Shown here piece after piece: positions 1 through 64,000 of a stretch of 64,000 bases of DNA (the stretch's first letter is position 1; each line of letters starts with the position of its first letter). The DNA is from an uncultured Armatimonadota bacterium (GTDB lineage: Bacteria > Armatimonadota > Fimbriimonadia > Fimbriimonadales > Fimbriimonadaceae), in the NCBI GenBank assembly GCA_903833215.1, contig CAILEM010000097.1:1-64000 (forward strand), given 5' to 3'. Below the pieces are notes generated by a model. It worked only from the letters and a program-made list of their open reading frames with translations, ran no database searches and was not told the DNA's origin. The translations under genes were made by a program, and so were the position numbers.

Positions 1-71
1 CGCTCGCCTTGCGAACCCAACCCACAAGTGTTGCGCGATCCGACTCCGACAGTTCGATAACCATATACTAA

Positions 72-734
72 AGACGGAATACAGAACTCAATCGTACCGA
101 CGACTTAAAGACTCAGAACACTAGATTTTATCAACAGGTACTCGGCCGGTGGCTAACGACTGATCCACTTTGGCCGGGAGCATTAGCCTATGAATACGGT
201 GCCTCCTCACCTGTACAGTTTATCGACGCCACGGGCCTTATTCATTGTATTTTCAGTCCCACCAACACACGAGAGAGGTGTGGAAGGCTGAAGTGCTACG
301 CCGATCCTGGGGATGTTTACCCGTGCACGGTTGCGGGCGGAGCAATTACTGTGCCATGCCAAGCTACCCCAGGTCAACAGATTCTCAATTGTGAAGCGTG
401 TAATAACGCACTTAGTCCTCCTTCTCCGCCAACCCTGGACGGTGGCAACGGGTATGCACCATCTGGCACATATCCACTCCGGCCGCCGCGCTGGAATGAT
501 AAGCCCGTTAGGCAAAGTGAAATACCTAGTGAGGGGCCATGCTTTGTGCCGATACCACTTCCAACACGCAACGCCGTTGGCATTCACGGTGGTAGAGGTA
601 ATTGCCATCACCAGACTCTTGGATGTATTAGGACTGGTGATGACTGCGCGACTTCACTTGGCGAGTTACTTGGCTATTGGAATCGTGGTGGTAGTGGTAC
701 TATAACCATCCTTCCGCCGCCGAATCGAAGATGA
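72..734 (+). pseudogene. Orphan RHS C-terminal tip with L,D-transpeptidase-like toxin domain (5'-truncated)
   Basis: The frame is open from 72 (after a TAA at 69-71) to the TGA at 734, about 220 codons, with no convincing start codon. Residues encoded from 123 (RFYQQVLGRWLTTDPLWPG, then YEYGASSPVQFIDATGL) match the end of the RHS repeat-associated core, which usually reads RFYDPxLGRWLTxDP...YxYxxxNPVxxxDPSGL. The roughly 160 residues after GL are the variable tip. Near the end, GIHGGRGN followed by TLGCIRT matches the His...[S/T]xGCxR catalytic signature of L,D-transpeptidase (YkuD) folds: His codon 585-587, Cys codon 624-626. RHS tips of this kind are polymorphic toxins, and one of this fold would attack peptidoglycan peptides. 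The rest of the RHS gene is absent upstream, so this is a displaced tip, as seen in rhs orphan cassettes. The RHS identity is well supported; the toxin activity is inferred. Confidence 0.72.
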
Positions 735-747
735 ACACGGTGGTCCT

Positions 748-1227
748 ATGATAAAGCCAATTGCGTATTCGGCTCTACTCCTGATGCATTGCGACTGCGC
801 CGCTACTGGTGGTCGTTGTGCCCCTTACCACAGTAAGGGAAAATCAAATGTCTTGAACGCAAAGACATTTGGGACTTTCATGTCCCCTGACAAGCAGTAT
901 TCTGCTACCCTAAGATCAGGTGAAGCGTCTGTTGATCTGGTCGTATCGCAACATGCCCCGAACGGCCGGCAGATCGTCTTCAGTGAGCGTTGTGTGACTG
1001 GAATCATCTGGGATCCATCTCAACGTCACCGACTAATATTTAGTGAGTCAGCAATTTATGGAGTTGGCAAGATCGCCGTTTGGAATGGCCGCTTCCAGAG
1101 AGTAATATGGAATAGAAATGTTCATATAGAAGCTCTTAGGTGGGACTTGAAGCGGCAGTTCTTATCATTTCACACATGCGATGAATTCAACAAGCATTGG
1201 TTGACTCGAACTATTCATTTCAGATAG
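748..1227 (+). CDS. Candidate immunity protein for the RHS tip (exported)
   Basis: 159 aa, beginning 14 nt after the toxin-tip stop codon, the usual place for a cognate immunity gene. The N-terminus (MIKPIAYSALLLM, then Cys and small residues) looks like a Sec signal peptide, possibly of a lipoprotein, though LLMHC is not a good lipobox. An envelope location fits a partner that guards against a peptidoglycan-acting toxin. The mature part has TolB/WD-like strand patterns (MSPDKQYSATL, then IIWDPSQRHRLIF, then LRWDLKRQFLSF), suggesting a fragment of beta-propeller. A GGTGG four bases before the ATG can serve as ribosome site. I do not recognise the family; the immunity role rests on position and the signal peptide. 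Confidence 0.6.
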   Translation: MIKPIAYSALLLMHCDCAATGGRCAPYHSKGKSNVLNAKTFGTFMSPDKQYSATLRSGEASVDLVVSQHAPNGRQIVFSERCVTGIIWDPSQRHRLIFSESAIYGVGKIAVWNGRFQRVIWNRNVHIEALRWDLKRQFLSFHTCDEFNKHWLTRTIHFR

Positions 1228-1594
1228 GATGAATGCAGTGTATGAGTGTGGTTCCCAACTACATTGGACTGAAACAAAGCCAATAGTGGATCTCAATTAA
1301 TTGATTAGCATTCCTATAGGCCTGGCCGCACAGACTATGTAGTTGAGTCATAGTCTAGCTGAGTTGAATGTATTTGAGGCTCATAGTGAATGCGACGGAT
1401 TGCAATCGTAAAGTACATCGAAATTGCGCAACAATCTAAGGTGTTATGAGCTGTGTTTGTAGGTTCTGTTGTGGCCGTGTGCTCCATATTCTAAGCCTGC
1501 TTGGAAAGCATAGTGGCTGCTTGGCCGTTAGTGCATTTGACGTACCTACCCGTAGAAGTGCTATGAAGCAACGTGTTACATACGGGGTAGGCAT
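1228..1594. other. Intergenic stretch with one hairpin
   Basis: No supported gene. The sequence is visibly more A/T-rich than the housekeeping regions, consistent with foreign origin. An inverted repeat AGACTATG...CATAGTCT (1332-1356, 9-nt loop) could form a hairpin but has no T-run after it. Confidence 0.4.
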
Positions 1595-1924
1595 TTGAAG
1601 TTCAAATCAAAATTTAGCTTGTATGGTTGGATAGTCTTCGGCGTTCTCGTTGGCCTTTTGCTGGTGTTTCCTGTGTTCTGGTGGTCGGCACTCTTATGTG
1701 GTGCTGGGTTTGGTCTGTGTTCGGCACTCATAACAAGATCTGAATTAATGGCGAATGGAGTGCCTGCGAACGACGTCAAATTAAGAATCCCTAGGGCAGT
1801 ACAAATCTCTGTAGGGTGGATGGTTGTCATCGGTGGTCTCCTGCTTTGTCAACAATCACCAGTAGTATTTTTGAGATACGGTGCATTCATCGTTGGATGG
1901 TCAGTGACCGCCTCGTTGATCTAG
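1595..1924 (+). CDS. Small hydrophobic membrane protein, unknown
   Basis: 109 aa from a TTG start. Three or four hydrophobic stretches (around residues 9-30, 31-47, 70-87 and 90-107) indicate a polytopic inner-membrane protein. No motif is recognised. It lies in the same accessory stretch as the RHS tip and its presumed immunity gene. It could be a second immunity-like cargo gene, but nothing in the sequence proves this. The start is uncertain because no clear Shine-Dalgarno precedes it. Confidence 0.45.
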   Translation: MKFKSKFSLYGWIVFGVLVGLLLVFPVFWWSALLCGAGFGLCSALITRSELMANGVPANDVKLRIPRAVQISVGWMVVIGGLLLCQQSPVVFLRYGAFIVGWSVTASLI

Positions 1925-2450
1925 TGTTGCTTGCGCGTTTCGCTCCACAGCGATCAGAGCTTTCTGGTAGGCGATTAGGCTTTATGAGGCTCTATTCGCT
2001 TTTCCCGGCCCGGAATTCCGGTGATGATGGATGCCAAGGAGATGTTTGAAGCTGCGCAAAAGACTTGTGGTGCTTGGCCCACGGTTCGAGCACAAATTAA
2101 CTGCTCGTGAGGCAGGCGCAGTATGCGGCCTGAGCTGCACGAGTGTGCTTGAGTACGGTAACAGAGCGCAGTTCCCAGCCTCAAATGGCCTCTTCCCGTG
2201 GCCTTGACGGATGAAGCTCTCGACGCTTTGTTCTATTCGCCATCCGTGCCCTTCGGCACAGATCGTCCCATGCTTGATTGAATTATCGTTCGCTCCGAGC
2301 TTGGAAGGAAGGGCACTACGCCGCCCACGGCAAGCATTAGCAAAGCCTAAGCTCGACCCCGGCAAGGCTAGAGCGGAGCTGTGGGACATCGGAACAGGTC
2401 AAATGTAAAGGCACGGTCCTACGAGCGAGGGCGGTATCCTCTTGGTCAAT
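1925..2450. other. Gene-free interval before glyS, partly IS remnant
   Basis: Apart from the istA remnant at about 2046-2282 I see no coding signal. A TATCCT at 2435-2440 lies 10 nt before the glyS ATG and may be its -10 element. glyQ, often directly upstream of glyS, is not here. Confidence 0.4.
2046..2282 (+). pseudogene. Degenerate IS21-family istA (transposase) N-terminal remnant
   Basis: Reading from 2046 gives LRKRLVVLGPRFEHKLTARE followed by GLSCTSVLEYGNRAQ. This resembles the helix-turn-helix start of IS21 IstA proteins (pattern RxKxxxGLSxREIAxxLGxSxxTVxEYLRRA). The next hallmark, the WPLPxxLDDxALExLLFP block, is also present but split: FPWP ends at a TGA near 2203, and LTDEALDALFYSPS continues in another frame. 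Stops and a frameshift mean it is dead, and no istB or terminal repeats were found. It sits just before glyS and marks past insertion there. Confidence 0.6.
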
Positions 2451-4541
2451 ATGTCTGAGTTGCTTTTAGAGGTCGGGTGTGAGGAATTGCCGGCTTCCTT
2501 TGTCCGTCGCGCTTATACGGACTTGCTGGGAAATGTGACCTCGATGCTTGCCGAGACAGGCATCATCAATACCCCGGGTACGGCGATGGGTACACCACGT
2601 CGGCTCGTCGTAAGCTTCCTCGACCTCAACGAAAGACAAGAAGACCAGGTTAAGGAAGTTCGCGGACCAGGCATCAAAGCCGCCTATGGACCGGACGGCG
2701 CTCCAACTCAAGCGCTTCTCGGCTTTTGCCGTGGACAGGGCGTTGAGCCGGACGGTCTGCGAAAAGACGACCAATATGTTTGGGCGTCGAAGACCATCAT
2801 CGGCCGCCCGACGACGGAGATTCTTGCCGAAGTGCTTCCCAAAGCGATCCGCGCGATGACCTTCGACAAAACCATGCGCTGGGGAAGTTCGCGAATGCGG
2901 TTTGCTCGACCCATCCGGTGGCTGCTCGCCTCTTTCGGCGGTGAAGTCGTTAATTTCGACATTGAAGGCGTTCACGCGGGCCTCGAAAGCCATGGCCACC
3001 GGTTCTATTCGCCGGAGGCATTCCGTGCGACAACCTTTAGCGATTTGATCAGTGGCCTACGAGAGCGTAAGGTCGAACTGGACCCCGAGATCCGAAGAAC
3101 TCGCATCGTAGAGGAAGCGACTCGAATCGCAGAAGGAAAGCCCGATCTATCTGAAGGGCTGATCGAAGAGAACGCGTTCCTCACCGAATGGCCAACCGCC
3201 ATCCAAGGTGAATTCAAAGAAGAGTTCCTGGAACTGCCCGAAGCCGTGTTAGTCATCGCCATGGCGAAGCACGAGAAGATGTTCCCCGTCCGAAACGATG
3301 CCGGGAAGCTGACCAACAAATTCGTATTCATCCGAAACTCAGGCGAAGATGACTCGGTGCGAGAAGGCAGCCAATGGGTGCTGAACGCTCGATTCAACGA
3401 TGCCAAGTTCTTCTACAGCGAAGACAGCAAGCACGACCTCGACTACTTCCTGGCACAGACCGAAGGCATCGTGTTCCAAGAGAAGCTTGGCACGGTGCGG
3501 AAGCGTGCCGACCGACTTGCCGACCTCTCGGAGTACATCGCTACCATCACGGGAGCGAAGGGACGCGAGATCGAATTTGCTCGATCTGCCGGTCTTTATG
3601 CGAAAGCCGATCTGAGCACGGGCCTGGTCAGCGAGCTCGCTTCCCTGCAGGGGATTATTGGTGGCGCCTACGCTCGACGACAAGGGATTTTTGGTTCGAT
3701 CGCTTGGGCGATTGAGACGCAGTACGACATCTCCAAGAACACCGATCCTGGCGACTGCTCAGGTGAAAGGGCGTCTCTCCGTTTGGCGATGGCAGACCAG
3801 CTCGACAAGCTGGCCGGCTACTTGGGCATCGGACGCGAGCCATCGGGTTCGTCGGACCCGTTTGGTCTTCGCCGCGCCGCAACTGTCCTGATCGAAGCGG
3901 CTTGGATGTGGCCAGATCCGTTGCCGAACTACCAAGTGATGTTCGACAAGGCGTTGGAACTTTACGCGAGTCAGGGATTCGAGCTCGATGCGAATGCGGC
4001 GAGCAAATCGATCGCGACCGTTTTCGCCTCTCGCTATGCTTCGATGCTTCCCGAGGTAAGGCACGACCTGCTTGAGGCAGCGATGCTGACTTCTGACGGG
4101 GCTGAGGTGATGTCACCACGCCGCGTCAAGGTTCGAACGGAATGCATGGAAGTGCTTGGTAAGGATGTCGCCTTCGTTCAAACTGCACGACGACCTCTCA
4201 ACATCGTTGCCTCCGCCCGTCGAGATGGCTTCGATTTTGCGAGCGCAGACCCGCTGCAGGCACTCAATCCCCAGTTGCTGGACTCAGCCGAGGGTCAGGA
4301 TCTGTTCACGGTGTTGGTCGCTCAGCAAGCATCTCTGGCGGCAGCAGAAGCCAAAGAGGACGTTGCCGAGATCATTCGGCTCACGCAAAACCTTGCCGGG
4401 CCGATCAATCGCTTCTTTGACACCACGATGGTGATGGCAGAAAATCCGGAAGTGCGCTATGCTCGGTTAACACTGCTCGTCGCTGCTTCCCAGCAGTTGA
4501 TTGTTGCGGGAGATTTCTCGAAAGTCGTTATCGAAGGTTAG
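2451..4541 (+). CDS. glyS: Glycine--tRNA ligase beta subunit
   Basis: 696 aa, the normal length for the beta subunit of the bacterial alpha2-beta2 glycyl-tRNA synthetase. The N-terminus (MSELLLEVGCEELPASFV) is the family signature. Later blocks such as MTFDKTMRWGSSRMRFARPI and NTDPGDCSGERASLRLAMADQLDKL are also typical. The beta subunit carries tRNA-binding domains; charging needs the alpha subunit GlyQ, which is not in the window. The ORF track opens at a TTG (2442), but the ATG at 2451 gives the conserved start. An AAGGAG-led gene follows immediately. Confidence 0.95.
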   Translation: MSELLLEVGCEELPASFVRRAYTDLLGNVTSMLAETGIINTPGTAMGTPRRLVVSFLDLNERQEDQVKEVRGPGIKAAYGPDGAPTQALLGFCRGQGVEPDGLRKDDQYVWASKTIIGRPTTEILAEVLPKAIRAMTFDKTMRWGSSRMRFARPIRWLLASFGGEVVNFDIEGVHAGLESHGHRFYSPEAFRATTFSDLISGLRERKVELDPEIRRTRIVEEATRIAEGKPDLSEGLIEENAFLTEWPTAIQGEFKEEFLELPEAVLVIAMAKHEKMFPVRNDAGKLTNKFVFIRNSGEDDSVREGSQWVLNARFNDAKFFYSEDSKHDLDYFLAQTEGIVFQEKLGTVRKRADRLADLSEYIATITGAKGREIEFARSAGLYAKADLSTGLVSELASLQGIIGGAYARRQGIFGSIAWAIETQYDISKNTDPGDCSGERASLRLAMADQLDKLAGYLGIGREPSGSSDPFGLRRAATVLIEAAWMWPDPLPNYQVMFDKALELYASQGFELDANAASKSIATVFASRYASMLPEVRHDLLEAAMLTSDGAEVMSPRRVKVRTECMEVLGKDVAFVQTARRPLNIVASARRDGFDFASADPLQALNPQLLDSAEGQDLFTVLVAQQASLAAAEAKEDVAEIIRLTQNLAGPINRFFDTTMVMAENPEVRYARLTLLVAASQQLIVAGDFSKVVIEG

Positions 4542-4560
4542 GACGCAAGGAGTCCTCAAG

Positions 4561-5577
4561 ATGCGTTTCAGTGTCGAAATAGCGTCAAGTCTGGCAGAAC
4601 TTCCGACTCAAGGCATTTGTCGGGAGTATCCGAACAAGCTCGACCACGTCATCAACGGGCCAACGGACCTGCGGAGTCCGAAGGCACTCCACCCCGCCTT
4701 TTACGGTTGCTTCGACTGGCACTCCGCCGTTCACAGCCATTGGATGCTGATCCATGTGTTGCGGAGGTTCGATCTTCCGAACGCAGCCAAAATCCGCCGG
4801 TTGTTGGCCGCGAACCTCACCGCCGAAAATATTCGTGCCGAGGTCGATTATCTGGCTGAGCCCAATCGTCAGTCGTTCGAACGGCCTTACGGATGGGCTT
4901 GGCTGCTCCACCTGGCCCAGGAGCTGCGCGGTTGGGACGATGATCAGGCGCGGGAGTGGTCCCAGAACCTAATGCCGTTGGAAGCCGCTATTCGGGCACG
5001 ATTTGTGGAGTTTCTGCCCCGACAGCAGTATCCGGTACGGACGGGGACCCACTCGAACACTGCCTTCAGTCTTTCGATGGCATTCGACTATGCCCTCACC
5101 GTCGGCGACGAGGAACTTAGCTCCCTCGTGACGGATCGTGCGCTTGACTACTTTGGATCCGATGTTGGCTACCAGCCATTTCAGGAGCCGAGTGGCGCTA
5201 ACTTCTTCTCACCCACCCTCATCGAAGCGGACCTATTACGTCGGTTGATGACTCCGGCTGAATTCGAGGCCTGGCTCACAGGATTCCTGCCCGACTTGTT
5301 CGGCGGTGCCGAATGCAATCTGCTACATCCCGTTTCGGTCTCCGATCGTAAGGACCCCCAACTCGGTCATCTCGACGGTTTGAACCTGAGTCGCGCGTGG
5401 TGCCTTTCCGGGATTTCGAAAGCGCTCGTCGGTAATCCAGAGGTGCATAAGCGACTCGCCGACGCCGCCTATCAGCACGCTGTTAAGGGCCTGTCGCATG
5501 TGATCACTGGTGACTATGTCGGAGAGCACTGGCTCGCGACGTTTGCGGTTTACGTGCTGTCAAGTTTTGAGTCGTGA
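4561..5577 (+). CDS. DUF2891 family protein
   Basis: 338 aa from ATG 4561, preceded by a good AAGGAG site and only 19 nt after glyS, so probably cotranscribed with it. The sequence fits DUF2891: HPAFYGCFDWHSAVHSHWML near the N-terminus, YGWAWLLHLAQEL in the middle, and RTGTHSNTAFSLSMAFDYA. The run of alpha-helical repeats resembles an alpha/alpha-barrel, but no function is established. No signal peptide is visible, so it is likely cytoplasmic. The longer track start (4501) overlaps glyS and lacks support. Confidence 0.85.
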   Translation: MRFSVEIASSLAELPTQGICREYPNKLDHVINGPTDLRSPKALHPAFYGCFDWHSAVHSHWMLIHVLRRFDLPNAAKIRRLLAANLTAENIRAEVDYLAEPNRQSFERPYGWAWLLHLAQELRGWDDDQAREWSQNLMPLEAAIRARFVEFLPRQQYPVRTGTHSNTAFSLSMAFDYALTVGDEELSSLVTDRALDYFGSDVGYQPFQEPSGANFFSPTLIEADLLRRLMTPAEFEAWLTGFLPDLFGGAECNLLHPVSVSDRKDPQLGHLDGLNLSRAWCLSGISKALVGNPEVHKRLADAAYQHAVKGLSHVITGDYVGEHWLATFAVYVLSSFES

Positions 5578-6068
5578 TCGATCGCAAATTTGACAAATGA
5601 AAATGAGGAGTGCCTTATCCGATCTTCAGTACGCCCGCGGTAGAACAAAGGGACCATCATATTAGACACGGCTCTTAACGCCGAAGGTGTTTTGTCCTCA
5701 AAGCCCAGGGATGCGGCCCAGCGGGGACGCTTCCCTGGGACGAGCGGCAGTTAAATTCAACGCTGAAGGCGTTGAGTCCGGACACGCTCAATGAGATCCT
5801 GCCTGCGATAAATCCTTGCCCCTGCTTCGATGGCAGTGTTCAAAGGCCGGTGACTCAACACTTTCAGCGTTGACCGGACGGCGATCCCTCATCCCAGCGT
5901 AGCATCGCTCGGCGATGCAACACTGGGCTTTGAGGAACGAACACTTTCAGTGTTCGACCCGAAGCAGATGGTGTCGATCAATGACTGCACCCTGCATTCA
6001 TGTATTTATACATCGGCACGTGAGGACGGGCCAAGGCGTTGTAGCCCTGCTGCCGCGTAGAATAGGCT
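5578..6068. other. Intergenic region carrying the nested repeat
   Basis: The space between the DUF2891 gene and the acyl-CoA dehydrogenase-like gene is mostly the repeat at 5677-5956. A TAGAAT at 6058-6063 ends 5 nt before the next ATG. No further gene is visible. Confidence 0.5.
5677..5956. repeat. Nested inverted repeat, probable dispersed extragenic element
   Basis: Outer arms: AACGCCGAAGGTGTTTT + TCCTCAAAGCCCAGGGATGC (5677-5713 and on to about 5745) mirror TGCAACACTGGGCTTTGAGGA + CACTTTCAGTGTTC (about 5889-5956) on the other strand. Inner arms: CAACGCTGAAGGCGTTGAGTCC (5758-5779) mirrors GACTCAACACTTTCAGCGTTG (about 5852-5872). The same short module (AACRCYGAARGYGTT) thus occurs four times, two per orientation. 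The layout resembles REP/BIME-type elements. No ORF lies inside. Confidence 0.7.
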
Positions 6069-7193
6069 ATGAGTCGTGAAGTTGAAGCGCTGGAGCGTGC
6101 GAAACACTTTTTGAAGACGGAAGTCGCCCCCAAAGCCCAACTGATTGACAGGGACGTTTCCGAGCTTCACAAGATCGTCAGGCGGATGGGAGAGCTAGAG
6201 CTACTCGCCCTAAAGCGCGCAGAGAGGTTCGGTGGGCCCGAAATGCCGGAACCGTTGTTCCGAATTTACCAAGAAGAAGTCGCTCGAACTTCGGGCTCTC
6301 TGGCGTTCCTCACGACCCAACATCAAAGCGCGGTGGGTCTGATCTCGGGCGGTGAAAACGAAGCCCTGAAAGAAGACTATCTTCCGAAAATGGCGAACGG
6401 CGACCGCCTCGTCGGGATTGGGTTCAGCCAACTCCGACGCAACGGGCCTCCGATCATGTGCGCAGAACGAACAGAAGGTGGGTACATCCTCAACGGGCAT
6501 GTGCCTTGGGTAACCGGTTGGTCTTACTTCCCCGAATTCCTGATTGGCGCTTCGCTGCCCGAAGGGCAGTCGGTGTTCGCGGTGGTGCCGCTCGTTGCGA
6601 CTCCAGTGGATGGCAAAAAGGCTCTCGACGAAAACGCCGCGGATGAGATCGGGAAGGTCACTGTTTCGGCACCGATGGAATTAGCGGCGATGGGCGCAGC
6701 GATGACGGTTACCGTCGACTTTGAAAGATTCTTGGTTCCCGATCACAAGGTTGCTTTTATCAAGCCTACGGGTTGGATCAAAAACAGCGACGCGATCAAT
6801 ATCGCATTGCAGGGGCACTTCGCGATTGGTTGCGCGATGGCGGGAATCGACGTCGTAAGGGACAACGCTGGAAAGAAACCTTTCCCTTTTCTCACCGACG
6901 CGCTTCACGCCCTTGAGCAGGAACTGGCAGATCTCAAATCGGCAACTGCCAACGCGCAGCGGTCCACGGATGACTCCACCACTCCAGAGAGACTGGCGGT
7001 TCGAGCTTGGGCCATCGACTTTGCGGTCCGGGCCGCCCATGCTGCAATCACGGCATCAAGCGGTGCGGCAAATTCGGTTGATCATCCCGCGCAAAGGATT
7101 TACCGAGAGGCGTTGGTTTACACCGTTTCCGCGCAGACTCCAGCAGTGATGGAAGCCACACTTACACGGCTAATTGCACGCGGTGGAAGGTAG
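6069..7193 (+). CDS. Acyl-CoA dehydrogenase-like flavoprotein
   Basis: 374 aa with the three-part acyl-CoA dehydrogenase layout. It has an N-terminal helical domain, a middle beta domain (ERTEGGYILNGHVPWVTGW fits the xxGGYxLxGxxPWVTGW variant), and a C-terminal helical domain ending RIYREALVYTVSAQT. The PWVTG variant is common in family members that are not classical fatty acyl-CoA dehydrogenases, so the substrate is unknown. FAD binding is inferred from the family. There is no Shine-Dalgarno; TAGAAT ends 5 nt before the ATG, suggesting a leaderless mRNA. A DUF4434 gene follows after 11 nt. Confidence 0.82.
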   Translation: MSREVEALERAKHFLKTEVAPKAQLIDRDVSELHKIVRRMGELELLALKRAERFGGPEMPEPLFRIYQEEVARTSGSLAFLTTQHQSAVGLISGGENEALKEDYLPKMANGDRLVGIGFSQLRRNGPPIMCAERTEGGYILNGHVPWVTGWSYFPEFLIGASLPEGQSVFAVVPLVATPVDGKKALDENAADEIGKVTVSAPMELAAMGAAMTVTVDFERFLVPDHKVAFIKPTGWIKNSDAINIALQGHFAIGCAMAGIDVVRDNAGKKPFPFLTDALHALEQELADLKSATANAQRSTDDSTTPERLAVRAWAIDFAVRAAHAAITASSGAANSVDHPAQRIYREALVYTVSAQTPAVMEATLTRLIARGGR

Positions 7194-7204
7194 ATTCAAG
7201 ACCT

Positions 7205-8113
7205 ATGCCGACAGCTCCTCGCATTACGGGCACGTTCCTCGACGAAATCACTCACGACATCCCATCGCAGAACTGGGGAGCCAAACAGTGGCGCAAGGAG
7301 TTTGAGCTTTACACTCAAATTGGAATCGACACGGTCATCATTATCCGAGCCGGATACCAGAACAAGTGCATCTTTCCCTCCAAGTCGATTCCCGACTTGC
7401 TACCCGTTTACGATGACCTCGGCGAGATGTTCTTCAGCCTTGCCGATGAATTAGGACTGAACGTCTATTTCGGCACCTACGACTCCGGTTTCTTTTGGTA
7501 TCGCCGAAGCTGGTGGAAAGAGGTCGACCTCAACAAAGCCTTTATTGACGAAGCAGTGGAGCGCTACGGACACCATGCCTCGTTCAAAGGTTGGTACCTC
7601 TGCCACGAGACATCGCGCAACGATGCCCACATCATCGAGCTTTTCAATCACATCGGAGGCCACTGCAAGGCCGCAAAAGATGTGCCGGTGTTGATCTCGC
7701 CTTTCCCCCAAGGAGCCAAGCAGTTCAGCGGCGGCGCGATCATGTCCATCGACGAGTCATTTGACCACTGGGACCGGATTTTCGCGGACACCCATGGTGC
7801 ATTCGATATCTGTGCTTTTCAAGATGGACAGATCCACTACCAAGAGCTCCCACGCTTTATCCAAGGCATTGGCGATCTGGGTAAGAAACACGGCGTCACC
7901 ATTTGGTCGAACCTTGAGACGTTCGACCGAGATCTGCCTATCAAGTTCCCACCTGCAGATTGGCGCTACTTGCGAATCAAGCTTGAAGCAGCGGCACCGG
8001 TCGCCGAGAAGATCATCACGTTCGAGTTTCCCCACTTCATGTCTCCCAACTCCTGCTATCCGTCGGCCCACAACTTGTTCGACCGGTACCAAGAGTGGTG
8101 CGAATCGCAGTAA
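7205..8113 (+). CDS. DUF4434 (TIM-barrel glycosidase-like) protein
   Basis: 302 aa. The start ITGTFLDEITHDIPSQNWG and IGIDTVIIIRAGYQ match DUF4434 proteins, which have a TIM-barrel fold related to glycoside hydrolases. Acidic residues at strand ends (FLDE, GWYLCHET, IWSNLETFD) are candidate catalytic residues. No signal peptide is seen. The real reaction is unknown. It may share a transcript with the dehydrogenase-like gene 11 nt upstream, or start from the weak TAGATT at 7191-7196. Confidence 0.8.
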   Translation: MPTAPRITGTFLDEITHDIPSQNWGAKQWRKEFELYTQIGIDTVIIIRAGYQNKCIFPSKSIPDLLPVYDDLGEMFFSLADELGLNVYFGTYDSGFFWYRRSWWKEVDLNKAFIDEAVERYGHHASFKGWYLCHETSRNDAHIIELFNHIGGHCKAAKDVPVLISPFPQGAKQFSGGAIMSIDESFDHWDRIFADTHGAFDICAFQDGQIHYQELPRFIQGIGDLGKKHGVTIWSNLETFDRDLPIKFPPADWRYLRIKLEAAAPVAEKIITFEFPHFMSPNSCYPSAHNLFDRYQEWCESQ

Positions 8114-8166
8114 TGGGTTGACATTCCGGCCGAATTTACCGGCACGTTACGCTTTCGGATAAAGTG

Positions 8167-9573
8167 ATGCGCATGCGTGTCACTCCCCTCCTGGCGTTGC
8201 TCGGTCTGTCTAGCGTGGTTGTCGCCCAAGACAACTCCTACCCCGTCTTTGAGACAGACAAGATTCCGATTGAACAATTGAAGGCACGCCGAGAGGCGGT
8301 TAAGACCCAGCTTGGCCCGGGTGGAATCGTCCTGCTGTTCACCAATCCCGAGCGGAACCGCAATAACGACTGCGACTTCCGTTTCCGTGGCGACTCCAAT
8401 TTCCTCTATTTGACCGGCTTTGAAGAGCCAGACTCCGTGCTCATCCTTTCCCACGATGGGTTTGTCGTGAATGGCAAGAAAGTCACCGAACTCCTGTTTG
8501 TCAACGAGAACGACCCGATGTCGATCACATGGCTCGGGTACAGGATGGGTTCGAAGGAAGCAGGACCTCTGCTTGGCATGGAAGCTGTGCTTCCAAACTC
8601 AAAATTCACCGACACCTTGAAGGCCCTTGAGGTGACATCCAAGCCACAAGTTTGGAGCCCAATAACCCCGCCAAATCCAAGCGGGCTCCTAGGTCGGATG
8701 CTAGAGTCTTACAAGACTTGGATCAATCCGCACAAAGACTGGCAATCGACCAAGGGCCAACTTGGAAACGTACTGGCAAAGCTTCGCGTGAAGAAGTCGC
8801 CCGATGAGATTCGACTACTAAGACGTGCCGTTAGCGCCTCGGCAGCCGGGCATCGGGAGGTAATGCGTTCCGTAACAGCAGGAGCGAGAGAATATGAGCT
8901 AATGGCAACCGTAGAGTACGTGTTTGCCCGGAACGGGTGTGAATCTGTGGGATACAACTCGATCGTAGGCTCAGGGCCAAACGGCTGCATCCTTCACTAC
9001 GAAGACAACCGACGACTGATCCAGAACGGCGACCTCATCTGCATGGATGCGGCGGGCGAATACCATGGATACTCGGCCGACGTTACAAGGACTTTCCCCG
9101 CCAATGGAAAATTCTCTCCTGCCCAGAAGGCAATTTACGAGTTGGTGCTCGCCGCCCAAAATGCTGGGATCGCGGAATGTAAGGCGGGCAAGCCGTTCTC
9201 TGCCGCGGGCATTGCCGCGGCAAAGGTCGTCTCCGATGGCTTGATCAAGCTTGGCATCATGAAGTCAGCGAGCGAACTGGGCACGTATCTTCCCCATGGA
9301 GTGAGCCACTACATTGGCCTTGACGTTCACGATGCCCACGGCGACAACACACTTCAGCCTGGTTACGTGCTTACCGTCGAACCAGGAATCTACATCCGAG
9401 CCGGCAGCCCATGCGACCGTAAGTGGTGGAATATTGGTGTGCGAATCGAAGACGATATCCTTGTCACCGAAAAGGGTCCCGAAAATCTTTCCGCAGCCGC
9501 TCCTCGCACCGTCGAAGAGATCGAAGCCCTGATGAAGCAATCCGGTATCGGAAAACACCCCGCTGGACAATAG
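8167..9573 (+). CDS. pepP: Exported Xaa-Pro aminopeptidase (M24B)
   Basis: 468 aa. A signal peptide (MRMRVTPLLALLGLSSVVVA) is followed by the aminopeptidase P N-terminal domain and the pita-bread M24 catalytic domain. The five metal ligands are visible: two Asp in MDAAGEYHGYSADVTRTFP, His in LPHGVSHYIGLDVHD, Glu in TVEPGIYI and Glu in VRIEDDILVT. It should remove N-terminal residues preceding proline, here outside the cytoplasm. The track starts one codon earlier at a GTG; the ATG at 8167 is preferred. Confidence 0.9.
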   Translation: MRMRVTPLLALLGLSSVVVAQDNSYPVFETDKIPIEQLKARREAVKTQLGPGGIVLLFTNPERNRNNDCDFRFRGDSNFLYLTGFEEPDSVLILSHDGFVVNGKKVTELLFVNENDPMSITWLGYRMGSKEAGPLLGMEAVLPNSKFTDTLKALEVTSKPQVWSPITPPNPSGLLGRMLESYKTWINPHKDWQSTKGQLGNVLAKLRVKKSPDEIRLLRRAVSASAAGHREVMRSVTAGAREYELMATVEYVFARNGCESVGYNSIVGSGPNGCILHYEDNRRLIQNGDLICMDAAGEYHGYSADVTRTFPANGKFSPAQKAIYELVLAAQNAGIAECKAGKPFSAAGIAAAKVVSDGLIKLGIMKSASELGTYLPHGVSHYIGLDVHDAHGDNTLQPGYVLTVEPGIYIRAGSPCDRKWWNIGVRIEDDILVTEKGPENLSAAAPRTVEEIEALMKQSGIGKHPAGQ

Positions 9574-9582
9574 GAATATGCC

Positions 9583-9588
9583 TATACT
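9583..9588 (+). promoter_or_regulatory. -10 element TATACT, leaderless start predicted
   Basis: TATACT ends 6 nt before the ATG at 9595, and no ribosome site lies between. Transcription would begin at or next to the start codon. Confidence 0.5.
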
Positions 9589-9594
9589 CCCTGC

Positions 9595-10053
9595 ATGGCG
9601 TTTGAGCCGCTGCAGACAGACGAGAAGCTTGAGAACCCGGTGGCGCGGCCACCGGATATGGATGCGGCCATGCTTTTTGGCTGCTCTGGCTTCGTGCTCT
9701 CGTCCATTGGCGGCTATATGCTTTCGGTGTGGCCATTCCTCGTGTTTCAGGAGACTGAGAAGCTCACGACTTTAGCCACGGCCGCCGCAATAGGGCTTAC
9801 ACCGGCTGCTATTCTTGGGATCGTATCAACAAGAAAATTCCGCCTTGCTGGAGCATGCGGTTTCGTCGGGAGCGCGCTGTCCGTCGGGATCTTCCTGTAT
9901 TTGCGAATCGAGCAAACCTTCATCTCCTCTCTTGCTCGCCAAGCCCCCGCCCCCGACTACCCGAAGGTGGTGATGTATCTCGCACCGCTAGGCTGGATTT
10001 TGATCTCGGCCATCCTAGGGTTACTCTTTCTGCCGAAGCAAGAGGAAGACTGA
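9595..10053 (+). CDS. Four-helix membrane protein, unknown
   Basis: 152 aa. Four hydrophobic segments are visible (about residues 27-50, 58-78, 82-101 and 125-146), with a charged tail KQEED. The N-terminal 25 residues are hydrophilic and proline-containing. No family is recognised. It follows pepP by 21 nt but has its own TATACT -10 box. Function unknown. Confidence 0.7.
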   Translation: MAFEPLQTDEKLENPVARPPDMDAAMLFGCSGFVLSSIGGYMLSVWPFLVFQETEKLTTLATAAAIGLTPAAILGIVSTRKFRLAGACGFVGSALSVGIFLYLRIEQTFISSLARQAPAPDYPKVVMYLAPLGWILISAILGLLFLPKQEED

Positions 10054-10107
10054 AAATAGAGAAAATCTGTGTTCGCCCTTCTTGACATGGCCACCACGTT
10101 TTGTGGC

Positions 10108-10138
10108 TTGACTACGGCTTTCATGCGCTGGATATGAT
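10108..10138 (+). promoter_or_regulatory. Candidate promoter for the 10254 gene
   Basis: TTGACT (10108-10113) is followed at 17-19 nt by GATATGAT (10131-10138). It lies about 115 nt before the ATG of the exported protein gene, so a real 5' leader is expected. Confidence 0.35.
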
Positions 10139-10253
10139 TTTTTGGTAACTAGGCTCGCTAGAAATTCATACATCACCGCTAAAAGTGTTAAACTTCGGGG
10201 TAAACGCGCATGACGTATTGAGTGAACGCGTCTCAAGAACCATTGAGCAGGGG

Positions 10254-12305
10254 ATGGAAGTGAAGTCTTTGGCTAAAACGCAACGCATACTAATTGGACT
10301 CTTGGTGGCAGTCGCAGTCGCAGGAACTGCCTACGCCCAAACCGGCTCGACTACGATAAAGCCGATAGCCTCGTTTAATCTGCCTAAACCGGTCGTTATC
10401 GACACGAGAGACCAGGTTCCTCAGATCGCGCCCGTGTCTCGCAGAACGGGAAACATTTCTGAGAACGACTCAGTCAACACTCTGAAGAAAGACGTACCAC
10501 CAAACAATTTGCCGGTGGGAGGAATGCTTTCCTACGCGCAAGGTTCCGCGTCTAAGCTCCAATTTGCGGGTCCTGGCTTTACAAACGGTTGGCCACCCGA
10601 CTGTGACATGGCGGTTGGTCCGAACCACGTTGTTTGTGTCGTCAACGAGCAGATGGCGATCTACGACAAGCTGACTGGATCTAAACAGTTCCAAACAAAT
10701 CTAACCGGCGATCAATTTTTCAGTGGCATTGGTGTTGTTTCTGGAGAGGTCATTTCCGACCCTAAGATCCAATACGACAAGGCATCCGGCCACTGGTTCG
10801 TCCACATCATCGAGGTCGACGGACTCGTAACAAGTGGGACAAAGGGAAGCTTCCAGTTGATCGGCGTCTCCGAGACAAGTGATCCGAACGGCAAGTGGAA
10901 GAAGTACCGCATCGACAGCAGTATCACTTCGGGTGGAACGCAGTATTGGCTCGACTACCCTGGCGTTGGTACCTCATCCGATGGATTTGTCTTTACCGGC
11001 AACATGTTCGGCTTCACCTCCGGATATTTGGGCGGCGGTATCTTCGCAATCAGCAAAGCTTCGCTTATCAGCGGAACCGCTGGAAAGGTCACCGTATTCT
11101 TCGATCCAGGTGCAGGCACAATTGAGCCAGCTCGAAACTACGACACCACTGCCCCATACGTTTACATGATGACAACGAATTCCACTTCGTCCGTCAAGAC
11201 GTATGCCGTCAGCAACTTCCTTAGCACTCCAGTTCTCGTCAGTTCGGTCGTAAATGTCCCAACGTTTACCCCGCCAACGAGAGATGCAAATGGTCCTCAG
11301 GGACACGTGATGGATGGATTCAGCGACGCTAGAATGTTCACCGCCGTTCGACGCGGTGGCAGTATCTATGGCGCTCACAACTGCATGTCTCCAAGTGGTG
11401 CAGTACTGGCTTGCCGCTGGTATGAGGTTGCCGTTAACAACTGGCCAACAGCTGGGGTTCCTACCCTCGTGCAGTCAGGAAATATCTATGACGCTTCAGG
11501 CGTTCTCGATTCGCACATGCCTGCGATCAACGTCAACAAGTACGGAAGCATCTCGGTTGTCTACACTCGATGTGGTCCGAATCTGGAAGCATCCATTCAA
11601 TATAGTGCACACAAGAAGAGCGATCCTCCAGGAACAATGGGTTTGCCCGTGGCGCTAGGCTACAGCCCTGCCAATTCGGGAGCCCAGCCAGGAAGCAGAT
11701 GGGGAGATTACTTCAACGTATCCATCGACCCGAGCGACGACGCGAAGTTCTGGGGATTTGGCGAGCTGTGCGTAGCCAACGGCCTCTGGACAACCCAGGT
11801 AAATAGCTGGACAGTCGCAGATCCATCGCTGAGCATTCCATATGCTCCATCCGCAGCTAACGTGATTGACGGTAGCTTGGTTTCGGGTAGCGCAGCTTCT
11901 TTGGCCGCAGTTGACGGAAACACAATGAACGTCACTTCGGCGAATATCCCCGGTAACTTCAAGGTCGCATCGGTTGAGGCACTCTACACGACGAAGCTGA
12001 AGCCAAGTTCAACGGACCTGCTTACGCTCACGACGGCTGCCACAATTCCATCGGGGGCCACCAAGCAGTTCTACGCTTGGGACTGGACAAAGAATAAGTA
12101 CATCTACCTTGGCGCAGTATCGGCAACGACGACGTCCGATTTCACGATTGCGAATAACACACTCGCTGCTGCTCCGTACATCAAGAGCGACGGCACCGTG
12201 AAGCTCCTCTATCGGATCGTATATCCGAATCGGACCTCGGCGGCTCCGTCCTTCACCCTCAAGTTGGACCAACTCTTGCTGAAGGGACTGCCTTCCACTT
12301 CGTAA
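10254..12305 (+). CDS. Large exported protein, unknown
   Basis: 683 aa from ATG 10254; the earlier track start has no support. A signal peptide is clear (KTQRILIGLLVAVAVAGTAYAQ). The mature protein is rich in Gly, Ser, Thr and aromatic residues with repeated strand-like blocks (DCDMAVGPNHVVCVVNEQ, WLDYPGVGTSSDGFVFTGN, GSRWGDYFNVSIDPSD), compatible with a secreted beta-propeller followed by a C-terminal beta domain. No catalytic motif is recognised. A strong terminator follows directly, so it is probably the last or only gene of its transcript. Confidence 0.75.
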   Translation: MEVKSLAKTQRILIGLLVAVAVAGTAYAQTGSTTIKPIASFNLPKPVVIDTRDQVPQIAPVSRRTGNISENDSVNTLKKDVPPNNLPVGGMLSYAQGSASKLQFAGPGFTNGWPPDCDMAVGPNHVVCVVNEQMAIYDKLTGSKQFQTNLTGDQFFSGIGVVSGEVISDPKIQYDKASGHWFVHIIEVDGLVTSGTKGSFQLIGVSETSDPNGKWKKYRIDSSITSGGTQYWLDYPGVGTSSDGFVFTGNMFGFTSGYLGGGIFAISKASLISGTAGKVTVFFDPGAGTIEPARNYDTTAPYVYMMTTNSTSSVKTYAVSNFLSTPVLVSSVVNVPTFTPPTRDANGPQGHVMDGFSDARMFTAVRRGGSIYGAHNCMSPSGAVLACRWYEVAVNNWPTAGVPTLVQSGNIYDASGVLDSHMPAINVNKYGSISVVYTRCGPNLEASIQYSAHKKSDPPGTMGLPVALGYSPANSGAQPGSRWGDYFNVSIDPSDDAKFWGFGELCVANGLWTTQVNSWTVADPSLSIPYAPSAANVIDGSLVSGSAASLAAVDGNTMNVTSANIPGNFKVASVEALYTTKLKPSSTDLLTLTTAATIPSGATKQFYAWDWTKNKYIYLGAVSATTTSDFTIANNTLAAAPYIKSDGTVKLLYRIVYPNRTSAAPSFTLKLDQLLLKGLPSTS

Positions 12306-12326
12306 GCCTCCCATCCCTACTCATGG

Positions 12327-12363
12327 AAAAAATGGCGAACCCCAAACGGGTTCGCCATTTTTT
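12327..12363 (+). terminator. Rho-independent terminator
   Basis: AAAAAATGGCGAACCC, loop CAAAC, then GGGTTCGCCATTTTTT form a 16-bp perfect stem with flanking A and T runs. It could act in both directions and closes the transcript of the large exported protein gene. Confidence 0.9.
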
Positions 12364-12385
12364 GTTTCCAAGGTATGATCTGCCC

Positions 12386-13502
12386 ATGCTGAACTTTGAT
12401 CAGCAGGAAGCGCTGTCCAAGGCTCGTGGGAGATTGGACGCTATTGGAGGTCATCTTTGACCTACCTAACCTGCACACCCAGATAGCCGAGCTTGAAGCT
12501 CGTTCTTCGGAGCCAGATTTCTGGAATAACCCAGATTTCGCAAACAAGACGCTCCAGAAGCTTTCCCGGCTACGGAACATAAGTCAGCCTTTCCAACTAT
12601 TGGACAAGGCTGAACGTGATGTCGCCGAGCTATACGAAATGCTTCGTCTTGAAAACGACCCCGCAACAGAAGCGGAAGCCGATCAGATGGCTCTCAAACT
12701 GATGGCGGACCTTGACGCGTTCGAACTCAAAACCCTTTTGAATGGCGAACACGACGGCCGTAACGCCCTCCTTGAAGTCAATGCGGGCGCGGGCGGCTCT
12801 GAGGCTTGTGACTGGGCCCTCATGCTGCAGCGTATGTATGCACGCTGGGCAGAATCTCACAACGTCAAGATGGAGATCTTGAGCGAAACCCCGGGCGATG
12901 TGACGGGCTACCGCTCCGTTCAGATGCTGTTCACAGCTGAGAATGCGTACGGCTTCCTCAAAGCCGAAGCAGGAGTTCATCGCCTCGTACGGATATCACC
13001 TTTTGATGCCGCGGCAAGGCGCCACACTTCGTTCGCCAAGGTAGAAGTCCTGCCTGAGATCGAAGAAAATGAAGTTCTGATCAATCCTGATGACCTTAAA
13101 GTGGAAACCTTGCGTGCAGGTGGCGCTGGCGGTCAACACGTCAACAAGACGGAAAGTGCTGTACGCATCACGCACCTTCCAAGCGGAATCGTCGTATCGT
13201 GCCAAAACGAGCGCAGCCAACACAAAAATCGCGCAAGCGCGATGGCGGTGTTGCTCGCCCGCCTGAGCGCTCTTGAAAAAGCCCAATCACAAGACCGCAT
13301 TAATCTGCTCAAGGGAGACGGAGGGCCTGCCGCTTGGGGTCGCCAAATCCGAAGCTATGTTATGCAGCCGTACACTATGGTGAAAGACCATCGAACGGGT
13401 CATGAGACTGGAAACGTCACTGGAGTGCTAGACGGCGATATTGATGGATTTATTGAAGCCTATCTGAAGCAAAAGCCTTCAGAAGATGCGTTTATAGAAT
13501 AA
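12386..13502 (+). CDS. prfB: Peptide chain release factor 2, with programmed +1 frameshift
   Basis: Release factor 2 (371 aa) recognises UGA and UAA. The zero frame opens at ATG 12386 (MLNFDQQEALSKARGRLDAI) and meets an in-frame TGA at 12458-12460. The slip site CTT TGA C is preceded by the internal Shine-Dalgarno GGAGGT three bases earlier, so ribosomes shift +1 and continue at GAC (12459). The product is therefore join(12386..12457, 12459..13502). GAGGQHVNKTESAVRITH contains the GGQ motif that triggers peptide release. The track ORF (12396) shows only the downstream frame. Confidence 0.96.
12447..12461 (+). promoter_or_regulatory. prfB frameshift signal (SD-like GGAGGT + CTTTGAC)
   Basis: GGAGGT-CAT-CTT-TGA-C is the standard autoregulatory slip site. 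Low RF2 lets the ribosome pause at UGA and slip +1, raising RF2 synthesis. Confidence 0.95.
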
Positions 13503-13504
13503 GT

Positions 13505-13526
13505 GCATCGCGCTATTGCGCGATGC
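13505..13526 (+). other. Hairpin after prfB
   Basis: GCATCGCGC-TATT-GCGCGATGC is a perfect 9-bp stem just after the stop codon. It lacks a T-run, so it may protect the 3' end rather than terminate by itself. Confidence 0.5.
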
Positions 13527-13559
13527 CACACCCCCGGGTGAGGTAGGTTCGAAATTAGT

Positions 13560-15164
13560 ATGCTCCTCGCAATCGCATTCGCGGCGCTCAGATATCAGGG
13601 TCAGGGGCCTGTCCTCCCACCTTCGTGTAGCCCCTCATTTCAGGCAACCGTCTTGTCTGTTGAAGAATGCCTACAGGCTAGGGACTTTGCCAAGGCAGCA
13701 GAAAGATACAAGCTGCTACCGAAGATGAGTATCGATGTGGTTTGGGACGACTCAAAGGTCCCAGCTGCCTATAAGGCCCAGTTCCGTAAGGCTAGTGACG
13801 AAGCATTTCATATGTGGAAGGCTCGCTTCGCTGGCATCAAAATCAACCGGGCAAGTAAGGGCGATATTCGAATCAGCTTTGAACCGGTTCTCGCCAAGCG
13901 GCCAGATACCAAGCTGCCTGCCGCACACGTGAGTTTTTGGAGCGAAGATCGATCTGGGCCGAGGCTCGATTATGTTATCGGTCTCAAGCGGGGGGCCCCA
14001 CTGAGGATCACCGAAGAACTCGATATCTTCGGCGACGTTGCGTACTGTATCGGAACCTATCTGGGAATTGCAGACGGCGCGTTCGATACCTACACGATGA
14101 CGAATACCGATTTGCCTCGTACCGTTCGAACGGCCATCTCCGTCACTGAAGCGAAAACGGTTCGGGACAATCTTCAGGCAGTCTACGAGATCGGCAAAGC
14201 AATCCAAGAGCAACGGTCAATTACTCCTACGAAGGCTGATCTGTTCATCGATACCCTGGAGATCACCAGCGAACAGGCGATCCAAGGCGAGCGGGTCGAG
14301 TTTCATGTTCAGCTCAATAATCGTGGTGACGGGCCCCTTTCCTTTAGCTCGTTCCCCGATTGTGGTTGCACAGCGGTCACTCCTCCCGACGTTATTCCAC
14401 CGCAGGGGAGCAAAATCCTGACCTTTGCCGTCGACACCACGGCATTTGACCACAACACCGTGAAGCACGTGGCCATCTCGACAAATGACCCCGTCAAACC
14501 GGTTCAGATGATCACTCTGAACGTAAAGATCAAGCCACGTTACCGAGTCATCTCCCCGGCGGGAGAGATCGTCGTCATCCCGGATGGCGGCATGAAATAT
14601 GCCCTCTATCTCATCCCAGCCTCTGGAACCAAGCTGGAGCCGGTTTCTGTAACCTTGGAAGGTGGTGTCGTCGGAACTGCAAAGTACCAAGCTTGGCAAG
14701 GAGTGCTTCCCGATCCCGAACGTCACGAAGGGCCAACGCCTCGTAGCGGCTACAAAATCACCCTCGATATCAAGGGAGTCTTGGCGAGCGGTGTCAACCC
14801 GGCCACACTGCAAATCTTTACGACAAGCTCGGAGTTCCCCGACATCGCCTACTCTTTCAGCGTTCAGAAGGGAATCGTTGTCCTTCCCGAGGAGTTGCCG
14901 ATGGGTGAAGTCGGGAGAGTGCCAAAGTCGTTGAGAATGGTGATCACTCGTCCGCGGAAGCCATTCAAGGTACTCGGCGTCTCGACGAACTCAAAGTACA
15001 TCAAAGCCAAGGCAGTGCCCGGCGACAGCACGGATACCTATAGCATCCTGGTGGAATATGATGGGAAGGCGCCTTCAGGCGAACTTATCGCCTCCATCAC
15101 GATCAAAACGAACGACCTAAAGCAAGCCATCATTCATGTTCCCGTCCGGGCCAACATTCAATGA
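13560..15164 (+). CDS. Exported DUF1573 protein with degenerate metzincin-like N-domain
   Basis: 534 aa with a short N-terminal hydrophobic stretch (MLLAIAFAALRY). Residues about 55-180 resemble a matrixin/metzincin domain (AFHMWKARF, then GDIRISFE). However, where HExxHxxGxxH should be there is DVAYCIGTYLGIADG, so zinc ligands are lost. Residues about 220-320 are a DUF1573 domain (FPDCGCTAVTPPDVIPPQG, then STNDPVKPVQMITL). A further Ig-like part follows to the end. DUF1573 domains are extracytoplasmic beta-sandwich folds. The gene overlaps the following cytochrome gene by 4 nt, so the two proteins likely act together. The metzincin link is my inference from pattern only. Confidence 0.75.
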   Translation: MLLAIAFAALRYQGQGPVLPPSCSPSFQATVLSVEECLQARDFAKAAERYKLLPKMSIDVVWDDSKVPAAYKAQFRKASDEAFHMWKARFAGIKINRASKGDIRISFEPVLAKRPDTKLPAAHVSFWSEDRSGPRLDYVIGLKRGAPLRITEELDIFGDVAYCIGTYLGIADGAFDTYTMTNTDLPRTVRTAISVTEAKTVRDNLQAVYEIGKAIQEQRSITPTKADLFIDTLEITSEQAIQGERVEFHVQLNNRGDGPLSFSSFPDCGCTAVTPPDVIPPQGSKILTFAVDTTAFDHNTVKHVAISTNDPVKPVQMITLNVKIKPRYRVISPAGEIVVIPDGGMKYALYLIPASGTKLEPVSVTLEGGVVGTAKYQAWQGVLPDPERHEGPTPRSGYKITLDIKGVLASGVNPATLQIFTTSSEFPDIAYSFSVQKGIVVLPEELPMGEVGRVPKSLRMVITRPRKPFKVLGVSTNSKYIKAKAVPGDSTDTYSILVEYDGKAPSGELIASITIKTNDLKQAIIHVPVRANIQ

Positions 15165-16423
15165 AATGGCCCGCTTATTGCCTTGGCCTCGTGGGTACGG
15201 CTTGGGCTGCGGCAAGCAGCCTCCAGGTCGAAAAGCCAACCGTGGTTGTGATCACTGGTGATATCCTCGGCTATCTATCGCCTTGCGGTTGCACGAAGCC
15301 GATGACAGGTGGCATAGCCCGTCAGGCAACTTACGTCAAGAAGCTTCAATCTCAGGCCCGCGTGGTGCTCCTCGTCAACGGCGCTTTTGTCTCAGGAAAC
15401 TCCAAACAAGATGCGCTCAAATCCCAGGCACTCGCCGAAACTTTTGGTGCACTGGATGCAGCCGCGATAAACCTGTCTCCAGAAGACGCAAAGCTGGGTA
15501 TGGGTGGTCTACTGTCCATCCAGAATCTTTGTAGAAACAAACTCGCGACCGGAAGCATCGAACCCATTGCCGCGTTGCCGATTCGAGCCAACGCATTCAC
15601 CAATGAATTCGCCATTGGCTGCATTTCGACTCATCCCGAGAATATTGCCCGCCCCCTTGGTGCCCGCCCTATTCCGGCCAGCAGGGCCATTACCGAAATA
15701 TTGACTTATGCGAAGTCTCAAGAGAGCGCCCCCGTGCTCTTATTGGATGGCGACTTGGAAGAAGCCAAATCCATCGCCGTTAGCCATCCTGAGCTTCGAC
15801 TCATCGTCTATCGGTCTACTTCGGATTCGCCTCGAACGGAACTGCGAATCGGGCCAACGATGCTCGTGACTCCGGGACAATTTGGCAAAAGTGTCATCAC
15901 CCTCACCTATGACGGTAGCGCCTTTGGACAATACCAAGTGGTGCCTCTACAACCCGAATTTAAGGACGACGCCCAAGTAAGCCGCTTTCTCCATCGTTAT
16001 CTGACCGAGGTCGATCGAGGCGGATTTCTTGATCGCCTTCCTCGAAGGCCATCGGAGCCGTTTGCTGGCTCCGAAACCTGTGGCAAGTGTCATGCGGCAG
16101 CTCTAAAGACATGGAAGCATTCGAAGCATGCACAGGGTCTAGCGAGCCTGGAAGCGGAGGGACACGGAAGGGACCCCGACTGCGTGTCATGTCACGTTGT
16201 GGGTCTGACAGCAGTAGGTGGCTTCAGTTCCAGAGCAAAGACACCCGATCTCGCCAACGTGGGGTGCGAATCCTGTCATGGCCCCGGCGCTCGACACTCT
16301 CTGCGACCGCATCAGCTCCGAATGCCGAAGATTGGAACTCAAGCCTGCACGAAATGTCATAACGCGGAGCGCAGCCCAGGGTTCGATGCGGCGACCTCCT
16401 GGGAACTGATTCAGCACCACTAG
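15161..16423 (+). CDS. Exported multihaem cytochrome c with 5'-nucleotidase-like N-domain
   Basis: 420 aa with signal peptide (YCLGLVGTAWAAA). The N-terminal about 270 residues contain VVVITGDILGYLSPCGCTKP and MTGGIARQATYVKKL, typical of UshA/metallophosphatase-like domains often joined to cytochromes. The C-terminal part has four CxxCH haem sites: CGKCH, CVSCH, CESCH and CTKCH, resembling cytochrome c554-type proteins. It should carry electrons in the periplasm; the partner and acceptor are unknown. Translation is coupled to the DUF1573 gene (ATGA overlap). The classical metal ligands of active phosphatases are not evident, so the N-domain may be non-catalytic. Confidence 0.82.
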   Translation: MKWPAYCLGLVGTAWAAASSLQVEKPTVVVITGDILGYLSPCGCTKPMTGGIARQATYVKKLQSQARVVLLVNGAFVSGNSKQDALKSQALAETFGALDAAAINLSPEDAKLGMGGLLSIQNLCRNKLATGSIEPIAALPIRANAFTNEFAIGCISTHPENIARPLGARPIPASRAITEILTYAKSQESAPVLLLDGDLEEAKSIAVSHPELRLIVYRSTSDSPRTELRIGPTMLVTPGQFGKSVITLTYDGSAFGQYQVVPLQPEFKDDAQVSRFLHRYLTEVDRGGFLDRLPRRPSEPFAGSETCGKCHAAALKTWKHSKHAQGLASLEAEGHGRDPDCVSCHVVGLTAVGGFSSRAKTPDLANVGCESCHGPGARHSLRPHQLRMPKIGTQACTKCHNAERSPGFDAATSWELIQHH

Positions 16424-16439
16424 GTGGATAACTTGTGGA
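16423..16439 (+). promoter_or_regulatory. Near-consensus DnaA-box-like sites
   Basis: GGTGGATAA (16423-16431) differs from the DnaA box TGTGGATAA at one base, and TGTGGACAT overlaps it shortly after with 7 of 9 matches. They lie before a DnaA-like gene. Two weak sites do not make an origin. Confidence 0.3.
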
Positions 16440-16643
16440 CATCGTCAAAGATAAGTCAAATTCTGCATCTCTGAAAAACGTCGAGAATGGTCGTTATTCG
16501 AAGATAATCAGATAGGACTGAACCTGGTGTTAACGCCCATTCGTCTCTTGACGCCCGTCATTGGCATCAAGACAATGATTCAGGGGTTCAAATTCGATTT
16601 GTTTGGCCGATATTTGGACCGCAGAGAATTAAGGAGGATGAGT

Positions 16644-17633
16644 TTGCTTAACAAGACGGATGCCGTACCACACATACCGAAGCTCTCTCAAGTCCTGTTT
16701 GAGCGCCGCGAACATTCGTTCAACTCTCTTGCCGCGCTCCCCTCAAATGTCGAGGCAATCGACGCTGCATTGAAATTTGCTGCTGGCCTTAATCCATTTG
16801 TGGTTATTGTCGGACCAAGCGGATGGGGCAAGACGCACCTGCTGAACGCGATTGCTCAACGACTGGCCCATGACCTGCTTGCTGTACCAGAAATCCTTTC
16901 TGTCAGCGACTATGTCTCGAATACGTCGCGCGTCGATATTTCAGGCCCGCTTTTGTTGGATGACGTTCAAGAGGCGATGGGCAGGAGCCGCATGAAGATG
17001 TCGCTTCGACTCAACCTTGAACGACGTGTGAAGTGCAACAAACAAACCATCCTGGCCTTTACTTCTCCCAAACCCAGCCGAGCCCTAAAAGCTTTCCTGC
17101 CTTCAGCTCGCGACTGGACCATCGTGAGCATGGGTGCCGCCGAGCCTGCGGAAAGACTCTTACTGCTTGACCAGATGAGCACTGCGGAGGGATTAGCCCT
17201 ATCCCCACGGTTGACGAAGGTTATGGCCGACCAAATGCTTGGCAACGGGCTCACGCTGGCAGGAGCGCTGAAGCGACTTCGACTCTCAGGGACGAACTGG
17301 TTGGACTCCAACGCGACCTTGCGCGCTCTAGGATTGCTGGATCCTTTCTTTGCTGATAATTCAAGCTGGGATTTGAAACACAAGGTTTTGCGAGTGGCTG
17401 AACACTCGAAGTTCCAATTCAGCAAAGTCTCCAGTTCGGACTTGGCCTTATATACGATGCTCCATGAGGCAGGGTTGAATGAGATCGAGGTTGCACGTGC
17501 GACCGGGGTCGAACCGGCCGAGGCTTATTTGCGCGCTTCGAAATTCAAAGCGCGTCTCGCTGATTGCGAAACTTCAAGGGTCTATGTGAAGCAATTCGTT
17601 GACCTCGTCGTTGAAGAGCTTGCCAGAGACTGA
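16644..17633 (+). CDS. Divergent DnaA/Hda-like AAA+ ATPase
   Basis: 329 aa from TTG 16644, chosen because GGAGG sits 6 nt upstream; the ATG at 16638 touches that site, and the track start (GTG 16527) has no SD. FNSLAALPSN and NPFVVIVGPSGWGKTHLLNA match the DnaA AAA+ domain (NPLFIYGxxGLGKTHLL). LLLDDVQE is the Walker B. The C-terminal about 75 residues (VSSSDLALYTMLHEAGLNE, then IEVARATG) align with DnaA domain IV helices, but the DNA-reading GRDHTTV signature is absent. It may be a second DnaA, a Hda/DnaA-like regulator, or the diverged initiator of this lineage. An ARC-type ATPase gene follows. Confidence 0.7.
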   Translation: MLNKTDAVPHIPKLSQVLFERREHSFNSLAALPSNVEAIDAALKFAAGLNPFVVIVGPSGWGKTHLLNAIAQRLAHDLLAVPEILSVSDYVSNTSRVDISGPLLLDDVQEAMGRSRMKMSLRLNLERRVKCNKQTILAFTSPKPSRALKAFLPSARDWTIVSMGAAEPAERLLLLDQMSTAEGLALSPRLTKVMADQMLGNGLTLAGALKRLRLSGTNWLDSNATLRALGLLDPFFADNSSWDLKHKVLRVAEHSKFQFSKVSSSDLALYTMLHEAGLNEIEVARATGVEPAEAYLRASKFKARLADCETSRVYVKQFVDLVVEELARD

Positions 17634-17739
17634 GCTCTTCGCAGATAAAGCCTGTTCGCAGCCCCTTGCCATTGATAGATTGAAGGCGATTCGCGAAAAC
17701 ATCACCTAGGATTTGTTACCGCTTGGCCGCCTCACAACG

Positions 17740-17745
17740 TACTAT
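17740..17745 (+). promoter_or_regulatory. -10 element TACTAT, leaderless start predicted
   Basis: TACTAT ends 5 nt before the ATG at 17751. No Shine-Dalgarno is present. Confidence 0.45.
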
Positions 17746-17750
17746 TTGTT

Positions 17751-19454
17751 ATGGCATCGGGAGATTCCCCCCAAACTGTGGAACTGCTTGAGAAAATCTC
17801 TGAGCATGCACCTAAAGACAACGCGCGCTTGCACAACTACATCTCTGCCCTCCGCACCGCCCTCGCGAGTGAATCCAAAGAACGCGATGACACTTTGCAG
17901 ATGCTTGCTGAGTATGAGGAAGCCTACAACAAGCTCACGGCACCGGCCAATCGATTAGGGGTTTTCGTCCAGTGGCTCGAGCAAGATGCTACGGATCGAG
18001 AATCGGTGGACGGCGAAGTGCCTGTAGAAAAACTTGCCCTGATCTCGGTTGGCGAGCAGGAGTTTGTATCGAGAGTCGACCCAAAGCTTGAGCAAGACGG
18101 ACTCTCCATTGGAACCCGAGTAAAGGTCAACGAGGCCTATGCCGTCGTCGGAACACTTCCCCCGTCTCAAAGCGGCAGCGTCATAAAGGTTTCCGATGCG
18201 ATGGAGGACGGTCGATTGCGCGTGGGGTCCGACACGCCTGGGTCCGATGGTCGGTTGATCCTTCGCGGAGCAGCCATTGCAGAGACGAAGATCAATGCCG
18301 GAGACGAGGTACGCCTCGACGGCACCGGGCGCATCGCCCTTGAGCACTACGAAAAGCAAGAAAGCCGCGACTACTTTCTCGAAAAGGTTCCAGAAATTCC
18401 GTGGGAAAAGGTTGGAGGTCAACAAGACGCCATTCGGCTGATCCGGGACACCATTGAGCAACCACTGCTTTACCCTGAGATTTTCGAGCGCTTTGAGAAA
18501 AAGCCTATCAAAGGCATTTTGCTTTACGGACCTCCGGGGTGCGGCAAGACCCTACTCGGAAAGGCAACCGCCTACAACCTCACCCGCGAATATTCGAAAC
18601 GAACGGGCAAAGAGGTCAAAGAGTATTTCATGGCCATCAGCGGCCCAAAAATCCTCAATATGTGGCTCGGGGAGACGGAACGCATTGTGCGTGAGATCTT
18701 CCGCACCGCCCGTGAGAAAGCGAAAGAAGGGCGACTTGTGTTCATCTTCATGGATGAAGCGGAGTCCGTCCTGCGCACACGTTCGAGTGGTAGATACCTA
18801 AACATCTCCAATACGGTTGTTCCTCAGTTCTGCGCCGAGCTTGATGGCCTTCAGTCGCTAGAAAATGTTGTCCTAATGCTCACGTCGAATCGACCGGACT
18901 ACATCGACCCGGCCGTCCTTCGACCCGAGAGAATCGACCGTAAAGTCAAAGTTTCGCGGCCAGATAAGGAAGCGGCCATACAGATCCTTGGAATCTATCT
19001 GCACTCAGGCATTCCGCTCGATCCTGAAGTCTTGTCGAAAAACAAGGGGGTGGTGGACTGCGCCCGCAAAGAACTGATCGAAGGGCTCATTGACCAACTT
19101 TGGCGAAAAACGAAGGAGACCGAATTCTTGAAGGTCTTCTTAAGAAACGGCGCATCTGACACGCTCCACTTCCGTGATTTGGTCTCAGGCGCGTTGCTCA
19201 AGAGCATCGTTGACCGGGCAAAGGATGCGGCGATCAAGCGGGCGATTGCAGAACCGAAGCACGTTGCTGGCGTTTCACTTGGTGACTTGCAGGAAGCGAT
19301 GTTCCAGGAATATAAAGAGAACGAAATCTTCCCCAAGGGTGACACCCAAGAGGACTGGCTACAACTACTCGACTACAGCGCTGAAAACGTTGCGTCGGTA
19401 AAACCCATCGGTCGGCACCATGGAGAAGAGTTCACGCGTAAGTCGATTGTCTAA
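17751..19454 (+). CDS. ARC/Mpa-family proteasome-type AAA+ ATPase
   Basis: 567 aa. An N-terminal coiled coil (about residues 8-65) is followed by OB-fold domains (about 70-200) and one AAA domain. The AAA domain has Walker A GPPGCGKTLLGKA, Walker B FIFMDEAES, ISNTVVPQFCAELDGL and arginine fingers in LRPERIDRK. The C-terminal ENEIFPKGDTQEDW block also fits ARC/Mpa. In actinobacteria this hexameric ring unfolds pupylated proteins for the 20S proteasome, docking by a C-terminal GQYL tail. Here the protein ends RKSIV and lacks that tail. No prcA, prcB, pup, dop or pafA is in the window, so its protease partner, if any, is unknown. Confidence 0.88.
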   Translation: MASGDSPQTVELLEKISEHAPKDNARLHNYISALRTALASESKERDDTLQMLAEYEEAYNKLTAPANRLGVFVQWLEQDATDRESVDGEVPVEKLALISVGEQEFVSRVDPKLEQDGLSIGTRVKVNEAYAVVGTLPPSQSGSVIKVSDAMEDGRLRVGSDTPGSDGRLILRGAAIAETKINAGDEVRLDGTGRIALEHYEKQESRDYFLEKVPEIPWEKVGGQQDAIRLIRDTIEQPLLYPEIFERFEKKPIKGILLYGPPGCGKTLLGKATAYNLTREYSKRTGKEVKEYFMAISGPKILNMWLGETERIVREIFRTAREKAKEGRLVFIFMDEAESVLRTRSSGRYLNISNTVVPQFCAELDGLQSLENVVLMLTSNRPDYIDPAVLRPERIDRKVKVSRPDKEAAIQILGIYLHSGIPLDPEVLSKNKGVVDCARKELIEGLIDQLWRKTKETEFLKVFLRNGASDTLHFRDLVSGALLKSIVDRAKDAAIKRAIAEPKHVAGVSLGDLQEAMFQEYKENEIFPKGDTQEDWLQLLDYSAENVASVKPIGRHHGEEFTRKSIV

Positions 19455-19466
19455 ACTAGGAGCACC

Positions 19467-20015
19467 ATGGTTGTGGTTTCGAAGATTCTGGCATTAGCTG
19501 TCCTTGGGGCAAGCAGTCCCATGGGAGGCAGTGGTGACCCACTCAAGATCAAGCCGATTCAAACCTTGGCGGGCGGCGATTCGAAGTTGGATTTCCCGAT
19601 GGTACGGATGATCCAAACTCAAAAGAGTTGGAAGGACCTCTGGGCCATGCACAAGGGGCTGCCGCTTGCCACATCCCCAGACGATAAGGCTCCTGCCGAA
19701 GCGCCGAAACTCCCAACCGTTGATTTCGAAAAGAACCAAGTGCTTGTCATTTTTGGTGGCCATCTAGAAAATGTCCAGGCCTACGAGTACATCAAGACAT
19801 ACGCTAAGGATGAGATAGCGGTCATTCAACTCGGACAGTCGCGGGTCCCACCGACTGCAGAAAAGGCGATGATGCATCCGTTCATCTTGATGGTGATCCC
19901 ACGAGAGCCGGTAGCCATTGAAGTTGAGTTGGACTCCATAGCAAAAGACGGAACCCACTTTTGGCTCAAAATCGCGGGTTACCGTGCACCGAAGGAAGTC
20001 AAAGCAAACGGCTAA
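19467..20015 (+). CDS. Exported protein with PrcB_C-like domain
   Basis: 182 aa. The start at 19467 has an AGGAG five bases upstream. The hydrophobic N-terminus (ILALAVLGASSPMG) looks like a signal peptide. The rest resembles the PrcB C-terminal domain of spirochaete protease-complex proteins: MIQTQKSWKDLW, PTVDFEKNQVLVIFGG, then HPFILMVIPR near the end. It starts 12 nt after the ARC-type ATPase gene and is likely cotranscribed, but it is predicted outside the cytoplasm, so direct partnership is doubtful. Its last 4 bases overlap the convergent deoA gene. Confidence 0.65.
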   Translation: MVVVSKILALAVLGASSPMGGSGDPLKIKPIQTLAGGDSKLDFPMVRMIQTQKSWKDLWAMHKGLPLATSPDDKAPAEAPKLPTVDFEKNQVLVIFGGHLENVQAYEYIKTYAKDEIAVIQLGQSRVPPTAEKAMMHPFILMVIPREPVAIEVELDSIAKDGTHFWLKIAGYRAPKEVKANG

Positions 20016-21313
20016 ATGATCGAAAGGATCGCTTCGTGTTGCAGGACGGGGGCGTCAATCACGGCAATCGCCGTTGAGAGTTCCTTGAGTGCGGTCGTGG
20101 CGGTTTGATCTGAAGGTGCGTGAACCCTCAAGAGTGGTTGGCCACTCTTCACCTTCGATCCAACTTCGACGAACAACTCCACGCCCACTGAATGGTCGAT
20201 CACGTCGTCCTTCTTTTTACGCCCACCACCCAGCGCAAGAACCACACTGCCAACGCAGGCCGGATCCACGCTAGCAACCCACCCTGAAGGGCCTAGGTGA
20301 ACGAGTTCTTGCATGACAGGAGCTTGCTCCAAGCTTGAATCGTCAGCCATCACGTCGACAGTTGCCCCTTGGGCCCTGAACCACTGACGTGCCCTCTCTG
20401 CAGCCCGACCACTCGCAATCGCCTCCGTCGCAACCAATTCACCGGTGGCGCGGTCAGGCTGCAGTCCGCATGCTTCGAGGGTCAAGCCCGCAAGGGCGAT
20501 GCATAGCTGTGAAAATCGGCTCTGCTCTCCTTTCAGCACACGAATGGCTTCTTGAACTTCAAGAACATTCCCCACCGCAGTTCCAAGCGGTTGGTCCATA
20601 TCGGTGATCGCGATGCGCATTTGAAGTCCGCACTTCTTGCCAGTGTCGCTGAGTGCCTGTGCGAGTTGTCTCGCTTGTTCGTAGGTTCGCATAAAGCCAC
20701 CCTTGCCGCACTTCACGTCAAGCACGATTGTCTCTGCCCCACCCGCGAGTTTCTTGCTGAGGATGCTTGAAACGATGAGTGGCACTGAACTGACAGTTGC
20801 GGTGACGTCTCTCAATGCATAAAGAACTTTGTCCGCTGGTGCCAAGTCCGGCGTCTGCCCAGTTAGGGCCAAGCCTATTTCCCTCGCTTGGTCCTTCAAA
20901 CTTTGTGGAGACAAATCGAGCCTAAACCCAGGAATCGATCCCAGCTTGTCGACAGTTCCACCCGTTATTCCCAATCCGCGACCACTCATTTTCACAACTG
21001 TCAGACCACAGCTAGCAAGTAGGGGCAGTAAAACAATCGTTGTCTTGTCCCCGACTCCCCCCGTGCTGTGCTTGTCGACCCAAGGTTTGGGGAGCCCGCT
21101 CAGGTCGACTCGCTCTCCGCTATCGGCCATGGCGAGAGTGAGCCAAGCCGTCTCATCTTCATCGAGGGGATTCAGATATGCGGCCATCAACCACGCCGCG
21201 AGCTGGTAGTCGGGAATGCTCCCATCTGCAGCCCCTTTGGCCAAGAAAGCAAGGCTGGATGCCGTGTGCTTTCGAGAGTCGCGACGGTCCGCAATGATTG
21301 ATTGAGCATCCAT
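20012..21313 (-). CDS. deoA: Pyrimidine-nucleoside / thymidine phosphorylase
   Basis: 433 aa, normal length. The enzyme cleaves thymidine or uridine with phosphate to the base and (deoxy)ribose-1-phosphate. KHSTGGVGDKTT is the phosphate-binding loop and KMSGRGLGITGGTVDKLGSI the family signature. LDVKCGKGGFM is also conserved, and the C-terminal part fits the PYNP C-terminal domain. The catabolic role fits the following ribose-related genes only loosely. It converges on the PrcB_C-like gene with a 4-nt overlap. Confidence 0.93.
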   Translation of the reverse strand: MDAQSIIADRRDSRKHTASSLAFLAKGAADGSIPDYQLAAWLMAAYLNPLDEDETAWLTLAMADSGERVDLSGLPKPWVDKHSTGGVGDKTTIVLLPLLASCGLTVVKMSGRGLGITGGTVDKLGSIPGFRLDLSPQSLKDQAREIGLALTGQTPDLAPADKVLYALRDVTATVSSVPLIVSSILSKKLAGGAETIVLDVKCGKGGFMRTYEQARQLAQALSDTGKKCGLQMRIAITDMDQPLGTAVGNVLEVQEAIRVLKGEQSRFSQLCIALAGLTLEACGLQPDRATGELVATEAIASGRAAERARQWFRAQGATVDVMADDSSLEQAPVMQELVHLGPSGWVASVDPACVGSVVLALGGGRKKKDDVIDHSVGVELFVEVGSKVKSGQPLLRVHAPSDQTATTALKELSTAIAVIDAPVLQHEAILSII

Positions 21314-21344
21314 ATCTAATGATTAGTTTGACCGGAACCCAGAC

Positions 21345-22136
21345 CTACTCGTCGAATCCATCAAAGCCCTCAAACGCATCGTCTTGAGGTCGATAGCCGA
21401 CAAGCTCTTTCGCATCGGAGATGTCGAACCAATTGTGTCGATTGTTCGAGAGCCCCTGAAAGATCGCAAATTGAAGCGTGAGGTCGTCGATGCACTTCAC
21501 GAAGAGCTGACACAAATCACGAGGTGACACCAGAATCGATGGCGGTATCCGGTAATTCGAGGAGGCAAGGGTCTTCCTTGTTTGGAAGGCTCCAATACGA
21601 ATCGCAATCGCTGATAGGTCCTCTTTGGTGGCGTACAACCGACACATAGCCTCTCCGAAGCACTTACTCACCCCATAGAGGTTCCCAGGGCTCACAGGGT
21701 CTTCAGAGCGGATTTGAACCTCATGTCCATAGCCGTTCATGGCGTTGACCGACGATGCAAAGATCACGCGCCGGCACCCCTCTGTCCTCGCCGCCTCAAA
21801 CAAGTTGTAAACCCCGACGATGTTGTTCGGCAGTAAGGCATCCCACGTCGAGTGGACGTGCGGGTCCGCGGCAAGGTGCACCACCGTATCCACTTCGTGG
21901 CAGGCTCGCTTCAAACCATCAAGGTCTGACAGATCACATTCCATAACCTCGCCAAACGGTCGGATTCGATCGATGTCCTTTTCGTCGCCCCGAACCATCA
22001 ACCGAAGCTCATACAAGCTATTCGTGTGCTGTGCGAAGTAAGAACCGATCCTTCCTGCGGCTCCTGTGACAAGCACACGACGCTTCTCATTCACCGCTTC
22101 AAAAGGAACCGTCTTGAGAACATATGCTTTACCCAC
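21345..22136 (-). CDS. NAD-dependent epimerase/dehydratase, uronate dehydrogenase-like
   Basis: 263 aa extended SDR. The nucleotide-binding motif is VLVTGAAGRIGSYF; VVHLAADPHV and the catalytic YGVSK (with FASSVNAMNGYG) follow. The nearest pattern I know is uronate dehydrogenase (Udh), which oxidises galacturonate or glucuronate to the lactone, but a sugar epimerase is possible. A GTG start lacks an SD but TAAACT on the minus strand ends 8 nt before it. The other possible start is the GTG at VNEKRRVLVTG. Confidence 0.8.
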   Translation of the reverse strand: MGKAYVLKTVPFEAVNEKRRVLVTGAAGRIGSYFAQHTNSLYELRLMVRGDEKDIDRIRPFGEVMECDLSDLDGLKRACHEVDTVVHLAADPHVHSTWDALLPNNIVGVYNLFEAARTEGCRRVIFASSVNAMNGYGHEVQIRSEDPVSPGNLYGVSKCFGEAMCRLYATKEDLSAIAIRIGAFQTRKTLASSNYRIPPSILVSPRDLCQLFVKCIDDLTLQFAIFQGLSNNRHNWFDISDAKELVGYRPQDDAFEGFDGFDE

Positions 22137-22177
22137 TGGGGCGGAGTTTACGGCTATTGACGCCCTTGATGCGATGC

Positions 22178-23143
22178 CTAGAACGCAAACGGAGGACGAT
22201 GAACGCCCTTCTCGGTAATAATCGCATCGATAAGCTCGCCGGGAGTAACGTCGAACGCTGGGTTGTACACAGGTGTTCTCGATGGCGCAATCTGGACACC
22301 TTCGATATGGGTCAATTCCGTGCCATCACGTTCCTCGATAGGAATGAGATCGCCATGAGCGAGACTGACGTCAAAAGTTGAGGTCGGAGCTGCGATGTAG
22401 AACGGTATCCCATGGTGCCGTGCTTGAACGGCGAGCGAGTAAGTACCAATCTTGTTCGCAGCATCGCCATTGGCCGCGATTCGATCGGCACCCGCGATCA
22501 CACAATCGACCTTTCCCGCCCGCATAAGTGACGCGGCCACGCCATCCGCGATACTGTGGAACGGAATGCCTTCGTTTGCGAGTTCGTAGGCAGTCAATCG
22601 CAGTCCCTGTTGCCTCGGTCGGGTTTCGCACGTATAAACGTGGATTCCCTTGCCATCGCTATGAGCGGTTCGAATCACGCCTAGAGCTGTGCCATGACCT
22701 GCGGTCGCCAACGAACCCGTGTTGCAGACCGTGAGGATATTTGCACCTGCCGAAATGAGGGATGCACCATGTCGCCCAATGGCGTGGTTCATAGCGAGAT
22801 CCTCGGCTTCGATTGCCTTCGCTTCACTCAAAACCGACTCAAACTCCCAGGCAGGTAAAGCGTTGATTCGGTCGATAGCCCAAAATAGGTTCACCGCAGT
22901 TGGTCGAGAAGCGGCTAATTCCTTCGAAGCAATGGTTCGATCAGCATCGTGCAATGCTGCAAGTGCCAGCCCATAGGCGGCGGCAACTCCGATCGCAGGA
23001 GCACCTCGCACTGCCATCGTCTTGATCGCATCGACGACATCTTGGTATGTCTTGAGTTCCAGCCACTCTTCCTGTGTGGGTAGGACGCGTTGATCCAGCA
23101 TTCGCAGGACCGTACCGTCCCAAATCATAGGGGTAATCGTCAA
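22178..23143 (-). CDS. mtnA: S-methyl-5-thioribose-1-phosphate isomerase
   Basis: 321 aa. MtnA converts methylthioribose-1-phosphate to methylthioribulose-1-phosphate in methionine salvage. MAVRGAPAIGVAAAYG is the substrate loop; TVCNTGSLATAGHGTALG carries the catalytic Cys and IAGADRIAANGDAANKIGTY the catalytic Asp. The TTG start is supported by AGGAAG five bases upstream and overlaps the stop of the preceding hydrolase gene (TTGA), so the two are coupled. Ribose-1,5-bisphosphate isomerase, a relative, is less likely. Confidence 0.92.
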   Translation of the reverse strand: MTITPMIWDGTVLRMLDQRVLPTQEEWLELKTYQDVVDAIKTMAVRGAPAIGVAAAYGLALAALHDADRTIASKELAASRPTAVNLFWAIDRINALPAWEFESVLSEAKAIEAEDLAMNHAIGRHGASLISAGANILTVCNTGSLATAGHGTALGVIRTAHSDGKGIHVYTCETRPRQQGLRLTAYELANEGIPFHSIADGVAASLMRAGKVDCVIAGADRIAANGDAANKIGTYSLAVQARHHGIPFYIAAPTSTFDVSLAHGDLIPIEERDGTELTHIEGVQIAPSRTPVYNPAFDVTPGELIDAIITEKGVHRPPFAF

Positions 23144-24417
23144 TTCTTCTTCCTAAAAACCTGCGTCGGGCAGCACAAGCTGAATTGACGCTTGCCTACT
23201 TGATACCTCGCCTCACCAAACACGGCAATGTTCTTTGCCGAGTTCGTTGCAACCAACATTGCTGGTTTGAAGGTGCCTGGCTTGTCGGAGGTCATTGTGA
23301 TCTTCGCAGCTGACTTATAAGTTGAGTTGCGAAAATCGAGAGAATCTGACTCCGCAGCCCAAAGCGTCACGCCAATGAGAGCGGGTCCAGAGCTCTTCAA
23401 TGAAAGCTTGAGATTACGCCCCTCTCCAGAGGCAGGCGTGATCGACCATTGCTGCTTCGGCATCGAAAAATCTCCGGCAATGGATCTCGCAAAAGCCCCA
23501 ATGGACTCGATCGCCTCAATCTTGTTCCCGAGGCCGTGACCGGCGTTAGGCACGGTGACAGCCCACTTCGGTTGATGGAGGCCGTCCCAATATTGACTGA
23601 GTGCATCTACGGTCCAGTAGGGGTCATTGGCACCCTTCACGATTAAGGTAGGAACGCGAATATTTTCTCGGTAGGAGTAGGGATCAATGATCTGAGCTAG
23701 CCGCCGCCCGCTGGGAGTCGCAGATCTCTTTTGTAGACCACGTTTGGTGTAGTCCTGAATTTCCTCAGAATAGAAACCCCAAGTCTCCATCTGGTGCTTC
23801 ATCTGCTTCGACACGTTGAGGTTATCAATCACCATCGGGGCGATTCCTTTGACGCGAGGATCTTTAGATGCACCCACAAACCACGTCGTCCACCCGCGCT
23901 TGCTGGCCCCGGTTACAACGAAGTTATGAATGGGGTTCGCGCTGTTCTTTGTTAAATTTTCGATAACATCCATCGCACGAATCGCACTCTTCGCCATCGG
24001 GAACAACAAAGGCCAACTTGGGTCTTTAGTCTCGAGATATTTCTCAAATGTGTGGGCAATGAGATCGTCCTCTTTCATGCCGTAAATCGGCTGGTTTGGG
24101 ATATCGAAAAGCATTGCGGTTGGCATGCCAGTAGAGGCGGTGACCAATGAAAGATCCACGTAATCGCCAGCGAATGGACCGTCTCCTGTGATGTAGAGGA
24201 TCGCTGTGCCCTTGGTTTGAACCTGCCCGGGCTGCCTAAAAATAATTTTGTGCTTCCAGGGGCGACCTTGCCAAGTTTGGCTGACCATTTCAATGAGCCC
24301 CTTGGATGGATCCTTCATTTCATAGCGGAATGAATCGTCCTTGCGTCCAAGGTATTCGTAAAATTCATTAGGTGGTCCTAATCTTGTTAAGGATATTGCA
24401 ATCAGAGCCGTTAGCAT
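23140..24417 (-). CDS. PhoPQ-activated pathogenicity-related (PqaA-type) alpha/beta hydrolase
   Basis: 425 aa from ATG 24417 (MLTALIAISLTRLGPPNEF), where a signal peptide begins; the longer track start lacks support. WQGRPWKHKI, FVVTGASKRGWTTWF (nucleophile-type elbow) and VPTLIVKGANDPYWTVDALS match the PhoPQ_related family, with an alpha/beta-hydrolase fold. The role in pathogenicity is only a family name; the substrate is unknown. It is exported and coupled to mtnA downstream. Confidence 0.85.
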   Translation of the reverse strand: MLTALIAISLTRLGPPNEFYEYLGRKDDSFRYEMKDPSKGLIEMVSQTWQGRPWKHKIIFRQPGQVQTKGTAILYITGDGPFAGDYVDLSLVTASTGMPTAMLFDIPNQPIYGMKEDDLIAHTFEKYLETKDPSWPLLFPMAKSAIRAMDVIENLTKNSANPIHNFVVTGASKRGWTTWFVGASKDPRVKGIAPMVIDNLNVSKQMKHQMETWGFYSEEIQDYTKRGLQKRSATPSGRRLAQIIDPYSYRENIRVPTLIVKGANDPYWTVDALSQYWDGLHQPKWAVTVPNAGHGLGNKIEAIESIGAFARSIAGDFSMPKQQWSITPASGEGRNLKLSLKSSGPALIGVTLWAAESDSLDFRNSTYKSAAKITMTSDKPGTFKPAMLVATNSAKNIAVFGEARYQVGKRQFSLCCPTQVFRKKN

Positions 24418-24517
24418 GGTGATATTCCGCTCAAACCGAGGGTGTTGGGAGCCAAACAATAGGTTACGCGAACGAAGGATCGCATGGTTCCCGTCATGCC
24501 TCTATAGTGACTCAACC

Positions 24518-24546
24518 TTGACAGCCGTGCGTAAAGGTGAGACAAT
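24518..24546 (+). promoter_or_regulatory. Sigma-70 promoter TTGACA-N17-GACAAT
   Basis: A perfect -35 (24518-24523), a 17-nt spacer and GACAAT (24541-24546, 4 of 6) precede the gene at 24593. A leader of about 40 nt with a GC-rich hairpin (CCCGC...GCGGG) would result. Confidence 0.65.
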
Positions 24547-24592
24547 AGATTTCGCCCGCTAAATCGGCGGGGTTCCGGGGGCAATTTAGGAT

Positions 24593-26038
24593 ATGTTAAA
24601 GACGAGCAAAGCGATGCGAAAGATGTGTGTGCTCGCAGGAATTATTGTTTTAGGCGCAACCGCCAGTGCAATTCCTTTCGATACACACATTTCTATTGAT
24701 CGGGCGCTGAACAGCCCGACGCTTACCATTCGATATTCTGGAGCGCGCGCTGCGCTCGTTGAACTGCGAGTCAATGGAGACAGCATCGGTACACGCACCA
24801 TGTCCGCCTCCAAGGATGCCGGTGAAACAAATTTCAATGTCAATTTGAACGACCTGAAGGACGGAGACAATGATGTAGAAGTCCGACTGTTCGATCGAGC
24901 TGGCAAGCTTATCGGAAGTGACAAGACCAGCATCTCGACAGACCAGTCGAGCAATAAGGGACCTGTCTTCCTCGCTAACCCGAAAGTTGGCGCGACAGTT
25001 AGAGGCCCGGTTGAGATCAAGCTCTCGTTCAATCGAGATATTAAGAACTCCATCGTCAGCTTCTTTGTGGACAGCAACTTCAAAGCGATGTCCAACTATC
25101 CTCCTTACAGCTACATCTGGGACACATCGCGTGAGTCCAACGGCTGGCACGAGGTTGAGGCTTGGGACGTAGACGAATCCAGCCAGACCTACAAGACCAA
25201 GAAGACCCGAGTCTTCGTTGACAATCCCAGCGGTAACACTCCTCGAAACGGCGTCAACACCGAAATCAATCCATCAAAGCCAACCTTCAAGGTTCACACC
25301 GAAGGCACCGAGAGCCCACTGCGTGCAAACGCTGGCTCTGGAAAGTCTCATGTCGAAACCAGAGTGAACTCGGTTGAGCCCAAGCTTAACGGCCTGACGA
25401 CTTCAAACCCAAGGCACTACACAGCAGCCAGTGGAGCAAATGGCCTCCAGCCAGCCCCAACAGGTCGCACCATTGCAACGGGTCCCAAGATGCTCACCCC
25501 TTCTGGAAACCGCGTTGCGACCAACCACGCCAAGCCCGTAGGCACGATCAATGTGTCGCTTCACCACGATACCGTGGCCATGAGCACACAGAAGCTCGGC
25601 GGAGCAAGTGCTGCCGTTCGCGCTGTGAACACAGCTGCGCACATCATGAGCATCACTCGCGGTCAGCGAATTCCGAATATCGGCACTTTCGCGATCGTAC
25701 TGAATTCTCAGTTCGTAAAATTCGATGTTCAGCCTCGTGTTGACGACGGTGTACCAATGACTCCTCTCCGCTACCTGCTTGAAAAGGGCGGCGGCAAAGT
25801 CAATTGGGAGAACATGAGCAAGACCGTAAAGGCTAGCGCCGACGGCAAGTCGATCACGATTCAGATCGGAGATCGAAATGCAAAGGTCGATCAGGTCACC
25901 CTTTCGATGGAAGTCACGCCTTACCTTGATCGTGGTCGAACCATCGTTCCCCTCAGCTTCATCCATGACGCTCTCGGCGTAAACGTCGAGTATGACAAGG
26001 AAACAGGCCACGTACTCATCACTTCAGCGGCGAAGTAG
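24593..26038 (+). CDS. Exported Ig-like protein with copper amine oxidase N1-type domain
   Basis: 481 aa with a signal peptide (MRKMCVLAGIIVLGATASA). Residues about 40-115 and 120-210 look like Ig/Big-type beta-sandwiches (LVELRVNGDSIG; then SFFVDSNFKAMSNYPPYSYI). A low-complexity Thr/Asn/Pro linker (about 215-335) leads to a C-terminal copper amine oxidase N1 domain (VPMTPLRYLLEKGG; IVPLSFIHDALGVNVEYD). Such N1 domains are common in surface proteins as wall- or polymer-associated modules, without oxidase activity. It has its own promoter and terminator, hence monocistronic. Confidence 0.82.
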   Translation: MLKTSKAMRKMCVLAGIIVLGATASAIPFDTHISIDRALNSPTLTIRYSGARAALVELRVNGDSIGTRTMSASKDAGETNFNVNLNDLKDGDNDVEVRLFDRAGKLIGSDKTSISTDQSSNKGPVFLANPKVGATVRGPVEIKLSFNRDIKNSIVSFFVDSNFKAMSNYPPYSYIWDTSRESNGWHEVEAWDVDESSQTYKTKKTRVFVDNPSGNTPRNGVNTEINPSKPTFKVHTEGTESPLRANAGSGKSHVETRVNSVEPKLNGLTTSNPRHYTAASGANGLQPAPTGRTIATGPKMLTPSGNRVATNHAKPVGTINVSLHHDTVAMSTQKLGGASAAVRAVNTAAHIMSITRGQRIPNIGTFAIVLNSQFVKFDVQPRVDDGVPMTPLRYLLEKGGGKVNWENMSKTVKASADGKSITIQIGDRNAKVDQVTLSMEVTPYLDRGRTIVPLSFIHDALGVNVEYDKETGHVLITSAAK

Positions 26039-26053
26039 ATCAGTTCAATATAG

Positions 26054-26095
26054 AAAAGGCCAGTTGAGAATTGCCCTCTCAACTGGCCTTTTTTG
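26054..26095 (+). terminator. Rho-independent terminator
   Basis: AAAAGGCCAGTTGAGA-attgccc-TCTCAACTGGCCTTTT is a long perfect stem followed by T residues, 15 nt after the stop codon. Confidence 0.92.
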
Positions 26096-26120
26096 CGCGT
26101 AAATTCCGTCTCCGGAGTCG

Positions 26121-26325
26121 GGGCAGGGCGCGCCCTAATGTCAAACAGTTTTGGCAGAATGGTCTTGTTCTGTAGCCGTGGCATGGTTTTTGGCCGCGCA
26201 CCCAACTCGCGGCTAGAACCCATTTTCGGTCTTGGCGAACGGTCCGAACGCCGGCATAAGCCATCCGGCGCCTACGGCGGCTGTTGAAATGCCAAAACTG
26301 TTTGACATTAAGGCACGCCTCGACC
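26121..26325. repeat. MITE-like element with 21-bp perfect inverted ends
   Basis: AATGTCAAACAGTTTTGGCA and one more base (26136-26156) are repeated exactly in inverted form at 26290-26310. The flanking GGGCGCGCCC and AGGCACGCCT extend the arms with mismatches. The interior of about 130 nt has no ORF worth calling. The right end reaches the stop codon of the DapA-like gene. It could be a small non-autonomous mobile element or a large extragenic hairpin. Confidence 0.6.
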
Positions 26326-27204
26326 CTACGGGTTTGTTAGGCTTTTGACGAGATCCAAAGTGGGTTGAATTCTCTCCGTTGCCAAACCTAGGAGCGGCAG
26401 CCGGACATCGGCTGACGGGATCACTCCTAGCTCAAACAGCATCTTTTTGTTTGCGGCGGGCTGGGGACACGATCGTATGGATCTCAGGGCAGGTTCAATC
26501 AGCGAGAATTTTGCTTCTGCCGACTCCGGATCCGTTTCCCACTCTCCCACAATCTGGCTGAGCCAGCCTGGGATGAGGTTTGCTGCACCGCTGATCGTCC
26601 CCGTCCATCCGCCTTTGAGCACATCAATCAGGAGGGTTTCGTCGCCGACGAACAACACCTTGCCAGTGCCACTCAGTGCGTCGGCATAGGCACCAATGTT
26701 ATCGGGGTTCCCGCTACTGTCCTTGAGCCCCATCATTTTATCGTGGTGTGCAAGTCGAGCCATCGTCTCAGCCGGGATCGTAACGCCGGTTCTCTGAGGG
26801 AAATTGTAAATCAACACGGGAGCCGGAGAACTGTCCAAAACCGCTTCAAACCATTGGCAGATCGCCTCGTCCGGTGCATCTCGGAAGAACCCAGGCGGCA
26901 TCAGCAATACGCCCTGCGCGCCTGCGGCAGCCGTTTGCTTACAGAGCCAAATCGCTTCATGTAGGCTTGGAGTCGCCACGCCGAGGATGATCTCAAGTCC
27001 ATCGGCAAGGGCCACCGCGCCTTTCACCAAGTCTCGCTTTTCAACCGCGCTGAGCGATGGGCCCTCTCCATTGGTTCCCGCTAGCACAACCCCCGCGCAT
27101 CCACCCGCCTTGTACCAAGCCATCAAGCGTACGATGGCGGTGAAGTCAGGCTCGCCTTTTGCGTTGAAAGGGGTTACCGCCGCTGGGTAGACACCCCGCT
27201 TCAT
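26326..27204 (-). CDS. DHDPS/NAL-family aldolase (DapA-like)
   Basis: 292 aa, the family length. GTNGEGPSLS corresponds to the GTTGE pyruvate-carboxylate loop, IYNFPQRTGV contains the catalytic Tyr, and GLKDSSGN the Schiff-base Lys. The GTNGE variant and the catabolic neighbours point to a pyruvate-dependent aldolase or dehydratase of the superfamily rather than lysine biosynthesis, though true DapA cannot be excluded. It overlaps fumarylacetoacetase by 4 nt (ATGA) and is the last gene of a three-gene operon. Confidence 0.85.
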   Translation of the reverse strand: MKRGVYPAAVTPFNAKGEPDFTAIVRLMAWYKAGGCAGVVLAGTNGEGPSLSAVEKRDLVKGAVALADGLEIILGVATPSLHEAIWLCKQTAAAGAQGVLLMPPGFFRDAPDEAICQWFEAVLDSSPAPVLIYNFPQRTGVTIPAETMARLAHHDKMMGLKDSSGNPDNIGAYADALSGTGKVLFVGDETLLIDVLKGGWTGTISGAANLIPGWLSQIVGEWETDPESAEAKFSLIEPALRSIRSCPQPAANKKMLFELGVIPSADVRLPLLGLATERIQPTLDLVKSLTNP

Positions 27205-28457
27205 AGAGACGGCATCACCTGATTCTCCAGTGTGCCAAACCCGATACGATATCCCTTGCCCACGCAGTAACCAGTAAGCCGAACGGTGTCACCGTCTTCG
27301 ATGAAGCGTCGTTCTTCACCTGTTTCATTCATCACGATGGGCTTCGATCCTCGCCAAGCAAGTTCCAGCATCGAGCCAAACATCCCTTCCTCGGGTCCGC
27401 TGATGGTTCCGCTTGCGTATAGGTCGCCCGGCTCTGTCGGCGTTCCGTTTGAGGTTTGGTGGGCTAACTGCTGCGCAAAACTCCAGTAGAGTTCTTTTGA
27501 GTTCGTCTGAGAGATGATCTGCGGGGCCGTCATCTTTTCCGTTTGAAGTGATACTTCAAGCACGATGTCGAAGTGATTTAATCGTGGTCTGCGAAGGTGA
27601 GGCAAAGGCTCGGGATCTTGCTTCTGTCCGTCGATCCTGAACGGCTCCAGTGCATCCAGCGTGACCAACCATGGGCTAACTGACGTGGCGAAACTCTTGG
27701 CCAGAAATGGTCCGAGTGGCTGGTACTCCCACCTCTGGACATCCCTCGCTGACCAGTCGTTAACAAGCACCAATCCCCCGATGTAGTTCTCGGCCTGAGC
27801 AACGGGAATCGATTCGCCGAACTCATTCCCCTCGATCAGGAAAAAGCCCAATTCAAGTTCAAAATCAAGCTCTTGTGTTGGACCAAATGTCGGAACATCT
27901 GCATCTGCTGCCTTCGTCTGCCCTTTCGGACGGATGATCGGGACTTCGGACGGTACCACGCTCGATGCCCGCCCGTTATATCCAACGGGTAGGTACCGGT
28001 AGTTGGGAAGGAGAGCAGGCATGTCGGGGCGGAACATCTTGCCAACGTTGCTTGCATGGTGGATCCCCGAATAAAAGTCAACAAAGGAGGGGACCTCCAT
28101 CGGAAGCAGCATCCTCAACTCTTCAGCGGGCAGCATGACCTCCTTCTTGAGTTTGGAGTTATCCCTGAGCTTTGGATTGCCCTCCCGCAAGAGGTCGTAG
28201 AGTCCTCGACGCAACTCGACAAAGTTCATTTTTCCGATCTCGGAAAACCCCTCAGCTTCGTCGAATCCATACTCTGCAAGTACCCCGCCCTCGATCAGGC
28301 CAAGGATGTCGACGGCGAAGTCGCCGATGCGCGTGACCAGCACTTGGGAGTCTTCACCAAGGTCCGCGACACCAAACGGCAGATTCTGAATTGGAAAGTG
28401 GGAGTTTGCATCGACCCGAATCCAACTCTTCGCATTCGGCGAAACCACAAAACCCAT
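27201..28457 (-). CDS. fahA: Fumarylacetoacetase
   Basis: 418 aa, the length of full FAH. The enzyme splits fumarylacetoacetate into fumarate and acetoacetate, the last step of tyrosine and homogentisate breakdown. DFYSGIHHASNVGKMFRP holds the metal-binding Asp and catalytic His. LVNDWSARDVQRWEYQPLGP and YASGTISGPEEGMFGSMLEL are the other conserved blocks. The stop of the upstream unknown gene and its ATG overlap (TAATG). hmgA and hppD are not nearby. Confidence 0.95.
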   Translation of the reverse strand: MGFVVSPNAKSWIRVDANSHFPIQNLPFGVADLGEDSQVLVTRIGDFAVDILGLIEGGVLAEYGFDEAEGFSEIGKMNFVELRRGLYDLLREGNPKLRDNSKLKKEVMLPAEELRMLLPMEVPSFVDFYSGIHHASNVGKMFRPDMPALLPNYRYLPVGYNGRASSVVPSEVPIIRPKGQTKAADADVPTFGPTQELDFELELGFFLIEGNEFGESIPVAQAENYIGGLVLVNDWSARDVQRWEYQPLGPFLAKSFATSVSPWLVTLDALEPFRIDGQKQDPEPLPHLRRPRLNHFDIVLEVSLQTEKMTAPQIISQTNSKELYWSFAQQLAHQTSNGTPTEPGDLYASGTISGPEEGMFGSMLELAWRGSKPIVMNETGEERRFIEDGDTVRLTGYCVGKGYRIGFGTLENQVMPSL

Positions 28458-29365
28458 TAGTTGTCTCGCTCCGTGAGACCGAGAGCACCGAGTTCATCGA
28501 GACCCTCTTTTGGAGAGCAGGAGCCGATTGACCAGAACAGTTCCCGGGAATCTTCAATATCTTCAATCGATACAGTGGAATCGCACCAACGAAGCTGCTT
28601 GTCCGTAAAGCTCCATGCATCGGATGATTGAGTCAAGAGGAGATCTTCCAACTCACTGCGGGACATGTCCTCAGAGAGGGCAAAGGCGCATGCCGCCAAG
28701 ACATTAATGAAGCCGTGCATTCGGGCTCCCGTCTCCCGGTCATGCTTAGGAAATGGGTGATGCAGCCCAGCCGTCAGCTTAAAGCTCAAATCGAGGCCCA
28801 CAGCACCGTGCAGAAATTCAGCTAATTCAGCAGCAGCGGGGAAAGCACCTGGCGTGGGACCTCCCGTTCGAGCTTTGGCACACAACCACTCTGTTTCAGC
28901 CAACGCAGCGAGGGAGTCATCAATTCCCATCCCCCAAGGAAGTTCGACAAAGACATCAACATCCTGGAATGAGTTGAGATCTCGAATACAAGCTTCAATG
29001 TTCTTGTGGCTGGGAATTCGAACTTCGTAAGCTTCAATGACGGCAAGGTCACCTGCCGATTTCACGAAATCCGTCATAGTCTTCGCATCGTGTTCGAGAG
29101 CCGAATGCCATCCATCGAGGTTGTCGTTGGCTCGCCCAATGACCGACACAGGAATTTCTGGTGCATCAGGAATCTGAAGCAGTGCGGCCTTCAGGTCATT
29201 CAATTGGGTCGAGGCGCAAACAAATCGCCCCAAGAACCATTCGTCGTCTCCCTGTAATGTTCGAATGTAATTGGCTACGGCAGGGGCCATGTCCAGCTTG
29301 GCGGGAGGAAATAAGCCAGCATAGTCGATGACACCATCCAGAAGAGTTTGCAGCGAAGCAACCAT
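28457..29365 (-). CDS. Unknown protein coupled to fumarylacetoacetase
   Basis: 302 aa, first gene of the unknown-fahA-dapA-like operon. The sequence (LLDGVIDYAGLFPPAKLDMA near the start, then FVCASTQLNDL and FKLTAGLHHPFP) reads like a soluble alpha/beta, perhaps TIM-barrel-like protein: the block VFVELPWG and the later KLTAGLHHP look like successive barrel strands. No signal peptide is present. I do not recognise a named family. TACTGT on the minus strand ends 5 nt before the ATG, suggesting a leaderless operon mRNA. The tight coupling suggests a role in aromatic amino acid degradation. Confidence 0.75.
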   Translation of the reverse strand: MVASLQTLLDGVIDYAGLFPPAKLDMAPAVANYIRTLQGDDEWFLGRFVCASTQLNDLKAALLQIPDAPEIPVSVIGRANDNLDGWHSALEHDAKTMTDFVKSAGDLAVIEAYEVRIPSHKNIEACIRDLNSFQDVDVFVELPWGMGIDDSLAALAETEWLCAKARTGGPTPGAFPAAAELAEFLHGAVGLDLSFKLTAGLHHPFPKHDRETGARMHGFINVLAACAFALSEDMSRSELEDLLLTQSSDAWSFTDKQLRWCDSTVSIEDIEDSRELFWSIGSCSPKEGLDELGALGLTERDN

Positions 29366-29552
29366 ACCTAACAGTATTCCGCACTCAGAGCCCTTGTTGG
29401 CTCAAAACTAAGCGGAAGGAACCACTAGCCCACCGTCTATCTCTATTTGCTGTCAGAAGTCCAAGTCATCTCCGGGAACCTCGCACCGGGCGGGGTATCA
29501 TTAAAGGTCTAGTTGAGAGCGTACACAGTGGTGCTTTCCTGAAGGATCCCCC

Positions 29553-30128
29553 ATGTCGAAACTGAAAGTATTAATTGCGGATGACGAACCGATCATCCTT
29601 TTGGACCTGAAACAGATGCTGGAGAACCTCGGATACGAGGTCGTCGCCGAGGCAAGCGATGGACAGCAGGCGACTGAACTTGCGAGAGAGACACATCCCG
29701 ATGTCTGCATTTTGGACGTTAAGATGCCCGTCATGGACGGCATTGAGGCAGTTGGAATCATTACCGAGGAGAATATCGCTCCCACGATTCTATTGACCGC
29801 CTACTCGGACAAGGAACTCGTCGACCGAGCTAAGAACGCGGGCGTTTTTGCTTACCTCGTGAAGCCGTTCAAGCCGAGCGACTTGCCTCCTGCCATCGAA
29901 GTTGCCCGAAGCCGCTTTGAACAGAATGTTCAACTTTCGAAAGAAGTCGGCACGCTCCAAGAGCGACTCGAAGCTCGAAAGCTTGTTGATCGAGCGAAAG
30001 GCATCCTCATGGATGAGCACAAACTCTCCGAAGGCGAAGCATACCGACGCATTCAAGTGCAGTCGATGAACCTTCGAAAGACGATGCGCGAAGTCGCAGA
30101 AGCGATCATCCTCGCCAAGTCCATTTAA
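29553..30128 (+). CDS. Response regulator with ANTAR RNA-binding output
   Basis: 191 aa. The receiver domain (1-120) has the acidic pair ADDEP, phosphoacceptor in CILDVKMPVMDG, Thr in LLTAYS and Lys in LVKPF. The C-terminal ANTAR domain (about 130-188: KLVDRAKGILMDEHKLSEGE, then YRRIQVQSMN) binds paired RNA hairpins to prevent transcription termination in known members. No cognate kinase is adjacent. GAAGGA eight bases before the ATG is the ribosome site. Targets are unknown. Confidence 0.93.
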   Translation: MSKLKVLIADDEPIILLDLKQMLENLGYEVVAEASDGQQATELARETHPDVCILDVKMPVMDGIEAVGIITEENIAPTILLTAYSDKELVDRAKNAGVFAYLVKPFKPSDLPPAIEVARSRFEQNVQLSKEVGTLQERLEARKLVDRAKGILMDEHKLSEGEAYRRIQVQSMNLRKTMREVAEAIILAKSI

Positions 30129-30143
30129 GCTTCTTGGTCGTGC

Positions 30144-30149
30144 TATAAC
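30144..30149 (+). promoter_or_regulatory. Extended -10 TGCTATAAC, leaderless start predicted
   Basis: TATAAC with an upstream TG (extended -10) ends 6 nt before the ATG of the HIT gene; no ribosome site lies between. Confidence 0.55.
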
Positions 30150-30155
30150 CACAGC

Positions 30156-30653
30156 ATGACTGAGATTCTTTGGGCCCCTTGGCGTATGACTTACATTCAA
30201 AGACCCACGACAGGCAAGCCGAGCGGAGATATCTTCCTCGACTTACCTGCCGAAAACCAAGACGAGAAGAATTTCATTCTTTACCGCGGAAATTCGGCGT
30301 TCGTCATTCTGAATGCATTCCCTTATACCAGTGGCCATCTTATGGTCGCCCCGTACCGCCAAGTCGCGTCGATCGAGCTCCTCGACGATGCCGAACTGCT
30401 TGAGATCAACCAACTGGTAGCCAAAGCCGTTGGATGGCTCAAAGCCATTTACAAGCCGGATGGATTCAACATTGGTGTGAACCTAGGTTCCGCCGCAGGA
30501 GCGGGCATTCCTGTCCATATTCATTGGCACGTGGTCCCTCGTTGGAGCGGTGACGCAAATTTCATGACCTCAGTGGGCAACCTTAGGGTCATCCCCGAAT
30601 CTCTTGAGGCAACCTACACGAGGCTGATGCAGGCGGTCGAGCTTGACGCTTGA
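30156..30653 (+). CDS. HIT-family nucleotide hydrolase/transferase
   Basis: 165 aa. The HIT motif HIHWHVVPRW (HxHxH) near residue 128 carries the catalytic histidine. ILNAFPYTSGHLMVAPYRQV is the usual nucleotide-binding strand region. The N-terminal APWRMTYI is typical of bacterial Ap4A phosphorylase-like HIT proteins. It probably cleaves dinucleoside polyphosphates or AMP-linked compounds. Its end overlaps the uracil-DNA glycosylase start by 11 nt, so the two are cotranscribed. Confidence 0.92.
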   Translation: MTEILWAPWRMTYIQRPTTGKPSGDIFLDLPAENQDEKNFILYRGNSAFVILNAFPYTSGHLMVAPYRQVASIELLDDAELLEINQLVAKAVGWLKAIYKPDGFNIGVNLGSAAGAGIPVHIHWHVVPRWSGDANFMTSVGNLRVIPESLEATYTRLMQAVELDA

Positions 30654-31248
30654 CGATCTGAAGCTGGAAGCGTCGACATGTACGGGTTGTGCCCTCTCCG
30701 AAAGACGCACGAATGTGGTTTTCGGCGAAGGTGATCCTCAATCGCCGCTCGTGCTCATAGGTGAAGGCCCTGGCGAGACCGAGGACAAGATGGGCCGACC
30801 GTTCGTTGGACGCGCGGGTCAACTTCTCGATAAGGCAATCAACGAGGCCGGGCTCCAGAGGTCGCAGCTCTACATCACCAACACTGTAAAATGCCGCGCT
30901 GCCGATTGGAGCACGGGCAAGCCCGTCAACCGAGCCCCAGTTGAGGCCGAAGTGCAAGCATGCCGTCGCTGGCTCGAACCTCAGGTAGCTCTTCTCAAAC
31001 CGAAAGTCATTCTCTGCATCGGTGCACCGAGTGCGAAGAACTTGATCAAGAAGAACTTCCAGATCACGAAAGAGCGGGGAATCTACTTTCCGTGCGAATT
31101 CGCACGCACCGCGATCGCAACCCTCCATCCGTCGTATATCCTTCGCCAAATGAACATCAGCGGCGACGGTGGCTATTCCCTTCTTGTGGCCGATATTACG
31201 CGAGCTTGGGAAGCAGCACAAAAACTTGCCAAACAGTCTCACGATTAG
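30643..31248 (+). CDS. Uracil-DNA glycosylase, family 4 (Fe-S type)
   Basis: 201 aa. Family 4 UDGs remove uracil from DNA and hold a [4Fe-4S] cluster. CTGCALSERR supplies two cluster cysteines, and C at VKCRA plus C at VQACRRW the others. GEGPGETEDKMGRPFVGRAG is the catalytic block and ATLHPSYILRQ the His motif. The TTG start lies inside the end of the HIT gene, giving coupled translation. Confidence 0.93.
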   Translation: MTLDDLKLEASTCTGCALSERRTNVVFGEGDPQSPLVLIGEGPGETEDKMGRPFVGRAGQLLDKAINEAGLQRSQLYITNTVKCRAADWSTGKPVNRAPVEAEVQACRRWLEPQVALLKPKVILCIGAPSAKNLIKKNFQITKERGIYFPCEFARTAIATLHPSYILRQMNISGDGGYSLLVADITRAWEAAQKLAKQSHD

Positions 31249-31263
31249 TTGAACAAGGCCGAC

Positions 31264-31269
31264 TACAAT
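31264..31269 (+). promoter_or_regulatory. -10 element TACAAT before the M1 peptidase
   Basis: TACAAT ends 8 nt before the ATG at 31278, predicting a leaderless or nearly leaderless transcript. Confidence 0.45.
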
Positions 31270-31277
31270 AGTGGACT

Positions 31278-33620
31278 ATGAGTCGTCCGCGATTTCCGGT
31301 GGCAATGGGTCTCCTTGCCCTCTCCTACGCAGCCTTTGCCCAGGTTCATCCACACAACTTCGATCTGCTCGACGTGAAGTGGCATGTTGACCTCAAGACC
31401 TATGAAGAAAGCGGTTTGCTGACGGGTGACATCGTAAATACCATGACGGTTCTTTCCGAACCTACAAGTGTCTCCTTCGACTGTGCAAAGCTTCATGTCC
31501 AAAGGGTTGAGGTCGATGGAAAACCAGCTAAATTCAGCACGACTGTCACGACCCTGACCGTCAATCTTCCGGAAGGTACGAAGGCCAATCAGACGGTCAA
31601 GATTCACGTCTACTACGACGGGCACCCCGAGGCAGGACTGTATCTCGTTCCCGCCGAGCGCGCGTTCCCTGCCCATACGAATGTGATCTACTCGCAGGGC
31701 GAGATGGAAGACAACCGTTATTGGCTTCCCACGTGGGATTATCCGGACGACAAAGCAACCAGCGAGGGAATTATCGAAGTCGCGAAAGGCGAAACCGCGA
31801 TTAGCAATGGCAAGTTGCTCGATGTCCAGGAGAAAAGCGACCGCAGAATATTCCACTGGAAAGTAGATCAACCTCATGCGACGTACCTGATCTCCGTCAT
31901 TGCCGGCAAATACGAAGGTGGCCACGGAATGTGGGGAAAGATGCCGGTGGATTACTACGTGCCCCAGGGGCTGCTCGAAATGGGGGACGCGACATTCGGA
32001 CGAACCGAGAAGATCATCGACTTCTACTCAAAGCTCACCGGATTCAGTTACCCGTATGCAAAGTTCTGCCAGAGCGCTGTTCCCGACTACATGTTTGGTG
32101 GGATGGAGAACATCACGGCGGTAACGCAGACGATTGGTGCTTTGCACCCCAAATCGGCGGAACCCTTAGCTGACTCGACTGGCCTCGTGGCTCACGAACT
32201 CGCGCACCAATGGTTTGGAGACACCATTACATGCAGCGGATGGAGCGATGCCTGGCTCAACGAAGGATTTGCTACCTTCCTTCCCCACTTTTGGTACCGC
32301 TTCAAAGGCGACACCGAAAACTACGACCTTGGTCGCTATGGAGATTTCCAAGGTGCCCTCGGCGCACATCGTGATTCGACACGGCCGGTCGTTTGGACAG
32401 GCTATAAGAATGCTCTGGATATGTTCAACGGCTTCATCTACCCTGGTGGGTCATCGCGCATGTTCATGCTCATGGATCAACTTGGAGAAGAGAAATTCTG
32501 GAAGTGCATCACTGCTTATCTCAACGAGCGCAAATTCACTTCGTTCGCGACCCCGGCTTTTTTCGAGAGCTTGTCGAAGTCGTCTGGAGTTGACCTAACG
32601 CCATTCATGAAACAATGGTTCTACACTGCAGGGGCACCCAATCTCAATGTATCCGAAAGAGACGGCAACCTAATTATCAAGCAGACGGCTCCCTACTTCG
32701 ACCTAAACCTCGACGTGTGGACGCTCGATGGTGGAAGCTGGTTCAAAAAGAAGCTCGCCGTCTCGGGAAGAGAGACGACGATGGCGCGGGGCAACCAGGC
32801 TGGAAAACCAGTTTTGGTCGATCCTCGATGCTTTGTGATGGCCAACATTACCGTCGATATCCCCTACTCAGTCGACGAACGAATTCAGCTGTTCAATAAC
32901 GCTCCTAATGCGGGTGAGAAGGCACGCATTCTCGACACGATGACTCAAGGCTTTAGTGCCGACCAGTGGCTATCCTTCGCTAAAACCATTAAGTCTCCTG
33001 TCCTCCTTGAGCGAGTCATCGGCCATCTAGGTGCGAATGCTGAGACCTTTTTGCTTGAACTCACCCAATCAAACGATCGAAGAGTTGCCAATTCAGCGAT
33101 TGGCCAACTCGGTGGACTGCCCTCCTCTTCTCAGATCGTTTCACGGCTCTCCATACTCTCCGTCAATGATCCCAACGACTTGATTCGCCAAAACGCTCTC
33201 AGAGGACTGATAAACCTAACGGGTGATGAGGCTTTGGTGGCGAAGGCTTGGAAGACGGATGCGTACCAAGATGGATATCGCCAGATGGCCCTCGCATGGT
33301 GGAATCAACACAAGCCAGATGTCGCCCGGGAGAAGTGTCTTGAGACTCTCACCAAGCCGACCGCTGAACCAACGCGGCAAACTGCCATTTCTTACCTCGG
33401 TGGCCTAAAAGATAAGCCGGGAGAAACTCGTGTGTATGACGCACTGGCTGCGATCCTCAAAGAGACATCTTTCGGAGCACGGTCTCGAGCCATCGGTGCC
33501 CTGGCTCAATACGGAAATCCAGCGGCGATTCCGCTTCTAGAGCCTTTCCGTAACCACAGCCTCGTGTTCTTCCGTGAAGGAGTCGAAGGTGCACTTGCGA
33601 CTCTCAGCGCGAAGAAGTAG
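31278..33620 (+). CDS. Exported M1-family aminopeptidase with C-terminal HEAT-like repeats
   Basis: 780 aa. A signal peptide (VAMGLLALSYAAFAQ) precedes the M1 domains. FGGMENITAVTQT is the substrate-binding GxMEN motif, and HELAHQWFGDTITCSGWSDA with LNEGFATF gives the zinc site HExxH-x18-E. The C-terminal about 220 residues (VANSAIGQLGGLPSSSQIV; LIRQNALRGLINLTG; AISYLGGLKDKPGE) are helical HEAT-like repeats. It should hydrolyse peptides in the periplasm. A 12-bp hairpin follows the stop. Confidence 0.92.
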   Translation: MSRPRFPVAMGLLALSYAAFAQVHPHNFDLLDVKWHVDLKTYEESGLLTGDIVNTMTVLSEPTSVSFDCAKLHVQRVEVDGKPAKFSTTVTTLTVNLPEGTKANQTVKIHVYYDGHPEAGLYLVPAERAFPAHTNVIYSQGEMEDNRYWLPTWDYPDDKATSEGIIEVAKGETAISNGKLLDVQEKSDRRIFHWKVDQPHATYLISVIAGKYEGGHGMWGKMPVDYYVPQGLLEMGDATFGRTEKIIDFYSKLTGFSYPYAKFCQSAVPDYMFGGMENITAVTQTIGALHPKSAEPLADSTGLVAHELAHQWFGDTITCSGWSDAWLNEGFATFLPHFWYRFKGDTENYDLGRYGDFQGALGAHRDSTRPVVWTGYKNALDMFNGFIYPGGSSRMFMLMDQLGEEKFWKCITAYLNERKFTSFATPAFFESLSKSSGVDLTPFMKQWFYTAGAPNLNVSERDGNLIIKQTAPYFDLNLDVWTLDGGSWFKKKLAVSGRETTMARGNQAGKPVLVDPRCFVMANITVDIPYSVDERIQLFNNAPNAGEKARILDTMTQGFSADQWLSFAKTIKSPVLLERVIGHLGANAETFLLELTQSNDRRVANSAIGQLGGLPSSSQIVSRLSILSVNDPNDLIRQNALRGLINLTGDEALVAKAWKTDAYQDGYRQMALAWWNQHKPDVAREKCLETLTKPTAEPTRQTAISYLGGLKDKPGETRVYDALAAILKETSFGARSRAIGALAQYGNPAAIPLLEPFRNHSLVFFREGVEGALATLSAKK

Positions 33621-33623
33621 ACG

Positions 33624-34751
33624 TCATTGGTTGGACGAGTCGAGGCTCGTCCAACCATCGTAAAACGCCTTACGAGCTTGAGTCGCACGCTCAACGCAGC
33701 CTGTACCCACCGCATTGACGTGCCCCATCTTTCTCCCCGGCTTGGCGATTTCCTTGCCATACCAGTGAAAGTAGGTATTCGGTATCGCTAGTGCGGCACT
33801 GATCGCATCGCTATAGCAACCGGAGGGCGATCGACCTAGTAGATTCGCCATACAGGTTTCTGCGCCCACTGGTTCAATTATTGGCCAGCCCATGACGAGC
33901 CGTATGTGTTGTTCAAACTGACTCACCCCACCCCAATCGAGCGTGTAGTGCCCTGTGTTGTGGGGCCTTGGCGCGATCTCGTTGACCTGGAACGATCCAT
34001 CGGCAAGTTCAAAGAGCTCAACACCGTACAGTCCCCTGCCGCCAACCGCCTCCACTGCAGCATAGGCAGCTTCAGAAGCATCCACTCCAGCCGGGAAAAC
34101 CAGGTCGCAGACGTGATCGACTTGAACCGTCTCCATCGTGGGAAAACTACCCATCCCAAACGGTCCAACATAGACCATGACCGCCAGCTCTCGGCGAAAG
34201 GGCACGAACTGTTCGGCCAGCCAACCACCGCCCTCCCAGGCGGAGCGATTCTGTTCGAGTTCACGCAGATTCTTTATGGATCGCGCGCCTTTCCCGTCGT
34301 AGCCCCCAAACCGGGTCTTGATCATCATGGGAAACCCAATGTCTGCAATAGCGCCCGAGGGATCGGCCTCTAACGGAACAGCGTTTGGCGATGGCACACC
34401 TGCCACTTGCAAGGCTTGCCTCTGCCGAAGCTTGTCTTGAATCGTATCCAAGGAGGCAATGCTGGGCACGATCGCATCTTCTGAGACACCCGCAAGCTCA
34501 CAAGCTGCTCGGATGTCTTTGGCAAGGATGAATTCGTTTTCAAGGGTCACGCGTTCACACTGCATCAAGACCTCGGCGATCCTCTCTGGATCGCTAAGTT
34601 CACCTTTTATCGCTGCTGCGATCTGTGACGCAGGTGTATTCCACGAGTTATCGAGCGATAAGCATCGCAATCCTGCTCGCTGAGCTGCCTGGATAGACAT
34701 ACGGGCCAACTGCCCTCCGCCAAGAAAACCGATGTCAAACCGTGTTGCCAC
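33624..34751 (-). CDS. purK: N5-carboxyaminoimidazole ribonucleotide synthase
   Basis: 375 aa from GTG 34751 (VATRFDIGFLGGGQLARM); the track start 45 codons earlier runs into the fabI region. PurK uses ATP and bicarbonate to carboxylate AIR in purine synthesis. GFLGGGQLARM is the N-terminal Rossmann-like motif; TRFGGYDGKGARSI and VNEIAPRPHNTGHYTLD are ATP-grasp signatures. purE is not adjacent. On the minus strand TACCCT ends 7 nt before the GTG. Confidence 0.93.
   Translation of the reverse strand: MATRFDIGFLGGGQLARMSIQAAQRAGLRCLSLDNSWNTPASQIAAAIKGELSDPERIAEVLMQCERVTLENEFILAKDIRAACELAGVSEDAIVPSIASLDTIQDKLRQRQALQVAGVPSPNAVPLEADPSGAIADIGFPMMIKTRFGGYDGKGARSIKNLRELEQNRSAWEGGGWLAEQFVPFRRELAVMVYVGPFGMGSFPTMETVQVDHVCDLVFPAGVDASEAAYAAVEAVGGRGLYGVELFELADGSFQVNEIAPRPHNTGHYTLDWGGVSQFEQHIRLVMGWPIIEPVGAETCMANLLGRSPSGCYSDAISAALAIPNTYFHWYGKEIAKPGRKMGHVNAVGTGCVERATQARKAFYDGWTSLDSSNQ
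33628..33657. terminator. Bidirectional hairpin between convergent genes
   Basis: TGGTTGGACGAG-TCGAG-CTCGTCCAACCA (one base between) is a 12-bp perfect stem. It lies between the M1 stop and inside the last codons of purK. There is no T-run, so termination efficiency is uncertain. Confidence 0.5.
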
Positions 34752-34830
34752 GGCGAAGAGGGTACCGCCACAAAACACAAGTTCATACAAGATTAGCGTC
34801 ACACGATGCCAAGCAGGGTAAAACGTTGAG

Positions 34831-35595
34831 ATGCTGCTTGAAGGCAAAAAGGGTCTTGTCCTTAACGTTTTAAATAAAAACTCCATCGCATGGGCGATCG
34901 CGGATGCCGCGAACCTCCAGGGGGCGACTGTGGGTATGGGTGTTCAGAATGAGCGCCTATTGGATGGAGCCCTTAAGCTTATTGAGGGCCGCGAGAGATT
35001 CGATCCATTTCTGATCGATTTCAGCGATCAAACTCAGTTCGACTCACTGGCCGAACAGGTCGCCGAGAAATACGGCAAGATCGACTTTTTGGTACATAGC
35101 GTAGGCTTCGCGCCAAAGGAAGCGATGACCGGTCGTTTCATTGATACGACGCTAGAGGATTACCAGACGGCAATGGCGATCAGCGCATTTTCGCTGGGTC
35201 GACTCTGTCAGGTGATGGAACCACTCCTCAATGAGGATGCCAGCGTCATCACACTCAGCTACCTGGGAAGTACACGAGCCCTGCGTAACTACAACGTGAT
35301 GGGCGTCTGCAAGGCAGCTTTGGAATCTACCGTGAGATATCTCGCAGTAGAACTTGGAGACCGCGGAATCCGAGTCAACACCCTCTCACCTGGACCAGTC
35401 AACACCGTCGCTGGACGAGGCGTCTCCGGTCTTACGGACATGATCAAGATTGTTCACGATCGTGCACCGCTCAAGCGCCCCTACGGAAAGGAAGAGGTTG
35501 CGACCTCAGCCGTGTACTTGCTGAGCGACTTGAGCAAGGGTGTCACCGGTCAAATCATCTTCATCGACTCCGGCTACACCGTCGTCGGAATGTAG
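34831..35595 (+). CDS. fabI: Enoyl-[acyl-carrier-protein] reductase (NADH)
   Basis: 254 aa. FabI reduces the trans-2-enoyl-ACP double bond, the final step of fatty acid elongation. It shows the FabI Rossmann variant (GLVLNVLNKNSIAWAIADA), LVHSVGFAPKE, and the Y-x6-K active site in YNVMGVCKAALE. The substrate loop SPGPVNTVAGRGVSG is typical. The next gene (ftcD) starts immediately after the stop codon, so the two form one operon. Confidence 0.95.
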   Translation: MLLEGKKGLVLNVLNKNSIAWAIADAANLQGATVGMGVQNERLLDGALKLIEGRERFDPFLIDFSDQTQFDSLAEQVAEKYGKIDFLVHSVGFAPKEAMTGRFIDTTLEDYQTAMAISAFSLGRLCQVMEPLLNEDASVITLSYLGSTRALRNYNVMGVCKAALESTVRYLAVELGDRGIRVNTLSPGPVNTVAGRGVSGLTDMIKIVHDRAPLKRPYGKEEVATSAVYLLSDLSKGVTGQIIFIDSGYTVVGM

Positions 35596-36465
35596 ATGCG
35601 GCTTCTGGCAGTACCGAACTGGTCTTTCGGTCGAAACACCGCGCTGTTACGTGAGTTTCAGCAGGTGCTTTCGCGGGAAGACATCCAGCTTCATTACTGC
35701 CAAGGCGACGTTGACCACAATAGAACCGTCACTGCATTCAGCGGTGAACCCAATGCGATTGAGTCGGCTCTGATCCGACTCTGTGAGCTCGCTTTTGATA
35801 CGATCGACCTCAATCGGCACGTCGGCGTTCATCCTCGCATCGGTGCACTTGATGTTTGCCCCCTCGTACCGCTCGAATCGGGCCCTCAAGCCTTCTTTCA
35901 GGCAAACGCACTTGCAGACCGCATCGCTGCCAATATCGCGGGAAGGCACCGTGTTCCCGTGTTCCTGTATGAACGATCGGAACGTGGCCGACATGAAGCC
36001 GACCTTCCATCTCTGCGTAAGGGAGGTTTCGGTGGACTCATCGGTAAGATCCTGAACCCAGATTTCGGTCCCCAACATGCTCATCCTCAACTGGGCGTAA
36101 CGATTCTGGGTGTTCGAGATTTCCTCGTCGCCATGAACGCCGATTTGACGACGGAGGATATTGATGTCGCTAAGCGAATCGCAAAGCAGATACGCGACCT
36201 TCGTCGTGAGGGTGATCCGCGATTTCTTGGGGTTAGGGCGCTCGGCTTCCCTCTGGCATCCCGGGGTCTTGTTCAGGTCAGCATGAACCTAACGTTGCCT
36301 GATATTACGACGATTGATCCAATTCTTGAATGGATCGGGCAAAAAGCACTTTATGAGCGATTACGGGTCGTTAGCACGGAACTCATTGGCGTGATTCGAG
36401 ACGTCGACGTTCCCAACGCAACTCGTCTCCCGATCCGCGAAAAACAAATTGTGTCCACCCAGTAG
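35596..36465 (+). CDS. ftcD: Glutamate formimidoyltransferase
   Basis: 289 aa, matching the formiminotransferase part only; the cyclodeaminase domain is absent. It transfers formimino (or formyl) from formiminoglutamate to tetrahydrofolate in histidine breakdown. DHNRTVTAFSGEPNA and RHVGVHPRIGALDVCPLVPL are the family blocks, with QVSMNLT near the end. It directly follows fabI without a gap; other hut genes are not in the window. Confidence 0.92.
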   Translation: MRLLAVPNWSFGRNTALLREFQQVLSREDIQLHYCQGDVDHNRTVTAFSGEPNAIESALIRLCELAFDTIDLNRHVGVHPRIGALDVCPLVPLESGPQAFFQANALADRIAANIAGRHRVPVFLYERSERGRHEADLPSLRKGGFGGLIGKILNPDFGPQHAHPQLGVTILGVRDFLVAMNADLTTEDIDVAKRIAKQIRDLRREGDPRFLGVRALGFPLASRGLVQVSMNLTLPDITTIDPILEWIGQKALYERLRVVSTELIGVIRDVDVPNATRLPIREKQIVSTQ

Positions 36466-36468
36466 GGG

Positions 36469-36632
36469 AGAGGCGTGCCTCGCTTCTTGCTACCGCTGTC
36501 ACTAAGCACATCAGGGCAGCGAGTGCCCCTACACCCAATCGTCATTCGTTCGGGCGAGGCGTCCCTTACTTCTTGCTACCGCTCTGACTAACCAAAGCAG
36601 GTTAGCAGGGCAGCGCCCTGCCCCTACACTGG
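36469..36632. repeat. Two tandem diverged copies of an extragenic repeat
   Basis: Copy 1 (36469-36536) and copy 2 (36556-36632) share GAGGCGT, then CTTCTTGCTACCGCT, then AGGGCAGCG...TGCCCCTACAC. Each half contains palindromic G/C-rich pieces (GAGGCGTGCCTC, GGGCAGCGCCCTGCCC). The GAGGCRTGCCTC palindrome also occurs at 40918-40933, and a related AGGCACGCCT at 26311-26320. Confidence 0.7.
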
Positions 36633-36638
36633 ATGCGG

Positions 36639-37649
36639 TTACTTGGCTAGACCGGGGTGCGCGGCCAGATACTTGTCCGCGTTACTCTTGTCGACCAACT
36701 CGGTTGGAAGAATGATCTTTTTATCTTTTGGCTTGTTGCCCTTGAGAATTTCGGCGGCGACTTCAATCCCTTTAGGACCTGGATCCGGATAGCGGAACGT
36801 TGCATCCAACTTTCCGTCCTTGATCATCTGAACGACTTCCTGCTGGCAGCCATCAACACCGACAAAGATTGGCTTTGTCTTCGGTTTCGTCGCAGCATGG
36901 TCATAGGCTTGGTAAGCACCAATCGCCATCTCGTCGTTGTGAGCGTAGACAGCATCAAATGGCTTGCCGGTCTGGAGGAACGTCTCCATATAGCTTTGTG
37001 CCGCCTGTCGTTGATACTTACAGTCATCGCCTTGGATCACTGAGATTCCAGGGAATTTCTTGAATGCAGCCATCGCACCTTCGCGTCGATCGTTCGTAGC
37101 GTCAGCTCCGCCCTTGCCTTGAATCATGAGGACGATTCCCTTTCCATTCAAGCGCTTCGCGATGTATTCGCCAGCTTGCTTTCCGATTTCGACGTTATCA
37201 CCACCAATATGAACGGTGTACTTATCGCCGGGAATACCACGGTCAAGCAGGATCACGCTCGTGCCCTTATCAAATGCCTTCTCAATCGCGGTCCGAACCG
37301 ACATCTCGGCAGGACTGACGAGCAGAACCTTGGGCGACTCAAGCATCAGCGTATCGATCTGGCTGATCTGCTTATTCGGGTCATCTTCCGCCGCCTGCTC
37401 CTCAAACTTGAAAGCAGATTTGTTTGCTTCGGCAGCTGCCTTTGTCTCGGCATCAAACTGCTGGCGCCATGGATCCGCGCTGTTCGCCTGCGAAAACACT
37501 ACCAGCGGGAGATTCCCGGCGGTAGTACCGGCTGGCTTCTCCGCCGTTGTCCCAGGGGTCGTGCTCGTTGAGCCACCGCTGTCCCCACTCCCACACCCAA
37601 CGATCATGATCGCCGCAAAGGCGCTGCATGCCCAGAGTCCTAACTTCAT
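36639..37649 (-). CDS. Sugar ABC transporter substrate-binding lipoprotein
   Basis: 336 aa. The signal peptide ends in a lipobox (AAIMIVGCGSG), so the protein is lipid-anchored. The mature part is a periplasmic binding protein type I fold (Peripla_BP_4): VILLDRGIPGDKYTVHIGGD and FDAVYAHNDEMAIGAYQA are typical of ribose/xylose/galactose binders. The ligand is probably a pentose or hexose, not decided here. A permease gene lies 4 nt upstream in the same operon; no ATPase gene is present. Confidence 0.9.
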   Translation of the reverse strand: MKLGLWACSAFAAIMIVGCGSGDSGGSTSTTPGTTAEKPAGTTAGNLPLVVFSQANSADPWRQQFDAETKAAAEANKSAFKFEEQAAEDDPNKQISQIDTLMLESPKVLLVSPAEMSVRTAIEKAFDKGTSVILLDRGIPGDKYTVHIGGDNVEIGKQAGEYIAKRLNGKGIVLMIQGKGGADATNDRREGAMAAFKKFPGISVIQGDDCKYQRQAAQSYMETFLQTGKPFDAVYAHNDEMAIGAYQAYDHAATKPKTKPIFVGVDGCQQEVVQMIKDGKLDATFRYPDPGPKGIEVAAEILKGNKPKDKKIILPTELVDKSNADKYLAAHPGLAK

Positions 37650-37653
37650 CGTC

Positions 37654-38652
37654 CTAAACCCTCCGTCCCAAATTCTGTAAATACACGGCCAAGAGAATAA
37701 TAACTCCCTTCCAGCCCTGGCCGACGTAGTAGCTCACGCCGTCCAAGATCAGCAACACATTGAGGCACACGATAAACAGCGCACCCACAAATGTCCCGAC
37801 CACATTACCGTACCCGCCCACGAGTGCCGTTCCACCCACAACCGCGGCAGTAATCGCATCAAGCTCGTAACCCATGCCTGCACTGGGCTGGCCATTTGAG
37901 TTTCTTGCGGTGAACAAAATGGCGGCGAGGGCGATGCAAAACCCGTTGATCGCAAACGCTCCAATGCGTACTCGATCTACAGGCACCCCGGCATACCTCG
38001 CGGCCTCTGAGTTGCCTCCAAGTGCATAGACCCTTCGCCCGAACACGGTTTTGGCAAGGATCACCGTTCCGGCAGCTGTTGCCAATAAGAGAATCCACCC
38101 AGCTATCGGAATGCCGAGCCAAGGCGACTCGAAAAACGCAATCTGGTCCTTCATCCCCGAGATGTTCGCATTGTTTGTGTAGACAAACGCGATCCCTCTT
38201 AGGCTCACCATTCCCGCCAGGGTTACCACGAACGGCTGTAGTTTCGTAAACCCGATAATCGCGCCCAAGACCGACCCAATCAAGGTGCCGATAAACAGGA
38301 CATAGGCGATCGTCAGCGGAGTCGAAGCACCATGGACGAGCCAGGTGGCACAGATGCAGTTGAGCAACCCCATCGCTGAGCCGGCGCTAAGGTCAATGCC
38401 CCCTACCAAAATGACAAATGTCGCCCCGATGGCCAAGCAACCAGGGACCGCCAACTGACCAAGAACGTTTCGCAGGTTCCCAACCGAAAAGAACACGGAA
38501 TGGAAGAGTGCACCCGGCGCATCCGTATGGGGTGTATCGAACAGAGCCACCAGCAAAAGTAAAACGAGTCCAACGAGCCCCTGATATTTTTGGAGGATGG
38601 GGAAAATCTTGCGAACCGCACCACCCGAACGAACTACCTTATCGATCGCCAA
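37654..38652 (-). CDS. Sugar ABC transporter permease (RbsC-like)
   Basis: 332 aa with about eight to ten transmembrane helices. GGIDLSAGSAMGL and LGGNSEAARYAGVPVDRVR are the hallmark loops of BPD_transp_2 permeases such as RbsC and XylH; the second is the ATPase-contacting loop. The TTG start has no strong SD. It precedes the binding-protein gene by 4 nt. The expected two-domain ATPase (RbsA-like) is not next to it, so an ATPase must come from elsewhere. Confidence 0.9.
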   Translation of the reverse strand: MAIDKVVRSGGAVRKIFPILQKYQGLVGLVLLLLVALFDTPHTDAPGALFHSVFFSVGNLRNVLGQLAVPGCLAIGATFVILVGGIDLSAGSAMGLLNCICATWLVHGASTPLTIAYVLFIGTLIGSVLGAIIGFTKLQPFVVTLAGMVSLRGIAFVYTNNANISGMKDQIAFFESPWLGIPIAGWILLLATAAGTVILAKTVFGRRVYALGGNSEAARYAGVPVDRVRIGAFAINGFCIALAAILFTARNSNGQPSAGMGYELDAITAAVVGGTALVGGYGNVVGTFVGALFIVCLNVLLILDGVSYYVGQGWKGVIILLAVYLQNLGRRV

Positions 38653-38810
38653 TCACCGCGCAATTCCCCTTCCACATTCTGCCAACCCATCTGCTTCCCC
38701 CTTGAAGACCTAGCGGAGCATTCTTGCCAACCAGCCAATCCATTTCTAGAAAGGATATCTTCCCCAAGAAGGTGGTATGTTCCTGCCAGACCGTTCAGGA
38801 ATTACAGTCG

Positions 38811-40814
38811 ATGATGATTGCCGTACTCGCCCTTGCGACCCTCGCCACTTCTGCCGCGTTAGCGCAGCAAGTGTCCGTCAAATCCCTGCTACCGCAGATG
38901 ACCGATTTGACCTTCCTAACTCATCGCCCAAATCCCGTCTTTACGATGGCTCAGGCCAGCAGTTACGATCGAAGATCTAACCCTGGTCCAAACAGCGATC
39001 CGTTTGCGAACGGAGATGCGGGGCAGTTCATTCGAATTGAAGACACCGCTCATGGAAAAGAGTACGTCATGGCCGATCTCAAAGGACCTGGAGCAGTTGT
39101 CCGATTGTGGTCTGCGAACCCAAGCGGCACGCTTCGAATGTATTTTGATGGTGAGGCAGAGCCTCGCGTCAAAGTCAAATTGGCTGACCTCTTGAACGGC
39201 AAGATTCAACCCTTGGCCCCTCCGTTTGGCTATAACGCCTCCTCTGGTTGCAACTTGTATTTTCCATTTCCATATGCGAAAAGCTTGAAGATCACGGCCG
39301 ACGGATCGGAAGGCGGTAACCCGACATCGCTGTACTACCATGTTGGGTATCGAACTTACGCCGCAGGTACGACGGTCAAAACATTCACGGCGGACGATTA
39401 CACGTCCAACAAGGCGCTGATCGCGAAGGTTGGGGCGGGACTGGATCACCCAGCTTCGAAAACCGACCTCAAGGTGCTCGGAGAGGCAACACTCAAAACG
39501 GGGGAGGTCCTCACCTCCAACTACCAGCCTCAAATAAGTTCTGCTATTCGTGTCTTGCAGGTCAAGATCCCTGTCCTTTCGCCAGCCGAAGCCAAGGTTC
39601 TTCCCTGGGAGGATCCACGCCAAACTCACAACGTCCTCAGACAGCTAAGCCTCTCGATTCAGTTCGACGGCGAGGCATGCGTCGAGACCCCTTTGGGTGA
39701 TTTCTTCGGGGCCGCTCCCGGCATCAACCCGTATGAAAACGTTCCGATGACGGTGAATGCGGACGGCACATTAACCTGCCGCTTTGTGATGCCGTTTGAG
39801 AAACAGGCGACGATCTCCATTCGAAATCAGGGGGCACCCGTCGCTGTGAAGTTAAGCGCGGCCATGCGACCCTTTCCTTGGGGACCCGGCTCCTATCATT
39901 TCCATGCGCAATGGCTTGGCGAACATGGTTCGACGCGACCATTCCACGAAATGCCGTTCCTAGACGTGCAAGGCGAAGGCGTCTTTGTTGGCACGAGCCT
40001 AAACGTGACGAGCCCAGTTCCAGATTGGTGGGGTGAAGGCGACGAGAAGGCTACCGTTGACGGCGAAAGCTTCCCGAGCACGTTCGGCACCGGTACTGAA
40101 GACTATTACGGTTACGCTTGGGGCAGTTCTCAGCTGTTTGATGAGCCATACCACGCCCAAACCCGCTGCGATGGCCCAGGCAGCCGTGGCCATACAAGCT
40201 TGAATCGGTGGCAGATATTCGATCCCATCACGTACACCAAGTCGCTCAAATTCACCGTTGAGATGTGGCACTGGGCGGACTGTATCGTCACGTTCGACCA
40301 CGCCGCATACTGGTACTCCAAGCCAGGGGGAACACCTCCTGTTCATATCGACGAAGCTCTGCTACCACCTTTGAAGATCGATCCAATCAAACCGATTGAA
40401 GGCGCAATTGAGGGAGAATCGCTCGTTATCGCCCAAAAGACAGGTGGGGAAACCGAGGCTCAAGATGGTTTTTGGCAGTGCAGCGGAGGAAAGCAACTGT
40501 GGTGGCGGGACGCCGCGCCTGGGAATAAGCTTGTGATCCGGATTCCGGTTAAGGAAGCCGGCACTTATGAGGTCATCGCGAATTTCTGCAAGGCAGTCGA
40601 TTACGGCATTCACAAAATGCGTTTGAACGGCCAAGAGATTGCTCCGATTGACTTCTTCAATGATGGACTTACCTGGAAGAAAGAGACATTGGGGACGTTT
40701 GTTCTGCCCAAAGGCGATGCCCTGCTAGAAGTGGAGTGCGTGGGTGCCAACCCCAAGGCGCAGTCCAGAAATATGTTCGCGCTGGATTACCTACTGCTGA
40801 ACAAGAAGGGCTAG
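38811..40814 (+). CDS. Exported DUF2961 / GH172-like glycoside hydrolase
   Basis: 667 aa from ATG 38811, with AGGAA upstream; the signal peptide is MMIAVLALATLATSAALAQ. DUF2961 features are clear: GQFIRIEDTAHGKEYVMADL, GPGAVVRLWSANPSGTLRMY, then GEGDEKATVDGE and GTGTEDYYGYAW. GH172 enzymes act on fructose- and arabinose-containing glycans. The last about 140 residues form a separate beta-sandwich, perhaps carbohydrate-binding. It is divergent from the sugar ABC genes, and the shared gap suggests linked sugar use. Confidence 0.88.
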   Translation: MMIAVLALATLATSAALAQQVSVKSLLPQMTDLTFLTHRPNPVFTMAQASSYDRRSNPGPNSDPFANGDAGQFIRIEDTAHGKEYVMADLKGPGAVVRLWSANPSGTLRMYFDGEAEPRVKVKLADLLNGKIQPLAPPFGYNASSGCNLYFPFPYAKSLKITADGSEGGNPTSLYYHVGYRTYAAGTTVKTFTADDYTSNKALIAKVGAGLDHPASKTDLKVLGEATLKTGEVLTSNYQPQISSAIRVLQVKIPVLSPAEAKVLPWEDPRQTHNVLRQLSLSIQFDGEACVETPLGDFFGAAPGINPYENVPMTVNADGTLTCRFVMPFEKQATISIRNQGAPVAVKLSAAMRPFPWGPGSYHFHAQWLGEHGSTRPFHEMPFLDVQGEGVFVGTSLNVTSPVPDWWGEGDEKATVDGESFPSTFGTGTEDYYGYAWGSSQLFDEPYHAQTRCDGPGSRGHTSLNRWQIFDPITYTKSLKFTVEMWHWADCIVTFDHAAYWYSKPGGTPPVHIDEALLPPLKIDPIKPIEGAIEGESLVIAQKTGGETEAQDGFWQCSGGKQLWWRDAAPGNKLVIRIPVKEAGTYEVIANFCKAVDYGIHKMRLNGQEIAPIDFFNDGLTWKKETLGTFVLPKGDALLEVECVGANPKAQSRNMFALDYLLLNKKG

Positions 40815-40820
40815 GCGCAA

Positions 40821-40857
40821 AGAGTCCGGCGAAAATCATAGATCATCGCCGGACTCT
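40821..40857 (+). terminator. 12-bp hairpin after the GH172-like gene
   Basis: AGAGTCCGGCGA...TCGCCGGACTCT is a perfect stem with a 13-nt loop, without a T-run. A second palindrome GCGAGGCATGCCTCGC (40918-40933) followed by seven T lies further on and belongs to the dispersed palindrome family. Confidence 0.5.
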
Positions 40858-40945
40858 GAAATACGCAAATCTTGCGGGCTACGTCACGATCGGGACATTC
40901 CCGGTAGTAACAGGTTAGCGAGGCATGCCTCGCCATTACGTTTTT

Positions 40946-41329
40946 TTACTTGCTGCCGCAACCGCAGCCGCCACCACCGCAGCCACAACCACCACCGCTT
41001 CCGCCTTCCGATTGGAATGAGGAGCCACAGCCGCAGCTTGAAACAGCGTTGGGGTTTTCAATCTTGAAACCACCACCGAGAGATTCCTCAACATAGTCGA
41101 CGGTTGCGCCGTCCATGTAGTTGAGACTCAGTGGGTCGATAACAAGCTTGATACCATCCTGCTCGAATACGCTATCAAGCTCTTCAGGTGGACTGTCGTC
41201 AAGGGCCATTCCGTAGGAGAGGCCTGAACAGCCGCCTCCAGCAACCCATACGCGAAGCGCTGCGTCTTTCGCTTCCTGTTCGATCAGACTGCGCAGCTCG
41301 GTGACAGCTCGCTCACTTAAGGTGATCAT
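40946..41329 (-). CDS. erpA: A-type Fe-S cluster carrier (ErpA/IscA-like) with Cys/Gly-rich tail
   Basis: 127 aa. The three conserved cysteines are present: GGCSG and SCGCGSSF. These proteins pass Fe-S clusters to target enzymes. The usual family ends soon after CGCGSSF; here about 20 extra residues (GGSGGGCGCGGGGCGCGSK) add four cysteines. No isc or suf gene is adjacent. CATAAT on the minus strand ends 7 nt before the ATG, so the mRNA may be leaderless. ErpA versus IscA cannot be decided from sequence alone. Confidence 0.88.
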   Translation of the reverse strand: MITLSERAVTELRSLIEQEAKDAALRVWVAGGGCSGLSYGMALDDSPPEELDSVFEQDGIKLVIDPLSLNYMDGATVDYVEESLGGGFKIENPNAVSSCGCGSSFQSEGGSGGGCGCGGGGCGCGSK

Positions 41330-41434
41330 GGGCTCTATTATGAATGATCCAACGAAAAACCGTTAGGAACGGTTGAAGCTGCCAATCACAACGTTATGAC
41401 CAGCAGCCTCAATCGCGCCCCGAGGGTAACGAGA

Positions 41435-42562
41435 TTAGAACTTAAGAACGTGCGACAGAGTAATCGTCGTACGGTTGTCCTTTGGCGTGTTGTTATCAGC
41501 GTTGAACACAGAAGCGTTCGATTTATCGTAACGGGCTTCCAAGCGGAACAGCGAATCCTTGGATGTATTCCAAGTCAGGGTTCCGGTTAGAGAGTTGTAA
41601 CGAGCTGAGAATCCAACGCCGCGGATTCCATCTGGATCAGAGACGGTCTCAGCGCGAATCGCACCGGAGAACTTGCTGCTGAACTGATCGGTAACGTATG
41701 CGGCAACGCCGCTCCACTTTCCACCGCCCGTGCCATCGAATCCTTTGGCATCGGCATAGTCAGCGTTAACAGCCAACTTAACCTTGCCGGAGAGCTGATA
41801 CGTTGCAATGAAGTCACCCAGATTGACGGTTCGTCCGCCGACAGATGTGAAGCCAGAGCCGTTCACAGCCGCGCTACCCTCTTGACCACCGTAGTAGTTG
41901 AAGGTGACGGCAGCCTTGCTGCTTGGAGTCAGAGCAACGGTTGCGCCATAGCTCTTTCCACCATTGGAATCCTGAACTTCATTCCAACCATTGACGAGGT
42001 AAACGCTACCGGTTACGTTCTTGGCAATCGTCGTGCTTCCTCGAAGACCGGTGTGATAAACCGGCTGGCCGAGCGTATAGAGGAACGAACGGGAGTAGTT
42101 ATCATTTGCAGAACTATCTGCTCCTTCATAACCAACCCAGCTCAGGAACTTACCTAAATCAACTGTAGCATCTGACTTAGGTACAGCGTACGTTACATAC
42201 AACTGCTGAATGAGCTTCGACGAGTTCTGACCCGCCGGCTCGTTGAGGGCGATGATGTCGGCGTTCTTCCCAAGCAAGAAATTTGCCGTGATGCCAAATG
42301 GGTTGGTCGCAGTTGCCTTTCGAATCAAGTCAAGCTCGAAAGCGGCAAACCCAAACTGGTTGGGTGAAACATCAAACTGTCGAAGATTGGAGCCAGCGCC
42401 AGTGCTTGGGTTTCCAAGATCGAACATGTAGTAGTAATCAAAGTGGCCACTTAATGTGAACCCTTGAAGAAGATCATCCGCAGCGTTTGCTGTGACCGTG
42501 CCGCCGAGAGTGGCTACGAGCATCATTGATCGCAGAAATTTAGGATGGGTTAGTTTTTTCAT
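41435..42562 (-). CDS. Outer-membrane beta-barrel (porin-like) protein
   Basis: 375 aa with a signal peptide (RSMMLVATLGGTVTANAA). The rest is a chain of alternating polar/apolar strands ending in a C-terminal Phe (TTITLSHVLKF), the usual beta-barrel assembly signal. LSGHFDYYYMFDLGNPSTGA and SKFSGAIRAETVSDPDGIRG resemble BBP2-type outer-membrane proteins. It indicates an outer membrane. The channel substrate is unknown. It is divergent from the ammonium transporter gene across a long intergenic region. Confidence 0.85.
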   Translation of the reverse strand: MKKLTHPKFLRSMMLVATLGGTVTANAADDLLQGFTLSGHFDYYYMFDLGNPSTGAGSNLRQFDVSPNQFGFAAFELDLIRKATATNPFGITANFLLGKNADIIALNEPAGQNSSKLIQQLYVTYAVPKSDATVDLGKFLSWVGYEGADSSANDNYSRSFLYTLGQPVYHTGLRGSTTIAKNVTGSVYLVNGWNEVQDSNGGKSYGATVALTPSSKAAVTFNYYGGQEGSAAVNGSGFTSVGGRTVNLGDFIATYQLSGKVKLAVNADYADAKGFDGTGGGKWSGVAAYVTDQFSSKFSGAIRAETVSDPDGIRGVGFSARYNSLTGTLTWNTSKDSLFRLEARYDKSNASVFNADNNTPKDNRTTITLSHVLKF

Positions 42563-43154
42563 ATTGCTTATGCCGGGCTGGCCGGAAAAACATGCGGATT
42601 ATAAGAAACGAACTCCATAACAACCGCCACTTATCGAATATTTCGAGTGATCTTGCGCCTTTCACGGCAACTTCCAGCGTTTCTCGACCAATTTTATAGC
42701 CTGCAATATTACTACCCTGTTAATAGTACGAGCCAATAGGATCATGTTATGACCTTAAAGTCCAGATAGCTGTTTGATGCCAACTGCGATGGATCTTTCA
42801 CGCATGTTTTCCAACGCCTCGGTTTACCGTTCACTGACCTAAAGCCAGTATCAATACCGGCGTTTTAGCATCAAGAGAAAATAAATCCTTGCAGAATCGC
42901 ATTTCCTCACATACAATGGCTCCCAACCGCAAAGGCGCGGCCTACCATCTTTGATCCGGAGGGACCTGTGGAGAGGCTTAGCCTTCTTAACAATTTGCAA
43001 TTCCAGCTTGCCAATGCAGGCGATTTTCCCCTTAAGCGTAGCTACGCATTGCGTTCAATCACGGAGGGTTGTTGTTGACCCACACGATGATTAGCCGACT
43101 TAAGGACACCTGCGCCATTAGCGCCATAACCGACATTACGGGAGGTGTCAAGGA
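42563..43154. other. Long divergent intergenic region between porin and amt
   Basis: 592 nt. No ORF is supported except the short one at 42968-43078. An AT-rich stretch (about 42690-42900) likely contains promoters, but I cannot fix one. I see no sigma-54 (GG-N10-GC) box that I would trust. Confidence 0.4.
42968..43078 (+). CDS. Possible 36-aa leader peptide upstream of amt
   Basis: A GTG at 42968 has GGAGG five bases upstream and opens 36 codons (VERLSLLNNLQFQLANAGDF...) ending at TGA 43076-43078, 76 nt before amt. It has a good ribosome site but no homology that I know. It may be an upstream regulatory ORF or chance. Confidence 0.3.
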   Translation: MERLSLLNNLQFQLANAGDFPLKRSYALRSITEGCC

Positions 43155-44711
43155 ATGAAATTCTTACGTACGCTGCTTTATTACAAAGCGCAGAATGAGC
43201 GACCGACAGTCCGTCGAAAGCTCTCAAGAGCTGAAACATGGAAGCTAGGAGCGACCGTTTTTGGTGGAAAGATGATTGGAATGGCACTCTTGTTTGCCGC
43301 CATTTCTCTTTTCTCTGGAATGACATCAACGGCTCATGCGGCAGATACTTACACCGCCCATGAGACATCGATGATGAACTCCATCAATACGGCGTGGACA
43401 CTTGTCGCGGCGTTTTTGGTTTTTGGCATGCAAGCTGGCTTCGTGATGCTGGAAGCAGGATTTGCCCGTCAGCGAGAGACGGTAAACGTCCTCATGGAGT
43501 GCATCTTCGACACGTGTCTCTGCGGCATCCTCTTCTGGGCCGTGGGTTACGCGTTCATGTTCAGCCATGGCAACGCATTCATCGGTACGCATTGGTTCTT
43601 CCTGAGCGGTGCTCCGGATACCTACGAAGCCACAGGAATCCCTATTTTGGCTCACTGGATCTTCCAGTTCGCCTTTGCAGATACCTGCTCCACGATTACC
43701 TCTGGAGCCATGATTGGCCGCACCGGATTCCGGGGCGACATCCTTTACAGCATCGGTGTTACCGGCTTCATCTATCCAATCATCGGCCACTGGGCATGGG
43801 GTCCAGATGGCTTCCTCGCGCTGATGGGCAGTGCAGACCACTGGATGCCATCACTCGGCCAGGGCTTCCGCGACTTCGCCGGTTCTACCGTTGTTCATAC
43901 GATTGGAGGCGCCGTATCACTTGCTGGAGCGATTGCGCTCGGCCCGAGACTTGGTCGTGTCTTTGCTCGTGATGACAAGAAACACGGCGGCATGCCACCA
44001 CCTCACAACTTGACGGTGGCTGCAGTCGGTGGTTTCCTCCTGTGGTTCGGTTGGTACGGATTTAACCCAGGTAGCACCTTGTCTGCCATGGATGCTCAGG
44101 GCATCGGCAGAATCGCTGCCAACACGACGCTCGCAGCCTGCGCTGGCGGTATGTCAGCAATGTTCGTGGCCTTCTTCATTGGTGGAACCAAAGGCAAATT
44201 CGATCTTGGTTATTCGATCAACGGCTTCTTGGCCGGTTTGGTTGCGATCACCTGCCCATGTTATTGGGTGAGCCCGCTCGGATCCATTCTCCTCGGCTTG
44301 GTCGCAGGCATCGTCGTCTACATCGGCGTCAACTTGCTGGAGTGGTTCCGAATTGATGACCCGATCGGCGCGGTCACAGTTCACGGCTTTGCCGGAATCT
44401 GGGGAACACTGTCGCTCGGCCTGTTTGCCACTGGCCAGTACGGCGCAACCGGTCCAACGGGTGCGGATAACTCGGCAACGGCAGTCGTCAAGGGGTTGTT
44501 CTATGGCGGCGGAATGGATGTCTTGAAAGCGCAGTTCATCGGAAGTGCGATCATTACTCTTGGCTCGTTCTTCGTTGCGTTCGTCATGATGAAAGTGCTC
44601 AGAATGCTGCCCCATCCGTGGAACCTCCGCGTTGAGGCACAAGGCGAGACAGGACCTGGCGGTCTGGACGTCTTCGAGCACGGTATCGAAGCCTATCCGC
44701 CACAAATCTAG
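43155..44711 (+). CDS. amt: Ammonium transporter (Amt)
   Basis: 518 aa. Amt channels bring ammonium across the inner membrane. Eleven transmembrane helices are expected: the family blocks QAGFVMLEAGFARQRETVNV, HWIFQFAFADTCSTITSGAM, STVVHTIGGAVSLAGA and VHGFAGIWGTLSLG include the two conserved pore histidines. An N-terminal part of about 60 residues, with a hydrophilic start and a signal-like helix (ALLFAAISLFSGMTSTAHA), is longer than in typical Amt. GGAGGT eight bases before the ATG is the ribosome site. The PII gene follows after 21 nt, the classic amt-glnK pair. Confidence 0.95.
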   Translation: MKFLRTLLYYKAQNERPTVRRKLSRAETWKLGATVFGGKMIGMALLFAAISLFSGMTSTAHAADTYTAHETSMMNSINTAWTLVAAFLVFGMQAGFVMLEAGFARQRETVNVLMECIFDTCLCGILFWAVGYAFMFSHGNAFIGTHWFFLSGAPDTYEATGIPILAHWIFQFAFADTCSTITSGAMIGRTGFRGDILYSIGVTGFIYPIIGHWAWGPDGFLALMGSADHWMPSLGQGFRDFAGSTVVHTIGGAVSLAGAIALGPRLGRVFARDDKKHGGMPPPHNLTVAAVGGFLLWFGWYGFNPGSTLSAMDAQGIGRIAANTTLAACAGGMSAMFVAFFIGGTKGKFDLGYSINGFLAGLVAITCPCYWVSPLGSILLGLVAGIVVYIGVNLLEWFRIDDPIGAVTVHGFAGIWGTLSLGLFATGQYGATGPTGADNSATAVVKGLFYGGGMDVLKAQFIGSAIITLGSFFVAFVMMKVLRMLPHPWNLRVEAQGETGPGGLDVFEHGIEAYPPQI

Positions 44712-44732
44712 TGGGAGCACAGAGTTAAGAAA

Positions 44733-45074
44733 ATGTACAAAATCGAAGCCATCATAAGGCCACATCGACTGGAAGCAGTCCGCGATGCCTTACAAGAACT
44801 AGGTCTGATTGCCGTCACCGTGAGCGATTGCCGCGGTTCAGGCAGTCAGGCGGCCCCAACCCATAGCTTCCGAGGTTCGCAGTATTCTGCAGGTCTCGAA
44901 GTAAGAACCCGCCTCGAAGTCTTCGTTGTTGAAAAGGATCTTGAGGGAGCAGTCGATGCAATCCAAGCCGCTGCAACAACGGGTGAAGTCGGTGACGGCA
45001 AAATCCTCGTGTTCAAGGCCGAACAGGCTGTTCGAATTCGAACAAATGAGCGCGGCGAAGCTGCTCTGAGTTAG
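44733..45074 (+). CDS. glnK: Nitrogen regulatory protein P-II (GlnK/GlnB)
   Basis: 113 aa. PII trimers sense ATP/ADP and 2-oxoglutarate and plug the Amt channel. MYKIEAIIRPHRLEAVRDAL is the family start, and TTGEVGDGKILVF the ATP-binding B-loop. The T-loop reads QAAPTHSFRGSQYSAGL and keeps the Tyr at the usual uridylylation position (GSQY instead of GAEY). It is otherwise diverged, for instance SGSQAAPT where GRQKGHTE is usual. It is cotranscribed with amt and closed by a terminator. Confidence 0.95.
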   Translation: MYKIEAIIRPHRLEAVRDALQELGLIAVTVSDCRGSGSQAAPTHSFRGSQYSAGLEVRTRLEVFVVEKDLEGAVDAIQAAATTGEVGDGKILVFKAEQAVRIRTNERGEAALS

Positions 45075-45095
45075 TCAGTCTATTTGGGAAAGGAG

Positions 45096-45131
45096 AGGCC
45101 CCTACGGACCAAAGGTTCGTAGGGGTCTTTT
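45096..45131 (+). terminator. Rho-independent terminator after amt-glnK
   Basis: GGCCCCTACGGACC-aaa-GGTTCGTAGGGGTC with two G-U pairs, followed by TTTTGG. It ends the amt-glnK transcript. Confidence 0.85.
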
Positions 45132-45292
45132 GGTTTGTGATCGCAATGCAGTTGGCGTGATCGCTGCGAAGAGAAGCTCCAAAGCGAGAGAAGAGGCGAT
45201 CTTGAGTCCGTTTTCTTTTGACTTTGCTGGTTATCCAACTATCTTCTGGTTCTGGACTGGCGTCAAGCGTCGTCAATCGGGACAATATAAGC

Positions 45293-45541
45293 GTGCCATA
45301 CGTTGTAACTGAGCCATGTATCGGAGTGAAGGATAAGTCATGCATGACTGTCTGCCCTGTGGACTGCATTTATGAAGGCGATGACATGGTGTACATCAAT
45401 CCTGACGAGTGCATCGACTGCGGTCTCTGCGAACCAGAGTGTCCGGTCAACGCGATCTTTGTTGACACTGACGTTCCGCCCAATTGGAAGGAATATATCC
45501 AAAAGAACACGACAGAATCCAAGCGCATCGCTGGCGAATAG
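45293..45541 (+). CDS. fdxA: 7Fe-type ferredoxin ([3Fe-4S]/[4Fe-4S])
   Basis: 82 aa from GTG 45293, which gives the standard start MPYVVTEPCIGVKDKSCM; the track start is too long. The first cluster motif CIGVKDKSCMTVCPVDC has the C-x7-C-x3-C spacing of 7Fe ferredoxins. The second, CIDCGLCEPECPV, is a normal 4Fe site. It carries electrons in the cytoplasm; the partner is unknown. No SD: GACAAT (45281-45286) ends 6 nt before the GTG. Confidence 0.93.
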   Translation: MPYVVTEPCIGVKDKSCMTVCPVDCIYEGDDMVYINPDECIDCGLCEPECPVNAIFVDTDVPPNWKEYIQKNTTESKRIAGE

Positions 45542-45616
45542 CCTTCTGATGTCCTTTTGGAGCTACCATCATGCTAAGCATCCGCAGCCAATGTCGGCAA
45601 CGCGGAGGAAGCAAAC

Positions 45617-46198
45617 ATGGATGACATTGCTATAGACGTGTTGGAAGAAGCCTGTCCGAAACCAGAGGCCGAGCCGCGGTCCAATTTGCAGCGTGCGCAA
45701 GACCAGTTCATTTTGGAATGGGGCCGCATGAGCAGCAGTTGGGGCATCAACCGTACGATGGCGCAGATCCATGCTCTACTGTTCGTGAGTGGAGTGCCGC
45801 TTGAGGTGAATGAGATCATGGATCGCCTCCAAATTAGCCGTGGCAACGCCAGCATGAACCTGCGCGAGCTGATGGACTGGGGAGTCGTTCGAAGATTCCG
45901 TCAACCTGGTGATCGAAAAGACACCTACCTGAGCGAAACCGACCCCTATCAGATGTTTGTCAGAATCGTCAAAGAGCGGAAGCGGCGTGAAATTGACCCT
46001 ACCAACGACGCTATACGTGAGGTTCTCGCCAAACTGCCAGAAAACGACATGGGTGAAGGCGTCCAAACGCTTCGAGGTCGGCTCCAAGCACTTCTTGAGA
46101 TTTTCGATCTCATCGATGCCGCATACAAACAGGTCTTCGGCAACGATCTCTCCCTTGACGAACTCAGCGTTCTCGTCAAGGGTGCAGTTGGCGGCTAA
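45617..46198 (+). CDS. GbsR/MarR-type transcriptional regulator
   Basis: 193 aa. GGAGGA before the ATG at 45617 supports the start. The winged-helix domain (about 40-110) contains INRTMAQIHALLFVSGVPLE and EIMDRLQISRGNASMNLREL, the GbsR family signature, with wing RRFRQPGDRKDTYL. A C-terminal helical part mediates dimers. GbsR proteins regulate choline/betaine uptake in Bacillus; no such genes are adjacent, so the target is unknown. It converges on nadA. Confidence 0.88.
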   Translation: MDDIAIDVLEEACPKPEAEPRSNLQRAQDQFILEWGRMSSSWGINRTMAQIHALLFVSGVPLEVNEIMDRLQISRGNASMNLRELMDWGVVRRFRQPGDRKDTYLSETDPYQMFVRIVKERKRREIDPTNDAIREVLAKLPENDMGEGVQTLRGRLQALLEIFDLIDAAYKQVFGNDLSLDELSVLVKGAVGG

Positions 46199-47296
46199 TT
46201 AACCGCCAACTGCTAGCATTCTTTGTAAGGCAAGCAGCGCAAAATGCTTGACCTTGGCTGGCACAACGATCTGGTTCTGGACGTCACCCTTCACCAAGTT
46301 CTCCAGCGTCCAACACAGGAAGCTCGGATGGATTCGGTACATCGTCGAGCAAGGACAAATCTGAGGATCCAGGCAGAAAACCGTCTTGTCGGGATGTTCT
46401 TGTGCGAGACGATTGACCAGATTAATCTCTGTCCCTACTGCCCATGCCGATCCGGCCGGTGCCGACTCGATGGCTCGAATGATGTACTCGGTGGAGCCGT
46501 TGAAATCACTTGCGCCAATAACTTCCAACGGACATTCGGGATGGACGAGCACATTCACTCCAGGATGGCTTTGCCGTGCCGCTTCGATCTGCTCAACGGT
46601 AAAGCGCTGGTGCACTGAACAATGCCCCTTCCACAAAACAAACTTGGCGGCTCTGAGTTGCTCAGGCGTGTTGCCACCCAACGGCTTGAACGGATCCCAA
46701 ACACACATCTGTGTGTCGGGGTCAAAACCTAGCTTCACGCCAGTGTTCCTACCGAGATGCTGATCGGGGAAGAACAGCACTTTCTCACCCTGTGTCAGCG
46801 CCCATTGGACAGCAGCAGGAGCATTGGTTGATGTACACACTGTTCCTCCACGCTCGCCTACAAACGCTTTGAGGTTTGCCGCTGAGTTGATGTAGGTTAC
46901 GGGCACGACACCCATCTCGGAACCGAGGGTCGCCTCAAGTTCTCGCCAGCAATTTCGAACCTGAAACAGATTCGCCATGTCAGCCATCGAGCAGCCAGCG
47001 GCTAGATTGGGAAGGATGACCTTCTGATGATCCGGGGTAAGAATGTCGGCACTCTCTGCCATGAAGTGCACGCCACAAAAGACGATAAACTCGGCATCGG
47101 GGCACTTACTGGCATCTTTGGCCAACTTGTAACTGTCGCCGCGAAAGTCGGCATGCTTGATGATCTCGTCCCGTTGGTAGTGGTGGCCAAGAATCACCAA
47201 CCTCGAACCTAAAGCTTGCTTCGCTGCTGTAATTCGAAAGTCCGCTTCTTCCTGGGATAAGTCGGCGAATTCCTTCGGTAGGGGTGCCTGATACAC
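46199..47296 (-). CDS. nadA: Quinolinate synthase
   Basis: 365 aa. NadA condenses iminoaspartate with dihydroxyacetone phosphate to quinolinate and needs a [4Fe-4S] cluster. VILGHHYQRDEIIKHADFRG is the substrate-binding start, CSMADM and HPECP supply cluster cysteines, and the last is in FCLDPQICPCSTMYRIHP. nadB and nadC are not nearby. A perfect TATAAT on the minus strand ends 5 nt before the GTG start, the clearest leaderless example in the window. Confidence 0.95.
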   Translation of the reverse strand: MYQAPLPKEFADLSQEEADFRITAAKQALGSRLVILGHHYQRDEIIKHADFRGDSYKLAKDASKCPDAEFIVFCGVHFMAESADILTPDHQKVILPNLAAGCSMADMANLFQVRNCWRELEATLGSEMGVVPVTYINSAANLKAFVGERGGTVCTSTNAPAAVQWALTQGEKVLFFPDQHLGRNTGVKLGFDPDTQMCVWDPFKPLGGNTPEQLRAAKFVLWKGHCSVHQRFTVEQIEAARQSHPGVNVLVHPECPLEVIGASDFNGSTEYIIRAIESAPAGSAWAVGTEINLVNRLAQEHPDKTVFCLDPQICPCSTMYRIHPSFLCWTLENLVKGDVQNQIVVPAKVKHFALLALQRMLAVGG

Positions 47297-47301
47297 AGCT
47301 A

Positions 47302-47307
47302 ATTATA
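47302..47307 (-). promoter_or_regulatory. -10 element TATAAT of nadA
   Basis: The minus strand reads TATAAT-TAGCT-GTG: a consensus -10 ends 5 nt before the nadA start, so transcription should begin at or within the start codon. Confidence 0.65.
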
Positions 47308-47349
47308 CGTGTATCGAACTTGCCTCATCACGACCACCATATGTGCCGG

Positions 47350-47355
47350 TAATCT
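47350..47355 (+). promoter_or_regulatory. -10-like TAATCT of the DUF1343 gene
   Basis: TAATCT ends 7 nt before the ATG at 47363, which lacks an SD. Confidence 0.35.
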
Positions 47356-47362
47356 CAACCAA

Positions 47363-48544
47363 ATGCGTACGGCAACCGGGCTCGACTTATTGGTCAACGA
47401 TGACCTTCGAACTTTGCACGGAAAATCGGTTGGAATCGTCTGCAACCAGGCTTCAGTCACTCACGACTATCGGCATATCCTTGAGGTGGTTTTGCCCTAT
47501 CACAAGGCAGGCAAGCTCCAGCTGAAAGCGATCTTTGGTCCCCAACACGGACTGTTCGGACACACTCAAGATAACATGATCGAATGGGAAGGCGGCGGGC
47601 CGAGCGCCTGGGAAACCCCCATCTACAGCCTTTACGGTGCCAACCGGGAACCGACCCCAGAAATGCTTCAGGGAATCGAAATCCTTGTGATCGACCTTCA
47701 AGATGTCGGTGCCCGCTACTACACCTTTATCTGGACGGTTGCCTTGTGTATCCGGGCATGCGAGAAGCTCGGCATTCCGATTCTTATTCTTGATCGACCC
47801 AACCCAATTAGCGGATCGGCAGTGGAAGGCACTGTCCTTGACCCCAACTACGCGAGTTTTGTCGGACTGTATTCACTGCCAATACGTCACGGTCTCACGG
47901 TGGCGGAGATCGCCAACTATCTCCGAGCGACATTCTTCCCTACAGCCGACGTGTCGTGTCTCCTCATGGAAGGTTGGTCGCGAGATGTCTACCACGACGA
48001 AACAGATGCACCTTGGGGAATGCCGTCTCCCAACATGCCCACCGTCGATACTGCCGTTGTTTATCCAGGGGCCTGTTTTCTGGAGGCAACAAACCTAAGT
48101 GAAGGTCGAGGAACGACAAGGCCGTTCGAGATCATCGGTGCTCCCTACCTTAATGCGCGAATCTTTTGCGATGCGCTCAACTCCGCTGACCTCAAAGGAG
48201 TTCGGTTCCGCCCTCTCCAATTTGAGCCAACATTTAACAAACATGCCCTCAACCTCTGCGAGGGTGCTTTCGTCCATGTGCTCAACCGTCAAGCATTTGA
48301 ACCCGTTTTAGCTTACGTGGCGATAATGCAGGAATCGATTCGTCAAGCTGAACAGGCGTTCAGCTGGAATCCACCACCTTATGAATATGAGTGGGTAAAG
48401 CTGCCAATCGATATCCTTGCCGGAAATGAATGGCTTCGAGCATCAATTGAGAACCTCGAGCCACTACACACCATTCGGGATCGATTCAAGGCCGAATGCG
48501 AAGCTTTCGAACCGACAAGATCGGAATTCTTGAGCTACGCCTAA
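47363..48544 (+). CDS. DUF1343 / NamZ-like exo-beta-N-acetylmuramidase
   Basis: 393 aa from ATG 47363. The sequence (GKSVGIVCNQASVTHDYRHI, IFGPQHGLFGHTQDNMIEWE, VIDLQDVGARYYTFIWT, EGRGTTRPFEIIGAPY) fits DUF1343. Bacillus NamZ of this family releases terminal MurNAc from cell-wall fragments. No signal peptide is visible, so it may act on imported muropeptides, unlike secreted NamZ. The neighbouring genes give no more hints. Confidence 0.88.
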   Translation: MRTATGLDLLVNDDLRTLHGKSVGIVCNQASVTHDYRHILEVVLPYHKAGKLQLKAIFGPQHGLFGHTQDNMIEWEGGGPSAWETPIYSLYGANREPTPEMLQGIEILVIDLQDVGARYYTFIWTVALCIRACEKLGIPILILDRPNPISGSAVEGTVLDPNYASFVGLYSLPIRHGLTVAEIANYLRATFFPTADVSCLLMEGWSRDVYHDETDAPWGMPSPNMPTVDTAVVYPGACFLEATNLSEGRGTTRPFEIIGAPYLNARIFCDALNSADLKGVRFRPLQFEPTFNKHALNLCEGAFVHVLNRQAFEPVLAYVAIMQESIRQAEQAFSWNPPPYEYEWVKLPIDILAGNEWLRASIENLEPLHTIRDRFKAECEAFEPTRSEFLSYA

Positions 48545-48596
48545 TCAGCCCAACGATACAAAATGCGATTTCAATGGGCAATTCCTCGTTGCATCG

Positions 48597-48602
48597 TATA
48601 AT
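48597..48602 (+). promoter_or_regulatory. -10 element TATAAT of darA
   Basis: A perfect TATAAT ends 7 nt before the GTG at 48610. Because it overlaps the ATG at 48601, that ATG cannot be the start of a transcript made here. Confidence 0.55.
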
Positions 48603-48609
48603 GGGGTTT

Positions 48610-48939
48610 GTGAAGCTCGCCGTTTGTATCGTGCATAACCGTGATAAAGGGCGCGTCACTGACGAGCTTGTGAGAGCTGGGTTCAAATTCACCGTCATTG
48701 GCTCGACCGGTGGCTTTCTTCGTGAAGGAAATACCACTTACCTGATCGGCGTTGAAGAGTCTGAGTTAAGCGGACTGCAGAAGGTTATTTCCCAGAATTC
48801 GCAAAGCCGAGAGCAGTTGGTTAACGTGATGCCTTTCGAGGCTGCGCCTCCCGGTGCCTTTATTCCAAGTCCAGTCAAGGTCCCCGTCGGCGGTGCCGTG
48901 ATGTTTGTGATGAACGTTGAGCAGTTCCACCGTTTCTAA
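48610..48939 (+). CDS. darA: PII-like cyclic di-AMP receptor (DarA/PstA)
   Basis: 109 aa from GTG 48610, which restores the family start MKLAVCIVHNRDKGRVTDEL. AGFKFTVIGSTGGFLREGNT is the hallmark; it binds c-di-AMP in known homologues. The fold is PII-like with a trimer. holB overlaps its end, the same linkage as darA (yaaQ)-holB in Bacillus, where yaaR lies between. c-di-AMP synthesis genes are not in the window. The upstream ATG at 48601 is the other start candidate. Confidence 0.9.
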   Translation: MKLAVCIVHNRDKGRVTDELVRAGFKFTVIGSTGGFLREGNTTYLIGVEESELSGLQKVISQNSQSREQLVNVMPFEAAPPGAFIPSPVKVPVGGAVMFVMNVEQFHRF

Positions 48940-49873
48940 GCTCGACGACCTGATCGGGTTGTCGACGGCTAAGAACGTTGTCCGCCGCCTCGCCCTTGAT
49001 GAACGGGGGATTCACGCCATTCTCCTATATGGAGCAAAAGGCGCTGGCAAAAGACAACTCTCTAGATTGATCACCCAGCAATGGTTGTGCACTTCGCCGA
49101 CCGCTGATGGAGCCGATGGAACCTGCCGAGCCTGCGGATCCTTTGGTCGCGGCAATAGCCCAGATCTTCTCAACATCGAGCCTCAGGGTCTCAGTCGGAT
49201 CATAAAAAACGACTCGATCATTAACCCCAATCCGAAGGGTGATGACCCTACACCGCTATTAACCTTCTTCAGAACCCCACCGATGTTCTCTAGACACAAG
49301 GTAGCCGTCATTCACGATGCCGACCGCATGAACTCCAGTTCCGCAAATGCACTGCTGAAAACTTTGGAGGAACCCCATCCTCACGCCAAGCTGCTGTTGA
49401 TTACCGACACTGTCGGCAGCCTTCTTCCAACCATTCTTTCTCGCTGCCTATCGGTTGCCTGCGAAGCACCCTCGAAGGCAGAGATCGAGTCCAGGTTTCC
49501 CGATGCCACTCCCGAAGAAATTCGATTTGCAGAAGGAACTCCGGGTCGGTTGAGCACCGTCATTGCACACCGAGAATTGTACGAACGCCTCTTTCAATTC
49601 GCCCAAAGGCTGCCAAGTCGAAAGCCGGGTGAAGCGCTCGTAGCATCAGAAGAATTTCAGTCAATTGCGGAAGGATTTCAGACCGCCTCAGACTCTGGAG
49701 CAAGGGCGGCAAACGCAGAGGCACTCGACGCCTTGGCGATATTCTTTGCCAGGGAGCCATCCTGTCCGCCTCACTGGACACATCAGATCATTGAAGCCCA
49801 CCGCAGAATCGTTGGAAATGGCGGAGCATCGATCGTTTTTGATGCATTGTTCACCGCAATGCTCTCTCGATAA
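48917..49873 (+). CDS. holB: DNA polymerase III delta' subunit (HolB-like)
   Basis: 318 aa. Clamp-loader AAA+ domain: Walker A LLYGAKGAGKRQLS, Walker B VIHDADRMNSSSANALLKTL, and the SRC motif in TILSRCLSV. A zinc module is reduced: CTSPTADGADGTCRAC has three of the four expected cysteines. It loads the beta clamp with the other loader subunits. The TTG start lies within darA (23-nt overlap), so translation is coupled. Confidence 0.88.
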   Translation: MSSSTVSKLDDLIGLSTAKNVVRRLALDERGIHAILLYGAKGAGKRQLSRLITQQWLCTSPTADGADGTCRACGSFGRGNSPDLLNIEPQGLSRIIKNDSIINPNPKGDDPTPLLTFFRTPPMFSRHKVAVIHDADRMNSSSANALLKTLEEPHPHAKLLLITDTVGSLLPTILSRCLSVACEAPSKAEIESRFPDATPEEIRFAEGTPGRLSTVIAHRELYERLFQFAQRLPSRKPGEALVASEEFQSIAEGFQTASDSGARAANAEALDALAIFFAREPSCPPHWTHQIIEAHRRIVGNGGASIVFDALFTAMLSR

Positions 49874-49874
49874 C

Positions 49875-52211
49875 TTACCGATCAGTCTTGGAAGCCCGGG
49901 CGACCGCACACGCTCCCACTAGGAAGAGCTCCTCTACAGGCTGGGCAATGAGCGGAAGTAACCAGTCAAAGTTCGTGGCACTGTGCAGCCCGGAGAGCGC
50001 GGCACCCTCATCGCCAGCGGCATATCGCTCCAGCGCCTCGTTAAACCTTGGCGACTTGCGAGTCAACGGCCTAAGCATTTCGATCAGCGCGGTATCGCGG
50101 TCCATGCCGTCCCGAAGCAAAAGCCGATACGTTTCTTGCTCGACATCCAAAAGCCGGGCTACTCCCAATAAGCAGCGCCGTCGTGTGATGAGCGAGTGGC
50201 TCTCAGCGGCTTCACCCAGAATAAGTGGAAGGTCGGTAAGGGCCCCAACGACACCCAAGGCGTATGCGGCCTCGCTCGAAGCTTCGTCCGAGAACTTTTC
50301 AATGGCTGCCCTCAGTTCTGGCGCAGCGGCGGTTATGTTCAACTCGGCGACCGCTTCTGCGGCGGCAATTCGAACGCTGGGAAGCGCGTCACGCAACGCA
50401 TCACTGATCACCTCGTCTGAATCTCGAGACGACAACCATCTAAGCGCCTGGAGGGCGGCACGGCGCAGGTCGGGATCGTTCGGATCTGCGGCGGCCCGGT
50501 TGAGGGCGAGCGTCACATCGGGATTGTCCTGGGCCCCAATACGCGACATGGCATTGGCGGCAGCTCGACGAAGAAGGGGCCGGGGGCTTTCTAGGGTGCG
50601 GATGAGCGCGGGAGCGGCGGCGGGGTCCCCCAACATGCCAAGCGCCCAAATCGTTTCCTCCTCCAGCAAGTCAGGGTGGTCTTCGATCTGGTGGATCAGC
50701 TCAAAAGTCGCTCGCGGGTCACGCAATCTCGCTAAAGCGGCGGCGGCTTGACGCCTTACTCTTGGAAGCGGATCATGCAGGGCCTTGATGATATCGTCGG
50801 AGGCGAGCGAGGTGCCCTCTTCTCCCACGCGCTCAATCGCACTTTCCCGAGCTTCGGCATCTGAGGTGCGACTCAAACTTCTCATGGCGCGATAGCCGCG
50901 CGGCGTCACTGATCTGAGGTCTCGAAGCGTATTCAGGACGCCAGACGATCCTTCCTCCTTTACCGGGATCAGACAGGCCACTGCGCCAAGGCGAACCACA
51001 ACACCCACCAAGAACACGATCTTGTAGGCGACTTCGGGACTGCCATGGGCACGCAGGGCAGCCATGAGAAACGCTCCCATCAGCGGACTGATGCCACCAA
51101 GGATGGAAGTGACGGTCATTCCTGAGCCGATATAGTTAGCGCGGTCCTTGGGGTCCGCCGTCGCCAGCATCATGTTGAACTGGCAGATGTTCACGCCACT
51201 CCAACCGAAGCCCATGATGAAGCTCGTAGAAACGAGGAGCCAAATGTTGAATACGTTGTGCCCAGGGATGCAGAAGACCCACGGAAGTGGATTCGTCGCC
51301 AACAACAGTCCGGCCAGGATCAGGGACGGCTTGTTTCCGTACTTGTCGGAAAGGAATCCCCAGAACTTGGCCGACAAAACTTGGCCAACGGCTTGAACCG
51401 TTGTCGCGCCAACCAAAACCACAAACGACAGTGATAGTGTTTCTCGTCCGAATGCGAAGTAGAAGTTGCCAGCGAAGGTTTGGCCAAAAGTCGCTACGGC
51501 AAGGAAGACGAGAACCTTTCGATATTGACTGTCGCCAAAGGGGGCACCAATCGCCTTGATCCCGTCCCGGAGGTTTTGACGGATGGGATATTCGCGTGGC
51601 AAGTCCTGCATCCGAAGGAACATCGTCATGCTGGCAACCGAAAAGAGAATGCCGATGCCAAAAATCACTCCAAAAGCCAAGTCGTCGTGGTGAGCACTTC
51701 GAATTTGATCAAGAAGCAAGGCTCCGAGGATTCCAACTGACGCTCCGACGGCGGTGCAAATCGCACTTCGCCGACTGAAGTAGAAGCCGCGCGAATTCAG
51801 CGGCACCATTTCTGCGAGCCAATCGTTGTAGATCGGATTCACCATCATGGTCGAGATGGAGGCCACGAGTACACAAACCGTGAGCACGGTAAGTTTTGCC
51901 GCGTTTGGGATCGGAAGGAATGGCAGGACGATCAATGGTGCGTACATGAGACGCCATATCAAACCGCCGGGAAAAATGTAACGCTTGTACGAGGAAAAGC
52001 TCCGCCCCCAAATCGCGCCGGGGATCTGGAGAATGCCTACAAGGTTTGGGATCGCGGTAAGCAGGCCAATCCAAAGGTCAGAGCCACCGAGTCGCTGCAC
52101 AAATCCGACCAGGAAAGCGCCCGACACCAAGGTGCCAAAAGCCGTAGCAAGCGCACCATCGGCGTTTGCATAGCGAAGGCTTCGGAGGTTTTCAAGGCGA
52201 TTGACTGCCAC
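49875..52211 (-). CDS. MFS transporter fused to HEAT-repeat domain
   Basis: 778 aa. Residues 1-430 form a twelve-helix major facilitator: GTLVSGAFLVGFVQRLGGSD, PIYNDWLAEMVPLNSRGFYF and LSDKYGNKPSLILAGLLLAT are typical. Residues about 445-720 are HEAT/PBS-lyase-type repeats (LHDPLPRVRRQAAAALARLR, DPAAAPALIRTLESP, LRRAALQALRWLSSRDSDE). The helical tail would lie in the cytoplasm and may bind a regulator. Substrate unknown. A palindrome sits directly upstream of the GTG start. Confidence 0.88.
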   Translation of the reverse strand: MAVNRLENLRSLRYANADGALATAFGTLVSGAFLVGFVQRLGGSDLWIGLLTAIPNLVGILQIPGAIWGRSFSSYKRYIFPGGLIWRLMYAPLIVLPFLPIPNAAKLTVLTVCVLVASISTMMVNPIYNDWLAEMVPLNSRGFYFSRRSAICTAVGASVGILGALLLDQIRSAHHDDLAFGVIFGIGILFSVASMTMFLRMQDLPREYPIRQNLRDGIKAIGAPFGDSQYRKVLVFLAVATFGQTFAGNFYFAFGRETLSLSFVVLVGATTVQAVGQVLSAKFWGFLSDKYGNKPSLILAGLLLATNPLPWVFCIPGHNVFNIWLLVSTSFIMGFGWSGVNICQFNMMLATADPKDRANYIGSGMTVTSILGGISPLMGAFLMAALRAHGSPEVAYKIVFLVGVVVRLGAVACLIPVKEEGSSGVLNTLRDLRSVTPRGYRAMRSLSRTSDAEARESAIERVGEEGTSLASDDIIKALHDPLPRVRRQAAAALARLRDPRATFELIHQIEDHPDLLEEETIWALGMLGDPAAAPALIRTLESPRPLLRRAAANAMSRIGAQDNPDVTLALNRAAADPNDPDLRRAALQALRWLSSRDSDEVISDALRDALPSVRIAAAEAVAELNITAAAPELRAAIEKFSDEASSEAAYALGVVGALTDLPLILGEAAESHSLITRRRCLLGVARLLDVEQETYRLLLRDGMDRDTALIEMLRPLTRKSPRFNEALERYAAGDEGAALSGLHSATNFDWLLPLIAQPVEELFLVGACAVARASKTDR

Positions 52212-52216
52212 AGCTT

Positions 52217-52240
52217 CTGTATCCCACTCACGGGATACAG
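52217..52240 (-). promoter_or_regulatory. Palindromic operator-like site upstream of the MFS-HEAT gene
   Basis: CTGTATCCC-N6-GGGATACAG is a perfect 9-bp inverted repeat 5 nt before the GTG start. On the minus strand TACAAT (52247-52242) lies immediately before, so the +1 site would fall within the palindrome. This is a typical place for a dimeric repressor, or it forms a 5' hairpin. Confidence 0.5.
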
Positions 52241-52416
52241 AATTGTAGCGCCCTTAGGTTCTAACTGGGTGCTGAACTGCGTTAACCCTGATTGATTTCG
52301 CAAGGTCGCAACCCATACAAAACATGGATGCCTCACGCCTGAGGCAACGCCGAAGCCGTGAGGCATCAGCGCTGGTCAGATTCTCCAAGCTTGGGATTCT
52401 CAGCGACACCGATTCG

Positions 52417-52422
52417 TATAAC
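52417..52422 (+). promoter_or_regulatory. -10 element TATAAC of the C45-like gene
   Basis: TATAAC ends 8 nt before the ATG at 52431; no SD is present. Confidence 0.4.
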
Positions 52423-52430
52423 ATACAACG

Positions 52431-53777
52431 ATGACCAGCCTCTTCCTCGGGATCCTCCTTCTTCTCGCACCCAAGCAGGCGGATGCTCGACTGGGCTCGG
52501 CTTATCGTAAGGACGAAGCCGGATGGATCTACCTTCATCTCCAGGGGAAGCCGAAGGACATCGGCTACCAATATGGGATGCTGGCTGCAGCTGAGATTGA
52601 TGACGCTCACAAGGCTCTGGCTCTGAGCTTTCGGCACGCACCATACGATTGGGCTTGGGCACGCAAGGCGGCCAAAGAGGTCTTCTGGTCGAAACTTGAC
52701 CCTGAGTACCAAGAGGAAATCGAGGGACAAGCTGAAGGTCTCAACGCGAAGGGATTCCGTTACGATGCGTGGGACGTACTGGCATACAACGCATACATTG
52801 AGCTAAAGGACTACTATGCGCCTTACCTTCAGTCTCAAAGAACGGGCGTGAGACAACCAACCACACGCGAGTCATGCAGCGCATTTATCGCCACGGGTTC
52901 GACCACGAAGGATGGAAAGATCGTGATGGGGCACAACCTCTGGTGGGACTATGTCATGGGTCAGCGCTGCAACGTGATGCTCGACATCACTCCTGACAGG
53001 GGAAATCGGGTGTTGATGGACGCATTCTGCGGCTTCATCCACAGTGGAAGCGACTTCGCACTCAATTCAGCTGGAATTGTCCTATGCGAAACAACGATTG
53101 CTGGGTTCTCCGGATTCGATCCATCGGGCATTCCCGAGTTCATGAGAATGCGTAAGGCGATCCAATATGCCAACAATCTTGAGGACGTCGCCAAGATTTT
53201 CCGCACCGGTAACAATGGCGGCTATGCAAACACCTGGTTGATGGGTGACACCAAGACGAATGAGATCGGCAAACTTGAACTGGGTCTCAAAAATGTGGAG
53301 TTCGTTCGCAAAACCGACGGATTCTACGTTGGTAGCAACTTCCCAGAAAGCCCCAAGTTGATCGCCGAAGAGGTACCTGGCGGGTGGAATCCGGATCCGA
53401 AATCGAGCGGATGTGAAGCTCGCCGCCTGCGATGGATGACACTACTGTCCGAAAACAAGGGCAAAGTCGATGCCGACATTGCAAAGACTTTTCTCGCAGA
53501 CACCTATGATCAAGCGAATGACGTCCGTGGTGCCAGTGGTAACACCCTTTGTGGTCGAATCGATGAGGCACTGCACGGGGCAATGAACACCAAGGTCATC
53601 ACGACCGAGATGGCGACGAAGTTCACCTTCTGGGCCAAGATGGGTTTCTCGAACGGCAGCACCCTGACCGCAGCCGACTTCCTAAAAGGCAACGCCTATA
53701 TGGCGGAGTTGAAACCGTTCTTGCACGACATCAAGAATCAGCCCTGGACGGTTTTCCCGTTGAGCACCACAAAATAA
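52431..53777 (+). CDS. Exported C45 / phospholipase-B-like Ntn hydrolase
   Basis: 448 aa with signal peptide (MTSLFLGILLLLAPKQADA). ESCSAFIATGSTTKDGKIVM and GHNLWWDY are the core of C45-type and phospholipase-B-like Ntn hydrolases; the Cys in SCSAF would become the nucleophile after self-cleavage. ILPxD-like features and GSDFALNSAGIVLCETTI follow. Such enzymes hydrolyse amide or ester bonds of acylated compounds; the substrate is unknown. It is divergent from the MFS-HEAT gene, with about 219 nt between. Confidence 0.8.
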   Translation: MTSLFLGILLLLAPKQADARLGSAYRKDEAGWIYLHLQGKPKDIGYQYGMLAAAEIDDAHKALALSFRHAPYDWAWARKAAKEVFWSKLDPEYQEEIEGQAEGLNAKGFRYDAWDVLAYNAYIELKDYYAPYLQSQRTGVRQPTTRESCSAFIATGSTTKDGKIVMGHNLWWDYVMGQRCNVMLDITPDRGNRVLMDAFCGFIHSGSDFALNSAGIVLCETTIAGFSGFDPSGIPEFMRMRKAIQYANNLEDVAKIFRTGNNGGYANTWLMGDTKTNEIGKLELGLKNVEFVRKTDGFYVGSNFPESPKLIAEEVPGGWNPDPKSSGCEARRLRWMTLLSENKGKVDADIAKTFLADTYDQANDVRGASGNTLCGRIDEALHGAMNTKVITTEMATKFTFWAKMGFSNGSTLTAADFLKGNAYMAELKPFLHDIKNQPWTVFPLSTTK

Positions 53778-54077
53778 ACTCGGGGCTCACGCACTTCAAA
53801 CGTTGATGCCCTGAACGAGAAACCAACATGGACAGCTATGAAACTATATACAAGAAGCTGCTCGCCAACCACGAATAATCGCTCGCTTCCTCACCCTGCT
53901 AGCCGAACACGTTTGCGACGGAGTGCATCGCAGTCAGTCTAGGCTGCAGGACCGTTCGTGATCAAATTCTGATTCTATAAAAATGCGAATGGGCAGGTCA
54001 CTAGGATATCAGTCAGTAGGATTCCGTCGTGAGTAGTGGGTTCCAGGGATATTCAACCTTAGTGGTATCGTGACGTA
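53778..54077. other. Intergenic region before brnT
   Basis: 300 nt with no supported gene. A 16-codon ORF at 53828 (MDSYETIYKKLLANHE) is probably chance or the remains of a gene. Confidence 0.35.
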
Positions 54078-54353
54078 GTGCTGACGTTCGAATGGGATGA
54101 AGCAAAGAATTCGGCAAACTTTACCAAACATGGGATTGCGTTTGAACAAGCTTGTGAAGTTTTTTTGGACCCATTTAGCGTCACAATTCCTGATCCGGAT
54201 CATTCTGTCGTTGAAGAGCGTTTTGTAACTATAGGGGCTGTTTCTACTGGCCCAATTGTTGTCGCATCACATACTGACCGTGAAAATGTTGTCAGGATCA
54301 TTTCGGCGAGGCGGGCTTCACGGAAGGAAAGACGAGAATATGAAACAAGCTGA
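54078..54353 (+). CDS. brnT: BrnT-type ribonuclease toxin
   Basis: 91 aa. FEWDEAKNSANFTKHGIAFE, then VFLDP and SVVEERFVTIGA, and RIISARRASRKERREYE are the full BrnT signature. BrnT is a RelE-fold RNase that inhibits translation until bound by BrnA. The GTG start has no SD; TATCGT (54066-54071) ends 6 nt upstream. The antitoxin gene overlaps its end by 14 nt. Confidence 0.92.
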   Translation: MLTFEWDEAKNSANFTKHGIAFEQACEVFLDPFSVTIPDPDHSVVEERFVTIGAVSTGPIVVASHTDRENVVRIISARRASRKERREYETS

Positions 54354-54528
54354 AATGCGTAAGGAATACGACTTTTCGAAAGGCGTGCGCGGAAAGTACG
54401 CTTCTCAAGCGGCTGAAGGCACAAATGTGATTCGATTGGACGCTGATGTTGCGGAAGTCTTTCATGATGCGAAACAAGTCAATGACCTGCTGAGGTCGAT
54501 CGCACATTTAGTTAAAGCGAAGTCGTAA
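54340..54528 (+). CDS. brnA: BrnA-type antitoxin
   Basis: 62 aa from ATG 54340; the longer track start would run inside brnT. KEYDFSKGVRGKYASQAAEG followed by TNVIRLDADVAEVF is the common BrnT-linked antitoxin pattern, with a ribbon-helix-helix-type C-terminus (VNDLLRSIAHL). It neutralises BrnT and represses the operon in known cases. The order toxin-antitoxin is usual for brnTA. Confidence 0.88.
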   Translation: MKQAEMRKEYDFSKGVRGKYASQAAEGTNVIRLDADVAEVFHDAKQVNDLLRSIAHLVKAKS

Positions 54529-54836
54529 GGCGGATCTGCATCAACTGCGTTTCAAACCGCACAGCGACATTCGGATCAGAATTGACCTGAACAGATTTTT
54601 TCATTTCCGCATCGAGTTGCTCGAAAGATTGACGGTGGTTAATGAGCTGTGGCGATCAAGACCAAGCGTTCGGCCTCCCCGGATGATTCGACGAGCTTCG
54701 TCCGCCGACCCGCGGAATCGCAAGTGATCGTCTGGACAGGATTACCCAGAGGTGTTGGATCTAGTGAGAACCCTTCTCTTCCCCTTCGCGCCCCTTAGCG
54801 TCCTTTGCGCGATGCTCTTCCGACCGGCCAACGCGA
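54529..54836. other. Intergenic region between brnA and the GNAT gene
   Basis: 308 nt without a supported gene. Near 54780-54812 the minus strand reads CGCAAAGGACGCTAAGGGGCGC, slightly longer than quoted motifs of a G/C-rich repeat (CGCAAAGNCGC) common in many bacteria; its role is unknown. Confidence 0.3.
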
Positions 54837-55421
54837 CTACCCGAGAGGCTGCTCAAAATACTCCTCTCGAGTTTTCGACCAGACCATCGTGTCTTGTGCA
54901 TTACCGAGGGGGTCGACACGCTCGCACCGGAGGACGCCGTCGAGGCGATAGCCCAGTCGCTTTGGAATTGCGGCGCTGCGATCATTGAGAGCATCGCACT
55001 TGATGGAAACGCATTTCCCACCCAAACGTTCAAAGACCTCTCGCTCCAGCGCCGACACGGCTTCAGACATATAGCCATTGCCAACTGCCGAGGTCCGTAA
55101 CCAATAACCAATTTCAAAGGCTCCGATCTGCCAATCGATCTTTTCTAGTCCACATGTTCCGAGAAATCGGTCGTTGTGAGTAAAAAGATGAAAAAGGTGG
55201 GATTCTTTTAGCTCCCATGACGCGCGAGTTCGAGCGATATGGGTTTCAACGGCGGCCAAACTTGGCATTTCTTGCGCCCACGCCTGCCAGCGGGCGAGTT
55301 CAGTGAGCGATTCTTCGGCTGCAACCAAGATAAGTTTCGCATCTTCGCGTTTAGGGCGCAGTAAGACCAACCTTTGAGTCACAATACGTTCGGGAATGTC
55401 CGATGCCGAAAGGCTATCCAC
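54837..55421 (-). CDS. GNAT N-acetyltransferase (RimJ/RimL-like)
   Basis: 194 aa from GTG 55421, chosen because TAGTTT on the minus strand ends 6 nt before it; the track opens two codons earlier at a TTG. IVTQRLVLLRPKREDA is the start of RimJ/RimL-like acetyltransferases. GAFEIGYWLRTSAVGNGYMS contains the acetyl-CoA loop, with N-R-S in ALNDRSAAIPKRLGYRLDG. The acceptor could be a protein N-terminus or a small molecule. It is divergent from the ribosomal cluster. Confidence 0.85.
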   Translation of the reverse strand: MDSLSASDIPERIVTQRLVLLRPKREDAKLILVAAEESLTELARWQAWAQEMPSLAAVETHIARTRASWELKESHLFHLFTHNDRFLGTCGLEKIDWQIGAFEIGYWLRTSAVGNGYMSEAVSALEREVFERLGGKCVSIKCDALNDRSAAIPKRLGYRLDGVLRCERVDPLGNAQDTMVWSKTREEYFEQPLG

Positions 55422-55584
55422 GCACAAAAACTACCCCAAGGCGCGTCCAGAGACAATTCAGGCTTGCCCCAGGGGTTGCACGTTGGGTATTCTCTACTCT
55501 TGCGTCAGCCAGCGGAAGCTGTCGGCCATAGCGATGCTATGACCGAGTCTCAAGATAGAGACGGACCAAACAGGCGAAATTGAT

Positions 55585-55698
55585 ATGAAAGTTAGAGCCA
55601 GCGTCAAAAAAATTTGCGATAAGTGCAAGATCATCAAGCGCAACGGGGTTGTACGGGTGATTTGCGAGGTGCCGAAGCACAAGCAGCGCCAAGGCTAG
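55585..55698 (+). CDS. rpmJ: Ribosomal protein bL36
   Basis: 37 aa, absent from the ORF track because it is short. [20 protein letters not shown] begins the standard bL36, with the Cys-x2-Cys...Cys-x4-His zinc site (CDKC, then ICEVPKH). It is the first gene of the alpha-operon cluster here and rpsM follows after 29 nt. The usual partner infA is not upstream. Confidence 0.96.
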
Positions 55699-55727
55699 TT
55701 AGGTAGGACACAGGAAGAATTTAAAGC

Positions 55728-56105
55728 ATGGCAAGAATTGCAGGTATCGACCTTCCCCGCGACAAAGCGGTGCTATACGCACTGCCGGTGCTGTATGGCA
55801 TTGGCAAGCACAACGTCCACGAACTCGTGGAAAAGGCGGGAATCGATCCGCGGAAGAAGGTAAAGGATTTGACAGAGACCGAAATCGGTCACCTTCGCGA
55901 GATCCTTGACAGAGACTTTCAAGTCGAGGGAGACCTTCGACGAGAAGTTAATGGCAACATCCGCCGCCTGATGGAAATCGGCTGCTATCGTGGACTACGA
56001 CATCGCCGTGGACTGCCTACTAGAGGACAGAACACTCGACATAACGCGCGAACTCGAAAGGGCAAGCCGAAGACAGTCGCAGGCAAGAAGAAGGCGAAGA
56101 AGTAA
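55728..56105 (+). CDS. rpsM: Ribosomal protein uS13
   Basis: 125 aa. [19 protein letters not shown] and [20 protein letters not shown] are the standard uS13 blocks; it sits in the 30S head and contacts the P-site tRNA. AGGAAG upstream of the ATG is the ribosome site. The Lys-rich tail is normal. Confidence 0.98.
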
Positions 56106-56117
56106 CACCGAAGTAAC

Positions 56118-56510
56118 ATGGCACGAAAGCAAGTACAGAAGGGCAAACAGAAAGAGCGCAAGAACATCCCGGTTGGTGTTGCGCACATCCATGCGTCGTT
56201 TAACAACACGCTGGTCACTATTACCGACACACAAGGGAACACGATCTCTTGGGCAAGCGCAGGCAACGTGAACTTCAAAGGTTCCCGAAAGGGCACGCCA
56301 TTCGCTGCGCAGGTTGCTGCCGATAAGGCAAGCCGCTTGGCCCAGGAGCATGGTCTTCGCCGCGTCGACGTTCAAGTCAAGGGTCCAGGATCAGGTCGAG
56401 AGACCGCCATCCGAGCTCTGCAGGCATCTGGCCTGGACGTTACAAGCATCTGCGATGTAACCCCAGTTCCCCACAACGGCTGCCGACCTCCGAAGCGACG
56501 CCGTGTCTAA
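56118..56510 (+). CDS. rpsK: Ribosomal protein uS11
   Basis: 130 aa. [20 protein letters not shown] and [20 protein letters not shown], ending [17 protein letters not shown], are standard uS11. It lies 12 nt after rpsM. In most bacteria rpsD follows; here the next gene is rpoA. Confidence 0.98.
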
Positions 56511-56572
56511 GCGGGGTCCCGATTCTCGGGAAGCCCACATCCTGCGGACGGATTGTCCGCAACCAAGAAATC

Positions 56573-57565
56573 ATGCCACACATATCCACGCTTGACCTCC
56601 AACAGGAATACGGAAAGTTTGTTCTTGAGCCTCTCGAGAGAGGCTACGGACAAACCATCGGCAACGCTCTCCGCAGAGTACTTCTGAGCTCAATCCAGGG
56701 CGCAGCGATCGCTGCTATCCGGGTTGACAAGGTATTCCACGAGTTTGCCCCGATTGCTGGAGTCAAGGAAGACACCACCGAGCTTCTACTCAACCTTAAG
56801 GACGTTGCCATTCGATCGACTGGCGAAGGTCACTTCGATGAGCAGGTTGTTCGGATCGATGTTAAGGGACCTGGCCGAGTCACTGGCGCAGATATTATCT
56901 GCCCAGAGGGACTTGAAGTTGTCAACCCTGAATGCTATATCGCCACCATCAGCGACCCGACGGTAACGCTTACTGTCGAGTTGTACGTTGGCTGGGGTGC
57001 TGGATACGTTCTTCCTGAAAAGCAAGAGAAGTATCGAGGCATCATCGGCGTGATCCCAACCGGATCGCAGTACACACCGGTCAAAAAGGTCAACTACACC
57101 GTTGAGCAGACCCGTGTTGGAATGCGAACCGACTACGAGCGATTGGTTCTCGACATCTGGACCAATGGAACCGTTCGACCCAACGATGCGCTGTCGCAGT
57201 CGGCACACATCTTGGACAAGTATTTCCGCATGTTCTTCGATCTCGGCGAAGCCGGGTTCGAGGCGGACCTCGACATCGACGAGGAGAACAACGACGAACT
57301 GCTGAAGAACGTGCCCGATCTCAGGATCGAAGAGCTCGACTTCTCGCAGAGAACGTTCAACTGTTTGCGAAGAGCCGGCATCCTGACTCTTAAGAACCTC
57401 GCGGTCGCGACGGAGTCAGACTTGACTGCGATCCGCGGCTTCGGCAAGAAATCGCTGTTGGAAGTAAGAGACAAGCTCGTCGAGCATGGTCTTGAACTCA
57501 AGCCACCGAAGGGCGGTTACCGATCGCTCGATACACTTGACGACGAGGACGACGAAGACTTCTGA
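56573..57565 (+). CDS. rpoA: RNA polymerase alpha subunit
   Basis: 330 aa. The N-terminal assembly domain (LERGYGQTIGNALRRVLLSS) is followed by a linker with acidic residues and the C-terminal DNA-binding domain (FNCLRRAGILTLKNLAVATE, GFGKKSLLEVRDKLVEHGL). A short acidic tail (DDEDDEDF) ends the protein. It forms the core polymerase platform. Within the alpha operon, rpsD is missing before it. Confidence 0.98.
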   Translation: MPHISTLDLQQEYGKFVLEPLERGYGQTIGNALRRVLLSSIQGAAIAAIRVDKVFHEFAPIAGVKEDTTELLLNLKDVAIRSTGEGHFDEQVVRIDVKGPGRVTGADIICPEGLEVVNPECYIATISDPTVTLTVELYVGWGAGYVLPEKQEKYRGIIGVIPTGSQYTPVKKVNYTVEQTRVGMRTDYERLVLDIWTNGTVRPNDALSQSAHILDKYFRMFFDLGEAGFEADLDIDEENNDELLKNVPDLRIEELDFSQRTFNCLRRAGILTLKNLAVATESDLTAIRGFGKKSLLEVRDKLVEHGLELKPPKGGYRSLDTLDDEDDEDF

Positions 57566-57601
57566 TAAAGGCCGTGCGCCCAAGCCCACCGAACTAGAAC
57601 C

Positions 57602-58054
57602 ATGACACACAAGATTGACCACCGCAAGCTGGGGCTCCCGTCCGATCAGCGTATGGCCCTGTTGACTAACCTTCAGCGCCAATTCATTCGTCACGGCTAC
57701 ACCCGAACGACTGTCGGGCGAGCAAAGGAACTTCAGCGACTCGTTGAGAAGCTGATCACCCTCACGAAGATGGAAGACGGCCTCGAAGCCCGACGCCGAG
57801 CCCGAAAGGTGCTCGTCGGTCACAGCGCTTCGTCACCGAAGCCTCTGAAGAAGCTTGCTGGCAAGACTGCTGGCGAGAAAGTTCAGATTCTTCAATCGAT
57901 GAGCTTGATCAACGGCGAAGATCTCGTGAAGCACCTGTTCGACGAAGTTGGACCTCGGTTCAAGGATCGAAACGGCGGATACACCCGACTTACCAAGATC
58001 GGACCACGACGTGGCGACGGAGCTCCTGAAGCCGTCCTCGAACTCGTCGCCTAA
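57602..58054 (+). CDS. rplQ: Ribosomal protein bL17
   Basis: 150 aa. KIDHRKLGLPSDQRMALLTN and LQRQFIRHGYTRTTVGRAKE are family blocks (bL17: HRxLxRxxxHRxAMLRNL). The histidine/arginine-rich start is slightly diverged (GLPSDQRMALL). GGYTRLTKIGPRRGDGA is the conserved C-terminal block. It follows rpoA as usual. Confidence 0.97.
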   Translation: MTHKIDHRKLGLPSDQRMALLTNLQRQFIRHGYTRTTVGRAKELQRLVEKLITLTKMEDGLEARRRARKVLVGHSASSPKPLKKLAGKTAGEKVQILQSMSLINGEDLVKHLFDEVGPRFKDRNGGYTRLTKIGPRRGDGAPEAVLELVA

Positions 58055-58108
58055 TAGATGTAGATGGTCCCGGCTTAGCCCGGGACTTCGACTTTCAAGG
58101 CACCTCAA

Positions 58109-58900
58109 GTGCCAGATACGATGAAAAGAATTCAGCTCGTTGTTTCATACGACGGCACCGAGTTCTGCGGCTGGGCCGCACAAACTGGACGGAGAACCGT
58201 TCAGAGTACATTGAGAGAAGCTGTTCGCCGTGTCTCGGGCGAGAAAATCGAGATCGTAGGGGCTAGCCGCACCGACAGTGGGGCTCACGCCAAAGGCCAG
58301 GTGTGTCATTTCGATACCGAAGTGAACATCGAACCGGAGAAGTGGGCACGAATACTGAACAAGGTGATGGAGCCGGATATTGCTGTCGTTTCGTCGAAAC
58401 ATGTTTCGCAGGACTTTCACAGCCGATTCAGCGCGAGAGATCGATTCTATCGATATCGAATTCTCACCGCAGGTCGCGATCCCGCTCGGGCTCGATTCGT
58501 ACACGAGTACGGTCGACCGCTAGACATCCCCAAAATGCAGACTGCCGCTATGGCTCTGCAGGGCGATCACGATTTCAAGGCGTTTACTGAAGAGTTAGAT
58601 CCCGGTGTAGAAAACACCCGGCGAATTCTCTTTTCAGTCGATGTTCGCCAGTTCCGAGATGAGGTGTGGGTGGACGTGGTCGGAACGGCCTTCTTACGCG
58701 GAATGATGCGAAGGATGGCTGGGTCGCTCCTAGAAGTAGGACGCGATTATCGCCCCGTCGAAGAGGTCGGCAAACTCCTCACAGAGGAGCGGTACAAACT
58801 TCAGTGGCCAGTAGTGCTTCCTGCAAATGGGCTTTGCCTAATGCGGATTCGATACGGTCGCCATCCCATAGACAATAGAGCTGCTTCCCAATCGATCTGA
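58109..58900 (+). CDS. truA: tRNA pseudouridine(38-40) synthase
   Basis: 263 aa. TruA makes pseudouridine in the anticodon stem of tRNAs. IVGASRTDSGAHAKGQVCHF contains the catalytic Asp (RTDxGVHA motif), and FLRGMMRRMAGSLLEVGRD is conserved. The GTG start at 58109 has AAGG nine bases before it; ATG 58121 is an alternative. It lies between rplQ and rplM, a common arrangement. Confidence 0.95.
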   Translation: MPDTMKRIQLVVSYDGTEFCGWAAQTGRRTVQSTLREAVRRVSGEKIEIVGASRTDSGAHAKGQVCHFDTEVNIEPEKWARILNKVMEPDIAVVSSKHVSQDFHSRFSARDRFYRYRILTAGRDPARARFVHEYGRPLDIPKMQTAAMALQGDHDFKAFTEELDPGVENTRRILFSVDVRQFRDEVWVDVVGTAFLRGMMRRMAGSLLEVGRDYRPVEEVGKLLTEERYKLQWPVVLPANGLCLMRIRYGRHPIDNRAASQSI

Positions 58901-58922
58901 TTTCAGAGACAGGATAACGGAA

Positions 58923-59366
58923 ATGAATAGGACATACACGAATAAAGAAGGAACGATCGAGCACAAATGGTTTGTGGTTGATGCTGCTGGCATGCCAGTG
59001 GGTCGACTTGCAGCACAGGTTGCTCAGGTCATCCGTGGAAAGCACAAACCGACGTTTGCGTACAACGCTGACTGCGGCGACTTTGTGATCGTCATTAACG
59101 CCGATAAAGTCGTTCTCACCGGCAACAAAGCCGACGAGATCATTTACTGGCACAGCGGTTGGCCAAACGGTCTCAAGAACATCAGCCGAGGCAAAATGCT
59201 CGCCGATGATCCCGTAAAGCTCGTCGAGAAAGCGATCTGGGGCATGACGCCAAAGACCAAGCTCGGCAAACAGTTGTTTAAGAAGCTAAAGGTTTATGCC
59301 GGCAGCGAACACCCCCATGAGGCGCAAAACCCACAGCCACTGAACATCAAGAAGGATAAGAACTAA
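58923..59366 (+). CDS. rplM: Ribosomal protein uL13
   Basis: 147 aa. KWFVVDAAGMPVGRLAAQVA and NADKVVLTGNKADEIIYWHS, then GMTPKTKLGKQLFKKLKVYA, are standard uL13. It forms the usual pair with rpsI, which starts 3 nt after its stop. Confidence 0.98.
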   Translation: MNRTYTNKEGTIEHKWFVVDAAGMPVGRLAAQVAQVIRGKHKPTFAYNADCGDFVIVINADKVVLTGNKADEIIYWHSGWPNGLKNISRGKMLADDPVKLVEKAIWGMTPKTKLGKQLFKKLKVYAGSEHPHEAQNPQPLNIKKDKN

Positions 59367-59369
59367 CCG

Positions 59370-59765
59370 ATGGCATCTACGCATCAGAACTACGGAACCG
59401 GGCGTCGAAAGTGCGCCATCGCTCGAGTCTGGCTCACACCAGGCGAAGGCAAAATCTCGATCAATGGTCGAGACTTCAAAGAGTATCTCGGACGACCTGT
59501 CCTTGAGATTCTCGTTAAAAGCCCACTCGTCCACCTCAGCATGGACGGACGATACGACGTTAAGGCTACGGCCAAAGGCGGCGGAATCACGGGTCAAGCA
59601 GGCGCAATCCGACTCGGCATTGCACGTGCTCTTCTCGAGATCGATACCGAACTCAGGAAAGAGCTTCGAGCTGGTGGTTATCTAACACGCGACTCGCGAG
59701 TTAAAGAATCTAAGAAGTACGGTCGAAAGAAAGCTCGACGTGGCTTCCAGTTCGTTAAGCGCTGA
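59370..59765 (+). CDS. rpsI: Ribosomal protein uS9
   Basis: 131 aa. [20 protein letters not shown] and [20 protein letters not shown], ending GFQFVKR, are standard uS9. The C-terminal Lys-Arg reaches the P site. It is last in the ribosomal cluster and is followed by a hairpin. Confidence 0.98.
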
Positions 59766-59816
59766 GATCCAACTCTGCGGTTCCGACAATTCGGTTCCGT
59801 ACCTGTTTCTGCGAAT

Positions 59817-59856
59817 AGCGTTCGAGGGATATGGAATTTCCATCCCTCGAACGCTT
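59817..59856 (+). terminator. Terminator-like hairpin after rpsI
   Basis: AGCGTTCGAGGGATATGGAA pairs with TTCCATCCCTCGAACGCT (a bulge of AT), followed by TTCC. The stem is strong; the T-run is poor. Confidence 0.7.
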
Positions 59857-59991
59857 TCCGTCAAAAAGGCCCCACTAGGCGGCTCCCGAGGAACATGGGC
59901 CGAGTTTTCTCAGACTTACGGTGTTCCTGTGCGCCTATTTCGTAAACTGGCTGCAACGGGATAGCCTTCAATCCCGCATCAATTTAGGTCG

Positions 59992-61269
59992 ATGGCAACA
60001 ACGGTCACCGCTCCCCAGCCGCAGAAAGGTAATTCTCTTCTGCGACGCCCAGCCGTCCTCAAGCTCCTGCTCATTGCACTGCTTGCAGAAACCGGCTACG
60101 CGGTGATGAATCTGTCGACGATGCAGGTCTACCTTCGCGATGACCGCCACTTTGGCACCGGCACAATCGGCCTTGTCATTGTCGCCTTCCTCCTTGCCGA
60201 AGCCGTTTTCAAAAGCCCCATGGGGCATATCTCCGACAAGATCGGGCCTAAGAAGCTCATGCTGATTGGTCCCGCGATGAGCGTCGGTACTGCCCTTGTA
60301 GGACTCGTTATTCCGCGCACCGGTGGCGGCTTCCTTGAGGTCCTTGCATTCCTTGGCCTGCGTAGCTTAGACGGCCTTGGTGCCGCGATGCTGTGGCCTG
60401 CGGCCTATACTGCCGTTAGTAACGCTGTGGATGACTCCGAACGACAGGAGGTGATGTCGTTCCTCAATCTTTGCTACATGGTCGGCATCGCCATCGCTTT
60501 TGGAGTGGGAGGCGTTGCCAATGACCTCACCCATACCAAGTGGGCAGGCATGATCATGGCCGCAAGCCTATTTCTCGCCGTAGCAATCATGTCTTGGCGC
60601 TTTGTGCCTGAGATCGACCCCGCGCTGGCACAGCGAGATCGACCTGGTGAGAGCGGGCTCTCTGACTTCGCAAAGTCTGCAAAGCACATCCCCACTTACC
60701 TTCTGCTTTCGCTGATCACCTTTGCAGGCATCGGATTCCCTCTCGCCATCTTCAAATTCTTCCTCGCCGACCAGTTCCAACTTAGCGAGTCCATGATTGG
60801 AGCCCTGGTGCTTCCCTGTGCCCTCGCAATGGCCGGTGCCAGCGTGCCGATGTCCAAGCTGGGTGAGCGTATGGGACGGTTCCGGGCCGTACACCTCGGA
60901 CTCATGCTATCTGCCGTAGGCATGTGGGTTGTGTCCTCCGGCGCTTTCATACCGCTGTTGAGGCATCCGTGGATTCTAGCTATTGGCGGTATTCCCCTCG
61001 GTGTCGGCTTCCTGCTGACGATTCCCGCCTGGATGGCCAGCGTCAGCGACATTGACCCGAATTGCCGCGGCGCGAATCTCGGCGCTGTAATGACCGCTCA
61101 GGGCCTCGGCGCCATCATCGGCGCACCCATCGGCTCCTACATGTACGAGCACCTCCAAGACGTCGGTCTCGGCCACTCCTTCGGCCGCTACTCCCCCTTC
61201 CTAGGCTGTGCCGCCTGCCTAACCCTCGGCTTCATTTTCAGCCTAAGGGTCCTCCGGACTCCGAAGTAG
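59992..61269 (+). CDS. Major facilitator superfamily transporter
   Basis: 425 aa with twelve hydrophobic segments. AFLLAEAVFKSPMGHISDKI followed by GPKKLMLIG is the MFS loop 2-3 motif (GxLxDrxGrrxxl). The second half repeats the pattern (VPMSKLGERMGRFRAVHLGL). It is probably a drug- or metabolite-proton antiporter; the substrate is unknown. It follows the ribosomal cluster after about 225 nt and a hairpin, so it has its own promoter, which I could not identify. Confidence 0.9.
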   Translation: MATTVTAPQPQKGNSLLRRPAVLKLLLIALLAETGYAVMNLSTMQVYLRDDRHFGTGTIGLVIVAFLLAEAVFKSPMGHISDKIGPKKLMLIGPAMSVGTALVGLVIPRTGGGFLEVLAFLGLRSLDGLGAAMLWPAAYTAVSNAVDDSERQEVMSFLNLCYMVGIAIAFGVGGVANDLTHTKWAGMIMAASLFLAVAIMSWRFVPEIDPALAQRDRPGESGLSDFAKSAKHIPTYLLLSLITFAGIGFPLAIFKFFLADQFQLSESMIGALVLPCALAMAGASVPMSKLGERMGRFRAVHLGLMLSAVGMWVVSSGAFIPLLRHPWILAIGGIPLGVGFLLTIPAWMASVSDIDPNCRGANLGAVMTAQGLGAIIGAPIGSYMYEHLQDVGLGHSFGRYSPFLGCAACLTLGFIFSLRVLRTPK

Positions 61270-61327
61270 TCCTTGTCCCGCGCTTCTGATATGCACTTGA
61301 CCTAGAGGGATAGCATTTTCAAGTTGG

Positions 61328-63481
61328 TTGTCACGCGATCTCAATAAAATTGAGGAACTCGCGAACTATTGGGCTCTAAAAATCCCACATACATGTATCG
61401 TGACCGGAGCGACACTATTCTGCTTTTTCATGCTGCATTCAGGTCCTCTAACGCAGGATGACGTAAAGATTGTCTCGGCCGATCAGGCTGCAAGGACCCT
61501 CGGTGTTGAAGCGCACGTTAATGTCGAAGTTAGTCGAGAGATGCGCCAGTTGCCTGTCCTACTCGATGGTAGGGGCGCAAAACCGACGGAATTGCTGCGT
61601 GGGCTGGCTTCGGCACTGCACGCCTCGCTGGTCCAAGATGGGAATATCGTTCGGATTACCCGAACTAGAACGGACCAGACAGCACTAAGGGGCATCGACC
61701 GTAAGTGCTTCATTGAATCCATTCAGCAACGAATCATCTCCTGGGACAAGGAACTGGACAGAGTTCCAAAATCGGGCTCTAGGGGTGCTCTGATCGCCAA
61801 TCAAGTGCATCTTAATGCGGTAGCGATTTCGTCCCATTCCTCATTTCCTGGGGTCGGGATTCCACGCGGAATTGACCCGGCACTTTTGGCTCCGGCGGGA
61901 CAGTTACTTCGGGGTCTGGTCGCTCGATTGCCCATTTCTGAAATGTCGGAAATTGGACCAGGGGAGGGAAAGACTTTCAGTAACGAGCCAACACCCGTTG
62001 AAAACAAACTTCCCAACACGGATGACCTGCTACGCCAATTTGCTGCAGACCAAGCATCGTTTGCTAAAGACCCTGCGCTGACAGTTTCGCAACAGGACCG
62101 AAGGGCATCGACGGACGAATATCTCCTCCCAAAATCGAGTGTCAGTCTAGAGGGTCTCAAATACCTGTTAGTCGTTGTTAGAGACCCAGGCGGCAGTCGA
62201 TTCAGCTTAGCAATTTATAATGCGACCGGTTCGTTTGTCTCCGGCGCCTGGGTTGGGACATTGGCCCGCGACAACGCACTGCCCTACCAAAAGGCGCGTT
62301 TGATTGCCAACCAGCGGAAAGAGGCAACAATCGATCTCCAACCGGAGCAGGTCGAATTTGAGCGCGCGACCTCAGTACCTCAGGTGCAAGTTCCTCCAAA
62401 CTCCTCCCTTTGGAGCCACCTCCTTCACCCAGAAACCTACGATCCGGCGAACTACCTCGTCCCGACCGCATTGAAATCCTGGATCGAATCCGACCAAAAG
62501 CCAGTGATCGCGGTGATATCCGACGATGTGGTCATGGCGGCCCACTATAGTGTGGTCGGGCAAACACTGAACACGGCTGCATTTGAAGCCTTGACATCGA
62601 ACTCAATTGAGCATCTTGATGAATCTGGTATCAGGATTTTCAGACCTCGCAATCCTCTTTGGGCAGAGAAATACACATGTAACCGCACCAGGTCTGGTTC
62701 TGCTCTCCGCCGGTTTGTCCGCGAAGGTCAGGTGGACCTAAGGGGCTATTCCATGTTGTGCTATGAACAGAGTGACGCAATGTCCTACGTTCCACGACAA
62801 TTTCTTGGAGCTGTCAGATTCAGCGCGGTGCTTCCGACATGCGAAATGAACATGGATAGCGGCTTCTTTGAGATGCTTGGCTCCGTGACCAACGAGCGCT
62901 GGGAGGCGCTGGAAAACGGTCAGACAATCGAACTCAACGACGACGAATTTCGCGCAAGGCTATGGAGGGTGCTGCAGCGCATTCCATATAAGCCGGATGA
63001 CCAGGATCGACTACCTGAGATCGCGCAACGAGTAACAGTGTCGCTACCGAATGGTGTTCCTACGAGCGCAAAGCTGAGTTTGAAAAGTCGGACTGACCTA
63101 GCAGTGAGGATGCTCGGAAAGGACTCTCAAAACGGGCAAGGCGATTTGGATATGGCGAGTTACCTCAAGATCTTGCATACGCCGCTCGGATCTCAACTTC
63201 ATATTCCATCGCAACTTCGAATGAATCAAGACAGAAGTCTTTCCGAGCGTGCCAACCACGCATTTGTGGCTCCTGCCACTCGAACCACGACAGGGCTGAC
63301 CTTCGACATCGCCCCTCACTTTGGTTTTTCATTCGATCTGAAATCTCCCTGCCGAATTCTTGGCCCAATGGGTCCCTTTGAGAAGCTACCTGCCGCTCAT
63401 CTTAAGGCTGCGCAAGACGAATGGAACCGGCTGGAAGCGGCTGGAAGTGATTCTCAAACTGGAAATGGTAAGGGCAACTGA
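61328..63481 (+). CDS. Membrane-anchored protein with N-terminal STN-like domain, unknown
   Basis: 717 aa from TTG 61328 (start uncertain; a GTG 24 codons later would leave a cleaner signal peptide). A hydrophobic segment lies at residues about 24-38 (IVTGATLFCFFML). Residues about 45-115 resemble the secretin/TonB STN domain: VKIVSADQAARTLGVEAHVN, then LLRGLASALHASLVQDGNIV and IRITR. The remaining 600 residues have mixed alpha/beta character and no recognised family. The next gene, cut by the window edge, has a similar STN-like start. The pair suggests a lineage-specific envelope system. Confidence 0.6.
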   Translation: MSRDLNKIEELANYWALKIPHTCIVTGATLFCFFMLHSGPLTQDDVKIVSADQAARTLGVEAHVNVEVSREMRQLPVLLDGRGAKPTELLRGLASALHASLVQDGNIVRITRTRTDQTALRGIDRKCFIESIQQRIISWDKELDRVPKSGSRGALIANQVHLNAVAISSHSSFPGVGIPRGIDPALLAPAGQLLRGLVARLPISEMSEIGPGEGKTFSNEPTPVENKLPNTDDLLRQFAADQASFAKDPALTVSQQDRRASTDEYLLPKSSVSLEGLKYLLVVVRDPGGSRFSLAIYNATGSFVSGAWVGTLARDNALPYQKARLIANQRKEATIDLQPEQVEFERATSVPQVQVPPNSSLWSHLLHPETYDPANYLVPTALKSWIESDQKPVIAVISDDVVMAAHYSVVGQTLNTAAFEALTSNSIEHLDESGIRIFRPRNPLWAEKYTCNRTRSGSALRRFVREGQVDLRGYSMLCYEQSDAMSYVPRQFLGAVRFSAVLPTCEMNMDSGFFEMLGSVTNERWEALENGQTIELNDDEFRARLWRVLQRIPYKPDDQDRLPEIAQRVTVSLPNGVPTSAKLSLKSRTDLAVRMLGKDSQNGQGDLDMASYLKILHTPLGSQLHIPSQLRMNQDRSLSERANHAFVAPATRTTTGLTFDIAPHFGFSFDLKSPCRILGPMGPFEKLPAAHLKAAQDEWNRLEAAGSDSQTGNGKGN

Positions 63482-63780
63482 CGACGTAGTAGCCGGCCGA
63501 CTCTGTCGAGCTTCCACCTGTCTGTCCAGCCTAACTATGGTGGAACGACCAGGTCCTATGGGCCAGGATTTCATTGCAATGGCATTTCGTCGAAGGAATT
63601 CGGCAGCACCGTAGGTGAATATGCAGGAATTCCGTACGCAACTCTCCTAGTTTGGCCTTTCTGTATTTCTGGAAGGCCGCTAAGGTGTGCTAATCTCGCC
63701 AGATACCCACGAAAGAATATATCCTGCATATTCCTTTTTCCACTATATCTCTCCGCAGCTAGTGGATAATGAGGCCAATT
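63482..63780. other. Intergenic region with inverted repeats
   Basis: No gene is supported. GAATATGCAGGA (63617-63628) recurs inverted as TCCTGCATATTC (63722-63733), a 12-bp perfect pair about 93 nt apart. A hairpin GGCCTTTC...GGAAGGCC lies between them (about 63654-63678). Confidence 0.4.
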
Positions 63781-64000
63781 ATGCTCAGTATAGTGTTCTG
63801 TTCTTTGCTATGCCAGTCAGAAAGTGCGTCGGACATCCGCACAGACAGAAAGCTGGACAAAACATTGTCGCTGACCTTTGTCATGACTCCACTGAAAACC
63901 GTCGTTGCTGCCCTTGCAAAAGAAGCAGGTGAGACGATATCGGTGACGCGGGAGTTGTCAGAGCATAAAGTGAACCTTATTTTTCATGATCGCAAAATCA
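63781..64000 (+). CDS. Partial exported protein with STN-like domain (cut by window end)
   Basis: The first 73 residues of a gene running off the window, not in the ORF track. TGAGG lies six bases before the ATG at 63781. MLSIVFCSLLCQSESA is a signal peptide; then KLDKTLSLTFVMTPLKTVVA, ALAKEAGETISVT and KVNLIFHDRKI follow the STN pattern (amphipathic strand, helix with PLxxVLxxLAxxxG, strand). It parallels the N-terminal part of the preceding gene. Function unknown. Confidence 0.6.
   Translation, partial: MLSIVFCSLLCQSESASDIRTDRKLDKTLSLTFVMTPLKTVVAALAKEAGETISVTRELSEHKVNLIFHDRKI

What the first reader, a model, noticed from the sequence alone, without database searches (positions are those of the whole stretch)
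72..1227. Orphan RHS tip with L,D-transpeptidase-like toxin and exported candidate immunity gene
Seen: RHS core end (RFYQQVLGRWLTTDP, FIDATGL) with nothing of the RHS repeats upstream; the tip ends in GIHGG...TLGCIRT, the L,D-transpeptidase His/Cys signature. 14 nt later starts a signal-peptide protein of unknown family. Known: RHS tips are exchangeable toxins followed by immunity genes; transpeptidase-like effectors (e.g. Tlde1) attack peptidoglycan and are blocked by periplasmic immunity proteins. Inferred: this is a peptidoglycan-targeting RHS toxin/immunity cassette stored as an orphan. The immunity family appears unfamiliar.
Basis: partly seen in the sequence, partly recalled or inferred. 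Interest (0 to 1): 0.75.

Follow-up and report, generated by a model that had tools for sequence, protein, structure and literature searches.

The report
Cell-wall-attacking Rhs toxin tip, IS-interrupted
This is the last part of a bacterial weapon gene, a toxin tip predicted to damage rival bacteria's cell walls together with its probable antidote gene, and it looks like an isolated fragment only because a jumping gene (IS630 type) has landed in it and the genome assembly broke at that point.

Summary
An Rhs core end (123-239) leads into a tip (240-731) with the GIHGG...TLGCIRT motif, followed 13 nt later by an ORF (748-1227). The toxin call holds: four tips from the same phylum align with it, one passes Pfam's YkuD cut-off, and the AlphaFold model's six best PDB matches are all L,D-transpeptidase-fold enzymes, including the antibacterial effector Tlde1a. 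The immunity call is now testable: the 748-1227 product belongs to an unnamed all-beta, propeller-like family, and the gene behind the nearest tip relative (bacterium HR15) carries the same domain (hhalign E 7e-7; controls far below).
The "orphan with nothing upstream" reading needs correcting. The window starts at a contig end, and bases 1-122 are the end of an IS630-family element inserted at CTAG inside the Rhs core. Contig C48 ends at the same CTAG with the opposite element end and carries the missing kind of core remnant, downstream of another tip cassette. So this is probably a displaced tip of a known type, cut by an IS and likely silent (no in-frame ATG/GTG/TTG before residue 39). Rhs LD-peptidase toxins and displaced tips were described before; the antidote family appears unnamed.

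The parts
1..122 (-). End of an IS630-family insertion sequence; transposase N-terminus MVIELSESDRATLVGWVRKA... reads from 64 down to 1; terminal repeat GACTCAGAACA at about 110-120
   Evidence: 99-100% identical to five other contig ends, 71-72% to seven more; terminal motif at 27 contig ends; full transposase with same N-terminus in L089, Pfam DDE_3 E 2.3e-22
121..124 (.). CTAG insertion site of the IS; native to the Rhs core codons (..R-A|R-F-Y..)
   Evidence: Intact junction with GCTAGGTTCTATCAACAG in C159 (L087/L004); CTAG at all 27 element ends; IS630 preference for TA in CTAG cited in PMC2170065
123..239 (+). 3' remnant of the Rhs-associated core (RFYQQVLGRWLTTDP...FIDATGL)
   Evidence: TIGR03696 E 4.8e-5, partial; own-genome Rhs cores 53-57% identical
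240..734 (+). Tip: L,D-transpeptidase/carboxypeptidase-like toxin domain; candidate catalytic His 585-587, Cys 624-626, Arg 630-632; stop 732-734
   Evidence: Homologous tips L047, L048, L041, L040; YkuD in L041 over cut-off; model pLDDT 77.9, pTM 0.77; Foldseek top six all LD-transpeptidase superfamily
748..1227 (+). Probable immunity (antidote) gene: 159 aa, weak N-terminal export signal, all-beta propeller-like domain
   Evidence: Homologue L051 43%; same domain in the gene after the HR15 tip, hhalign E 7e-7, Prob 91.9, controls; model pLDDT 77.5; no Pfam/NCBIfam match

Best explanation
Window 123-1227 is the 3' part of an Rhs tip cassette: the end of the Rhs core, a C-terminal toxin domain of the L,D-transpeptidase (YkuD) fold, and its antidote gene. 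When intact, the toxin would be freed from the Rhs core, delivered into the periplasm of a competitor, and use a His/Cys active site to cut or exchange the terminal D-amino acid of peptidoglycan stem peptides (LD-carboxypeptidase / D-amino-acid exchange, as Tlde1a does). The 748-1227 product, an exported propeller-like protein, would bind and neutralise it in the producer's periplasm. Before insertion the cassette was probably a displaced tip behind another tip cassette (contig C48). An IS630-family element then inserted at the CTAG in the conserved FYVRA|RFYQQ stretch, which removed the start and made the toxin copy most likely silent, while the antidote keeps its own start codon. Shown: the sequence anatomy, homologous tips, fold match, antidote-domain association and IS end. 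Inferred: enzymatic activity, periplasmic delivery, neutralisation, and that C48 is the other flank.
For: Tip family of five; nearest relative HR15 38% identical, E 5e-21 as a single comparison; YkuD 28.0 bits against cut-off 23.4 in L041, 23.1 in L047, 20.4 in L040. Invariant in all five: H117, G119, G121, T127, G129, C130, R132. Fold match: DpaA and Bd1075 at probability 1.00, Tlde1a 0.82-0.97, next match 0.03. Antidote domain shared with the gene behind the HR15 tip: score 49.5 against at most 24 in 40 shuffles and 25 in 35 real proteins. Next genes after two other tips have strongly hydrophobic N-termini (L040, L041). IS. Rhs LD-peptidase toxins with linked immunity genes described in PMC3482391; Tlde1a chemistry in PMC9638812.
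Against: The window tip alone has no Pfam hit and no credible PDB sequence hit. The motif is shortened (9 residues between His and Thr, against 14-17 in Tlde1/LD-transpeptidases) and has Leu where the canonical SHGC has His. Foldseek E-values are only 0.01-0.1. Antidote relatives L051 and L052 are not next to an Rhs tip in the loci read. The HR15 neighbour gene shows no signal peptide. The C48-C97 link is inferred from end type, CTAG and reading frame, not from sequence spanning the element.
Confidence: 0.75

Rival explanations
1. The tip is an LD-transpeptidase-fold domain whose activity is not LD-carboxypeptidase/exchange but another peptidoglycan bond cleavage, such as a DpaA-like detachment of peptidoglycan-linked lipoprotein.
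For: The best structural matches are DpaA and Bd1075, ahead of Tlde1a. The motif differs from the canonical one in spacing and second His.
Against: Differences in rank are small and TM-scores are about 0.5 for all. Armatimonadota lipoprotein-peptidoglycan linkage was not examined.
Confidence: 0.2
2. The 748-1227 gene is not the antidote but an unrelated exported protein that happens to follow the tip.
For: Relatives L051 and L052 occur without an Rhs tip in the loci read. Tips L040, L041 and L048 are followed by genes of other families. Propeller-like folds are common.
Against: The same domain follows the nearest tip relative in HR15 with a profile score well outside controls, including two other antidote-position genes of this genome. 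Position directly after the toxin is the standard immunity position. Stand-alone homologues are also expected for orphan immunity genes.
Confidence: 0.22
3. The fragment is an active orphan toxin as it stands, expressed from the IS or an internal start.
For: IS ends can supply promoters (general knowledge); an in-frame GTG exists at 351.
Against: No in-frame ATG/GTG/TTG lies between the stop at 69 and 351. Starting at 351 would drop the first 38 residues of the domain, which hold the first strands of the model.
Confidence: 0.07

Closest known systems
Tox-LD-peptidase tips of Rhs polymorphic toxins (Zhang et al. 2012, PMC3482391)
   Same: Rhs C-terminal tip, LD-peptidase fold, linked immunity gene
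   Different: Antidote is not a recognised Imm family (no Pfam match); shortened H-T-x-G-C motif; the phylum here is not among those listed there
Tlde1a / Tldi1a of Salmonella (PMC9638812)
   Same: LD-transpeptidase fold used as an antibacterial effector with an immunity partner; structural match
   Different: Stand-alone T6SS effector rather than an Rhs tip; motif spacing 14-17 against 9; no sequence-level match found
Bdellovibrio Bd1075 and E. coli DpaA
   Same: Best structural matches, same catalytic superfamily
   Different: Not Rhs tips; different biological roles
Displaced Rhs tips (Jackson et al. 2009, PMC2935791)
   Same: Core remnant plus tip repeated downstream, as on C48 and C159
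   Different: Here the cassette is cut by an IS, and tip ORFs in this genome carry their own ribosome site and ATG

Membership tests
Rhs polymorphic toxin (tip) | Rhs-associated core end directly before the variable tip | tested here: met
   TIGR03696 partial match E 4.8e-5 (below the model's cut-off), own-genome core matches E down to 3.9e-9
Rhs polymorphic toxin (tip) | Rhs repeats upstream in the same gene | tested here: not met
   IS630-family end and contig break at 1-124; probable missing part on C48 is itself only a short core remnant
Rhs polymorphic toxin (tip) | Immunity gene directly downstream | tested here: inconclusive
   ORF 13 nt downstream with a domain shared by the HR15 tip's neighbour; neutralisation untested
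L,D-transpeptidase (YkuD) superfamily | Sequence profile match | tested here: inconclusive
   Window tip none; homologous tip L041 over cut-off, L047 and L040 just under
L,D-transpeptidase (YkuD) superfamily | Fold | tested here: met
   Six top Foldseek matches all of this superfamily, probability 0.82-1.00, but E only 0.01-0.1
L,D-transpeptidase (YkuD) superfamily | Catalytic His, Cys and following Arg | tested here: met
   H117, C130, R132 invariant in five tips
L,D-transpeptidase (YkuD) superfamily | Canonical HXX14-17-(S/T)HGC spacing with second His | tested here: not met
   Spacing 9-10 and TxGC with Leu, Gly, Arg or Glu at x
L,D-transpeptidase (YkuD) superfamily | Enzyme activity on peptidoglycan | not testable with these tools
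   Needs biochemistry
Tlde1 effector family | Sequence homology to Tlde1 | tested here: not met
   No Pfam family found for the window tip and no Tlde1 sequence hit in PDB with the tip or the A2 profile; only the fold resembles it
IS630 family | DDE transposase, inverted ends, insertion at TA within CTAG | tested here: met
   L089 transposase DDE_3, terminal motif and CTAG at 27 ends
Imm16 / Imm57 (known partners of Tox-LD-peptidase) | Match to a Pfam immunity family | tested here: not met
   No Pfam or NCBIfam match for the window protein, nor a credible one for its homologue L051

The most novel reading that the evidence does not exclude
In this lineage Rhs is a two-piece system. The shell ORF stops at IWDGTDYLGEVQ and interchangeable tip ORFs (core end plus toxin), each with its own ribosome site and ATG, dock onto the shell in trans. 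Displaced tip cassettes would then be a live, selectable arsenal rather than silent leftovers, and the window cassette would be one member knocked out by an IS. Its antidote would be a new compact propeller-type immunity family.
Probability: 0.15. Interest if true: 0.75.

Novelty: new member of a known kind. Interest (0 to 1): 0.37.

Why it matters
It extends Rhs-borne cell-wall toxins to a phylum for which no Rhs toxin paper was found in the library, points to an immunity family with no Pfam or NCBIfam entry, and shows how an insertion plus an assembly break can pass for an orphan toxin cassette. The shell/tip ORF split seen in this genome would, if functional, change the view that displaced tips are silent.

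Tried and rejected
Sequence search of PDB with the window tip gave only chance matches, and the A2 profile gave a weak Csd6 hit, E 0.83. Plasmid collection: no relatives of tip or antidote. C104, another contig ending in the same IS end inside an Rhs gene, was considered as the missing 5' part and rejected: it carries the same (not the opposite) element end and stops at a different place in the core. BLASTP missed the antidote/HR15 relation; the two-sequence profile gave only Prob 7.3, and the five-sequence profile found it. The two Rhs flanks were not joined.

Full report
What is in the window. Frame 3 is open from the stop at 69-71 to the stop at 732-734 and reads RFYQQVLGRWLTTDPLWPGALAYEYGASSPVQFIDATGL followed by a 164-residue tip with GIHGGRGNCHHQTLGCIRT. 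The core end matches TIGR03696 over its last 40 positions at E 4.8e-5, under that model's cut-off, and Rhs cores elsewhere in the same genome at 53-57% identity. An ORF of 159 residues starts at 748, 13 nt after the stop.

Why nothing lies upstream. The window is G000:C97:1-64000, so it starts at a contig end. Bases 1-124 recur at 99-100% identity at the ends of five other contigs and at 71-72% at seven more; the terminal motif CTAGTGTTCTGAGTC occurs at 27 contig ends, always with CTAG, against none for the reversed control pattern. The ends fall into four types. The window type encodes MVIELSESDRATLVGWVRKASGEQRSA, and another encodes DAKPFKWTASAESIIDKVNR. A related genome holds one transposase with both these termini (L089), matching DDE_3 at 2.3e-22 with several HTH domains. 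I read this as an IS630-family element, a family cited as preferring TA within CTAG (Tenzen and Ohtsubo, listed in PMC2170065). The CTAG is native to the Rhs core: an uninterrupted copy reads FYVRARFYQQ over GCTAGGTTCTATCAACAG on C159.

The probable other flank. Of the six contig ends with the opposite transposase end, only C48 has an Rhs core reading into the element, and it stops at the same CTAG, after NWFYVRA, in the matching frame. On C48 that core remnant lies downstream of a complete tip cassette (core remnant plus a tip with an HEFMH motif, then a small ORF with a hydrophobic stretch). If C48 and C97 are the two sides of one insertion, the cassette was a displaced tip of the kind described by Jackson et al. 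(PMC2935791).

The toxin domain. Searches of the family and of 291 genomes of the phylum found four further tips, in two family members (one with two tips) and in HR15 of the same order. HR15's tip is 38% identical. Seventeen columns are invariant in all five, among them H117, C130 and R132. YkuD matches L041 above its cut-off (28.0 against 23.4) and L047 and L040 below it. AlphaFold with these five gave pLDDT 77.9 and pTM 0.77. The six best PDB matches are DpaA, Bd1075 and Tlde1a chains, probability 0.82-1.00, and the seventh has 0.03; E-values are modest (0.01-0.1). The motif is not canonical: 9-10 residues between His and Thr, and no second His, against HXX14-17-(S/T)HGC. I therefore call it LD-transpeptidase-like, and its chemistry is inferred.

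The antidote. The 159-residue protein has no Pfam or NCBIfam match. Homologues: L051 in the genus (43%, E 3e-27), and L052, L053 and L055 more distantly. L051 and L052 lie without an Rhs tip in the loci read. The model is all-beta (pLDDT 77.5) and resembles parts of beta-propellers such as TolB and S9 peptidases. The five-sequence profile matches the gene immediately after the HR15 tip over 122 columns, Prob 91.9, E 7e-7 for a single comparison; shuffles reach a score of 24 and 35 other proteins 25, against 49.5, and three other antidote-position genes give nothing. Thus the two most similar tips share an antidote domain, while more distant tips (L040, L041, L048) have other next genes, two of which (L041, L048) are related to each other. 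The export signal is weak in the window protein, strong in L051 and in the genes after tips L040 and L041, and absent from the HR15 gene model.

State of the gene. Between the stop at 69 and GTG 351 no ATG, GTG or TTG lies in frame; a start at 351 would remove residues 1-38 of the domain. The toxin copy is therefore probably silent while the antidote keeps its own start. That is inference.

Verdict. Rhs tips with LD-peptidase domains and linked immunity genes were described in 2012 (PMC3482391). This is a new member of that kind with an unnamed antidote family, and the orphan appearance in the window is due to an IS and a contig end. A split between Rhs shell ORFs and tip ORFs elsewhere in this genome is listed under noticed in passing. 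The assignment of the host to the phylum Armatimonadota is my own reading, from general knowledge of HR15 as a member of that phylum; the taxonomy copy lists HR15 only as an unclassified bacterium.

Noticed in passing
L087:3820-3900 (+); L086 near 1951 and 440 (-); L092:2060-2110: Rhs shell ORFs in this genome stop after IWDGTDYLGEVQ (C159, C147) or VWDGSDYLQGRA (C28). Where read (C159, C28), a separate ATG ORF with the core end plus tip follows at once, preceded by a GGAGAGG-like ribosome site on C159; displaced copies on C48 and C159 keep the same stop and ATG. The ten tip matches all lie in short frames (184-358 aa). Could be two-piece Rhs.
   Followed up: partly
G000 contig ends (27 places, L011-L039): Two related IS630-family elements sit at 27 contig ends of this assembly, so IS copies account for many of its breaks.
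   Followed up: partly
L096:10793-12376 (C104 end): A second Rhs gene is also interrupted by the same IS end, at another place in the core.
   Followed up: no
L086:1136-1951 (-): Displaced Rhs tip with an HEFMH motif, metallopeptidase-like, with no Pfam match; followed by a small ORF with a hydrophobic stretch.
   Followed up: no
L049:3236-7075: Bacterium HR15 carries several Rhs core-tip copies in a row, the first with the LD-transpeptidase-like tip.
   Followed up: no
window:1595-1924 (+): Small hydrophobic ORF (TTG start) of unknown family between the antidote gene and glyS; no convincing relatives in the family.
   Followed up: partly
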